Below are positions 1-36,921 of a stretch of 36,921 bases of DNA, in pieces. The position numbers and the translations under genes are program-made. Under the pieces are notes generated by a model. That model was not told the DNA's origin. It saw only the letters and a list, made by a program, of their open reading frames with translations, and ran no database searches. Location: assembly GCA_016209205.1 (NCBI GenBank), contig JACQWQ010000162.1, forward strand, positions 1 through 36,921, read 5' to 3'. Origin of the DNA: Chloroflexota bacterium. GTDB taxonomy: Bacteria; Chloroflexota; Anaerolineae; UBA4142; SHND01. How positions within the stretch are numbered: the stretch's first letter is position 1; the number at the start of each line of letters is the position of its first letter.

Positions 1-7
1 TTTTGGC

Positions 8-895
8 TCATACCCATTCCTTCAATTTTTCCAAATCCACATTCCCACCGCTCAACACCGCCACGACGCGCGCGTTTTTTGGCAACGCGACTTTTTTCGT
101 GAGTACCGCCGCTGTTGCCGCCGCGCCCGCGCCTTCGACCATCATTTTGCAGCGTTCCAGAATCAAACGGATTGCGGCTTTGATTTCGTCGTCGTTCACC
201 AACACCACATCGTCCACATATTTTTCCATCAGTGGGTAATTGTTTTCCCCAATCATCGGACAAATGATGCCGCCCGCAATGCTCTGGCTGCACACGACGC
301 GCGTGTTTTCGCCCGCCTGCCGCGATGCATAGTACGCGCCGCCCGCGACCGATTCCACCCCAATCACCTTGACGCGCGGATTGCTTTCTTTGAGCGCCAT
401 CGCGATTCCGCTAATCAATCCACCGCCGCCGATGGGCACGAATACATAATCCGCGTCCGGCACATCTTCCAGAATTTCTAAACCAATCGTGCCCTGCCCC
501 GCAATCACGTACGGATTGTCGAACGGATGCGCGATGGTGTAATCGTGTTCGCGCTGCAATTCGAGCATTTTTTCAAACATCGTGTTGACCGATTCGGCGA
601 AAACGATTTTGCCCGCTTGCGCGCCGTACGCGCGCGCGGCATACGCCAAACCTTGCGCGTGATTCCCCGCGCTCGCGCTCACCAACCCGCGCGCTTTTTC
701 CTCATCCGACAAATGCGCGAGTGTATTCAGCGCGCCGCGCGGTTTGAACGATCCCGTTTTTTGAAACTGCTCGCATTTCAAAAACAGATTCACACCAACC
801 ATTTCGCCGAGTACGGACGCGGACAGAACGGGCGTGCGATGGACTTGGCCGTGAATGACGCGGCGCGCGTCGTGAATTTCATTGAGTGTGGTCAT
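8..895 (-). CDS. Threonine/serine dehydratase-like PLP enzyme (fold type II), internally shortened
   Basis: Cytoplasmic PLP enzyme expected to deaminate L-threonine, L-serine or a related hydroxy or diamino acid. Visible motifs: the Schiff-base lysine in SFKPRGA (K51), the substrate loop SAGNHAQG (about 74-82), the phosphate-binding GGGGL (156-160) and the C-terminal SGGN. The start is the ATG at 895; an in-frame TTG 15 bp upstream is less likely. At about 295 residues it is shorter than usual for the family (about 320-340). Compared with E. coli TdcB as I remember it, about 21 residues are missing just after SAGNHAQG, in the small domain. It is the last complete gene on this strand, downstream of a carbamoyltransferase and a YgeY-like hydrolase, so a YgeX-like lyase role is possible. 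Substrate is not decidable here. Confidence 0.85.
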   Translation of the reverse strand: MTTLNEIHDARRVIHGQVHRTPVLSASVLGEMVGVNLFLKCEQFQKTGSFKPRGALNTLAHLSDEEKARGLVSASAGNHAQGLAYAARAYGAQAGKIVFAESVNTMFEKMLELQREHDYTIAHPFDNPYVIAGQGTIGLEILEDVPDADYVFVPIGGGGLISGIAMALKESNPRVKVIGVESVAGGAYYASRQAGENTRVVCSQSIAGGIICPMIGENNYPLMEKYVDDVVLVNDDEIKAAIRLILERCKMMVEGAGAAATAAVLTKKVALPKNARVVAVLSGGNVDLEKLKEWV

Positions 896-935
896 AGTGC
901 AATCGTGCAATAGTGAGATAGTGCGATAGTATTAG
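895..935. repeat. Octamer iterons, AGTGCGAT family
   Basis: Degenerate 8-bp units (AGTGCAAT, AGTGAGAT, AGTGCGAT) run from the start codon of the dehydratase gene to the stop of the upstream pseudogene. The inverse units (ACTATCGC) recur at 1327-1370, so the pseudogene is bracketed by opposed arrays of the same octamer. A short copy also lies at 19125-19148. Confidence 0.75.
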
Positions 936-1314
936 TTGTCATCGTTTTTGGATTTACCTCGCAAGTGGTTAGTCATGCCATTGATCAATCGTTTCGTTTC
1001 AGTTGCGATATAGTACACATTTTGTCGCTCTTGCTCCGTGATATACTTGCGATCTGATGCAAGATAGATTTCTGATTGAATGTCGCTTGCAGAGCGTCGC
1101 GCCATTTCAGAAAGCGAATGAATTTGGGATTCGATCCTGAACCACAACCCTCGGCAATGTTGTGCATCACGGAACTCGCTGCACCTTGCAACTAACCGCG
1201 CAATCGCGCATCACGTGAAAACGTAGCACGTTCGGTCAGGTCATACACCGCGTTGGCGAGCACGCGCGCCTTTTGCCAACAAAGCAAATCTTCGAATTGC
1301 TCAATTTTCGACAT
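932..1314 (-). pseudogene. Four-helix-bundle (23S rRNA intervening-sequence-type) protein, broken
   Basis: Reading from the ATG at 1314 gives FEDLLCWQKARVLAN, the usual start of the small four-helix-bundle family. An in-frame TAG at 1192-1194 interrupts it. The same frame then continues with SSVMHNIAEG and FIRFLKW, matching the family's NIAEG...FIRFL core. At about 1105-1107, in a short A-run on the coding strand, the match moves to another frame (MARRSASDIQSEIY... to a TAA at 932). One stop plus one 1-nt deletion therefore separate this from an intact gene of about 125 residues. The family is of unknown function and often occurs in repeat-rich DNA. A sequencing error could explain one lesion but hardly both. 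Confidence 0.8.
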
Positions 1315-1326
1315 TGGGCTGCATCC

Positions 1327-1370
1327 ACTATCGCACTATCGCACTACGCCACTATCGCACTACTCACTCC
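1327..1370. repeat. Octamer iterons, ACTATCGC family
   Basis: About five 8-bp units (ACTATCGC, ACTACGCC) fill the gap between the four-helix-bundle pseudogene and the carbamoyltransferase stop codon. They are in inverse orientation to the array at 895-935. Confidence 0.8.
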
Positions 1371-2317
1371 ATCGCCCCCAACACCAACGCTAACAGCGCC
1401 ATCCGAACCACGACGCCGCTGAATGCCTCTTGCCAGTACCGCGACCAGCGCGTAATGTCAACGTCCGTCGGGATTTCGTCCATGCGCGGGAGCGAGTGCA
1501 AAAGAATCGCGTCCGGTTTCGCTTTGGTCGTCAAGAGTTCGCGCGTGATTCTGTAATTCGCGGGTGTCAGCGCAACTTCTCTGCCCCGTTCATCACGCGA
1601 CTTTGTATAATCGGGCTGCACGACCGGCTCGACCAAAATCACATCTGCTTTCGCAATCGCCTGCTCCACATGTTCGGCTTCGGAAAAGTCCACGCTGTAT
1701 TGGCGCAGTTCGGTTTTGAATTCCTCCGTCAATCCCATGTCGGGCGGCGCGACGAACGTGATTGGGCAGGCAAATTGCGACAGCGCGTAACCGAGCGAGT
1801 GCATCGTGCGCATTCGCATGTCGCCCACGGCGAGCCAATTCAATCCGTCAATGCGTCCCTTTTCTTGCAAGACGGTGTAGAGGTCGGTCAGGATTTGCGT
1901 CGGATGTTCGCCCCAGCCGTCGCCGCCGTTGATGACGGGAATGCTCGCCCATTTCGCGGCTTCGTGCGGCGCGCCCTGTTGAAAGTGACGCATCACAATC
2001 ACATCGCCGTAATATTCGAGCATCTTGACTGTGTCTTTGATTGACTCTTGGTAAAAATCGCCCGCGCGCGTCATTTTCGGATCGGCGAAACCGACGACGT
2101 GCCCGCAGAGGCGGTGCATCGCGGCTTCGTGCGCCAAACGCGTGCGCGTGCTTGGTTGATAAAACGCGGCGACCAACGTTTTGTGTTGGAGCAAATTGCT
2201 GTTGCGCCGGTCGCGCGCAATCGGTTCCAATTCCTTGCCGACCTGAAACACGCGCATGAATTCTTGGCGCTCGAATTCCTTTAGCGACAATATATCGCGT
2301 CCGATAAAGCTTCGCAT
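1364..2317 (-). CDS. Aspartate/ornithine carbamoyltransferase family protein (PyrB-like, altered active site)
   Basis: Transfers a carbamoyl group from carbamoyl phosphate to an amino acid or amide acceptor. The carbamoyl-phosphate site is intact: STRTR at 56-60, MRH at 109-111, HPTQ at 138-141 and GDMRMRTMHSL from 165. The C-terminus resembles PyrB (HSLPRMDEIPTDVD near 274-287; final ALLALVLG). Two catalytic or acceptor elements differ from E. coli PyrB as I recall it: the 80s loop lysine (KKGE) reads FYQE, and the TRVQ segment with Arg229/Gln231 reads EPVVQ (230-234). It may therefore be a paralogue with another acceptor, as with YgeW. An excellent Shine-Dalgarno AAGGAGG (2327-2333) sits 9 nt before the ATG. 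It follows the YgeY-like hydrolase after about 46 bp. A true PyrB remains possible. Confidence 0.85.
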   Translation of the reverse strand: MRSFIGRDILSLKEFERQEFMRVFQVGKELEPIARDRRNSNLLQHKTLVAAFYQPSTRTRLAHEAAMHRLCGHVVGFADPKMTRAGDFYQESIKDTVKMLEYYGDVIVMRHFQQGAPHEAAKWASIPVINGGDGWGEHPTQILTDLYTVLQEKGRIDGLNWLAVGDMRMRTMHSLGYALSQFACPITFVAPPDMGLTEEFKTELRQYSVDFSEAEHVEQAIAKADVILVEPVVQPDYTKSRDERGREVALTPANYRITRELLTTKAKPDAILLHSLPRMDEIPTDVDITRWSRYWQEAFSGVVVRMALLALVLGAME

Positions 2318-2363
2318 GAGTTGTGTCCTCCTTGAAACGAATTGATGACGAATGAATTCGTCA

Positions 2364-3572
2364 CTACGACGCGCCCTTGAGCAATTTGGGAAACAGCGCG
2401 TACCACTCGGTCGCGCGCACTACGTCGTCCAGATTATTCTGGTCTTCGAGGGTGTGCGCGTAAATTTCGTCGCCGGGTCCGAAACCGATAGACGGAAAGC
2501 CCGCTTTGCCCGCCCAATACGTTCCGTTCGTCGAAAAACCCCATTTGCCGGTCGGGCGCGTTTCACCCCACAAACTCTGAATCGTTTGCTGTCCGGCTTG
2601 CACGAGCGGATGAGTTTCTTCCAAAACCCACGGCGGATAATATTTGTCAACGGGAAAGACAAAGCCCGTATAGCTCGGCGTGTCGTAAAACAAATCTTCA
2701 ACGTGAATCTCGTCTTGCAAATAATCCGGAATCAGTCCGCGAATTTGCGCGAGTGTATTTTCCTTGGTCTCGCCGAGAATCAGCCGACGGTCGAGGAAAA
2801 TGGTGAAGCGATCCGGCACCGCGTTGAGCGAAGCCGTCCGGACTTCCGCGTCGGTCACTGCGACGGTGGCTTTGCCCAAAAAGGGATCGGTCGGCAAACG
2901 GCGGTCTAGCTCCCGAATCGCGGTAATGATGTTTGCCATTTTGTACACCGCGTTATCGCCGAGATAATGATGCGCCGCGTGCGCGGAACGTCCGTGCGCC
3001 GTGATTTTCAATTCGAGCCGCCCTTTGTGCCCGCGATAAATTTGCATCTTGGTCGGTTCGCCAATGACGACGAAATCGGGGCACACTTTCGGGTCGGCTT
3101 CGACAAAAGAATTGGGCGCGAGGCCGTCGCACCACTCTTCCATATTGCCAAAATAATACGCGGTGAAACCGTCGAGCAGTCCCAAGTCGCGCGCCATTGC
3201 CAAACCGTACACCATGCCCGGCGTCGAACCTTTTTCGTCGCACGCGCCGCGCGCAAACAAAATACCGTTCTCCACTTTGCCGACGAACGGGTCCCATTCC
3301 CACTCGCTGCGTTCGCCGATGCCGACGGTGTCAATGTGCGAATCATACACAATCACTTTCGGACCATTGCCGATCCGTCCGAGAATGTTGCCCATCTTGT
3401 CAAAGCGCACCTCGTCGAATTTGAGTTTTTTCATTTCCTCCGCGATCCGCGCGCCGACTTGACCGATTTGTGATTCCATCGAAGGAATCGCGCAAATGTC
3501 ACGCATGAATTCGATAATCCAATCGCGTTTGTCCGCGACGCGTTTTTGGATTTCCGAAACCGGATTGTCCAT
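2364..3572 (-). CDS. M20 family metallohydrolase, YgeY-like (selenium-metabolism-linked type)
   Basis: Di-zinc amidohydrolase of the ArgE/DapE/YgeY group, 402 residues. Metal-site motifs are present: SHIDTVG (H79, D81), GACDEKG (D112), the catalytic EE at 145-146 and EPT further on. Many stretches match E. coli YgeY as I remember it: IDTVGIG, RGHKGRLE, GDNAVYKM, DRRLILGET, KWGFSTNG, GFGPGDE. YgeY lies in the E. coli cluster with YgeW (carbamoyltransferase) and YgeX (PLP ammonia-lyase), now linked to anaerobic purine breakdown; the same three classes sit together here. The start is the ATG at 3572 with AAGGAG 5 nt upstream; the longer reading frame runs into repeat DNA. The exact substrate is unknown. 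Confidence 0.85.
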   Translation of the reverse strand: MDNPVSEIQKRVADKRDWIIEFMRDICAIPSMESQIGQVGARIAEEMKKLKFDEVRFDKMGNILGRIGNGPKVIVYDSHIDTVGIGERSEWEWDPFVGKVENGILFARGACDEKGSTPGMVYGLAMARDLGLLDGFTAYYFGNMEEWCDGLAPNSFVEADPKVCPDFVVIGEPTKMQIYRGHKGRLELKITAHGRSAHAAHHYLGDNAVYKMANIITAIRELDRRLPTDPFLGKATVAVTDAEVRTASLNAVPDRFTIFLDRRLILGETKENTLAQIRGLIPDYLQDEIHVEDLFYDTPSYTGFVFPVDKYYPPWVLEETHPLVQAGQQTIQSLWGETRPTGKWGFSTNGTYWAGKAGFPSIGFGPGDEIYAHTLEDQNNLDDVVRATEWYALFPKLLKGAS

Positions 3573-3592
3573 CGTCACTCCTTGAAATTCTT

Positions 3593-3718
3593 GATTTGCG
3601 ATACGCGATTCGCGATTTGTCATCGCGTGCTCGCGATACGTGATTCGCGATTTGCCATCGCGTGCTCGCGATACGTGATTCGCGATTTGCCATCGCGTGC
3701 TCAGTGCTCAGCGAATAG
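3593..3718. repeat. Heptamer iterons, GATTCGC/GATTTGC family
   Basis: Eighteen successive 7-bp units can be laid out without a break (GATTTGC, GATACGC, GATTCGC, CATCGCG, TGCTCGC). They form a higher-order period of 35 bp, five heptads, repeated nearly three times. They lie directly upstream of the YgeY-like start codon. Confidence 0.85.
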
Positions 3719-3770
3719 AATTCGCCGCCTGAAAAAAGGTGAAATGCAAAGCATTGGAAAAACGCGTACG

Positions 3771-3959
3771 TCAAAAGATTTCGCTGTCCACCCAGCCCGC
3801 ACCATCCCAATCCTGCGTCATTTCAAATTCGGTTAAACGTGTTTTTGCCGCGTGGTGTTTCTTTTGATTCTTGATGTACTCGACGACGCGCTGGGCATTT
3901 TCTTCTGAGACCGATAGCACGCCGTATCCTTCGTCCAACCATTTCGTGCTTTCGTCCAT
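3771..3959 (-). pseudogene. C-terminal remnant of a REP-associated tyrosine transposase (RAYT, Y1_Tnp)
   Basis: A 62-residue frame carries the typical RAYT tail: EGYGVLSVSEENAQRVVEYIKNQKKHH, compare GYGAFSVSxSxxxxVxxYIxxQEEHH in the family. The N-terminal HUH/Y1 catalytic part is absent; upstream DNA is the palindromic repeat at 3961-4119. RAYTs are known to mobilise REP-type palindromes, so the neighbourhood fits a decayed transposase next to its repeats. It is not expected to be active. The last 15 residues do not resemble the family. Confidence 0.65.
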
Positions 3960-3960
3960 C

Positions 3961-4119
3961 AGAGATTCTTCACTCCGTTCAGAATGACATTCCCCGTTCA
4001 GAATGCCACTCCCCGTTCAGAATGCCACTCCCCGTTCAGAATGCCACTCCCCGTTCAGAATGACACGTCACGCGCGCCTGTCATTCTGAGGGAGCGCCTT
4101 TCGCGACCGAAGAATCTCT
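3961..4119. repeat. Palindromic TCATTCTGA element with a 19-bp tandem core
   Basis: The left arm at 3961-3989 (AGAGATTCTTCACTCCGTTC then AGAATGACA) and the right arm at 4079-4119 (TGTCATTCTGAGGGAGCG through GAAGAATCTCT) are imperfect inverted repeats. Between them a 19-bp unit, CCCCGTTCAGAATGCCACT, is repeated in tandem at 3992-4066 (three full copies and one partial). Confidence 0.85.
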
Positions 4120-4139
4120 ATCATCAAGCCACTCGGCGC

Positions 4140-4406
4140 TCAAATCTTGCAAGCCGGATTCACCGATTCAATCAGTGCAGTCTTCTTTGCGCGAAGCCAA
4201 CCTTTGATTTGCTTTTCCCGCGCAATGGCGGCATTCACGTCCGGATACGTTTCGTAATACACCAAGCGCGTCATATTGTATTTGGCGGTAAATCCCTGAA
4301 TCTGTTTCTGCTTATGCTCTGAAACGCGCCGCTCCAGATTATTTGTCACCCCGACATAAATTCGCCGTGACAAACTGCTCATAATGTAGACAAAATAGTT
4401 TTTCAT
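4140..4406 (-). CDS. GIY-YIG superfamily protein (UPF0213/YhbQ-like)
   Basis: Small single-domain GIY-YIG nuclease-fold protein of 88 residues. The N-terminus FVYIMSS...IYVGVTNNLERRVSEHK is the GIY-YIG core with its catalytic arginine, followed by FTAKYNMTRLVYYE and AREKQIKGWLRAKKTALIE, which complete the domain. Such stand-alone proteins are common and mostly uncharacterised; a DNA repair or nuclease role is inferred from the fold. The start is the ATG at 4406; the reading frame extends 12 bp further to a TTG. It sits between two palindromic repeat clusters. Confidence 0.85.
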   Translation of the reverse strand: MKNYFVYIMSSLSRRIYVGVTNNLERRVSEHKQKQIQGFTAKYNMTRLVYYETYPDVNAAIAREKQIKGWLRAKKTALIESVNPACKI

Positions 4407-4428
4407 GTTTGTGGGCAAAATCAGGGTT

Positions 4429-4717
4429 TGTCATGTTGAGCGGAGCGAAACATCTCTCCCTTCGCACACGACGCCCTGCGCGCAACAACACGCGCAGAGA
4501 TTCTTCACGCCGTTCAGAATGACACGCCGCCGTTCAGAATGACATCCCCCACGTCGCTTGTCATGTTGAGCGGAGCGAAACATCTCTCCCTTCGCACACG
4601 ACGCCCTGCGCGCAACAACACGCGCAGAGATTCTTCACGCCGTTCAGAACGACATCCCCCGTTCAGAATGACATCCCCCGCATTCCCAATGACATCCCCG
4701 TCCGGAGTGGCGATTCT
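4429..4717. repeat. Gene-free stretch: two 96-bp direct copies of an inverted-repeat element
   Basis: Copies at 4429-4524 and 4559-4654 differ at one base (4520/4650). Each starts TGTCATGTTGAGCGGAGCG and ends with the imperfect reverse complement (GAGATTCTTCACGCCGTTC, AGAATGACA). Extra half-units of the type CCGTTCAGAATGACA lie between and after them, up to about 4700. This is the same family as the element at 3961-4119. I see no gene here. Confidence 0.85.
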
Positions 4718-6400
4718 CTATAACGCAAGTTCTGTCTTGACCACACCCGCGCGCTCGTGCCGCGCCATGATTTTCAATGCGCCGCCCTGCGGCGCGTGAA
4801 TCGTCCATTCCATTTTTGCGCGGTCGTCCGTCGGGTCGGCGTTCCAGACCGTGACCGCCGCTTCTTTGTAGGCGCGGCCCTCGAGCTGTCCGATTTCTTC
4901 GCGCACTTTGCCCGTCTCGAGCGTCGCGCCCGCGGGCAATTCCAATTCGACAATGACGCCGCGCACTGCCTTTTTCTCGATTGCTTTTTTGGTAACGTAC
5001 GTCGGCAGCCAGCCCGCGTTTTGTACGACCACGCGCACGCGATATGTATTCTCCCCCAACGCTTTGACGCTCACATCGTGCAGTTCGAGTTTCGGCGAAA
5101 TCAAGCCGTGCCACAGCAGCCATTGGGGAAACAACGCGAGTTCCTTTTCCAAAAATTCCGGCGGCGGATTGCGCCAACAATAACCCTCGTTCCAACCACC
5201 CAATTCGATTTCGCCCAGCTGCGGGTGATTGAATTTGTACCAGTTCACATATCCTTTGCCGTCCAACACCTCGTCGTTCCATTTCATCAACTTTTTATCG
5301 TCTTCCAGCGGATGCTCGCGGTCCCATTCGGTGAATTTGTATTTTTCAATCCCCGCGTTTTTTTGCGGACTCCAAATCTCGACCGTCCACGCAAAGACGC
5401 CGCGATGCTCATACATCCACGTATCGAATGACCCGGTAATCACTTCTTTCGGATGATATTTGAAATCGTGAAAGACCGAGACATTCGGATAGCCCGTAAT
5501 CTCGGTCCCTTTGGCGCCAATCTTTTTAAACGTCCACAAATCTTCGGCGGGCATTTCGTCGTCAGAACGATCGTCATAAGGACGCAGCAGCACCCCGCTC
5601 CACGTGTGAAAAGCAATACCGCCCGTAATATTCGGATGCACCGCCACAAATTGTGTGAGATTGTGAACTTCTGGTTCACTCGTGGGAAACGGGCCCGCGC
5701 CTTTTTGTTCGCCCTCGACGCGCCAGTTCATTGGAAAATTACGATTGAGGTCGAGTCCCTCTTTGTTTGGCGCGAGGCCAAACGTCACGCCGTCGTAATT
5801 TTCAAGCCGCCCTTCCGGCAGAATGCGATAATATGTGCCGCCCACTTCGGTGGGATCGCGCGGGACCAAAATGCGCGGGTCGTCGGGATGCGCTTTCCAT
5901 GGACCGTTCGGGTCTACAATGCGCATGTTCAACAACCGTCCATCGCCGTCAATGTCTTCGCGAATCAAACCTTCGATGGGTTCTTCGTCATACGGATACG
6001 GACGCGTGGACGAACGAATGATTTTGGGTTTGTCCGCGAGCGCGAGTTCTGCGCCGTCGGGATTCACGCGCGGGCAAATATAAAACGCCCGTGTGTCAAG
6101 CGCACGCGTCACGTCTGCGTCCTTGCCGTAATTTGTCAACAGATAATGGATGAAATACACACACGCGGAGGCAGGCGACACTTCGGACGCATGAATGTTG
6201 CCGTCAATCCACAACGCGGGTTTTTCCTTGTCGGAACCCGTCGCCGTATTTGTGACGGTCATAAGCCAGACCTCGCGCCCTTCATAACTCTTGCCGATGC
6301 TTTCGAGGCGCACCAGCTGTGGAAATTCCTGTGCGAATTCGTTCAGGATGCGCGTCAGTTCGTCGTAACGATAGTAATGGTCGAAAGTGATGTTGGGCAT
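4718..6400 (-). CDS. M14 family zinc carboxypeptidase
   Basis: Zinc carboxypeptidase of 560 residues that removes C-terminal residues from peptides. Zinc ligands are visible as HxxE in GNIHASE (H70, E73) and H265 in AFHTWSG. The catalytic glutamate is E341 in FAWTVEIWS. RVNPDG (111-116) and DLNRNFP (217-223) are the usual substrate-binding segments. The last 160 residues form an extra beta-rich region after the catalytic domain, of the kind that appends a beta-sandwich. There is no signal peptide, so it is probably cytoplasmic. It follows the M20 dipeptidase after 54 bp, suggesting a shared peptide-use function. Confidence 0.9.
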   Translation of the reverse strand: MPNITFDHYYRYDELTRILNEFAQEFPQLVRLESIGKSYEGREVWLMTVTNTATGSDKEKPALWIDGNIHASEVSPASACVYFIHYLLTNYGKDADVTRALDTRAFYICPRVNPDGAELALADKPKIIRSSTRPYPYDEEPIEGLIREDIDGDGRLLNMRIVDPNGPWKAHPDDPRILVPRDPTEVGGTYYRILPEGRLENYDGVTFGLAPNKEGLDLNRNFPMNWRVEGEQKGAGPFPTSEPEVHNLTQFVAVHPNITGGIAFHTWSGVLLRPYDDRSDDEMPAEDLWTFKKIGAKGTEITGYPNVSVFHDFKYHPKEVITGSFDTWMYEHRGVFAWTVEIWSPQKNAGIEKYKFTEWDREHPLEDDKKLMKWNDEVLDGKGYVNWYKFNHPQLGEIELGGWNEGYCWRNPPPEFLEKELALFPQWLLWHGLISPKLELHDVSVKALGENTYRVRVVVQNAGWLPTYVTKKAIEKKAVRGVIVELELPAGATLETGKVREEIGQLEGRAYKEAAVTVWNADPTDDRAKMEWTIHAPQGGALKIMARHERAGVVKTELAL

Positions 6401-6404
6401 ATTC

Positions 6405-6473
6405 TCGAGGAGACTAGAGACTGGAGATTGGAGACCAAAAACAATCTCCCGTCTCTAGTCTCCAATCTCAGCA
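6405..6473. repeat. Opposed GGAGACT heptad blocks forming a stem
   Basis: Heptads GGAGACT, AGAGACT, GGAGATT, GGAGACC are followed by a short A-rich spacer and their inverse (GTCTCTAGTCTCCAATCTC). The arms can pair, giving a hairpin between the M20 and M14 genes. Similar units recur at 9841-9856 and inside the FAD-subunit gene near 13203-13237. Confidence 0.75.
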
Positions 6474-7831
6474 GCATATTGAAAGAATCGAATATACGAT
6501 TCAATGCCGCGATAAAAATTCGGCAGATAAAAATGTTCGTTGGGTCCGTGCGTGCCGTCGTCGGCGAGACCAAAACCCATCACGACCACGTCCACGCCCA
6601 ATTCGTCGTTGAGCATGTTCGTGACGGGCACGCTCCAGCCGAGCAATTGAAACGCGGGCGCGACGCCGAAGGTTTCTTGCAGCGCGTGCGCGGCGGCTTG
6701 CACGTAACGCGAGTTGCGATTCAATAACACCGGTTCGCCCGCTGCCAGCTGTTTCACTTGCCAGCGGATCGTGTTGGGCGCGTGCGCGCGCAAATACGCT
6801 TCCAATTGCTGTTTGACTTGATCGGGATGCTGGTTCGGCACCAGACGCGTAGAAATTTTCGCCATCGCTTTGGCAGGCAAAACAGTTTTCGATCCTTCGC
6901 CCGTAAAGCCCGAAAGCAACCCGTTCACTTCCAACGTCGGACGCGCGCCCGTCCGTTCCACCGTCGAAAAACCTTTCTCGCCCCACAATCCCGTCACGCC
7001 TGCCACGTTCGCCCACTGCGCGTCGGTAACGGGGAACCGCGCCAGTTCCGCGCGTTCCTCCGCCGACAATGCGCGCACGTCGTCATAAAAGCCCGGCAGC
7101 GTCACCCGCCCTTCCGCGTCATGCATGCCGGCTATAAGTTCGCACAGTGCTTGCGCGGGATTGTGCAGCGAGCCGCCGAACGAACCGGAATGTAAATCCT
7201 GCGCGGGACCCTGCACCCAAATTTCAAAATAACCCAAGCCGCGCAAACCGTACACGATGCTCGGCAAATCGCGCGCCGCCATTTGCGAATCCGCGTTCAA
7301 CGCGACGTCGCATTTCAGTTTTTCGCGGTGTACGCGCAAGAACGGCGCGAGGTGCGGCGAACCAATTTCTTCTTCCCCTTCGACGATGACCTTGACATTC
7401 ACCCGCAGCGTGTTCGTTCTCAACAATGCTTCGAGCGCTTTGAGGAACGCCAGCGTTTGCGCTTTCATGTCGGACGCGCCGCGCGCATAAATCGTGTCGC
7501 CGTGAATCGTCGGCGCAAAGGGGGGGGTGAGCCATTCGTGCAGCGGGTCAACGGGCTGCACATCAAAATGCCCGTACACCAATACGGTCGGCGCGCCTTC
7601 CGCGTGCAGCCAATCCGCGTACACGAGCGGTTGTCCCGCGCCTTCGCCCGTCGGGAAAATTTCGATGTGCTCGAAACCGATCGCGCGCAAATTACCTGCG
7701 ACCCATTCCGCGCCGCGCTGTACATCAGCGCGATATTCCGAGAGCGTCGAGATGGTCGGGAGCGTGAGAAATGTTTTCAGTTCGTCGAGAAAAATTTCAC
7801 GGTGCGTGTGCAGAAAAGTGTGTGCGTCCAT
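6455..7831 (-). CDS. M20 family dipeptidase
   Basis: Di-zinc exopeptidase of 458 residues, probably a cytoplasmic dipeptidase. Motifs in order: VYGHFDVQPVD (H88, D90), GASDMKAQ (D121), the catalytic EGEEEIG (about 151-157), LNADSQ and the late histidine in GPNEHFYL. The dimerisation (lid) domain occupies the middle third, beginning near YGLRGLGYFEIWVQG. The ATG at 7831 is preferred; extending further would overlap the CBS gene. A G8 tract at 7520-7527 falls inside the coding frame (LTPPFAPT) and could slip. It pairs with the M14 carboxypeptidase downstream. Confidence 0.9.
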   Translation of the reverse strand: MDAHTFLHTHREIFLDELKTFLTLPTISTLSEYRADVQRGAEWVAGNLRAIGFEHIEIFPTGEGAGQPLVYADWLHAEGAPTVLVYGHFDVQPVDPLHEWLTPPFAPTIHGDTIYARGASDMKAQTLAFLKALEALLRTNTLRVNVKVIVEGEEEIGSPHLAPFLRVHREKLKCDVALNADSQMAARDLPSIVYGLRGLGYFEIWVQGPAQDLHSGSFGGSLHNPAQALCELIAGMHDAEGRVTLPGFYDDVRALSAEERAELARFPVTDAQWANVAGVTGLWGEKGFSTVERTGARPTLEVNGLLSGFTGEGSKTVLPAKAMAKISTRLVPNQHPDQVKQQLEAYLRAHAPNTIRWQVKQLAAGEPVLLNRNSRYVQAAAHALQETFGVAPAFQLLGWSVPVTNMLNDELGVDVVVMGFGLADDGTHGPNEHFYLPNFYRGIESYIRFFQYAAEIGD

Positions 7832-7856
7832 GAATGCCTCATTGCGGTAGAGTGGT

Positions 7857-8291
7857 TTACTCGAGCGCCATGTCCCGTACGATGTCCGACTGCGCAATTA
7901 TGCCGAGCGGTTTGGCATGTTGCGCGCTGTCGAATTCGACGACGATCAACCGGTGAATTTTGCGCTCGGTCATGCGGCGGCTGGCTTCGGCGACCGTTTG
8001 ATCGGGCGTGATCGTATGCACCGTGTGCACCATCACGTGCTCGGCTTGCATTTCGCGCCAGTAATCTTCGTACGCGCGCAGCGCCACCAAATCGGTGCGC
8101 GTGAGAATGCCGACCAGAAATCCTTCCGCGTCCACGACAGGCAGCGCGCTCACGTCTTGCTGCGTCAAGAGACGCGCTACTTGCGGAATCGGCGTATCAA
8201 GCGTGCACGTTACCGCGCCGTGATGCATGACGTCGGCAACCGTTTTGTTTTGGCGCCCTTGCGTGCGGGCGTGTACGGTTTCGGTTTGCAT
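7857..8291 (-). CDS. Tandem CBS-domain protein
   Basis: About 144 residues making two CBS motifs (one Bateman module): VADVMHHGAVTCTLDTPIPQVARLL...VSALPVVDAEGFLVGILTRTDL, then EHVMVHTVHTITPDQTVAEASRRMTE...LIVVE...LGIIAQSDIVRDM. Such stand-alone pairs bind adenine nucleotides and act as energy or ligand sensors. The start is set at the ATG at 8291 because AAAGGAG lies 8 nt before it; the ATG at 8297 would leave only 2 nt. No partner domain is fused, so the target is unknown. Confidence 0.9.
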   Translation of the reverse strand: MQTETVHARTQGRQNKTVADVMHHGAVTCTLDTPIPQVARLLTQQDVSALPVVDAEGFLVGILTRTDLVALRAYEDYWREMQAEHVMVHTVHTITPDQTVAEASRRMTERKIHRLIVVEFDSAQHAKPLGIIAQSDIVRDMALE

Positions 8292-8324
8292 GGTCATCAC
8301 TCCTTTCGACGGAATCAAAACGTT

Positions 8325-8462
8325 AGTGCCTCTCCACTGAAATCTTTGCGCAAAAAGGAAAGATTCTCCAACCGCGAATCGCCACGAATCGGCGCGAATC
8401 AGATCTCAAAAATTAGCGAAGATTCGTCGCGCGAAGTTCGCGCAAAGATTCGCGGTTTCCTT
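8325..8462. repeat. Dispersed inverted-repeat element, copy 1 (CCGCGAATCG family)
   Basis: Shares with 27527-27665 the ordered pieces TCCACTGAAATC, TGCGCAAAA, CCGCGAATCG, CGAATCGGCGCGAAT and, at the far end, GATTCGCGGTTTCC. CCGCGAATC and GATTCGCGG form inverted arms. The element overlaps the 3' end of the DinB gene. Confidence 0.7.
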
Positions 8463-9031
8463 CGCGCGCGTTGTGCTTGCGCGACGACGTTTTGAATTTG
8501 CCCCAAATGCGCATCGTCGTGCATCAATCCCGCCACAAAACGCGAAAGGCAATCGTGCGTAATGCCCGGATTCGGTTCGTACGTGTTTTCCAAATGCGGC
8601 AATTGGGGCCACACGTCCAGCGTTGCCAAACGCATCCGCCGCGATTCTTGCAAACGCGCGCGACACTGCGCGATCATCGTCACCGTTTCCCACGCGACTT
8701 CGTAGCGCGAACGCCCGTGCCATTCGACGCCGCGCGCCAGCTCCGCCGCGAGAAACGCGGATTCTTCCGCCGACGCGGTGGTATGCACGATGACATGTCC
8801 GAGCGTCCACGCCAAACTCACATCGTCCGGATTTTCCGCGTACGTGTCTTCGGCGTTGGGATCGTCCGGCACAAACGACACATCGGCGTCGTCACAATCC
8901 GCAATCAATTCCAACATCCGGTCAACCATTTCATTCGTCAATCTTGGGAAAGCGCTCGGCGAAATGTTTTCGCGTTCGACAAATTGTTTGACAGACAATT
9001 GTCCCGTGTGGATCAGAGAAAAATCGAGCAT
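8399..9031 (-). CDS. DinB/YfiT-like four-helix-bundle protein
   Basis: The DinB superfamily folds as a metal-binding four-helix bundle; many members are thiol-dependent transferases or remain uncharacterised. Histidines fall in the typical places: WTLGHVIVHTT in the first half and HDDAHLGQIQNVV in the second. About 188 residues match the family; the last 20 (RKPRIFARTSRDESSLIFEI) are encoded by the inverted-repeat element 8325-8462 and look like a read-through tail added by repeat insertion. It lies 6 bp from the DUF4058 gene upstream, so the two are probably co-transcribed. Confidence 0.75.
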   Translation of the reverse strand: MLDFSLIHTGQLSVKQFVERENISPSAFPRLTNEMVDRMLELIADCDDADVSFVPDDPNAEDTYAENPDDVSLAWTLGHVIVHTTASAEESAFLAAELARGVEWHGRSRYEVAWETVTMIAQCRARLQESRRMRLATLDVWPQLPHLENTYEPNPGITHDCLSRFVAGLMHDDAHLGQIQNVVAQAQRARRKPRIFARTSRDESSLIFEI

Positions 9032-9037
9032 GTGCGT

Positions 9038-9808
9038 CTACGTCGTGCCTTGCTTCAAAAGATCGTTCGCCCATGCAACGTCAGCATCGCGCAACGGCGG
9101 GACCGGCCGCTCGGCATAATTGATAACCAAATCATAGCCCGCGCGTTCATACACCCCCGCGAGCACCTGATGCAAATTCACAAGCGGCTCTTGGTCATCG
9201 GGCAGCAAGGGCAAGGAAAAAATCGGAATGGGCTGCGGCACATTGAACGGATACAGTTTGAGACGCGCGGGGTGTGCGCGATGCCGAACCAGGATGCGAT
9301 AGTCTGCATTCTTGGCGGCTTCTGCGTAGGGCATTGGAGGACCCGCGCGCAGCAAATCAATTTCAACTAGACTCACGGCGGTATCAAAAAACTCTTGGCG
9401 CTTGGCAAGATATTCCTCGCGATCGTGTCCACGCTGCTTGTTAGCATGAGAAAGAATCTCGATAACGGTTACGATCTCGCCGGAGGGCACCAAGCGAACA
9501 ATGAGGTAACTTTCCTCCAACGGTTCGTCGCGTAAAACAACTTCGAGGTACGGCGACTCTTGTAACGTGGGCGCTTCCGCAACCGCAGCGCCTCCGCGTT
9601 CAATGACCAGCACATCCGGATAACGCGTCGCCGGGCGCGGCTCGTCGGGAATCGTCACGTAGGTGTGTAATTCAACATCCACAAAATAACGCGGCCGTAA
9701 ACGCGGTCCCAATTCGTCAGCCAAGGCGACAATCAAGCGCTGATGTACGCTGTGCCAAATCAGCGGATTTTCCAACCACGGATTCATCCCCGGAAATGGA
9801 TATGTCAT
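9038..9808 (-). CDS. DUF4058 family protein
   Basis: 256 residues with the family's hallmark start MTYPFPGMNPWLE and later the segments YPDVLVIER, EIVTVIEILSHANK, LVEIDLLR and a C-terminal DADVAWANDLL. Function is unknown. The order acidic residue in PDV, glutamate in VIEI, lysine in the ANK segment and LVEID looks like a PD-(D/E)xK-type core, but that is my inference. This is the divergent copy of four in the window; the other three are in tandem at 31880-34370. Confidence 0.85.
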   Translation of the reverse strand: MTYPFPGMNPWLENPLIWHSVHQRLIVALADELGPRLRPRYFVDVELHTYVTIPDEPRPATRYPDVLVIERGGAAVAEAPTLQESPYLEVVLRDEPLEESYLIVRLVPSGEIVTVIEILSHANKQRGHDREEYLAKRQEFFDTAVSLVEIDLLRAGPPMPYAEAAKNADYRILVRHRAHPARLKLYPFNVPQPIPIFSLPLLPDDQEPLVNLHQVLAGVYERAGYDLVINYAERPVPPLRDADVAWANDLLKQGTT

Positions 9809-10869
9809 CCCGCACCTACTTTCATTACGCGCCGCACGCCCAGTCTCCAGTCTCTATACGCGCACAAGGCGCTATACTACTACGGATCTCCCCGCGCGCA
9901 TTGCCAACAACAACGCGTCTTGGTCCACCGGCAAGCGGTGCACGCGCACGCCGCACGCATTATAAATCGCGTTCGTGATCGCGGGCGTCGTGGGAATCGA
10001 AGAAATTTCGCCGACGCCTTTTGCGCCGTACGGTCCCGACGAAATTTCGTCTTCGACAAGGAACGAAACGATTTCAGGCGTGTGCTTGATACTGGGCATT
10101 TTATACTTGGCGAGAAGGTCTGTCCATACCCTGCCCCTTTCGACAATGAATTCTTCGGTCAGCGCGTTGCCGAGGCACATGATGATACCACCTTCGACCT
10201 GTCCTTGCAGCGCGAGCGGATTGAGCGCGCGCCCAATGTCTGTCGCCGTCACGATTTTCAAAACGTGCACCTCGCCCGTGTCCGTATTCAATTCAATCAA
10301 CGCGGCTTGCGCGGCGTACGAGAAACCAAAGTGCATGTCGCCTTCCACGCCGAGCGGTTGGGTTTCGGGCGCGACATATTCGTGCAAATAACGCGTGGGG
10401 CGATTTTCCTCGCGTGCTTTTTTCACCAATTCCGCGAATTCGATCCGCTGCCCATTGCGCGCAAAAGCACCGTGCTTTGGTGCTTCCACGTAACCATCTT
10501 TGAAGATTAATTCTTCCGGCGCAGCGTCGAGATATTCGCTCGCGGTCTCTGCCAAAATTTCGCGCATCCCTTTCGCCGCGTAACGCGCCGCGTTCCCCGT
10601 CACAAAGGTTTGACGCGACGCGGTCGTCGGTCCCCCGTCAGGCGTCAAATCGGTATCGCTCAATAGTACGCGCACGCGTTCGTACGGCAAACCCAATTCT
10701 TCCGCCGTAATCATCGCTAAAATCGTCGGCAAGCCCTGTCCGATTTCCGCCGCGCTCGTACGCACTTGAGCCGTTCCATCTTCAAACACTTCGACCTCTG
10801 CCGCGCTCTGGTCCGCCGCGCCGCCGCCGAGTCCGGTGTTTTTGAAAGCCGCCGCGAAACCCCAAGCTT

Positions 10870-10941
10870 GGATGTTGGATGTTGGATGTTGGATGGCGCG
10901 TCTTTTCCAACTTCTAACTTCCAACTTCTAACTTCCAATTC
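10870..10941. repeat. Heptad array breaking the Mo-subunit reading frame
   Basis: Plus-strand units GGATGTT (three copies and a variant), then a short spacer and CCAACTT, CTAACTT, CCAACTT, CTAACTT, CCAATTC. The two halves are partly inverted relative to each other. The reading frame of the molybdenum hydroxylase changes exactly here. Confidence 0.9.
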
Positions 10942-12202
10942 CACCAACCGAATACACTCTAGCAGTCCTGCGCTTTCGCGTACGATTTGTCCCGTGCTCG
11001 TCGTGCGGCCGATGGTCAACGCGTTTTTGCGGCGCAGTTCAAAGGGGTCAATGTTCAACTTGGGCGCGAGTTCGTCCATGTTCGATTCGACGGCAAAACA
11101 GGATTGTGTGACGCCGAAACCGCGAAACGCGCCCGCGGGCGGATTGTTAGTGTACATCGCGTAGCAATCAATTTTCACATTCGGAATGTTGTACGGACCC
11201 GCCGCGTGGGTCGCCGCGCGCGTCATCACTTTGTCGCCGAGCGAGGCGTACGCGCCCGAATCGCCGTAAATGGTTGCTTGCGACGCGATGAGCGTGCCGT
11301 CTCGTTTCGCGCCCGTTTTCACGCGAATGATCGTCGCGTGACGTTTCGGATGAAACAGCAAACTCTCGTGACGCGAGTACAACATTTTCACCGGACGCCC
11401 CGTCGCTTTTGCCAACAACGCGACGTGAATTTGCGCGGCAATGTCTTCTTTACCGCCAAAGCCGCCGCCGATGAGCGCGCCGCGCACGCGCACTTGCGCT
11501 TCGGGCACATCCAACGCCGCCGCGATTTGACGACGGTCCTCGTACGGAATTTGCGAGCCGACGATGACTTCGATACGTCCGTTTTCCAACACGCGCCCGA
11601 TAGAACATTCGGGTTCGAGAAACGCGTGTTCGTAAAACGGCGAATGATATTCATTTTCGACGATCACGTCCGCTTCGGCGAAACCTTTTTCCACATCGCC
11701 CTTTTCGACGTGAATGTGTTTCAGCAAATTGCCGTGCCCCGCGCCATCGTTCACAATAATCGTTTCGGGGTTCAACGCATCCACGGGATCGTCCACGACG
11801 GGCAGTTCCGCGTACTCGACGCTAATCAAATCCAACGCGCGCTGCGCGATTTCGCGCGTATCCGCCGCCACAAGTGCAACCGCGTCGCCTTGATACCGCA
11901 CCTTGTCGTAACACAACACAGGCCAGTCATTGAAAATCAAGCCGTGATTCTTGGACCCCGGCACATCCGCGTGCGTCAACACCGCGTGCACGCCGGGCAG
12001 TGCTTGGGCTTTTGACGTCTCAATGTTCAAAATTTTCGCGTGCGGATATTTTGCGCGCAGCGTCGCGCCCCACAGCATTTCGGGAAACGCATAATCGTCC
12101 GTGTATTTCGCCGCGCCCGTCACTTTGGCAACCGCATCCTGACGCGGCAAGGGTTTGCCAATCACATTCAAGGGCGTTTTCGTTTTCGGCAAGTTTGGAA
12201 TT

Positions 12203-12244
12203 CCCTCATTTCCCTCTCTGCCCTCTCTGCCCTCTCTGCCCTGA
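12203..12244. repeat. Nonamer iterons CCCTCTCTG inside the hydroxylase gene
   Basis: Three perfect and about one degenerate 9-bp units. Being a multiple of three they keep frame and encode GREGREGREGNEG between the 2Fe-2S and Mo-binding domains. Confidence 0.9.
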
Positions 12245-12449
12245 ATTTCCTTTGCCGCCGACTTGATCGCGTTCATGATCGAAACATAACAGCCGCAGCG
12301 ACAAAATGTATCTTTGAGCGCGACCTTGATGTCCTCGTCCGTTGGGTTCGGATTGTGATCGAGCAAATCTTTGCTCTGCATCAAAACGCCCGGCGTGCAG
12401 AATCCGCATTGCACCGCGCCTTGTTGAATGAATTGGGATTGTAATGGAT

Positions 12450-12522
12450 GTAGGGGCGCACCCTCGTGGTCGCCCGCCGCGTGGTCGCCCAATTCAGGGC
12501 GGGGACGAGCCACCGCCCCTAC
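12450..12522. repeat. 73-bp palindromic GTAGGGGCG element inside the 2Fe-2S coding region
   Basis: Begins GTAGGGGCG and ends with its reverse complement CGCCCCTAC, with GC-rich internal sequence containing GTGGTCGCCC twice. It lies in-frame where the family normally runs TIEGLA...LHPLQ. A shorter member of the same end sequence lies at 30354-30381. Confidence 0.85.
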
Positions 12523-12810
12523 GCGGTCGTCTTCTCTCCCATCCGTCCACGTGCCCGCCAAACCTTCAATCGTCAACACCGACGCGCCCTGCGCTTTCAG
12601 CGCGGGATAAATGCACGAGTCCACCGACATGCCATTGACGAGCACAGTACATGCGCCGCATTCCGCTTCATCGCAGCCGATTTTGGTGCCGGTCAAACCG
12701 AGTCTATAGCGCAGCACCGACGCGAGATATTCGTTCGATTCGATTTCCACCGCAACCGGTTTGCCGTTGACCGACATGTTCAACATCGGCATGGTTCAAT
12801 CTCCAATTCA

Positions 12811-12959
12811 AGGTAAACAGGTAGACAAGAAAACAAGTAGACCCGCTACCTGTTTCCCTGTTTCCCTGTTTCCCCGTCTCCCTACTTACCTGTTTCCCTG
12901 TTTCCCTGTTTCCCTGTTTCCCTACTTACCTGTTTCCCTCTTTCCCTGCTTCCTTGTCT
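12811..12959. repeat. Octamer iterons CCCTGTTT with an opposed block
   Basis: Fourteen 8-bp units (ACCTGTTT, CCCTGTTT, CCCTACTT) run from 12848 to 12959; opposed units (AGGTAAAC, AGGTAGAC, AAGTAGAC) occupy 12811-12842. They fill the gap between the FAD subunit and the 2Fe-2S/Mo subunit. A decayed second copy lies at 16446-16540. Confidence 0.85.
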
Positions 12960-12963
12960 CCCC

Positions 12964-13947
12964 TTACACCACCGCGCGTTCCATCGCCGCGCGCAGTGTT
13001 TGTTTCAGCAGCGTCGGCAGCAATTCAAAACGATATTCTTTCGTCGCGCGGTGCGCAGAGGTGCGCGGCTGCGCTTCGTTCACCAAAATTTGCGCGGCTT
13101 GTTGTAACACCGTGTCGTCCAAAATTTTCCCGCGCAAGAATCCTTCCGTCCGTTTCGCGCGAAACGGAATCGGTGCGACCGGACCCGCGCTAATCGCGAC
13201 ATGCTCCAGTCTCCGGTCTCTAGTCTCCACTCTCACCGCCATACCGAGAATCGGCAGCGCCACGCCTTGCGGACGCATCACGCGCGCGAACGCGCTGCCC
13301 TCCCCCGCGCCCAGCGGACGAAAGCGGATCGCCGTAATCAATTCGCGCGTCGAATCCACCGCGCTCTTTCCCGGACCTTTGAACAATGTCGAAAGCGCAT
13401 ACCACTGATTACTGACCACTGATGACTGATTACTGACCACTGATGACTGGTTACTGACCACTGATGACTGGTTACTGACCACTGATAACTGATAACTGCT
13501 TACTTCTACCTCCGCGTCCATCGCCATCAACGCGACGGTGCCATCCGCGGCGGGTAGCGCGTGCGCGATATTGCCGCACAACGTCGCCACATTCCGCACT
13601 TGCGGTCCGCCGATCACCGCGCACGCTTCGGCGAGCGCGGTCGCGCGTTTTCGAATCAAACGCGACTCGACGATTTGCGTGTGCGTGACGCCGCAGCCAA
13701 TGACGATCCATTCGCTTTGCTCAGGACAAGCTCCATCTTGTTTGTGAATTTGATTTGCGCCCGCGATGCGCGTCACGTCCACCAGCGCGTCGTAATGGGG
13801 GCGCTCCCCGGCATAGTATTCCGCCTGCGCGTCCACCAACAAATCGGTGCCGCCCGCGACCACGCGCGCGCGTCCGTCATATTGCGCCAAAAGTTCCAGC
13901 GCTTCATTCACCGTCATCGGCAAATGATAATGGTCAAAAAATTTCAT
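12964..13947 (-). CDS. Molybdenum hydroxylase FAD-binding subunit (CoxM/XdhB/YgfM-like)
   Basis: FAD domain that passes electrons from the 2Fe-2S clusters to the final acceptor. Visible: KFFDHYHLPMTVNEALELLAQY at the start, the FAD pyrophosphate loop VVAGGTDLLVD, IGGPQVRNVATLCGNIAHALPAADG, and the C-terminal CODH FAD domain (RMxRPQGVALPILG, SAGPVAPIPFRA). The start is the ATG at 13947. The coding sequence carries 13 heptads (13404-13494) giving a SVVSNQS-type repeat of about 30 residues in frame after EVEVSS, GTCTCCA heptads near 13203-13237, and a short QDGACPEQSE insert. The frame stays open, so a working protein with surface insertions is possible. It precedes the fused 2Fe-2S/Mo gene. Confidence 0.85.
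   Translation of the reverse strand: MKFFDHYHLPMTVNEALELLAQYDGRARVVAGGTDLLVDAQAEYYAGERPHYDALVDVTRIAGANQIHKQDGACPEQSEWIVIGCGVTHTQIVESRLIRKRATALAEACAVIGGPQVRNVATLCGNIAHALPAADGTVALMAMDAEVEVSSYQLSVVSNQSSVVSNQSSVVSNQSSVVSNQWYALSTLFKGPGKSAVDSTRELITAIRFRPLGAGEGSAFARVMRPQGVALPILGMAVRVETRDRRLEHVAISAGPVAPIPFRAKRTEGFLRGKILDDTVLQQAAQILVNEAQPRTSAHRATKEYRFELLPTLLKQTLRAAMERAVV
13404..13494. repeat. Thirteen ACTGATx/ACTGACC heptads inside the FAD-subunit gene
   Basis: Perfect 7-bp register: ACTGATT, ACTGACC, ACTGATG, ACTGGTT and so on, with a 21-bp higher-order period. The reading frame through it is open and repeats SVVSNQS. The same heptad family recurs at 19240-19288. Confidence 0.9.
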
Positions 13948-14172
13948 CTTGAGAAAACGCCCTCTGCAGCGGAGCAAAACTCTTGCGCGGGCAGTGCTTC
14001 GCTCGGCGACGCGAGATTGTGGAAACGGATCAATGGCACTTTTCGAGCGGGGATGCCCGACGCCGATGCAGTGTTCCCAACTGCAACGACCATTGATCGA
14101 AGTAGGATTATTTTAACACAGATGAGCAAGTTGAATCATTTCGCGAATCGCATATCGCGTATCGCTCGTCGC
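13948..14172 (-). promoter_or_regulatory. Leader of the molybdenum hydroxylase genes with a candidate extended -10
   Basis: This is the left part of a 313-bp gene-free stretch. On the minus strand TGTTAAAAT (14110-14118) reads as an extended -10 (TG-N-TAAAAT); no good -35 is visible. It would give an untranslated leader of about 155 nt before the ATG at 13947. I find no known riboswitch in that leader, and no clear coding potential. Confidence 0.35.
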
Positions 14173-14256
14173 CAATCACCCAATCACCCAATCACCCCAT
14201 CACTCTATCTCTCCCTCTCTCCATCCAACCTCCAACTTCCAACCTCCAACCTCCAA
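14173..14256. repeat. CAATCACC octads followed by CCTCCAA heptads
   Basis: Seven 8-bp units (CAATCACC decaying to CCCTCTCT) pass directly into four 7-bp units (CCTCCAA, CTTCCAA), ending at the permease stop codon. The period switches from 8 to 7 without a gap. Confidence 0.8.
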
Positions 14257-14260
14257 CTCC

Positions 14261-15235
14261 CTACACCAACCCCTGTTCGCCGCGCACGTACGGCAGACCC
14301 AACGCGGCAGGCGCGCCGAGACGCTTGCGAATCGCCGCGCGCGAGCCGATGATGAGCACGATGATGGTCAGCGCGTACGGCAGCATTTCCAAAAAGAATT
14401 GCAAATTGCGGTCGTAGAAGAACGGGTTCGCAATCCCAAACACATCTTGGACCCCTTGCACGTCGAGCGTAAAGCGCCGCAGGGAGCCAAACAAGTACGA
14501 ACCGATTGCCGCGCGCACCGGGTCCCACTGCGCGAAAATGACCAACCCGATCGCAATCCAGCCGTACCCCGAAGTGGTGAATTCACTGAACCAGCCCGGC
14601 GTAATCGAAAGCGTAATCGCGCCGCCCGCGAGGCCCGCGAGAATTCCGCCCAAAAGCACATAAAAATAGCGCAGCGCGTACACGTCAATGCCCAACGAAT
14701 CCGCCGCCGCCGGATACTCGCCGATGGCGCGCAAGTGCAAGCCGCCGCGCATGCGATAAACGTAAAACCATACCACGGGAATCAACGCAAAGCCGACATA
14801 CACGAGCACGCTTTTGTTGTCAAACAAGATCGGACCCACAAAAGGAATTTGTGAAAGCAGCGGAATGCTAAAGGTCGGGATGGTCGGAACATTTCGGGCG
14901 CTTGCCAGACCTTCGCCCAACACGAGCGAAAGCCCTGTGCCCAAAAAGGTCAGCGCCAAACCACTGACGACTTGGTCCGCGCGCAACGAAATCACGACGA
15001 ATGCGTGCAAGAGACTCAAAAAGCCGCCTGCCAACATCCCGACGAGCAGCCCGAGCCATGGGTCGCCTGTCGCCGCGGCGGCGCCGTACGCCGCGACCGC
15101 GCCCATCAGCATCATCCCTTCGACGCCCAAATTCAGCACCCCCGCGCGTTCGGCAAACAATTCGCCCATCGTCGCAAACAACAACGCGGTGCCGTTGCCA
15201 ATCCCGGCAGAGAGAACGTTGGTCCAGAAATTCAT
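14261..15235 (-). CDS. Nucleoside/BMP-type ABC transporter permease (NupQ/YufQ-like)
   Basis: Integral membrane permease of 324 residues, BPD_transp_2 family. The N-terminus TALLFATMGELFAERAGVLNLGVEGMMLMGAV is the family signature, and FxxxGGxxAGLAGG occurs near residue 200. Eight to ten hydrophobic segments are visible. Together with the other permease, a double ATPase and a BMP lipoprotein it should import nucleosides or nucleobases. It lies 67 bp after the partner permease, separated by a perfect 20-bp inverted repeat, and upstream of the molybdenum hydroxylase genes, which fits uptake and oxidation of purines. Confidence 0.9.
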   Translation of the reverse strand: MNFWTNVLSAGIGNGTALLFATMGELFAERAGVLNLGVEGMMLMGAVAAYGAAAATGDPWLGLLVGMLAGGFLSLLHAFVVISLRADQVVSGLALTFLGTGLSLVLGEGLASARNVPTIPTFSIPLLSQIPFVGPILFDNKSVLVYVGFALIPVVWFYVYRMRGGLHLRAIGEYPAAADSLGIDVYALRYFYVLLGGILAGLAGGAITLSITPGWFSEFTTSGYGWIAIGLVIFAQWDPVRAAIGSYLFGSLRRFTLDVQGVQDVFGIANPFFYDRNLQFFLEMLPYALTIIVLIIGSRAAIRKRLGAPAALGLPYVRGEQGLV

Positions 15236-15240
15236 GTTCG

Positions 15241-15292
15241 TTGACGTTTCACGTTTGACGTATCACGTCGTTCGTCAAACGTGAAACGTCAA
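15241..15292. repeat. Perfect 20-bp inverted repeat between the two permease genes
   Basis: Arms at 15241-15260 (TTGACGTTTCACGTTTGACG) and 15273-15292 are exact reverse complements with a 12-nt loop. The arms themselves parse as heptads (GACGTTT, CACGTTT, GACGTAT). There is no T-run, so an mRNA-stabilising or attenuating hairpin is more likely than a terminator. Confidence 0.9.
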
Positions 15293-15302
15293 GAGCGGTA
15301 CA

Positions 15303-16433
15303 TTATGCCTTGATGCGTTCAAGCTTGATGCTGTAATGATTCAACACTTCACTGCTGATTAACGTAAACAGCAAAATGCCTTGCAGCATACGCGCAATGC
15401 CGCTCGGTTGAATTTCGCGACTGCCGATGAGGAGTCCCCCGAAAATGATTGCGACGGGAATGACCGCCCATGGATTCAATTTAGCGAGCCACGCAACAAT
15501 GATCGCGGTGAAACCATAACCGGGGGATATGCGGTCTTGGAGACGATGCACCACGCCCGACACTTCGGACATGCCCGCCAAACCCGCCAGTCCACCGGAA
15601 AGCATAAAGACCATGATCGTCATCAGCGCAATGTTCACGCCTGCGTACTGCGCCGCGTTCGGGTTGTCGCCGATGAGCCGAATCTCGTACCCGAAACGCG
15701 TGCGCTCGAGCAAATACCACACGCCAACCACGGCGAGGATCGCAAATACAAAACCGAGATGAATCGTCAAACCGGAAAGGTCCTTGACAAGCGCGGCATA
15801 ATCTGTAAGACGCGGCAGCCACGCCGCGCGTGGAAACGTGGGCGTGAGCTGAAAACCGCGTTCGCTCCATGGACCAAAGACCCAGTACGCGACCCACAGG
15901 AGCGAAATGTAATTGAGCATGAGCGTCGAGATGATTTCGTTGACGTTAAAACGCGCTTTGAGCAGCCCGGGAATAAAACCCCACACCGCGCCAAAGAAAA
16001 AACCCGACAGCACCATCAACGGAATAAACAGCCACGCCGACGCATCACTGCCCAACACTCCTTCGACGATCAAGGTGGCGCCCCATGCGCCGAGATAAAA
16101 TTGCCCTTCCGCGCCGATGTTCCACAAGCGCATCCGAAACGCGAGCAGACACGCCAGCCCGGTCAAAATCAACGGCGTCGCTTTGACGAGGGTATCGGAA
16201 AAAACGCCAACGCTTCCAAACGCGGCGCGATAAATTGCGCGGAACGATTGCAGTGGATCGCCGCCGACGTACCAAAGAATGAGCGCGGTTGCGACCAACG
16301 CGGTCAAAATCGAACCGATGGTCGTTGCCCAGGGCAGCCAGTTGGGCGTTTCCAAACGCGGCTCAAGTTTCAAACGGATGGGCAAGCGGAACGTCCGCGC
16401 TTGGGGCGCGGGGGTTTGTATCGTCTGGGCCAT
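15303..16433 (-). CDS. Nucleoside/BMP-type ABC transporter permease (NupP/YufP-like)
   Basis: Membrane permease of about 376 residues with a long hydrophilic N-terminus before the first membrane segment (WLPWATTIGSILTALVATALILWYVG). Family marks: FSDTLVKATPLILTGLACLLAFRMRLWNIGAEGQFYLGAWGA and, later, GYGFTAIIVAWLAKLNPWAVIPVAIIFGGLLIGS. It is the partner of the permease at 14261-15235. The ATG at 16433 was chosen over a TTG at 16451; neither has a convincing Shine-Dalgarno. The matching ATPase and binding protein lie 12 kb upstream rather than adjacent. Confidence 0.9.
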   Translation of the reverse strand: MAQTIQTPAPQARTFRLPIRLKLEPRLETPNWLPWATTIGSILTALVATALILWYVGGDPLQSFRAIYRAAFGSVGVFSDTLVKATPLILTGLACLLAFRMRLWNIGAEGQFYLGAWGATLIVEGVLGSDASAWLFIPLMVLSGFFFGAVWGFIPGLLKARFNVNEIISTLMLNYISLLWVAYWVFGPWSERGFQLTPTFPRAAWLPRLTDYAALVKDLSGLTIHLGFVFAILAVVGVWYLLERTRFGYEIRLIGDNPNAAQYAGVNIALMTIMVFMLSGGLAGLAGMSEVSGVVHRLQDRISPGYGFTAIIVAWLAKLNPWAVIPVAIIFGGLLIGSREIQPSGIARMLQGILLFTLISSEVLNHYSIKLERIKA

Positions 16434-16445
16434 AGCAGAATGTGT

Positions 16446-16540
16446 AGCCAAGTAGACAGGTAAACAAAAAGTCTCAGTAGATCCCGAAAGTTGTCATTCT
16501 GATCCCCGTTTCCCTGCCTACCTGTATCCCTGTTTCCTTG
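16446..16540. repeat. Decayed octamer iterons, second copy of the CCCTGTTT family
   Basis: Opposed units (AAGTAGAC, AGGTAAAC) on the left and CCCTGCCT, ACCTGTAT, CCCTGTTT on the right, with about 40 bp between them. The layout is the same as at 12811-12959. Confidence 0.7.
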
Positions 16541-16599
16541 TGGAATTCATCCACAGATATTTTGGAATGCGCGCAGTCGTGCTGTGAGCGTGCCGACCT

Positions 16600-17030
16600 T
16601 CATTTGGAGGTCTCGCGCGCCAAGGCGGCGAGAAATTCGGCGGGCGTTTGAATCTGAATCCCGCGAAACGGATTCAACACACATAGGTCTTGGTCGCCCG
16701 TTACGAGAAAATCTGCGCGCCCATTCACAGCAATCTCAAGCAAAGCATCATCCTTCACATCGCGGCACGCTTGAATCCGTTCCAAAATTTCGACATATTC
16801 TGCTTCACGCAGCAAGACGCCAAGAAATTTCTCGCGTTCTTCCCGCGTCACATACCGCTCGAATTTTCTCCGGCTCAACACGTCATTCAGCTCTTGGATC
16901 AGTTCTAGCGAAATTAACAACGCGCCATTCGCCGCGCCAATTGAAATGCGCGTCCGGGCACGGAATCGTAAAACAATGCCGCGCTGATAATCACATTCGT
17001 ATCAAAAACAAAACGTGGTTTATTCTTCAT
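16600..17030 (-). pseudogene. PIN-domain toxin (VapC-like), frameshifted
   Basis: From the ATG at 17030 the frame reads KPRFVFDTNVIISAALF, the first acidic motif of PIN ribonucleases, then reaches a TAA after 38 codons. Family sequence continues in another frame (AANGALLISLELIQELNDVLSRRKFERY...VKDDALLEIA...FLVTGDQDL) to the stop at 16600. One missing base near 16930, at GGCGCGGCG, joins the two. The antitoxin gene upstream is intact and overlaps by 11 bp. As read, the toxin lacks most of its catalytic domain. A sequencing error is possible. Confidence 0.8.
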
Positions 17031-17241
17031 GAAGCAGCGTCTCTAGAATTTCAGGCGTAAGCCCGCGCGCTTGGGCATGGTGACTCATTTCGCGCATGAT
17101 CTCCTCAAGCGAATCGTTTGTCTTGAGCGCCTGAATGAGCCAAATGCTCAAGAGCGCTTCAAGTTTGCGCTGCTCATCCGGTGAAGCTGCCGTGTATGCC
17201 TTGGCAGCTTCAGGAACAACCCGAATCGTAATTGTTTCCAT
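17020..17241 (-). CDS. Putative antitoxin of a PIN-toxin pair
   Basis: 73 residues, beginning METITIRVVPEAAKAYTAASPDEQRKLEALLSIWL, a short beta strand followed by helices as in ribbon-helix-helix-type or VapB-like antitoxins. The acidic C-terminus (LEEIMREMSHHAQARGLTPEILETLLHEE) would wrap the toxin. It overlaps the start of the PIN gene by 11 bp, the typical antitoxin-first layout. AAAGGA precedes the ATG. The exact family is not recognised. Confidence 0.75.
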   Translation of the reverse strand: METITIRVVPEAAKAYTAASPDEQRKLEALLSIWLIQALKTNDSLEEIMREMSHHAQARGLTPEILETLLHEE

Positions 17242-17263
17242 GGTCGAACATTCCTTTCACAGT

Positions 17264-17563
17264 TCATCGCAACAAAGTTGCGCCTGTCTTTGCTGCGCGC
17301 GCCGCCAATTTTTCGGGAACCGCGACGGTCATCCCAATCTCGTACAAGAATTCGGGCGCAAAATCCGCCCCGTTTTCCCATTCAATCGTTTGCGTATCGG
17401 GGTTTACCGTCACGCGTCGAAAGAGCGCAATATCCTTGAGTGGCTCGAAGACTTGACCTTCCAATTCATCTTGAAGGTCAACGTCTTTGACAACTCCATC
17501 GTTAAAGACGAGGCGCAGTCTATACCCTCCCAGATAGGTCACCTCGAGTACGTGCAAAAACAT
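17264..17563 (-). CDS. DUF2442 domain protein
   Basis: 99 residues matching the DUF2442 pattern: VLEVTYLGGYRLRLVFNDGVVKDVDL, LKDIALFRRVTVNPDTQTIEWENGADFAPEFLYE. Members are often next to toxin-antitoxin genes or paired with DUF4160, but no DUF4160 partner is present. The start is set at the ATG at 17563, where family similarity begins; the longer frame would overlap the acetyltransferase upstream. It lies 22 bp before the antitoxin gene. The cellular role is unknown. Confidence 0.85.
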   Translation of the reverse strand: MFLHVLEVTYLGGYRLRLVFNDGVVKDVDLQDELEGQVFEPLKDIALFRRVTVNPDTQTIEWENGADFAPEFLYEIGMTVAVPEKLAARAAKTGATLLR

Positions 17564-17603
17564 AAATGATGATATCGTAAAAGCGCGAGATTTCGGGCAT
17601 AGC

Positions 17604-19112
17604 TCAGCTGAGTGCGGCAAGATTCTGGTACAACTTGATGCCCAAACGCGGGTGCGCTTCACACACGGCATCCAATTCCGCTTTGGTCAAGACGAACACG
17701 CGCGAATTTTCAATTGCCACCGCGCCCGTATCCACCACGTCGCCAAAGGCGATGCCCGCGCCCAACACGTCGCCTTGCCCTACCACGCGCGCGCCTGATT
17801 TGAGCGCGCCGCTGACGACGAGATACATCGCCCCGGGTTCGAGCGCGCTGCCCTGTGCGACATCAAACGCCTTGCCCGCGCGATTGACAATGTACGCTTC
17901 GAGCGGCGTGATGTTTTTCAGCACCGGCGCATGGAGCGCACGCAAACGACTTTCGTGCACCCGCGCGGCGCGTTCGAATGCGGGCGCGACTATCTCAAAA
18001 TACTCGCGCCCGGATTCCGTCAATTCAATCGGTCCCAATTCCCATGGCGCGTTCAATTTCGCAAATTTCACAATGTCTTGCCGCGCGGTGCCGTGAAAAA
18101 CCATGCCGGGAATATAACTGGTCGGCAAGAAACCCATCGCATACAACGTCGCTTGCACGCGCGGGCTGTACGCGCTCACGTCCATTTCAATCACCTGCGC
18201 TTCGTATTCGGTTTCGGCGTGATCCACTGCCCAACGCAAGAGTGAACCTTTGACCGCGCTGTCCTGCGCGATCAATTCGATAATGCGCACGCTCGCGTCG
18301 TGTTCGTGGTGCACGAACCCGAGCGCGCCGAGGATCCGCTCGCCTTCCGCCGCCGCCATATATTTCGCCTTGCGCGCTTGTAATTGCGAGATGCCCTGAT
18401 CAATGCTGCCGCCGCCAAACACTTCCGGCTCGGTTAGACGACCTTGCTCGATTTTCAACACGCGCACCAACGTCGCCGCAGTCAGCGGTTGAATCGCGAT
18501 TTGCTGATCCAACGGATACGGCGACACATTCTCGCGCACCGTGATAGTTTCATGGAGCTCGAGATTTTTCAGCGAGAGGCGCGCGAGCGGCGCGACGGCG
18601 GGAATCACTTCGGCTTGGCCCACGCGGCGCAGCGCGCGCCCGTTGCCAAACAATTGCCCCGCCAACACAAAACTTTCGCGCCACGCCATCATATAGTGCA
18701 GCGGCAGAAAACCGAGCGGCACCAGCCCGATGCGGTCGTTGATCTTTTGCGTTTTCGGGTGCACCGTGCGCGCTTCAGCAAAGGCAAATTCGACGCGATC
18801 ATCCGACGCATCCACGAGCGCAGCCAACATCGCGCGGCCCAACCCTTTGCCGCCCACGTCGGGGTCAACGACCAGTCGCCCGATTTCGCCGATCTGATCG
18901 TTGTAATCGCCGAAATTCAAAATCAACGCGCCGGACGCGACGATTTTCCCATCGTCTTCCAACACCAACCAAATGATGTTGTCGGAATAGACGCCGCGTT
19001 TGACCCACTGTGGATCATAAAACTCGGGCATCGCGTAATCGTCGCCATAATTCTCGCGAAACAAATTGATGACGGCTTCAATGTCACTCTCTTGAATGGG
19101 TCGAACGTTCAT
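17604..19112 (-). CDS. Double GNAT acetyltransferase fused to a cyclic-nucleotide-binding-like domain
   Basis: 502 residues. The first GNAT domain (about 1-150) has IGRLVVDPDVGGKGLGRAML, the acetyl-CoA pyrophosphate loop. A second GNAT-like half (about 225-345) carries GERILGALGFVHHEHDASVRIIELIAQDSAVKGSLL and YAMGFLPTSYIPGMVF. The last 100 residues form a beta-rich cap (LEPGAMYLVVSGALKSGARVVGQGDVLGAGIAFGD) like a cNMP-binding or cupin barrel. Mycobacterial Pat enzymes join a cNMP domain to one GNAT domain in the opposite order, so ligand-gated protein acetylation is a fair guess. The ATG at 19112 was chosen because everything upstream is repeat DNA. Confidence 0.75.
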   Translation of the reverse strand: MNVRPIQESDIEAVINLFRENYGDDYAMPEFYDPQWVKRGVYSDNIIWLVLEDDGKIVASGALILNFGDYNDQIGEIGRLVVDPDVGGKGLGRAMLAALVDASDDRVEFAFAEARTVHPKTQKINDRIGLVPLGFLPLHYMMAWRESFVLAGQLFGNGRALRRVGQAEVIPAVAPLARLSLKNLELHETITVRENVSPYPLDQQIAIQPLTAATLVRVLKIEQGRLTEPEVFGGGSIDQGISQLQARKAKYMAAAEGERILGALGFVHHEHDASVRIIELIAQDSAVKGSLLRWAVDHAETEYEAQVIEMDVSAYSPRVQATLYAMGFLPTSYIPGMVFHGTARQDIVKFAKLNAPWELGPIELTESGREYFEIVAPAFERAARVHESRLRALHAPVLKNITPLEAYIVNRAGKAFDVAQGSALEPGAMYLVVSGALKSGARVVGQGDVLGAGIAFGDVVDTGAVAIENSRVFVLTKAELDAVCEAHPRLGIKLYQNLAALS

Positions 19113-19124
19113 GGGACCTCGTCT

Positions 19125-19288
19125 GATAGTGCGATAGTGCGATAGTTGGGATTTCGATTTTTGATTGCAGATTGCGGATGGCAGATGGCGGATGGCAATT
19201 TTGAATTTTGAATTTCGATTTGCGATACGCGATAAATCACTGACCACTGATTGCTGATCACTGATCACTGATCACTGATTACTGATCA
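19125..19288. repeat. Octads then heptads filling the MaoC-GNAT intergenic gap
   Basis: AGTGCGAT octads (19125-19148), then at 19163-19288 an unbroken run of 7-bp units: GATTGCA, GATGGCA, ATTTTGA, TTTGCGA, CTGATCA. The last heptad overlaps the MaoC stop codon. Confidence 0.85.
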
Positions 19289-19663
19289 CTGCCCACCGCG
19301 CACGATGCCGCGCGCCGAGCCGGTCATGACCACCTTGCCTTTTTGATTCGTGCAAACCCATTCGGACGCGAGGCGAATGACGCCGCCGTCCGGCTGGATT
19401 TCCGTCGCCGTGAGTTCGCACGTGATCGTGTCGCCCGCATACACCGGGCGCTCGAAGCAAAAGTGCATGTCGCGCGCAATGTAATTCAAATCGCCGCCGA
19501 TTTTAGTCGGCAAGGTCGCGGTCAAAAGTCCATGCACCATCACGCGTCCCAACGTATCGGGCGTGACGTGATGCGTGCCCCTATCGCCCGACACGCGCGC
19601 AAACAACTCGATGTCTTCGACCGTGAACGTGCGCTGATAAATGATTTTTTCGCCGATTTCCAT
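19286..19663 (-). CDS. MaoC-like (R)-specific hydratase, hotdog fold
   Basis: 125 residues of the MaoC/PhaJ hotdog family, which hydrate trans-2-enoyl-CoA to (R)-3-hydroxyacyl-CoA. The hydratase motif reads SGDRGTHHVT in place of the usual GDxNPxHxD, keeping the Asp and the His five residues on. VMVHGLLTA follows as in the family (AHGLL). CFERPVYAGDTITCELTATEI is the usual second half. With the 3-hydroxybutyrate dehydrogenase at 25967 it hints at hydroxyacyl metabolism, though the genes are 6 kb apart. The stop codon lies inside a heptad array. Confidence 0.85.
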   Translation of the reverse strand: MEIGEKIIYQRTFTVEDIELFARVSGDRGTHHVTPDTLGRVMVHGLLTATLPTKIGGDLNYIARDMHFCFERPVYAGDTITCELTATEIQPDGGVIRLASEWVCTNQKGKVVMTGSARGIVRGGQ

Positions 19664-19760
19664 GAGACCCGCAGGGTTTCAAAACAACCGTGTCGCCTCA
19701 ACAGTCCCTTCGCCAATTCCCTCTTTGCTCGCACGGCATTGCGGATTGGAGATGGCACTT

Positions 19761-19999
19761 GGCGAATGGCGAATAGCAAATAGCAAATGGCGAATAGCAA
19801 ATAGCGAGTGGCTGATAGCAAATGGCGAATGGCAATTTTGAATTTTGAACTTCCAACTTCCAACCTCCAACCTCCAACTTCCAACCTCCAGACGTTCCAC
19901 CGGAACGTCTCTACGTCCAACCTCCAACTTCCAACTTCCAACCTCCAACCTCCAACTTCCACCTTCCAACCTCCAATTTCCAATTTCTAATTTCCAATT
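19761..19999. repeat. Thirty heptads in two families around a 21-bp hairpin
   Basis: Perfect 7-bp register from 19761: GGCGAAT and AGCAAAT units, then TTGAATT, then TCCAACT/TCCAACC. At 19890-19910 the run is interrupted by a hairpin (AGACGTTCC, loop ACC, GGAACGTCT), then twelve more TCCAACx heptads continue to 19999. The array overlaps the 3' end of the GNAT gene. Confidence 0.9.
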
Positions 20000-20558
20000 G
20001 CGGACGCAAGCGCGCCATAAAATATGAATCCACGTAAACACCATCCCGAAACGCGTGTTGTTTCAGCGTCCCTTCAATTTCAAAACCGAACTTTTTGTAT
20101 AACCGCAGCGCGGGTTCGTTGTCCGCATACACTTCGAGTTCGATGTGCGTGACATTCAACCACTTGTCCGCGAGTTCGACCGCCGCGCGCATCAACGCGG
20201 CCCCGACGCCTTTGCCCTGCCAATCGTCGCGCACCATCATGCCCAACTGCGCCACGTGCTTGCGCCGCGTATTGTGCGGGAAGGTGTGCAAACCCACTGA
20301 ACCCACGACCTGATTTTCCACTGACGCATCGTCACGCAACCGCGACTCGTTGGGCACTGTGCGTGACGATGCGTCAACACACGCGACCAGCCCGTACAAA
20401 CCGTCCGGCGGTTCGGCAAGCCGTTTGCGCCACTGTTCGACGCTCGGATACGGCAGCTGCAGCGTGCCCCACACCACGCGCGGCATCTCAAACATGCGCG
20501 CAAATGCTTCGGCGTCGGTGGGTTCGGCGCGGCGGATGTGGATTTCGGTAATGTTCAT
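19911..20558 (-). CDS. GNAT family N-acetyltransferase with repeat-encoded insert and tail
   Basis: Starts MNITEIHIRRAEPTDAEAFARMFEMP and carries the acetyl-CoA loop VRDDWQGKGVGAALMRAAVELADKW and the terminal NEPALRLYKKFGFEIEGTLKQHAFRDGVYVDSYFMARL typical of RimJ/L-like enzymes. Two parts are unusual. A 55-bp perfect-arm palindrome (20322-20376) adds an in-frame insert (about DASSRTVPNESRLRDDASVE) between two strands. The last 25 residues (LEIRNWKLEVGRWKLEVGG...) come from the heptad array, so the native stop has been lost. The core may still fold. The start overlaps the HicB stop by 4 bp. The substrate is unknown. Confidence 0.8.
   Translation of the reverse strand: MNITEIHIRRAEPTDAEAFARMFEMPRVVWGTLQLPYPSVEQWRKRLAEPPDGLYGLVACVDASSRTVPNESRLRDDASVENQVVGSVGLHTFPHNTRRKHVAQLGMMVRDDWQGKGVGAALMRAAVELADKWLNVTHIELEVYADNEPALRLYKKFGFEIEGTLKQHAFRDGVYVDSYFMARLRPQLEIRNWKLEVGRWKLEVGGWKLEVGGWT
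20322..20376. repeat. 55-bp palindrome inside the GNAT gene
   Basis: Arms TGACGCATCGTCACGCA (20322-20338) and the exact reverse complement (20360-20376), with a 21-nt loop. A related 56-bp palindrome lies inside a DUF4058 gene at 34137-34192. Confidence 0.9.
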
Positions 20559-20737
20559 CTTGGAAGTTTGCGCGTCTGCTTTTCGGCTTCGACTTTGAGC
20601 CACAACTCGATGGCTTCGCGAATGTTTGCGAGAGCTTCTTTTTCGGTTCGCCCTTGACTCATGCATCCCGGCAGAACAGGACATTCTGCAACGAAATAAC
20701 CATCTTCGCCCGGACGAATAACTACTGGAAATTTCAT
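20555..20737 (-). CDS. HicB-family antitoxin-like protein, no HicA beside it
   Basis: 60 residues: FPVVIRPGEDGYFVAECPVLPGCMSQGRTEKEALANIREAIELWL, the HicB partial RNase-H-like fold. GGAGGAA precedes the ATG. HicB normally neutralises the mRNA interferase HicA, but no HicA gene is found on either side; the neighbours are a GNAT gene (4-bp overlap) and a GNAT fragment. It lacks the C-terminal DNA-binding domain of longer HicBs. It may be a solitary antitoxin or part of a moved cassette. Confidence 0.85.
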   Translation of the reverse strand: MKFPVVIRPGEDGYFVAECPVLPGCMSQGRTEKEALANIREAIELWLKVEAEKQTRKLPR

Positions 20738-20805
20738 TTTCTTCCTCCTGTGCAGCGATGCGTCGTTCCATTACGCAAACCGCGTGCCCGTGAGACTTGC
20801 ACAGC

Positions 20806-20910
20806 TCACGACCCCAAGACCGACAATGCGTGGCCGCGCGGCATTTCAAACATCCGCGCGAATGCTTCGGCGTCGGTGGGTTCGGCGCGGCGGATCAAGA
20901 TTTCAGTCAT
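20806..20910 (-). pseudogene. 5' fragment of a duplicated GNAT acetyltransferase
   Basis: The ATG at 20910 opens a 34-residue frame, MTEILIRRAEPTDAEAFARM then FEMPRGHALSVLGS. Its first 26 residues nearly repeat the start of the GNAT gene at 20558 (also close at DNA level), after which similarity stops. It reads as the broken end of a partial duplication with the HicB gene lying between the two copies. Confidence 0.75.
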
Positions 20911-20911
20911 G

Positions 20912-21199
20912 TTATCCCGCGTGTGGTAACGGCGCTTGCTTTTCTTTGCGCGGACGCGCAGGAATCCCGGTCAACATACCGATGGCGCTTATGTCTTCGT
21001 CAATCTCTTCCCAATGAATTCCTTGTCCATTACCGATGATTTCAAAATTGTTTCGCTGCTCGGGCGTTGCATTCGACAAGCGCCATGACCATGCAAGGGG
21101 TACGCTGATCGTGCGTCCGTCGGCAAGTTGTGCCGCAATCGTTTCGTCTGTCACAGTCACATCCACGACACGCGGTTGCTCAATTTCCACAATGTTCAT
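20912..21199 (-). CDS. DUF2442 domain protein
   Basis: 95 residues: MNIVEIEQPRVVDVTVTDETIAAQLADGRTISVPLAWSWRL, then NATPEQRNNFEIIGNGQGIHWEEIDEDISAIGMLTG, the long DUF2442 form. The start is the ATG at 21199 with GGAGG a short distance upstream. No DUF4160 partner is adjacent. It is followed directly by the GNAT fragment and preceded by a terminator, so it should have its own transcript. The role is unknown. Confidence 0.85.
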   Translation of the reverse strand: MNIVEIEQPRVVDVTVTDETIAAQLADGRTISVPLAWSWRLSNATPEQRNNFEIIGNGQGIHWEEIDEDISAIGMLTGIPARPRKEKQAPLPHAG

Positions 21200-21260
21200 C
21201 CCATGCCTCCAAAACCTACGCATTCCATTTCCTCCGGTGATGGGCGAGGCATATTTCCTG

Positions 21261-21298
21261 AAAAAAACGAGCATGCGCGCTGCGTGGCGCGCATGCTC
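21261..21298 (-). terminator. Intrinsic terminator after the PIN operon
   Basis: A perfect 12-bp stem, GAGCATGCGCGC (21269-21280) and GCGCGCATGCTC (21287-21298), with a 6-nt loop. On the minus strand it is followed by G and seven T residues (21261-21267). It lies 20 bp after the PIN stop codon. Confidence 0.85.
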
Positions 21299-21318
21299 AT
21301 TCAGGGCGAACTCGACCT

Positions 21319-21747
21319 TTACAACTCTTGCCATTGTACCACGGGCACAAATTGATCAAGATGTTTTGCATTTTCTGTAATGACAGTCGCATCAATCAAG
21401 AACGCTTGCGCCGCTAGAATCACATCGCCATCCAATGCCTTGTCATCCGCTGTGCGTTTGTGTCTGCGCCGAATGCGCGCCCAGAATTCTGCGGCTTGAC
21501 GCATTGCATCCGAGGTCAATGGCAAGAAACTCAAGACCTGTTGCAGGCGGTCCAGTTTTTCCACCGATTGCGTCAATCCCTCTAACAGCAAGCTGCGTCG
21601 AATTTCATAATCGCTGATTTCTGAAATAATGATCGTCGCGTCTTGCTCCAACAACGCCTTGAGCTTGCGCGTGACCTCCGCATTGGCCTGAGGGTGGGCA
21701 ATGCGCCCCAACGGACCGGCATCCAGGATGAATTTCTTAATCACCAA
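21319..21747 (-). CDS. PIN-domain ribonuclease toxin (VapC-like)
   Basis: 142 residues. PIN acidic motifs: FILDAGPLG near the start, ISDYEIRRSLL, KALDGDVILAAQAF and VITENAKHL. The first motif has Asp in LDAG as in many VapC variants. The start codon is TTG (21747) or the GTG right after it; no ATG is available. It overlaps the gene upstream by 11 bp and ends just before the terminator at 21261. It probably cleaves RNA and is neutralised by the product of the overlapping gene. Confidence 0.85.
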   Translation of the reverse strand: MVIKKFILDAGPLGRIAHPQANAEVTRKLKALLEQDATIIISEISDYEIRRSLLLEGLTQSVEKLDRLQQVLSFLPLTSDAMRQAAEFWARIRRRHKRTADDKALDGDVILAAQAFLIDATVITENAKHLDQFVPVVQWQEL

Positions 21748-22252
21748 ACCGTTCCCGTTCGGACAAACGATTTTCTTCGATCGCTGCTTTGGCGCGCTGC
21801 CATACGGCTTGATCGTAACCTGAGGTGTCGTTCAACCAGCTATCGAGCAATGCAATTGCTGCCGCGTTATTTCCCGGACGCAGCGCATGACGCGCCGATA
21901 CCGTAGCAGGAGCAGCAGTTATCGCTGCAAACGCCGCAGTTTGCGCGCGCGTCAATAAGCGCACGATTTCTTGTTGCTCTTTGATAACTATCGCGAAATC
22001 AAATGCTGAATCTGTATGTTCTTGGATCGCGGTCGCGGTTGCTAACGTGCCTTTGAGTTGCACCCAACGCGCCTGATCGCCAATCGTCAGCGTGTCCTGC
22101 CCGCGCATCCGATAGGTGTCAGTATCGGGGTTAATCCAAGCAGCGAGGGTAGCCGAGACATTTTTCAACAGCCGCGCAAACTGGAGTTGGCTTGAATCAT
22201 TTTTGGGTTCGCGAAAATATTCGTATTGCGTCAGAAAGGTTGTGTTCGACAT
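21737..22252 (-). CDS. Putative large antitoxin of the PIN operon
   Basis: 171 residues, far longer than a usual VapB. The N-terminal two thirds are helical and alanine-rich (MSNTTFLTQYEYF..., VQLKGTLATATAIQE, QEIVRLLTRAQTAAFAAI). The C-terminal part, ALLDSWLNDTSGYDQAVWQRAKAAIEENRLSERERF, looks like the toxin-binding tail of antitoxins, inferred from its position before the overlapping PIN gene. The ATG at 22252 lies immediately after the TGA of the previous gene. I do not recognise a named family. Confidence 0.6.
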   Translation of the reverse strand: MSNTTFLTQYEYFREPKNDSSQLQFARLLKNVSATLAAWINPDTDTYRMRGQDTLTIGDQARWVQLKGTLATATAIQEHTDSAFDFAIVIKEQQEIVRLLTRAQTAAFAAITAAPATVSARHALRPGNNAAAIALLDSWLNDTSGYDQAVWQRAKAAIEENRLSERERFGD

Positions 22253-22253
22253 T

Positions 22254-22877
22254 TCAATCGCCTCCCAAGCGTTCCAATGTCGCAATAAATTCCTTGAATT
22301 CGGTGCGGAATTCGCGTTCCAGTACATTCTGATGTGGCAGCATCTTGTGTTCCTTATGAACGTTCAAGTGCGCGATCAGTTGTGCGCCGGTTTGCGGTTG
22401 CAAAACGAGATCGTAACGCGTGGCGTCACGCGCGAACAAGATGCGCGGGATGAAAGTTTTTAGCGCGCCTTGCAGCGTTGCTTCCAGGTCCGCCCGGTCC
22501 GCCACAAATTTCTTTTCAACCAGCGTGGCGCTATCCGCATTCATTTCGACCAGAACATCAAAGTTATAGCCGTACGCTTCGAGATGCCCTTGCGGATTGA
22601 GCTCGTGCGCTTGCTGCGCCAAAAGCCACAACGGCACGGACCCGATTTCCGTTGCCGGTTGCGGAACAGTGATGCGAATACGCTTGTCTCCCAACTGATA
22701 GACCACCCCACCCGTAGGATGTGCGGCGACGATCATTTCGCTCGTATCCATTACTAACGCGTCATCACCAACAATCCGACGCAACTGATTGCGGTCGAGG
22801 TTTGCTGCGCCGAGGTCAAGCGCATCGTAAAGAAGAGTAATATTTTGGTTGAGGATCGTCTGTACCTTGATAGGCAC
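22254..22877 (-). CDS. Uncharacterised first gene of the PIN operon
   Basis: 207 residues from a GTG start at 22877, chosen because AGAGGAG sits 7 nt upstream and the next start (TTG at 22931) lies upstream of the predicted transcription start. There is no membrane segment or recognised motif. The middle has alternating strands (MIVAAHPTGGVVYQLGDKRIRITVP) and YGYNFDVLVEMN; the end is helical and charged. It is translationally coupled to the next gene (2-nt gap). It may be a third component of the toxin-antitoxin operon; function unknown. Confidence 0.7.
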   Translation of the reverse strand: MPIKVQTILNQNITLLYDALDLGAANLDRNQLRRIVGDDALVMDTSEMIVAAHPTGGVVYQLGDKRIRITVPQPATEIGSVPLWLLAQQAHELNPQGHLEAYGYNFDVLVEMNADSATLVEKKFVADRADLEATLQGALKTFIPRILFARDATRYDLVLQPQTGAQLIAHLNVHKEHKMLPHQNVLEREFRTEFKEFIATLERLGGD

Positions 22878-22935
22878 AACAGTACTCCTCTCTGCAATCT
22901 GAGAAAATGTCGGGTGAATGAGAAAAAGCAAAATT

Positions 22936-22964
22936 AGTATAAAGAGTTCACTTCATCCTGTCAA
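22936..22964 (-). promoter_or_regulatory. Near-consensus sigma-70 promoter of the three-gene PIN operon
   Basis: On the minus strand TTGACA (22959-22964), exactly 17 nt spacer, then TATACT (22936-22941). Transcription should start near 22929, giving a leader of about 50 nt before the GTG at 22877. No other site in the window that I inspected is this close to consensus. Confidence 0.8.
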
Positions 22965-23060
22965 CGCGATTCTTGAAACGTTTGTTCTTTACGTCCTGCA
23001 TCTTGGTCGCTTGGTCTAGTATGTCCTCCTTGGGATCCATTTCCGCATCTTGGGGGTTCG

Positions 23061-24452
23061 TTATAGTAGTTCCCGCGCAAACTCCAAAAACGTCTCCACA
23101 TCCTCCGCATTACTCACAATCCCCAACGACACGCGCACGGCGCCGCTGCTTTTGCCGTCAATGCACAGACGAAAATCGTCAAGCGTCATGCGCTGTTCGT
23201 GACCGGGCATCCGAAAGCACTGCGCGAGTTCCGTGCCCGTGATGCCGAGCGCGATTTCACCCCCCCCCGGATTGCAGAAACAGCCGGTGCGGAGGGAAAT
23301 GTTGCGCGCGTTCGCGCGGCGCTCGATTTCGCGGTGATCCATGGCACTGCCGTGCGCGTTGTAAAAATTCATCGTCAGCGTCGCGCCGCGCTGTTCCATC
23401 GAATGCGGTCCGTACAAACGCACGAGCGGCGCGCCGTTCGCGTGTTTCCACGCGAGTAATCCTTGCAGCATGTAATCCGCGAGCAGCATTACGCGCGTGT
23501 GAATCAAATCATAACCGATGGACTCGATGTGACGCAAGCCGATTTCGACGGCGGGAATCGTCAAGTAATTTAACGTGCCGTCCTCGAACGCGCCCTCGCC
23601 TTCGCTCAAATAATACTTGTCACCCTGCACCGATGCCACCGTGATCGTGCCGCCCGCGAACCACGGGCGGTGCAGTTTTTGCAGCGTCGCGCGTTTGGCA
23701 ATCAACGCGCCGACGCCCGTCGGATAACCGAAAATTTTATAGAACGATTGCGTCACAAAATCGGGTTTGACACGCGAGAGGTCGAGCCGATTCGTCGGCG
23801 TGAACGCGGCAGCGTCGAGCAAAACATCCCAACCGCGCGCGTGCGCCCATTCCACAAATTCGAGCGAATGCTGCACGCCGGAAAAATTCGATTGGGCAGG
23901 ATACGCAAACAAATTGTGGGCGCTTGCGCCACCGCTCAGCGCTGGGCGGTCGAGTTCCTCTACCAGCGCGTCCGTGTCCACACGCATGTCAGGCAGCACG
24001 ACGGGGACATACGTCACCTCCGCGCCGCGCGCCCGCGCAAATTCGCGGATGCCGTTCACCGAATTGTGATTGTCAAAGGTCAAGAGATAACGGTCGCCCT
24101 TTGCGAAAGGATACGCTTCGCCGACGAGTTTTAACGCGCCGCTGGCGTTTTGCGTAAAAATCGCGCAGTACTCGTCCGGGTCGGCGTTGAAAAATTCGAG
24201 AATGTAACGCCGCGCGCCTTCGACCAACGCGGTCATGGCTTGCGAGCTGGGATTGGACGAGTGCGGATTGCCAAATATGTGCGTGCGTAAGAGTTCTATG
24301 TGTGCACGCAGCTGCGCGTCGGCATACTGTCCGCCCCCCGTGTAATCGAGATAGACGTGTTGCCCTGCGTCGAGGCGCGCGTATTCTGTTGCGCGCAGAG
24401 CACTTATTTTTTCCGTCGCGCGATATGCGGGATTTTTTTCAAGCAAAAACAC
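23061..24452 (-). CDS. Class V aminotransferase-fold PLP enzyme, molybdenum-cofactor-sulfurase-like
   Basis: 463 residues. VYLDYTGGGQYADAQLRAH, FGNPHSSNPSSQAMT, FTQNASGALKLVGEAYPF and DNHNSVNGIREFARARGAEV follow the N-terminal NifS-like domain of eukaryotic MoCo sulfurase (MOCOS/HxB). The PLP lysine is in SFYKIFGYPTGVGAL, and the persulfide cysteine region reads RTGCFCNPGGGE, again MOCOS-like. The C-terminal MOSC domain is absent. Xanthine dehydrogenases need a sulfurated cofactor, so this fits the molybdenum hydroxylase at 9872-13947. The start is the GTG at 24452 and is uncertain because repeat DNA abuts it. A nine-C tract (23260-23268, plus strand) lies in the coding frame. Confidence 0.8.
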   Translation of the reverse strand: MFLLEKNPAYRATEKISALRATEYARLDAGQHVYLDYTGGGQYADAQLRAHIELLRTHIFGNPHSSNPSSQAMTALVEGARRYILEFFNADPDEYCAIFTQNASGALKLVGEAYPFAKGDRYLLTFDNHNSVNGIREFARARGAEVTYVPVVLPDMRVDTDALVEELDRPALSGGASAHNLFAYPAQSNFSGVQHSLEFVEWAHARGWDVLLDAAAFTPTNRLDLSRVKPDFVTQSFYKIFGYPTGVGALIAKRATLQKLHRPWFAGGTITVASVQGDKYYLSEGEGAFEDGTLNYLTIPAVEIGLRHIESIGYDLIHTRVMLLADYMLQGLLAWKHANGAPLVRLYGPHSMEQRGATLTMNFYNAHGSAMDHREIERRANARNISLRTGCFCNPGGGEIALGITGTELAQCFRMPGHEQRMTLDDFRLCIDGKSSGAVRVSLGIVSNAEDVETFLEFARELL

Positions 24453-24453
24453 G

Positions 24454-24541
24454 ATTGGACAGGATTAACAGGATTTACAGGATTGAATCAGGTTTGAAAT
24501 CCTGTAAATTGCGATGTAACCATCGCCTTAATCCTGTCAAA
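24454..24541. repeat. ACAGGATTx nonads forming a branched inverted-repeat structure
   Basis: Nonads ACAGGATTA, ACAGGATTT, ACAGGATTG start the element. An outer stem pairs 24458-24468 with 24528-24538. Inside it lie two hairpins: 24474-24484 with 24498-24508, and GCGATG/CATCGC at 24511-24526. It occupies the gap between the PRPP synthetase and MOCOS-like genes. There is no terminal T-run. Confidence 0.75.
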
Positions 24542-24561
24542 AATCTTTCGCATAACGTCTT

Positions 24562-25557
24562 TTACTTGTCGCCGTCGGCGCTGCCAAACACAAACAGATC
24601 GCCGATGGACTCGCCGAGATAATTGCGGCGGATGGCATCGCCGAAAACGTGTCCGACGGGAACGACGACGAGTTTCGGATGCCGCGTCGCCACCGGATGA
24701 TAGATCGTATCCGTCGTGACGATGGCTTTGATTTCGGGCAGCGCGCCGAGGCGGTCCAGCGCGTTGTTGGTAAACAAGCCATGCGTGCAAACGAGTTGAA
24801 TGTCGGGAATGCCTTCGCGCAGCAGAATGCGCGTGAGTTCGAGCATCGAGCCGCCGGTCGCGATTTCGTCGTCATAGATGATGGCGCGTTTGCAGCCGTG
24901 CAGTTGATTGCCGATGATGCCGTTGATGACGACCTGTGTATCCGAAACGCGTTCCTTGTTCCCGGCGGCGACGGGCAAGCCGCCCAAATCGCGCGCGAAC
25001 CGCGCCGCCGATTTCGCGCTGCCAATGTCGGGCGCGACGACGACCGCGCCGCCGAGGTCTTGCTGCCGAAAGTATTGTTGAAAAACGCCGCGACTCGTGA
25101 GCGGATCGGCGGGCACGCTGAAAAAACCGTGCACTTGGGGCGAGTGCAGCACCATCGTCATGACGTGCGTTGCGCCCGCAGTCTGTAATAAATCGGCGAC
25201 CAAACGCGCGGTAATCGAAATGCGCGGCGCGTCTTTTTTGTCCGAACGCGCAAAGGAAAAATACGGGATCACCGCGTGCACTTGTTTCGCCGACGCCGAA
25301 CGCGCAATGTCCAACATCATCAACAATTCCATCAAGTGATCGTTGACCGGCGGCGTAAGCGATTGAATGATAAAGACGCTGCGCGAACGCACGCTCGCGC
25401 CGAGCTGCACATACAGATTGTCGTTGGTAAAGCGTTTGATCGTGGTCGGTTGGAGTGAAACGCCGAGCCATTTGGCAATATCGGCGGCGAGTTCAGGATT
25501 CGAGTTGCCGCTAAAGATGCGAATGTCGTCGGCGTTGAGCGTATGCTGTTCAGTCAT
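24562..25557 (-). CDS. prs: Ribose-phosphate pyrophosphokinase (PRPP synthetase)
   Basis: 331 residues. Makes PRPP from ribose 5-phosphate and ATP for purine, pyrimidine and NAD synthesis and base salvage. Family segments: IRIFSGNSNPELAADIAKWLGV, KRFTNDNLYVQL, VFIIQSLTPPVNDHLMELLMMLDIARSASA, VIPYFSFARSDKKDAPRISITARLVADLL and the PRPP loop YDDEIATGGSM. SFARSDKKDAPR and the EIATGG loop differ from the classical GYARQDRK and DTAGT forms, placing it with the divergent PRPP synthetases. The role fits the nucleoside uptake genes nearby. It is followed after 9 bp by the cupredoxin gene upstream on the same strand. Confidence 0.9.
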   Translation of the reverse strand: MTEQHTLNADDIRIFSGNSNPELAADIAKWLGVSLQPTTIKRFTNDNLYVQLGASVRSRSVFIIQSLTPPVNDHLMELLMMLDIARSASAKQVHAVIPYFSFARSDKKDAPRISITARLVADLLQTAGATHVMTMVLHSPQVHGFFSVPADPLTSRGVFQQYFRQQDLGGAVVVAPDIGSAKSAARFARDLGGLPVAAGNKERVSDTQVVINGIIGNQLHGCKRAIIYDDEIATGGSMLELTRILLREGIPDIQLVCTHGLFTNNALDRLGALPEIKAIVTTDTIYHPVATRHPKLVVVPVGHVFGDAIRRNYLGESIGDLFVFGSADGDK

Positions 25558-25566
25558 CCGTTTGGT

Positions 25567-25947
25567 TCAGGGCGTGAACGAAAGATTGCCGGACAACCCT
25601 GCTTCTTTGTCTCCGGCAACATCCGAATAAAAAATGAATGCGCCGCCGGTGGTATAGGTCCGAATTTTGTTGGACAAAATGGTTGCCGTACCGGTCTCGC
25701 CCGGTTCGATCGGCGCAATTTTGATTTGGAGTTCGTCAATTACGAACGAATGCGGTTTGGCGCCTTGATTTTCAATCGTAAGCTCCATCGGTTGATTCAC
25801 CTTGCCGGTCAAAATGTTGGGTTCGAATTTGTCGTCGTGCACGATGATTTTCAGCGGCACGGGCGGGAGCGGCGTTGTATTGGCATTACCACACGCGGCG
25901 AGCAATCCGAACAGGAACATAAACAAAAAAGAAATACGCGTCAACAT
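25567..25947 (-). CDS. Cupredoxin-like lipoprotein lacking copper ligands
   Basis: 126 residues with a lipoprotein signal peptide (hydrophobic MLTRISFLFMFLFGLLAAC, lipid-accepting Cys19), so it should be anchored outside the membrane. The beta-sandwich looks like a plastocyanin/nitrosocyanin-type cupredoxin (FEPNILTGKVNQPMELTIENQG, PHSFVI, KEAGLSGNLSF). In copper-binding members the last loop is close to FYCxVPGHKxxGMxG; here it reads FYSDVAGDKEAGLSG, so the Cys, His and Met are replaced by Ser, Asp and Leu. It is therefore probably not a blue copper protein. AAGGA lies 8 nt before the ATG. Confidence 0.8.
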   Translation of the reverse strand: MLTRISFLFMFLFGLLAACGNANTTPLPPVPLKIIVHDDKFEPNILTGKVNQPMELTIENQGAKPHSFVIDELQIKIAPIEPGETGTATILSNKIRTYTTGGAFIFYSDVAGDKEAGLSGNLSFTP

Positions 25948-25966
25948 GATTCATCCTTTTGAAAAA

Positions 25967-26749
25967 TTATTGCGCCGTCCAGCCGCCGTCAATTGGCAGC
26001 GCCGCGCCGGTGATTTGCGCGGCAGCATCGGAGCACAGAAACACCACGAGCTGTCCGATCTGCTCGACGGTCACGAATTGTTTGGACGGCTGCTTTTCGC
26101 CGAGCAACTGGTGCGCGCCTTCTTCCGTGCTCACATTCAATTGTTTGGCGCGCGCTTGAAATTGCGTTTCGACCAATGCCGTGCGCACCCACCCTGGGCA
26201 GATCGCATTGCACGTAATCCCGCTGCCCGCCGTTTCCAACGCGACCACTTTGGTCAAACCGATGAGACCGTGTTTGGCTGCCACGTACGCGGCTTTGTTG
26301 ACCGATGCGACCAGCCCGAGCACGGACGCCGTATTCACGATGCGTCCCCAACCGTTGCGCCGCATGAACGGCAGCGTGTGATGGATCGCATGAAAGGGCG
26401 CAGACAGATTCGTCGCCAGAATGGCATCCCACTTGGCGTGCGGAAAATCTTCGACCGCCGCCGTGTATTGAATCCCCGCGTTGTTCACGAGAATGTCAAT
26501 CGCGCCCAGCCGCGCGCACGTCCACTCGATCAATTCGTAAACTTCGTGCGGGTGTATCAGGTTCGCGCCGTGGTGCATCACACGCACACCATGGCGCGTT
26601 TCGATCTCGGCGCGCGCGCGTTCGATTTCGGCGTGATCGCCAAAGCCGTTGAGCATGACCGCGCAACCCTGCGCCGCCAGCGCGTGCGCAATGCCCAAGC
26701 CGATTCCACTGGTAGACCCCGTGACCAGCGCGATTTTTCCGTTTAACAT
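25967..26749 (-). CDS. bdhA: 3-hydroxybutyrate dehydrogenase (SDR family)
   Basis: 260 residues of the classical short-chain dehydrogenase fold. Cofactor loop TGSTSGIG near residue 10, NNAG in DILVNNAGIQY, the catalytic Ser in IVNTASVLG, and YVAAK (Tyr-Lys). HPHEVYELIEW, GWVRTALVETQF and EKQPSKQFVTVEQIGQLVVFLCSDAAAQITGAALPIDGGWTAQ are typical of BdhA, which interconverts 3-hydroxybutyrate and acetoacetate with NAD. The start is the ATG at 26749. The aldolase gene upstream ends 11 bp away, so the two are probably co-transcribed. Confidence 0.85.
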   Translation of the reverse strand: MLNGKIALVTGSTSGIGLGIAHALAAQGCAVMLNGFGDHAEIERARAEIETRHGVRVMHHGANLIHPHEVYELIEWTCARLGAIDILVNNAGIQYTAAVEDFPHAKWDAILATNLSAPFHAIHHTLPFMRRNGWGRIVNTASVLGLVASVNKAAYVAAKHGLIGLTKVVALETAGSGITCNAICPGWVRTALVETQFQARAKQLNVSTEEGAHQLLGEKQPSKQFVTVEQIGQLVVFLCSDAAAQITGAALPIDGGWTAQ

Positions 26750-26760
26750 CAAGCTCCTCT

Positions 26761-27519
26761 TTATTCCTTGCCCAAATCATTGAGCAACGCGCGCAGCGCA
26801 TGTCCAAAAAGCAAATTGTCCGCGCCCACCAAGATCAACGTGTATCCTTCGCTTTGCGCCTGCTGCGCCTGTTCCACCGTCGGACAAAAAATGCTCACGG
26901 GAATTTCGCGCCGGAGCGCCGTATCGCGCACGTGCGCAATCGCCGCTTGCACATCCGCATCGCCGATGCGCCCGGGTTTGCCAAAGCTGCCCGACAAATC
27001 AAAGGGCCCAATCATCAACGCGTCCACGTCTGGCGTCTCTACGATGGATTCCAAATTACGCACCGCGTCCACGTGCTCGATTTGCACAATCACCGCCGTT
27101 TCGTCGTTCGCGCCCGCCAGATATTCGTTCAGGTGCGCGCCGTAACGCGCCGCGCGTCCCAGCCCGACGCCGCGCCCGCCTTGCGGCGGATATTTTGCCG
27201 CGCGCACCGCGTGCGCCGCTTCCGGCGCAGAGTTGACCAGCGGCACAATGATGCCCGATACGCCCAAGTCGAGCACCTTGCCGATCCACACGCGGTCATT
27301 CGCCGGTACGCGCACCACACACGCGCAGCGCTCCCCCACCGCCTGTGCGACGCGTTCCACCGCGTCCAAATCGAACGCGCCGTGTTCCATATCCACGAAC
27401 AGCCAATCAAAACCCGCGTCGGCGCACATTTCAGCCAGCGCGGGCGCGGGAATGGTCAGCAGCGTGCCGACGAGTCGTTCGCGCCGTAAGAGACGCGCGC
27501 GAAAATTGGTTGTATCCAT
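26761..27519 (-). CDS. HpcH/HpaI family aldolase (2-oxo-3-deoxy-acid type)
   Basis: 252 residues of the class II pyruvate aldolase family, which cleave 2-keto-4-hydroxy acids to pyruvate and an aldehyde using a divalent metal. Visible: GTLLTIPAPALAEMCADAGFDWLFVDMEHGAFD (metal-site region and the His of MEHG), RVPANDRVWIGKVLDLGVSGIIVPLVNSAPEA, KYPPQGGRGVGLGRAARYG, VIVQIEHVDAVRNLESI and IGPFDLSGSFG. The exact substrate cannot be told; 4-hydroxy-2-oxoheptanedioate and rhamnonate-type keto acids are common. The upstream gap holds copy 2 of the dispersed inverted-repeat element. Confidence 0.9.
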   Translation of the reverse strand: MDTTNFRARLLRRERLVGTLLTIPAPALAEMCADAGFDWLFVDMEHGAFDLDAVERVAQAVGERCACVVRVPANDRVWIGKVLDLGVSGIIVPLVNSAPEAAHAVRAAKYPPQGGRGVGLGRAARYGAHLNEYLAGANDETAVIVQIEHVDAVRNLESIVETPDVDALMIGPFDLSGSFGKPGRIGDADVQAAIAHVRDTALRREIPVSIFCPTVEQAQQAQSEGYTLILVGADNLLFGHALRALLNDLGKE

Positions 27520-27526
27520 AGTACCT

Positions 27527-27665
27527 GTCCACCGAAATCCCTGCGCAAAAGCAAAAATTTTTCCACCGCGAATCGGCGCGAATCGGCGCGAATGAGATTC
27601 CGCCGATGCACTATATCGGACATTCCATTCGGAATGACGTGATTCGCGTAGATTCGCGGTTTCCT
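27527..27665. repeat. Dispersed inverted-repeat element, copy 2 (CCGCGAATCG family)
   Basis: Same ordered segments as 8325-8462: TCCACCGAAATC, TGCGCAAAA, CCGCGAATCGGCGCGAATCG and, at the other end, GATTCGCGGTTTCC. A short palindrome, CATTCCATTCGGAATG, lies in the middle. It occupies nearly all of the gap upstream of the aldolase gene. Confidence 0.75.
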
Positions 27666-27698
27666 GTTTGGTTTAGGCTTGGCCGAGCCAAGATAATG

Positions 27699-28274
27699 TT
27701 AGCGCAAGAACGGCAAATTGGAAAAGAGTGAATTCATGCCGACGAGCAAGAGCACAACCGGCACAACGGTGATGCACAGGATGAGCAGAATGAAAATCGC
27801 GACCCAGAAAAAGATGGTGCTGCTCGTCCCCGCGCTGCGTTCCAACACCGCGTCGCTCGGATTGGCGGGATTGTAATAGACGCGAATTTGATTGCTGCCG
27901 AACTCTGTTCGGAGCACATATCGGTCCACAATCGCCTGCGCGCGTCCCGCATCGCCGTAACCGACCTGCGAGCCGAACGTGATGCGTTGCCCAATGTATT
28001 GCTTGCCCGCCACATTGTATTCATAAAGCAGTTCGGGATAATAGCTGGTGGTGGTGCCACCTTCGCTACTGTGCGAGCGGCGCATTTGCACAGAGGACGC
28101 GCCAATCGTGCCGCGCGTGGATGCCCATTGTTGGCTCGCCCGCGCCTGTTGGTTGTTGCGCCGCCACAAGTATGCGAAAAACAAAGCAATGGCGAGAAAC
28201 GGCAGCGTCGTAACACACGTAATCAGCGCGCCGGTCAACATGCCGCCGGATTGCACGAGTGATCCGAAATCCAT
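27699..28274 (-). CDS. DUF3592 membrane protein
   Basis: 191 residues. One membrane helix near the N-terminus (MLTGALITCVTTLPFLAIALFFAYLW) and another at the C-terminus (IFFWVAIFILLILCITVVPVVLLLVG) flank a soluble domain with YYPELLYEYNVAGKQYIGQRITFGSQ and VYYNPANPSDAVLE, the DUF3592 pattern. Function is unknown. It follows the next gene after 8 bp and may share its transcript. Confidence 0.85.
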   Translation of the reverse strand: MDFGSLVQSGGMLTGALITCVTTLPFLAIALFFAYLWRRNNQQARASQQWASTRGTIGASSVQMRRSHSSEGGTTTSYYPELLYEYNVAGKQYIGQRITFGSQVGYGDAGRAQAIVDRYVLRTEFGSNQIRVYYNPANPSDAVLERSAGTSSTIFFWVAIFILLILCITVVPVVLLLVGMNSLFSNLPFLR

Positions 28275-28282
28275 ACGTGTCT

Positions 28283-28750
28283 CTACCCTCTTGCACGAAT
28301 TGATAGTTCAGCGCGAAGGTGCGTTGGATTTCGATTACCGCTCCGGGAAGGAGTTTTAATTGTCTTGCCATACCTCTCGCAAAAAAAGCGGACACATTCG
28401 GGCGCGAGATCAATCGCGCCTTCATCATACGCATTCGTCTGTGGATTCAGCCAAATCAAGGCATAGTCACCGCGCACCAACCGAAAGCGCGCTTTGTTCT
28501 TGAGCGCTGAGAATATGCCCCCCGGATTGTATCCAACGATCATCGGTGCGAAATCCAATTCGTAAATCGCAACATCCAGCTCTTGTTCAAACCAGAGACG
28601 CAAAACAAATTCGCGGACATATTCTGCTTCAAGCAAGCCGCGTTCGGTGTGCTTGCGCCAATACGATTTATCTTGTGCGCGTGCTTGCCACGCCCGCCAG
28701 GGGTTCAGTCCACGATGTGTACGGGGCGTCCGTTCTGCGCGTTTTCCCAT
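28283..28750 (-). CDS. Hypothetical protein
   Basis: About 155 residues if translation begins at the ATG at 28750; earlier start codons lie in or next to the TGCAATC repeats. I recognise no family. The N-terminus is basic (KRAERTPRTHRGLNPWRAW); the middle has alternating strands (DVAIYELDFAPMIVGYNPGGIFSALKNKARFRLVRGDYALIWLNP) and a Cys pair near ECVRFFCERYG. The strong similarity of composition to its neighbours and the open frame support a real gene, but the start is uncertain. Confidence 0.5.
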   Translation of the reverse strand: MGKRAERTPRTHRGLNPWRAWQARAQDKSYWRKHTERGLLEAEYVREFVLRLWFEQELDVAIYELDFAPMIVGYNPGGIFSALKNKARFRLVRGDYALIWLNPQTNAYDEGAIDLAPECVRFFCERYGKTIKTPSRSGNRNPTHLRAELSIRARG

Positions 28751-28794
28751 TTTCCCACAGCGCGCGTTCGTGTGCTTGTCGGCATGCATCAATT

Positions 28795-28822
28795 TGCAAT
28801 CTGCAATCTGCAATCTGCAATC
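28795..28822. repeat. Four TGCAATC heptads
   Basis: Four perfect 7-bp copies directly before the stop codon of the ABC ATPase gene, marking the left edge of the importer fragment. Confidence 0.9.
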
Positions 28823-28827
28823 TAAAA

Positions 28828-30342
28828 TTACTTGGTCCCTGCCATCATCAAACCGATCTTTTCCACATCGGCATTTTCCGTCGGCATCTCGCCGACGATT
28901 TGTCCGTCAAAGAGCACGGCGATCCGGTCAGACACGGCGAGAATTTCGTCGAGGTCTTCGGAAATGAGCAAGACCGCCGCGCCGGCTTCGCGCTGTTGGA
29001 GCAAAAGTTTTTGCACCGCTTCGGTCGCGCCCACGTCGAGACCACGCGTCGGATGCACCGCGACGAGCAAATCGGGACGGGTGGAAATTTCGCGCGCGAG
29101 GATGACTTTTTGCGTATTGCCGCCGGACAGCGCGCCGACACGCGTGTCCACGCTCGGTGTGGCAATGTCGAACGTCGCGACCAAATTCGCGCTGACGCTG
29201 CGCGCCGTGTGCCAATTGATCGAAATCCCGCTCGCAATCGGCGCGTCTTTGTAACGCCGCAGAATCAAATTGTACATCACCGAGAGTCCCGCAGCCAGCC
29301 CAGTGCCCAAACGGTCTTCGGGCACGTGCCCGACGCCCAATTCGTGAATTTCGCCCGCGGACTTGGTCGTGAGATCATACGCGCCCAAATAAACTCTACC
29401 GCTCACAATCGAACGCAACCCGGTAATCACTTGTGAAAGTTCGCGCTGCCCGTTGCCCGCGACCCCGGCAATGCCGAGAATTTCATTCGCGCGCACCTCC
29501 AGCGAAAGTTCGCGCAGCGCGGGCAGCCCGCGATCATTCAACGCGCGCACACGCTCCAGCCGCAACACCACTTTGCCCGGCGCCATTTTTTTCTTGTCGA
29601 GTGCAAACACAATTTCGCGTCCCACCATCAAGCGCGCCAAATCATTTTTGGTCATGCCTGCAGGTGAAACCCCGGCGGCGGTTACGCGCCCGCGCTGCAT
29701 CACCGTGACGCGATCCGCAATTTCCAAAATCTCGTCGAGATGGTGGCTGATGAAAATGATCGAACGTCCCTGCGCGGTCATGCTCTTGAGCGTCGCGAAC
29801 AATTCGCGCGCTTCAATCGGCGTCAACACGGCGGTCGGTTCGTCGAGAATCAAAACGTTCGCGCCGCGATACAACATTTTCAAAATCTCGACGCGCTGTT
29901 GTTCGCCCACCGACAATTGCCACACGTGCGCGCGGGGGTCCACGCGTAACCCGAATTGCTTGGATAATTCTTCCACCCGCTTTTCCGCTTGCGGCAGATT
30001 CAAGCCAAAACGCGGTTCGTGCAATCCGAGAATGATATTTTCGGTGACGGTCTGCGAAGGCACGAGCATGAAATGTTGGTAAATCATGCCGATGCCGTAA
30101 TTGATCGCGTCGCGCGGAGAACCGATGTCGGCGCGTTTGCCTTCGACGAAAATCTCGCCTCCATCCGCACGATACAATCCCGACAGGATATTGGTCAGGG
30201 TGGATTTGCCCGCGCCGTTTTCGCCGAGCAGCGCGTGAATTTCGCCGCGGCGCAAATCAAAATCCACATGGTCATTCGCCAACACGCCCGGAAAGCGTTT
30301 GACGATTTGTTTCATCTCGACGACTCGACTTGGTTCGGTCAT
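28828..30342 (-). CDS. Nucleoside/BMP-type ABC transporter, double ATP-binding protein (NupO/YufO-like)
   Basis: 504 residues with two ABC domains. First: Walker A GENGAGKST (40-48), signature LSVGEQQRVEILK, Walker B LILDEPTAVLTP, H-loop in IIFISHH. Second: a degenerate Walker A (GVAGNGQREL), signature LSGGNTQKVILAREI and LLVAVHPTRGLDVGA. This is the arrangement of sugar and nucleoside importers such as RbsA, YufO and NupO. It powers the two permeases at 14261-16433, although those genes are 12 kb away. The binding-protein gene is just upstream, with a GTAGGGGCGGG palindrome in the gap. Confidence 0.92.
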   Translation of the reverse strand: MTEPSRVVEMKQIVKRFPGVLANDHVDFDLRRGEIHALLGENGAGKSTLTNILSGLYRADGGEIFVEGKRADIGSPRDAINYGIGMIYQHFMLVPSQTVTENIILGLHEPRFGLNLPQAEKRVEELSKQFGLRVDPRAHVWQLSVGEQQRVEILKMLYRGANVLILDEPTAVLTPIEARELFATLKSMTAQGRSIIFISHHLDEILEIADRVTVMQRGRVTAAGVSPAGMTKNDLARLMVGREIVFALDKKKMAPGKVVLRLERVRALNDRGLPALRELSLEVRANEILGIAGVAGNGQRELSQVITGLRSIVSGRVYLGAYDLTTKSAGEIHELGVGHVPEDRLGTGLAAGLSVMYNLILRRYKDAPIASGISINWHTARSVSANLVATFDIATPSVDTRVGALSGGNTQKVILAREISTRPDLLVAVHPTRGLDVGATEAVQKLLLQQREAGAAVLLISEDLDEILAVSDRIAVLFDGQIVGEMPTENADVEKIGLMMAGTK

Positions 30343-30353
30343 GGTGCAGCGAG

Positions 30354-30381
30354 GTAGGGGCGGGCTTCATCCCGCCCCTAC
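30354..30381. repeat. GTAGGGGCGGG palindrome between the binding-protein and ATPase genes
   Basis: 11-bp arms (30354-30364 and 30371-30381) with a 6-nt loop CTTCAT. It could reduce read-through from the highly needed binding protein to the ATPase. It shares its end sequence with the 73-bp element inside the hydroxylase gene. Confidence 0.85.
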
Positions 30382-30389
30382 GAATAGTG

Positions 30390-31673
30390 TTACTGTAACT
30401 TGGGCAGTTCGGCGACAAAGTTCTGGTTCCACCAGTAATTGCCGTACTTGGCGGGACAATCTTTGTTTTCGGGCGCGGCGGGCGGCGCGAATTGATCCAC
30501 GTCGCACTGCGACCATTTTTCACCGGCGGGAATGACGGTGTTGCCTTTGTTGTCTTTGATCGGTCCGCTAAAGACGCCAAAGCGGTCGAACTTGCCCGCG
30601 AGGGCATCGGCGAGAACTTGCTTGACTTGGGGGATCACGTCGGCAGGGACACCCTTTTGCGGCGTTTGTCCTTCCATGAATCCGAACAAACCAAGCCCAC
30701 CGTCCTTGACGTCAAAGTATTCAAACCCGCCCTTCCATGTGCCGTCCTTCATCGCCTTGATGTCGGCAGCATAAATGGGTCCCCAATTCCAGTACATGGT
30801 GGTCAAACACGAATCGAGTTTGCAGTTGCCTTCATAGTCGTACGTGATTGCCCACTTGTTGCGTTCTTTGGCGGCTTCGGCGTTGGCAGGCGTATCCGCG
30901 CCGGTCATGACTACATCGGCGCCGCCGTCAAACAAGGACGCTGCCGCGTCTTTTTCTTTGACGGGGTCGTGCCAGGTGTTGATCCAGCGCACATCCACTT
31001 TGCATTCGGGGCAAGTCTTGAGCACGCCGAGCGCAAAGGCGTTGCCGAGCCGAAATTCTTCGGGAATGGGGAACGTGGCAATGTAACCGACCTTGGGCGC
31101 GTTATCGGCTTTGGCGCGCGCGCCCGCGATCATGCCCGCCATGTATTTGATCGTTTCCATTCCGCCGAACATGTTGCCGAAATTCTTGCCGTTGGTTTTG
31201 TAACCGGACACGTGCAAGAATTTGATGTCCGGAAATTCTTCCGCCACGGCGCCCATCGCGTCCATGTAACCGAACGAGGTCGCAATGATCGCGTCGAATC
31301 CTTTGCGCGCGAGCGAGCGAATCACTTGCTCGGCTTCCGCGCCTTCGGGCACCAGTTCGATGTACGCGGTGTGCACATCGGGCATGTTCTTGTCTACGTA
31401 TTGGCGTCCGATGTCATGGGCTTGGGTCCAGCCGCCGTCGTCATGGGGTCCAATGTAAACGAACGCGACATTGTACTTGCCTGCTTCGATTTCGGGGATT
31501 TGGAATTTGCTGCCCGAATCGGCAGGGGGTTGCGTCGGCGCGGCGGTAGTGGGTTGCGCCGGTGCGGCAGTCGGCGGCGCGGCAGTGGGCGCGGGGGCGC
31601 CGCCACACGCGGCGAGCATCAGCATGGCGACGAGCGCGAACACGCTGATGGTCAAAATTTTGTTGCGAGACAT
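30390..31673 (-). CDS. BMP family ABC transporter substrate-binding lipoprotein (nucleoside type)
   Basis: 427 residues. Signal peptide MSRNKILTISVFALVAML with lipobox LAAC (Cys23), then a Pro/Ala/Thr-rich linker and a BMP domain: YNVAFVYIGPHDDGGWTQAHDIGR, FDAIIATSFGYMDAMGAVAEEFPDIKFLHVSGY, NMFGGMETIKYMAGMIAGARAKADNAPKVGYIATFPIPEEFRLGNAFALG. PnrA/BmpA relatives bind purine nucleosides. The start is set at the ATG at 31673, which gives a proper signal peptide; the frame extends upstream without family similarity. It is the first importer gene and is followed by the ATPase. Confidence 0.92.
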   Translation of the reverse strand: MSRNKILTISVFALVAMLMLAACGGAPAPTAAPPTAAPAQPTTAAPTQPPADSGSKFQIPEIEAGKYNVAFVYIGPHDDGGWTQAHDIGRQYVDKNMPDVHTAYIELVPEGAEAEQVIRSLARKGFDAIIATSFGYMDAMGAVAEEFPDIKFLHVSGYKTNGKNFGNMFGGMETIKYMAGMIAGARAKADNAPKVGYIATFPIPEEFRLGNAFALGVLKTCPECKVDVRWINTWHDPVKEKDAAASLFDGGADVVMTGADTPANAEAAKERNKWAITYDYEGNCKLDSCLTTMYWNWGPIYAADIKAMKDGTWKGGFEYFDVKDGGLGLFGFMEGQTPQKGVPADVIPQVKQVLADALAGKFDRFGVFSGPIKDNKGNTVIPAGEKWSQCDVDQFAPPAAPENKDCPAKYGNYWWNQNFVAELPKLQ

Positions 31674-31879
31674 TCTTGCTTTTTCGCATGTCATCACGCC
31701 CAATGCTCGACGTATTCGCTGCGCTTGCGGAGCGTGATGATACGCGACCTCCTCTTCGAATCTCATGGTCAATTATGGTTTCCTTCGCGTAGCTTTGTCT
31801 GGATGCGTCACCTCCTTGCAGCGACAATGGTATCACCAACGCGTTTCCGTGCGCTGCGGACAGAGTTGCAATTGTACGT
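31674..31879 (-). other. Leader region upstream of the BMP lipoprotein gene
   Basis: About 206 bp with no convincing gene. A strong Shine-Dalgarno-like AAGGAGGTGA lies at about 31809-31819 but no sensible frame follows it. A weak hairpin (CGTAT/ATACG ends) lies near 31708-31743. I find no recognisable purine riboswitch and no clear promoter. Confidence 0.4.
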
Positions 31880-32680
31880 TCAACGCAAATTCCCGGCGCG
31901 CAAGATTTCATCCACCCATTTCGCTTCGTCCGCCGCAAGCGTGGTGCGCGGCGGTGCGTGGTAATTCAACAAGCGGTCGTACGCGCCGTTGTCGTACGCT
32001 TGATTCAACACCGCTTGAATATCCAACGCCACGTCGGGATCGGGCGCAACGAGGGGAATCCGTATATGGGGAAGTTTCTCGTCAAGCCGGATGGGGTATG
32101 TTTCAAACAAATACCGATATGGCACGCGCCGCACGTTAACCAGGTAGCGATAGGACGGCAAGACCGAGTGTCCGCCGCGCACAACGGCAAGCGTTGGCAA
32201 ACCGTACGCCAGCAAATCCAGCTCGACCAAATTCACTTCACTTTCCAACAGTTCGTTCTGCTTGGTCAGGTATTGGCGACGCCCTTCGCCGCGCGCCTTG
32301 TTGGAGGGGCTCAAGATCTCGATGACCGTAACCAGTTGGTTGTTTTCTTTGCGAATGATTTGGATGAACCGCTCGCGTACCTCTACCGGTTCGGTATCAA
32401 TGATGAGCGGTTGAGAGATTGGGAGTTCATTGTTCAACGCCACAGCGTCCGGCGCATACGTTGTGGTCGTCTCACGCGCCGTGCGTTCGATGACCAATAC
32501 ATCGGGCACGCGATGCGCCGTATTGTCTACCGAAACGGTTTCTTCGATCATCGCAAAATAATTCGGACTCAGTTGCGGCTGTAGAGCGTCCGCGACGTAC
32601 GTAATCAAACGCGTGTGTAAGCCGCGCCATGCTTCAGCATCTTCCAAATACGGGTTCATCCCCGGAAACGGATTCACCAT
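31880..32680 (-). CDS. DUF4058 family protein (tandem copy A)
   Basis: 266 residues, complete. MVNPFPGMNPYLED start, HRVPDVLVIERTARE, NNQLVTVIEILSPSNKARGEGRRQYL, LVELDLLAYG and the terminal LAADEAKWVDEILR. Same length and motif order as the two copies upstream, so a tandem triplication is clear. The spacer to the next copy is 18 bp. Function is unknown; conserved acidic residues and lysine may form a nuclease-like core. Confidence 0.9.
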   Translation of the reverse strand: MVNPFPGMNPYLEDAEAWRGLHTRLITYVADALQPQLSPNYFAMIEETVSVDNTAHRVPDVLVIERTARETTTTYAPDAVALNNELPISQPLIIDTEPVEVRERFIQIIRKENNQLVTVIEILSPSNKARGEGRRQYLTKQNELLESEVNLVELDLLAYGLPTLAVVRGGHSVLPSYRYLVNVRRVPYRYLFETYPIRLDEKLPHIRIPLVAPDPDVALDIQAVLNQAYDNGAYDRLLNYHAPPRTTLAADEAKWVDEILRAGNLR

Positions 32681-32698
32681 CGTTGCCTCGACTAGCTG

Positions 32699-33499
32699 TC
32701 AGCGCAGTTTTTTCTCGCGCAAAAGTTCATCCACCCATTGCGCCTCGGCGGCGGAAAGAAGCGTACGCGGGGGCGCGTGATAATCAATCAAGGAATCGTA
32801 TCCACCATTCTCGTATGCGCGGTTCAACGTACTCTGCAAATTCAATGACACATCCTGGTCCGGTTCGTTTAACGGAATTCGAATTTTCGGTAAAACCTCT
32901 TGCAATGGTATCGGATACGCTTCGAACAGATAGCGTTTGGATGGGCGGTGAGCGTCAATCAAATAGCGACAGGGCGGCAGCGTCCCTTGACGATTGCGCG
33001 CGACGGCAAGAGTTGGTTTGCCCAAAGCAAGCAGGTCAATTTCGACCAAGTTGGTCTCACTTTCAATCAGCTCGCGTTGTTTCCGGACATACTGTTTGCG
33101 CCCCTCACCGGAAGTTTTGTTTGTCGGGCTTGAAAGCTCGATTACGGTCACAACATGGTCGTCTTCTGCGCGTCGAATCTCAATAAACGCCTCACGCTCT
33201 TCAACCGGTGACATCAGAACATACAGCGGTTCTGCAAAAGGTGGGTCCCCTGTTTCAACAGGCAGAGCGAGGGCATAAGCTTCCCGTTTTTCGCGCGCCT
33301 GCCGTTCGATAATCAGCACATCAGGAATGCGCGCTTGCCAGGGGCTGGTATAGACGCGTTCGTTCAGGCGCGCAACATATTTTGGAACAAGGTGTGGCTG
33401 CAAGGCATCGCGAATATAGGTCATCAAGCTGGTATGCACATCGCCCCACTCGTTCGGGTCTTCCAAATAGGGATTCATTCCCGGAAAGGGATTCGCCAT
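32699..33499 (-). CDS. DUF4058 family protein (tandem copy B)
   Basis: 266 residues. MANPFPGMNPYLEDPNEWGDVHTSLMTYI start, RIPDVLIIERQARE, DHVVTVIELSSPTNKTSGEGRKQYVRKQRELI, LVEIDLLALG and the C-terminal LSAAEAQWVDELLREK. The first 30 residues are almost the same as in copy C, showing recent duplication or gene conversion, while the middle has diverged. Spacer of 22 bp to copy C. It is probably co-transcribed with its neighbours. Confidence 0.9.
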   Translation of the reverse strand: MANPFPGMNPYLEDPNEWGDVHTSLMTYIRDALQPHLVPKYVARLNERVYTSPWQARIPDVLIIERQAREKREAYALALPVETGDPPFAEPLYVLMSPVEEREAFIEIRRAEDDHVVTVIELSSPTNKTSGEGRKQYVRKQRELIESETNLVEIDLLALGKPTLAVARNRQGTLPPCRYLIDAHRPSKRYLFEAYPIPLQEVLPKIRIPLNEPDQDVSLNLQSTLNRAYENGGYDSLIDYHAPPRTLLSAAEAQWVDELLREKKLR

Positions 33500-33521
33500 T
33501 ATTCACCTCAACGATGTGTCA

Positions 33522-34370
33522 TCACAAATTCTTTTGGCGCAAGAGTTCATCCACCCATTTCGCTTCGTCCGCCGCAAGCGTGGTGTGCGGCGGTTCGTGG
33601 TAATTCAACAAGCGGTCGTACGCGCCGTTGTCGTACGCTTGATTCAACACGGCTTGAATATCCAATGCCACATCGGGGTCGGGTTTCATCAACGGAATGC
33701 GGATTCGGGGCAAGCGTTCCTGCAATTTCACCGGATACACTTCGAAGCGATAGCGTTCGGGGGCGCGGCGCACGTTGATCAAATAGCGGTGCGGCGGCAA
33801 GACGGAGGTGTTCCCTTGCAGCACCGCCAGCGTCGGCATTCCATTCGCCAGCAAATCTATTTCCACCAGATGCGTGTCGCTTTCGAGGAGCTCGCGCTGT
33901 TTCCGCAGATATTGTCCGCGTCCCTCACCCGCTTTTTTGTTCGTCGGGCTTAGTACTTCAATCAGCGTGACAATGTGTTCGTCCTGCAAGCGCACAATCT
34001 CGATGTATGCTTCATGTTCCTCAAGCGGTTCGAGAAAAACAATGAGCGGTTCTGCCGGAGGCGGAACGTTGAGCATGGTCGGCGCGGCGACGTAGGGGGC
34101 GAGCGTCTCGCGCGCTTTTTTTTCCAGCACCAACACTGACACGTCATCACGCATAACGCGCATCGAGTCACCTTGTGCGTGATGACGTGTCACAGGGATG
34201 CGTGGCTGATACGCGTCCACATAGACGCGGATGTTGAGACGCGCGGCATACATGCGCGGCAATTGCACCTGCAACGCGTCTGCAATGTAGGTCATCAAAC
34301 GATGATGCACATCACCCCATTCGTTCGGGTCTTCCAAATACGGGTTCATGCCCGGGAACGGATTCGCCAT
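33522..34370 (-). CDS. DUF4058 family protein (tandem copy C) with a palindrome insert
   Basis: 282 residues, 16 longer than copies A and B. The extra length lies in RIPVTRHHAQGDSMRVMRDD just before VSVLVLEKKARE, where copies A and B read (R)(I/V)PDVL; it is encoded by the 56-bp palindrome 34137-34192. The frame is kept. Other motifs are intact (VTLIEVLSPTNKKAGEGRGQYLRKQRELL, LVEIDLLANG, LAADEAKWVDELLRQK). It lies 8 bp after the adenine deaminase stop codon, counting along the plus strand, and may be in its transcript's vicinity. Confidence 0.9.
   Translation of the reverse strand: MANPFPGMNPYLEDPNEWGDVHHRLMTYIADALQVQLPRMYAARLNIRVYVDAYQPRIPVTRHHAQGDSMRVMRDDVSVLVLEKKARETLAPYVAAPTMLNVPPPAEPLIVFLEPLEEHEAYIEIVRLQDEHIVTLIEVLSPTNKKAGEGRGQYLRKQRELLESDTHLVEIDLLANGMPTLAVLQGNTSVLPPHRYLINVRRAPERYRFEVYPVKLQERLPRIRIPLMKPDPDVALDIQAVLNQAYDNGAYDRLLNYHEPPHTTLAADEAKWVDELLRQKNL
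34137..34192. repeat. 56-bp palindrome inside DUF4058 copy C
   Basis: Arms TGACACGTCATCACGCA (34137-34153) and its exact reverse complement (34176-34192), 22-nt loop. Net gain relative to the sister copies is about 48 bp, so the frame is kept. It is related to the palindrome at 20322-20376. Confidence 0.9.
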
Positions 34371-34378
34371 CCTTTACC

Positions 34379-36091
34379 TCAGTCCGCCAGCACCTCTACA
34401 AAATCAAACTTGCGTACATCTACCAGTCCTTTGTCGGTCAATTTCAGGTCAGGAATTACGGGCAGCGCGAGAAACGAAAGCGCCATGAACGGCGCTTCCA
34501 AATCACAACCCAATTTACGCGTCGCGGCGTTGAGATGATCCAATTCCGCGCGCACGCGCTCGATCGGTTGATCGCTCATCAAACCGCCGATGGGCAGCGG
34601 CACACGCCCCAATACTTGCCCTTTGTCTACGGCGACGAATCCGCCCTGCATTGCCGCCACCGCGCGCGCGGCGCTGAGCATATCATCGTCATTCGTGCCC
34701 ACGACCAAAATACTGTGCGAATCGTGTCCGACGGAGGAACCGATCGCGCCATGCTTTAATTTGAACCCGCGCACAAAACCAAGTCCCTCATTGCCCGTCG
34801 CCCGATGCCGCTCGATGACTACCATCTTCAAAATGTCGCGCGACGGGTCAGCCACGACCAGTCCGTTTTGAATCAGCGCGTGGTCGAATTCTTCGCGCGT
34901 GACCAATTGCCCCCGAATCATGCCGATGATACGCAGGGTATGCGTGTCGCTGTTCGCGCGCACGCGCAAATCTATCTTGGACCAATCCACGTTCATCGTA
35001 TTGCGAATGGGCGGACGCGAACGTTCGTGATCGTCCGGTTCCAATTTGCCGCGATACACCACGCGCTTGCCGCCGTAATACACGCGCTCGATTCTCAACT
35101 CGTCAAAATTGTTAAACACCACAATGTCCGCGCGCTTGCCCGGCGCAATGGCGCCGCGATCCGTCAGCCCGAAATACTCTGCCGCGTTGAGCGTTGCTAT
35201 CGTAATCGCAGTAACCGGGTCCAATCCGTGCTGAATCGCGGTGCGGACGATGTAATCTATACTGCCCTTGTCCATCAAATCATCGGGCAAGCGATCGTCC
35301 GTGCAAAACAAAACGCGCCGCGCGGTGCGTTCGGTAATGATCGGCAAAAGTGTCAGCAAGTTGTGCGCGTTCGACGCTTCACGAATCACTACGTACATGC
35401 CGCGCCGCAATTTTTCATTGGCTTCTTCCACCGTCGTACATTCGTGGTCGCTGGCGATGCCCGACGCGACGTACGCCGATAAATCGCGTCCGGTCAGCCC
35501 CGGACAATGCCCGTCCATCCGCCGGTCGCCAAACGCGCGCAATTTGTCGAGCACCTCTTGGTCGCCGCCGATGACGCCGGGATAATTCATCACTTCGGCG
35601 AGACCCAGGACCCACGGGTCTTGTTTGAATTCGATCAAATCGCTCCAGCGCAGCGTCGCGCCGCTCGTTTCCAAATGCGTCGCGGGCACACACGACGACG
35701 CCATGACGTACACACTGAACGGCGTGTATTTGGACGCGTCGAGCATGTATTGAATGCCTTCGCTGCCGAGCACGTTAGCGATTTCGTGCGGGTCCACGAC
35801 GACGGTGGTGACGCCGTGCGGGACGACGGCGCGCGCGAATTCGTACGGCGGCACGAGCGCGCTTTCGATATGTACGTGCGCGTCAATGAAACCGGGGCTG
35901 ACGTACGCGCCTTCCAAATCCGTCACTTTTTTCGCGTCGTATTGGCCCAACCCGACGATGCGCGAACCCGAAATCGCGACGGAGGTCTCTTCGATTTCGC
36001 CGGTAAAGACATTGACCACGCGCGCATTCTTGAGCAACAAATCGGCGGGGATGTTGCCGCGCGCGGATTGGATGAGGGTAGAGAGTTCCAT
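34379..36091 (-). CDS. ade: Adenine deaminase
   Basis: 570 residues of the amidohydrolase superfamily; converts adenine to hypoxanthine and ammonia. Visible: DLEGAYVSPGFIDAHVHIESAL (metal HxH), VDPHEIANVLGSEGI, MDGHCPGLTG, SDHECTTVEEANEKLRRGM, FCTDDRLPDDL (metal Asp), RGAIAPGKRADIVVFNN, and the C-terminal adenine-deaminase domain with GSSVGHDSHSILVVGTNDDDM and the QGGFV segment. Length is usual for Ade (about 570-590). Hypoxanthine is a substrate for the molybdenum hydroxylase encoded in this window, so the two may act in sequence. It is followed by the DUF4058 genes and preceded by a PIN gene 5 bp away. Confidence 0.95.
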   Translation of the reverse strand: MELSTLIQSARGNIPADLLLKNARVVNVFTGEIEETSVAISGSRIVGLGQYDAKKVTDLEGAYVSPGFIDAHVHIESALVPPYEFARAVVPHGVTTVVVDPHEIANVLGSEGIQYMLDASKYTPFSVYVMASSCVPATHLETSGATLRWSDLIEFKQDPWVLGLAEVMNYPGVIGGDQEVLDKLRAFGDRRMDGHCPGLTGRDLSAYVASGIASDHECTTVEEANEKLRRGMYVVIREASNAHNLLTLLPIITERTARRVLFCTDDRLPDDLMDKGSIDYIVRTAIQHGLDPVTAITIATLNAAEYFGLTDRGAIAPGKRADIVVFNNFDELRIERVYYGGKRVVYRGKLEPDDHERSRPPIRNTMNVDWSKIDLRVRANSDTHTLRIIGMIRGQLVTREEFDHALIQNGLVVADPSRDILKMVVIERHRATGNEGLGFVRGFKLKHGAIGSSVGHDSHSILVVGTNDDDMLSAARAVAAMQGGFVAVDKGQVLGRVPLPIGGLMSDQPIERVRAELDHLNAATRKLGCDLEAPFMALSFLALPVIPDLKLTDKGLVDVRKFDFVEVLAD

Positions 36092-36096
36092 AAACG

Positions 36097-36498
36097 TTAT
36101 GCCAATAGTTCGACAGGGATGAGGTTTTGCACTGACTCTTGATTAAATACGCTGTCCGTTGTGACTAGCACATCGCAGCCCATTGACAAGAATGTTGCAA
36201 AAATCACCGCATCCACCGTCGGCAAATTCATGCCGCGCCGATAGCGCGCAGAGGCGGCGGCAATTTCCAGCGATACAGGCACAATTGAAATGTTCGCAAC
36301 ACGCTGCATTTGCGAAATCAACTCCTCTGCGGCCGCAAGTTTCGCTCGTTGGATTTGATGCGCATAGAATTCGGCAACTGTCAGGACAGAGACGACAAGA
36401 AAATCCTCGCCGCTCAGAATACTTGACCAGATTTCCAAAGCGCGCGCTTGACGTTCGCCGCGTTTGAGAAAAAATCCCGTGTCCGCGCCTATAACCAT
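36097..36498 (-). CDS. PIN-domain ribonuclease toxin (VapC-like)
   Basis: 133 residues. Acidic PIN motifs: GADTGFFLK at the start, VLTVAEFYAHQIQRAK, NLPTVDAVIFATFLSMG and LVTTDSVF. It overlaps the AbrB-type antitoxin gene by 10 bp. All expected acidic residues are in place, so it should be active unless bound by antitoxin. It ends 5 bp before the adenine deaminase start, an odd close fit that may place ade under read-through from the toxin-antitoxin promoter. Confidence 0.88.
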   Translation of the reverse strand: MVIGADTGFFLKRGERQARALEIWSSILSGEDFLVVSVLTVAEFYAHQIQRAKLAAAEELISQMQRVANISIVPVSLEIAAASARYRRGMNLPTVDAVIFATFLSMGCDVLVTTDSVFNQESVQNLIPVELLA

Positions 36499-36755
36499 CG
36501 GTCGCGTCTCCCTTCGCGAACGTACTCCCAGTCCATCCCTGCAAAGGTCTCCTCAATGAGTTCGCCAATCCGCTTGAGGCGCGCACGATCTTCGTCCGTG
36601 AGTTTGACCGGCGTAGCGGGTTTGTTCACCTTTAACGGTGTTACCATTACTTCGACTTCTTGATTCGGTTCGATGCCGAGTTCGCGCCAAAGCGATGACG
36701 GGATTTCGACATTGCCATTCTCATCCGCCTTGACTTTAACCATCGTCGCAATCAT
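36489..36755 (-). CDS. AbrB/MazE-type antitoxin
   Basis: 88 residues. The N-terminal swapped-hairpin domain MVKVKADENGNVEIPSSLWRELGIEPNQEVEVMV is the AbrB/SpoVT DNA-binding fold; the C-terminal tail LTDEDRARLKRIGELIEETFAGMDWEYVREGRRDRWL should bind the PIN toxin. GGGAGGGG lies just before the ATG at 36755. It probably represses its own promoter. Confidence 0.88.
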   Translation of the reverse strand: MIATMVKVKADENGNVEIPSSLWRELGIEPNQEVEVMVTPLKVNKPATPVKLTDEDRARLKRIGELIEETFAGMDWEYVREGRRDRWL

Positions 36756-36767
36756 ATCCCCTCCCTT

Positions 36768-36921
36768 TCAACTCAATCTGCCCGTAAACTGTAATGGCGC
36801 GCCGAGCGTAATTAATGGTTCCATTGTAATACCAATGCCGCCCAGCACCTGCTGTGTAAATTCGACGTTGCTGCTTTCCCACGCGTTGACGAGTTCGAGC
36901 GGGTTGTCGGCTTCGAGCACG
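36768..36921 (-). CDS. C-terminal end of an unrecognised protein (cut by window edge)
   Basis: The last 50 residues are readable on the minus strand to a TGA at 36768: VLEADNPLELVNAWESSNVE, then a hydrophobic beta-rich tail with GGIGITMEPLITLGAPLQFTG. The frame is open to the window edge and composition matches the neighbours. I do not recognise the family from this fragment. Confidence 0.6.
   Translation of the reverse strand, partial: VLEADNPLELVNAWESSNVEFTQQVLGGIGITMEPLITLGAPLQFTGRLS

Follow-up and report, generated by a model that had tools for sequence, protein, structure and literature searches.

Organization of the molybdenum hydroxylase locus

The window, that is, the whole stretch of DNA analysed (36,921 nt), is one whole contig of a draft Chloroflexota genome (6.38 Mb, 279 contigs). 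It carries a molybdenum hydroxylase gene of the xanthine dehydrogenase family with a complete domain set (Fer2, Fer2_2, Ald_Xan_dh_C, MoCoBD_1 and MoCoBD_2), which is distributed over two ORFs, A and B. The features of the locus are listed below.

10717..12792, minus strand: ORF A, Fer2 - Fer2_2 - Ald_Xan_dh_C - MoCoBD_1, a fused xanthine-dehydrogenase-type molybdenum hydroxylase (ORF list, Pfam profile search)
9872..10924, minus strand: ORF B, the MoCoBD_2 part, in a frame other than that of ORF A (ORF list, Pfam profile search)
11020..11730, minus strand: MoCoBD_1 domain, residues 355-591 of ORF A (profile match)
10076..10897, minus strand: MoCoBD_2 domain, residues 10-283 of ORF B (profile match)
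10868..10938, minus strand: interdomain linker, a heptad hairpin of 71 nt, 2 mod 3 (alignment to homologues)
10905..10938, minus strand: left arm of the hairpin (5' in the mRNA), TTGGAAG and TTAGAAG units in alternation (sequence, TRF)
10868..10895, minus strand: right arm of the hairpin, four perfect CATCCAA units (sequence, TRF)
12212..12242, minus strand: in-frame array of 9-nt units in the Fer2_2 / Ald_Xan_dh_C linker (TRF)
12849..12962, minus strand: octad array separating the FAD gene from ORF A (TRF)
12964..13977, minus strand: FAD-binding subunit gene, upstream of ORF A and co-directional with it (ORF list, profile match)
13204..13234, minus strand: short in-frame heptad array within the C-terminal domain of the FAD subunit (TRF)
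13403..13498, minus strand: in-frame heptad array in the FAD_binding_5 / CO_deh_flav_C linker of the FAD subunit (TRF, profile match, frame test)

The two ORFs overlap by 208 nt. The final ~70 codons of ORF A, from the hairpin onward, lie outside the homologous frame, and the MoCoBD_2 match in ORF B is nearly complete (profile positions 14-283 of 283). In the nine best matches from other genomes, the homologous gene is a single open frame of 934-1045 codons. Both halves matched xanthine-dehydrogenase-family models of NCBIfam, all below cut-off and with TIGR03311 as the best; no equivalog passing its cut-off was listed for either half, hence no substrate is named. By eye, the Fer2/Fer2_2 linker (window 12444-12545) holds an in-frame inverted repeat of the GGGGCG type, another kind of linker filling. 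Other kinds of repeat occupy window positions 3598-4699, where 35-bp units number three and 19-bp units (CCGTTCAGAATGCCACTCC) form several clusters.

The reading frame changes at a heptad hairpin

An earlier note on this DNA had placed a heptad array at 10870-10941 and proposed that the frame changes exactly at the heptads, between well-preserved flanking motifs. The frame change was borne out: ORF A and ORF B are in different frames, and 71 nt (10868-10938), or 2 mod 3, separate the final homologous codon before the break (SAGLLECIRLVE) from the first one after it (AWGFAAAFKNTG). Both motifs were found as well, GGGFGGKED before the linker and GAKGVGE after it. The heptads themselves were confirmed, with the corrections that the linker proper spans 10868-10938 and that the two arrays are the two arms of one imperfect hairpin.

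TRF reported TTGGATG ×4.0 with 100% match at 10868-10895 and TTCCAAC ×5.7 with 84% match at 10905-10943; the stretch 10905-10938 was also reported as a 14-mer, TTCCAACTTCTAAC, with 100% match. The linker thus runs from the left arm of TTGGAAG/TTAGAAG units through a short spacer to the right arm of four CATCCAA units, and RNA folding gave an imperfect hairpin of -20.2 kcal/mol. When a 92-nt stretch (the 71-nt linker plus 21 nt of the preceding helix) was compared with mononucleotide shuffles, its lag-7 self-identity reached z = 7.8, indicating that the heptad periodicity of this stretch is not due to chance. The folding energy of the same stretch was moderately below that of the shuffles (z = -2.1), and this moderate value reflects arm divergence, one base in each heptad having come to differ between the two arms.

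Both halves are under purifying selection

Purifying selection acts on both halves of the gene to the same degree as in members of the same genus. Between the window and five genus mates, dN/dS was 0.079-0.157 (first part) and 0.050-0.104 (second part), compared with 0.053-0.162 and 0.035-0.133, respectively, among the genus mates. In relative-rate tests, changes seen in the window alone were not in excess in the second half (p = 0.12-1.00, 15 comparisons). For the first half p ranged from 0.03 to 1.00, the two lowest values reflecting fewer window-only than G001-only changes. Furthermore, the window differed at 2 of the 196 second-half columns that are invariant in eight relatives, and relatives treated in the same leave-one-out manner differed at 0-13. 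The break is therefore recent, bypassed, polymorphic or a consensus error rather than old decay, in agreement with the argument that the earlier note had drawn from the preserved flanks.

Heptad and octad arrays recur at the same linker in relatives

The linker was compared across the 80 best of 145 relatives, including a few titled outside Chloroflexota (e.g., Kiritimatiellae, PVC group, Bacteroidetes and Pleurocapsa) that were retained; the order-level genome set comprised 20 genomes. A first measurement of the linker (71 nt in the window) and of hairpins took in 15 of 37 loci. In the full set, 117 rows were reduced to 104 distinct linkers, with own-genome loci L001-L008 and L118 excluded. 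Linker length was divisible by 3 in 103 of the 104, the window being the sole exception. Periodicity at lag 7 or lag 8 (z ≥ 4) was detected in 11 of the 104 linkers, window included, and in 1 case for six control lags combined. Seven of these 11 periodic linkers also folded as hairpins (z ≤ -3), the exceptions being the window (-2.1), L011, L067 and L074.

The units differ between species. GGAGACT-type units occupy the linker in G005 and G003, an octad occupies it in G006, and GGAGATT/GGGGATC-type hairpins are present in L071, L077 and L112. G002 carries an AAATCGA array, called by TRF with a periodicity below z = 4, and TRF called no 7- or 8-nt array at the linker in G001 or G004. The closest match, G009 (76% protein identity), belongs to another family of the order and has the same hairpin as the window. 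The left parts are 38 nt each and identical at 35/38 positions; the right part measures 40 nt in G009 and 33 nt in the window, a difference of one heptad. The homologous hairpin thus has exactly one more heptad, located in its right arm; this makes a change in unit number, as put forward in the earlier note, a credible cause of the break.

A hand count of 25 sites with 7-, 8- or 14-nt arrays showed that the frame is kept on both sides at 24, again with the window as the exception. These sites came from nine homologous loci (the own genome, five genus genomes and three order genomes) and comprised linkers of the hydroxylase and of the FAD subunit, plus the place within the FAD C-terminal domain. 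The binomial probability against one third is ~6e-11, a value to be read with the relatedness of the genomes in mind, as the sites are not independent. In addition, among the 78 of 80 homologues that have all four pieces in order, 21 arrays of the 7/8-nt type were located in 14.6 kb of three linkers versus 5 in 206.9 kb of domain sequence; L041 was counted twice, for two arms of one hairpin. Four of the five domain arrays lie in MoCoBD_2 of homologues L067, L071, L074 and L077.

Paralogues within the own genome were compared at the equivalent MoCoBD_1/MoCoBD_2 junction for L002, L005, L006 and L007, leaving out L003, L004 and L008. AAGGATG and CATCAGT heptads are present in frame in L005 and L006, respectively, and no heptads were seen by eye at this junction in L002 and L007. 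The interdomain linkers of this gene are therefore a recurrent site of heptad and octad arrays, with units that differ between species and between paralogues of one genome. In another paralogue, L004, a heptad-like peptide repeat was noticed by eye in the MoCoBD_2 half.

The heptads are dispersed through the genome

A 382-kb sample of the own genome (G000) yielded 80 period-7 TRF rows, whereas a single first-order Markov control yielded 0; after merging, arrays of the 7/8-type periods numbered 108 in the sample. These tandem heptads are both dispersed and strongly over-represented, as is expected of heptanucleotide repeats of the STRR type. The codon-score frame test covered 105 of the 108 arrays, three being too close to contig ends. 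Open coding-like sequence on both sides in the same strand was found for 20 of the 105, 15 in frame and 5 out of frame. On inspection, 3 of the 15 in-frame and 4 of the 5 out-of-frame arrays appeared to be gene boundaries, leaving 12 in frame, plus the window. The four other out-of-frame arrays, considered as further broken genes, were judged to be boundaries from ORF ends and starts; at L140:2317 and L143:1181 this reading is backed by the presence of known genes to one side of the array or to both, whereas at the two L129 arrays it follows from the ORF limits.

Ten of the 12 in-frame arrays have units of 7, 8 or 14 nt; the other two have units of 21 or 24 nt, with which no frame shift is possible. 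Pfam matches flank or surround the array in 10 of the 12 ORFs, including MutL, a P-type ATPase, an ABC protein and an amidohydrolase (L129:7402 had no match on one side, and L127:623 was left out of this search). In this sample, the arrays of the P-type ATPase, the FAD subunit and the amidohydrolase lie within a domain match, and linkers are therefore not the sole location. In the MutL of the own genome, an in-frame octad array (L127:6870-6901) is situated in the DNA_mis_repair / MutL_C linker; an unstable linker in this mismatch-repair gene could bear on repeat stability.

Four heptad patterns were counted as overlapping matches in nine genomes. GGAAGTT was found 103 times in G000, 4 times in G009, 3 times in G002 and twice in G006, with 0 in five genomes and 0-3 in the five genus mates. 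GGAGACT occurred 95 times in G005, 42 in G003, 17 in G000 and once in G004 (five genomes, 0). AAATCRA was more widely spread (G003, 43; G001, 38; G004, 32; G002, 19; G006, 18; G009, 11; G005, 10; G000, 6; G017, 0), and TTGGATG was found in G002 (23) and G000 (22), with 0 in seven genomes. Control patterns read backwards gave 0 matches, save 4 in G006 for the GGAGACT pattern. The linker heptad is clearly the commonest of the four patterns in G000 and G005. G003 shows a tie (GGAGACT 42 vs. AAATCRA 43), and in G002 TTGGATG (23) exceeds the AAATCRA of the linker (19), which is the commonest among just three of the four patterns. Two of the 4 exact GGAAGTT matches in G009 are in the hydroxylase linker, and looser DNA matches there number at least 32.

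A DNA search with the window linker gave at least 155 matches; among the matches listed, at least 109 were in G000, at least 32 in G009 and at least 13 in G006, with G005 and G003 contributing 1 apiece. Twenty stretches were taken for their length of match, and 20 places were read in 19 of them, L175 being excluded. All 20 places (13 in G000 and 7 in G009), judged by reading and with no shuffle control, consist of two heptad arms around a short variable spacer. A spanning ORF of more than 150 codons was present at 2 of the 13 hairpin places in G000 and 2 of the 7 in G009. By eye, the hairpins of L158 and L171 adjoin the ends of putative tRNA genes.

The linker coincides with a chain break in nicotinate dehydrogenase

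The protein of G009 (L040) was modelled with AlphaFold from an alignment of 40 proteins drawn from 65 reference stretches, giving a mean pLDDT of 89.7. In the model, the heptad-encoded stretch (~residues 587-612) takes in the end of a helix (578-599) and a loop (600-607). This loop is one of three segments with pLDDT < 50 and marks the 10-residue block with the lowest score in the model. Among solved structures, aldehyde oxidoreductase 1sij ranked first by sequence. In the two-chain nicotinate dehydrogenase 3hrd, chain A matches L040 178-585 and chain B matches L040 624-933, indicating that nicotinate dehydrogenase is divided at this linker. NdhL and NdhM are described as the two molybdenum-binding subunits of that enzyme (PMC10331938).

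A change in unit number as the probable cause of the frame break

We consider it probable that the array belongs to a dispersed heptad-hairpin family found in linkers and that a recent change in unit number put the gene out of frame, most likely inactivating it. The array would be one copy of a repeat family able to occupy interdomain linkers in these Anaerolineae. Heptad hairpins are probably unstable at replication and would vary in unit number, and replication slippage or misalignment of the hairpin would add or remove heptad units. Since 7 is not divisible by 3, only frame-keeping lengths would persist where the protein is needed, and selection in coding linkers may thus retain lengths that preserve the frame. 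The window would then represent a recent change in unit number, most simply a right arm one heptad shorter than the form seen in G009, and the out-of-frame hydroxylase gene is most likely inactive in the cells behind the assembled consensus. The direction and recency of the change are suggested by a comparison with G009, a member of another family, the genus mates carrying other heptads or none at this linker. The perfect four-unit right arm, built from a variant unit, may be a sign of recent homogenisation.

Over longer times, the heptad type of a linker may be exchanged for heptads current in the same genome by copying between loci. In this small set, the linker unit differs by species and in some belongs to a genome-wide family, which suggests such copying. 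Against it stand the tie in G003, the TTGGATG of G002, which is as common as AAATCRA, and the linkers of G004 and G001, at which no 7- or 8-nt array was called. A broader and more tentative possibility, which we regard as rather doubtful, is a mobile or self-copying heptad-hairpin system in Anaerolineae, in which the current heptads of a genome are copied time and again into the interdomain linkers of its enzymes and replace the earlier sequence in frame; the window would then show the out-of-frame cost and perhaps, in the making, an enzyme of two chains as in nicotinate dehydrogenase. If this were true, linker peptides would turn over with the repeat repertoire of the genome.

Alternative explanations

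An assembly or consensus error is unlikely. The gene would then truly be in frame, a heptad having been dropped or mis-joined among near-identical arrays in a draft MAG. The genome is indeed a draft in 279 contigs, both halves look fully selected and the other 103 linkers are in frame; moreover, among the matches listed, three elsewhere in the own genome are exact copies of the first 34 nt of the linker, which leaves a wrong path open to a short-k assembler. However, the hairpin measures 71 nt and ordinary reads are longer than this, and the other listed own-genome matches over most of the hairpin have at most 81% identity. Longer arrays in the window (96 and 116 nt) were assembled, the 96-nt one in frame.

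The earlier note had also raised a phase switch, in which frequent and reversible changes in heptad number would toggle the hydroxylase in the population. This reading is improbable. As in genes that are phase-variable through simple sequence repeats (SSRs), the unit is not a multiple of 3 and unit number sets the frame (2 mod 3 in the window, 0 mod 3 in the 103 others); the right arm is perfect, like active arrays, both halves are conserved and the unit number is one off that of G009. However, four perfect units are few for a hypermutable tract, the same site in relatives is in frame with other heptads or none, and the 12 other in-ORF arrays of the own-genome sample are in frame, a poor fit to a switch. 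The same broken length in related strains, which the earlier note had named as evidence against its proposal, did not appear, as the 103 other linkers are frame-keeping; nor, because genus mates bear other heptads or no array, are these relatives alternative states of one switch. A single shared array switching between relatives was ruled out on the same grounds.

A working split enzyme, with MoCoBD_1 and MoCoBD_2 made as two chains, appears quite unlikely. The first ATG, GTG or TTG past the TAG of frame B (10930) is TTG 10924, within the left arm, and ORF B would start there behind the purine-rich heptad element GGAAG, with seven bases in between. The linker tolerates a chain break in nicotinate dehydrogenase, where it separates two molybdenum-binding subunits, so a split enzyme is possible, and selection on both halves would fit it. 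On the other hand, TTG is a weak start codon, the ORFs overlap by 208 nt without a coupling stop near the start, and all 103 other distinct linkers are in one frame.

An old pseudogene is very hard to reconcile with the data despite the broken frame, since no relaxation past the lesion was seen in dN/dS, relative rates or invariant columns. The least credible explanation is a programmed -1 frameshift at the spacer sequence GGA AAA GAC: the 71 nt require a net -1 and an A_AAA tetramer follows a purine-rich stretch, by analogy with dnaX-type frameshift signals, but the sequence does not conform to X XXY YYZ, the hairpin is barred from stimulating from downstream because its 5' arm precedes the site, and G009 shares GGAAAAGA yet requires no shift.

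Significance and comparison with known systems

One expects repeats to stay out of coding sequence when their unit length is not divisible by three, and here they prefer the linkers of a large enzyme at frame-keeping lengths. The variety of units at one site across related species and paralogues constitutes a natural experiment on the spread and purging of short repeats and on linker evolution. It also allows a test of whether a linker array can serve as a switch or divide an enzyme in two. Heptad hairpins in Chloroflexota protein linkers were not found in the open-access literature, as judged by titles and the starts of abstracts; by the same measure, none of the open-access literature on heptad repeats (Chloroflexi, Anaerolineae, cyanobacteria) concerned Chloroflexota heptads.

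In the phase variation of Haemophilus and Neisseria, a simple-sequence-repeat unit shifts the frame. A frame-shifting unit is shared with the window, whereas here the units are few, the gene is not a surface gene and a single length was assembled. Nicotinate dehydrogenase has its molybdenum subunit split at the same linker into separate genes (NdhL/NdhM), whereas the window shows a frame break in overlapping ORFs.

Heptad hairpins occupy 20 places in G000 and G009, and heptad arrays, hairpin or not, lie in frame in unrelated genes. Rickettsia palindromic elements are described as palindromes in frame inside unrelated protein genes (PMC10969869). Those elements are ~150 bp long with a conserved peptide, whereas the heptad hairpins measure ~60-75 nt with variable spacers and units. 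A defined element of that size with a conserved peptide was not seen here, the matches read being 59-74 nt long with differing spacers and units.

The TAACTGA heptamer repeats of Beggiatoaceae, cyanobacteria and Bacteroidetes are dispersed, some of them within ORFs and mostly at protein peripheries, and their author muses on a repeat splitting one protein in two (PMC4679880). They consist of one unit in mainly intergenic direct repeats, in contrast to the many units, hairpins and interdomain linkers of the Anaerolineae.

The nearest parallel is the P6b element of the Nostoc tRNA-Leu(UAA) group I intron, a stem of 7-nt repeats with one of two unit classes per sequence, for which repeated independent class shifts are reported, together with a type of indel that affects one side of the stem by one heptad (PMC4476775). 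Both systems have a stem built of heptads and a one-sided difference of a single heptad, as between the window and G009. P6b resides in intron RNA, where the frame is irrelevant, whereas the hairpin of the window lies in a protein-coding linker that has frame-keeping lengths in relatives.
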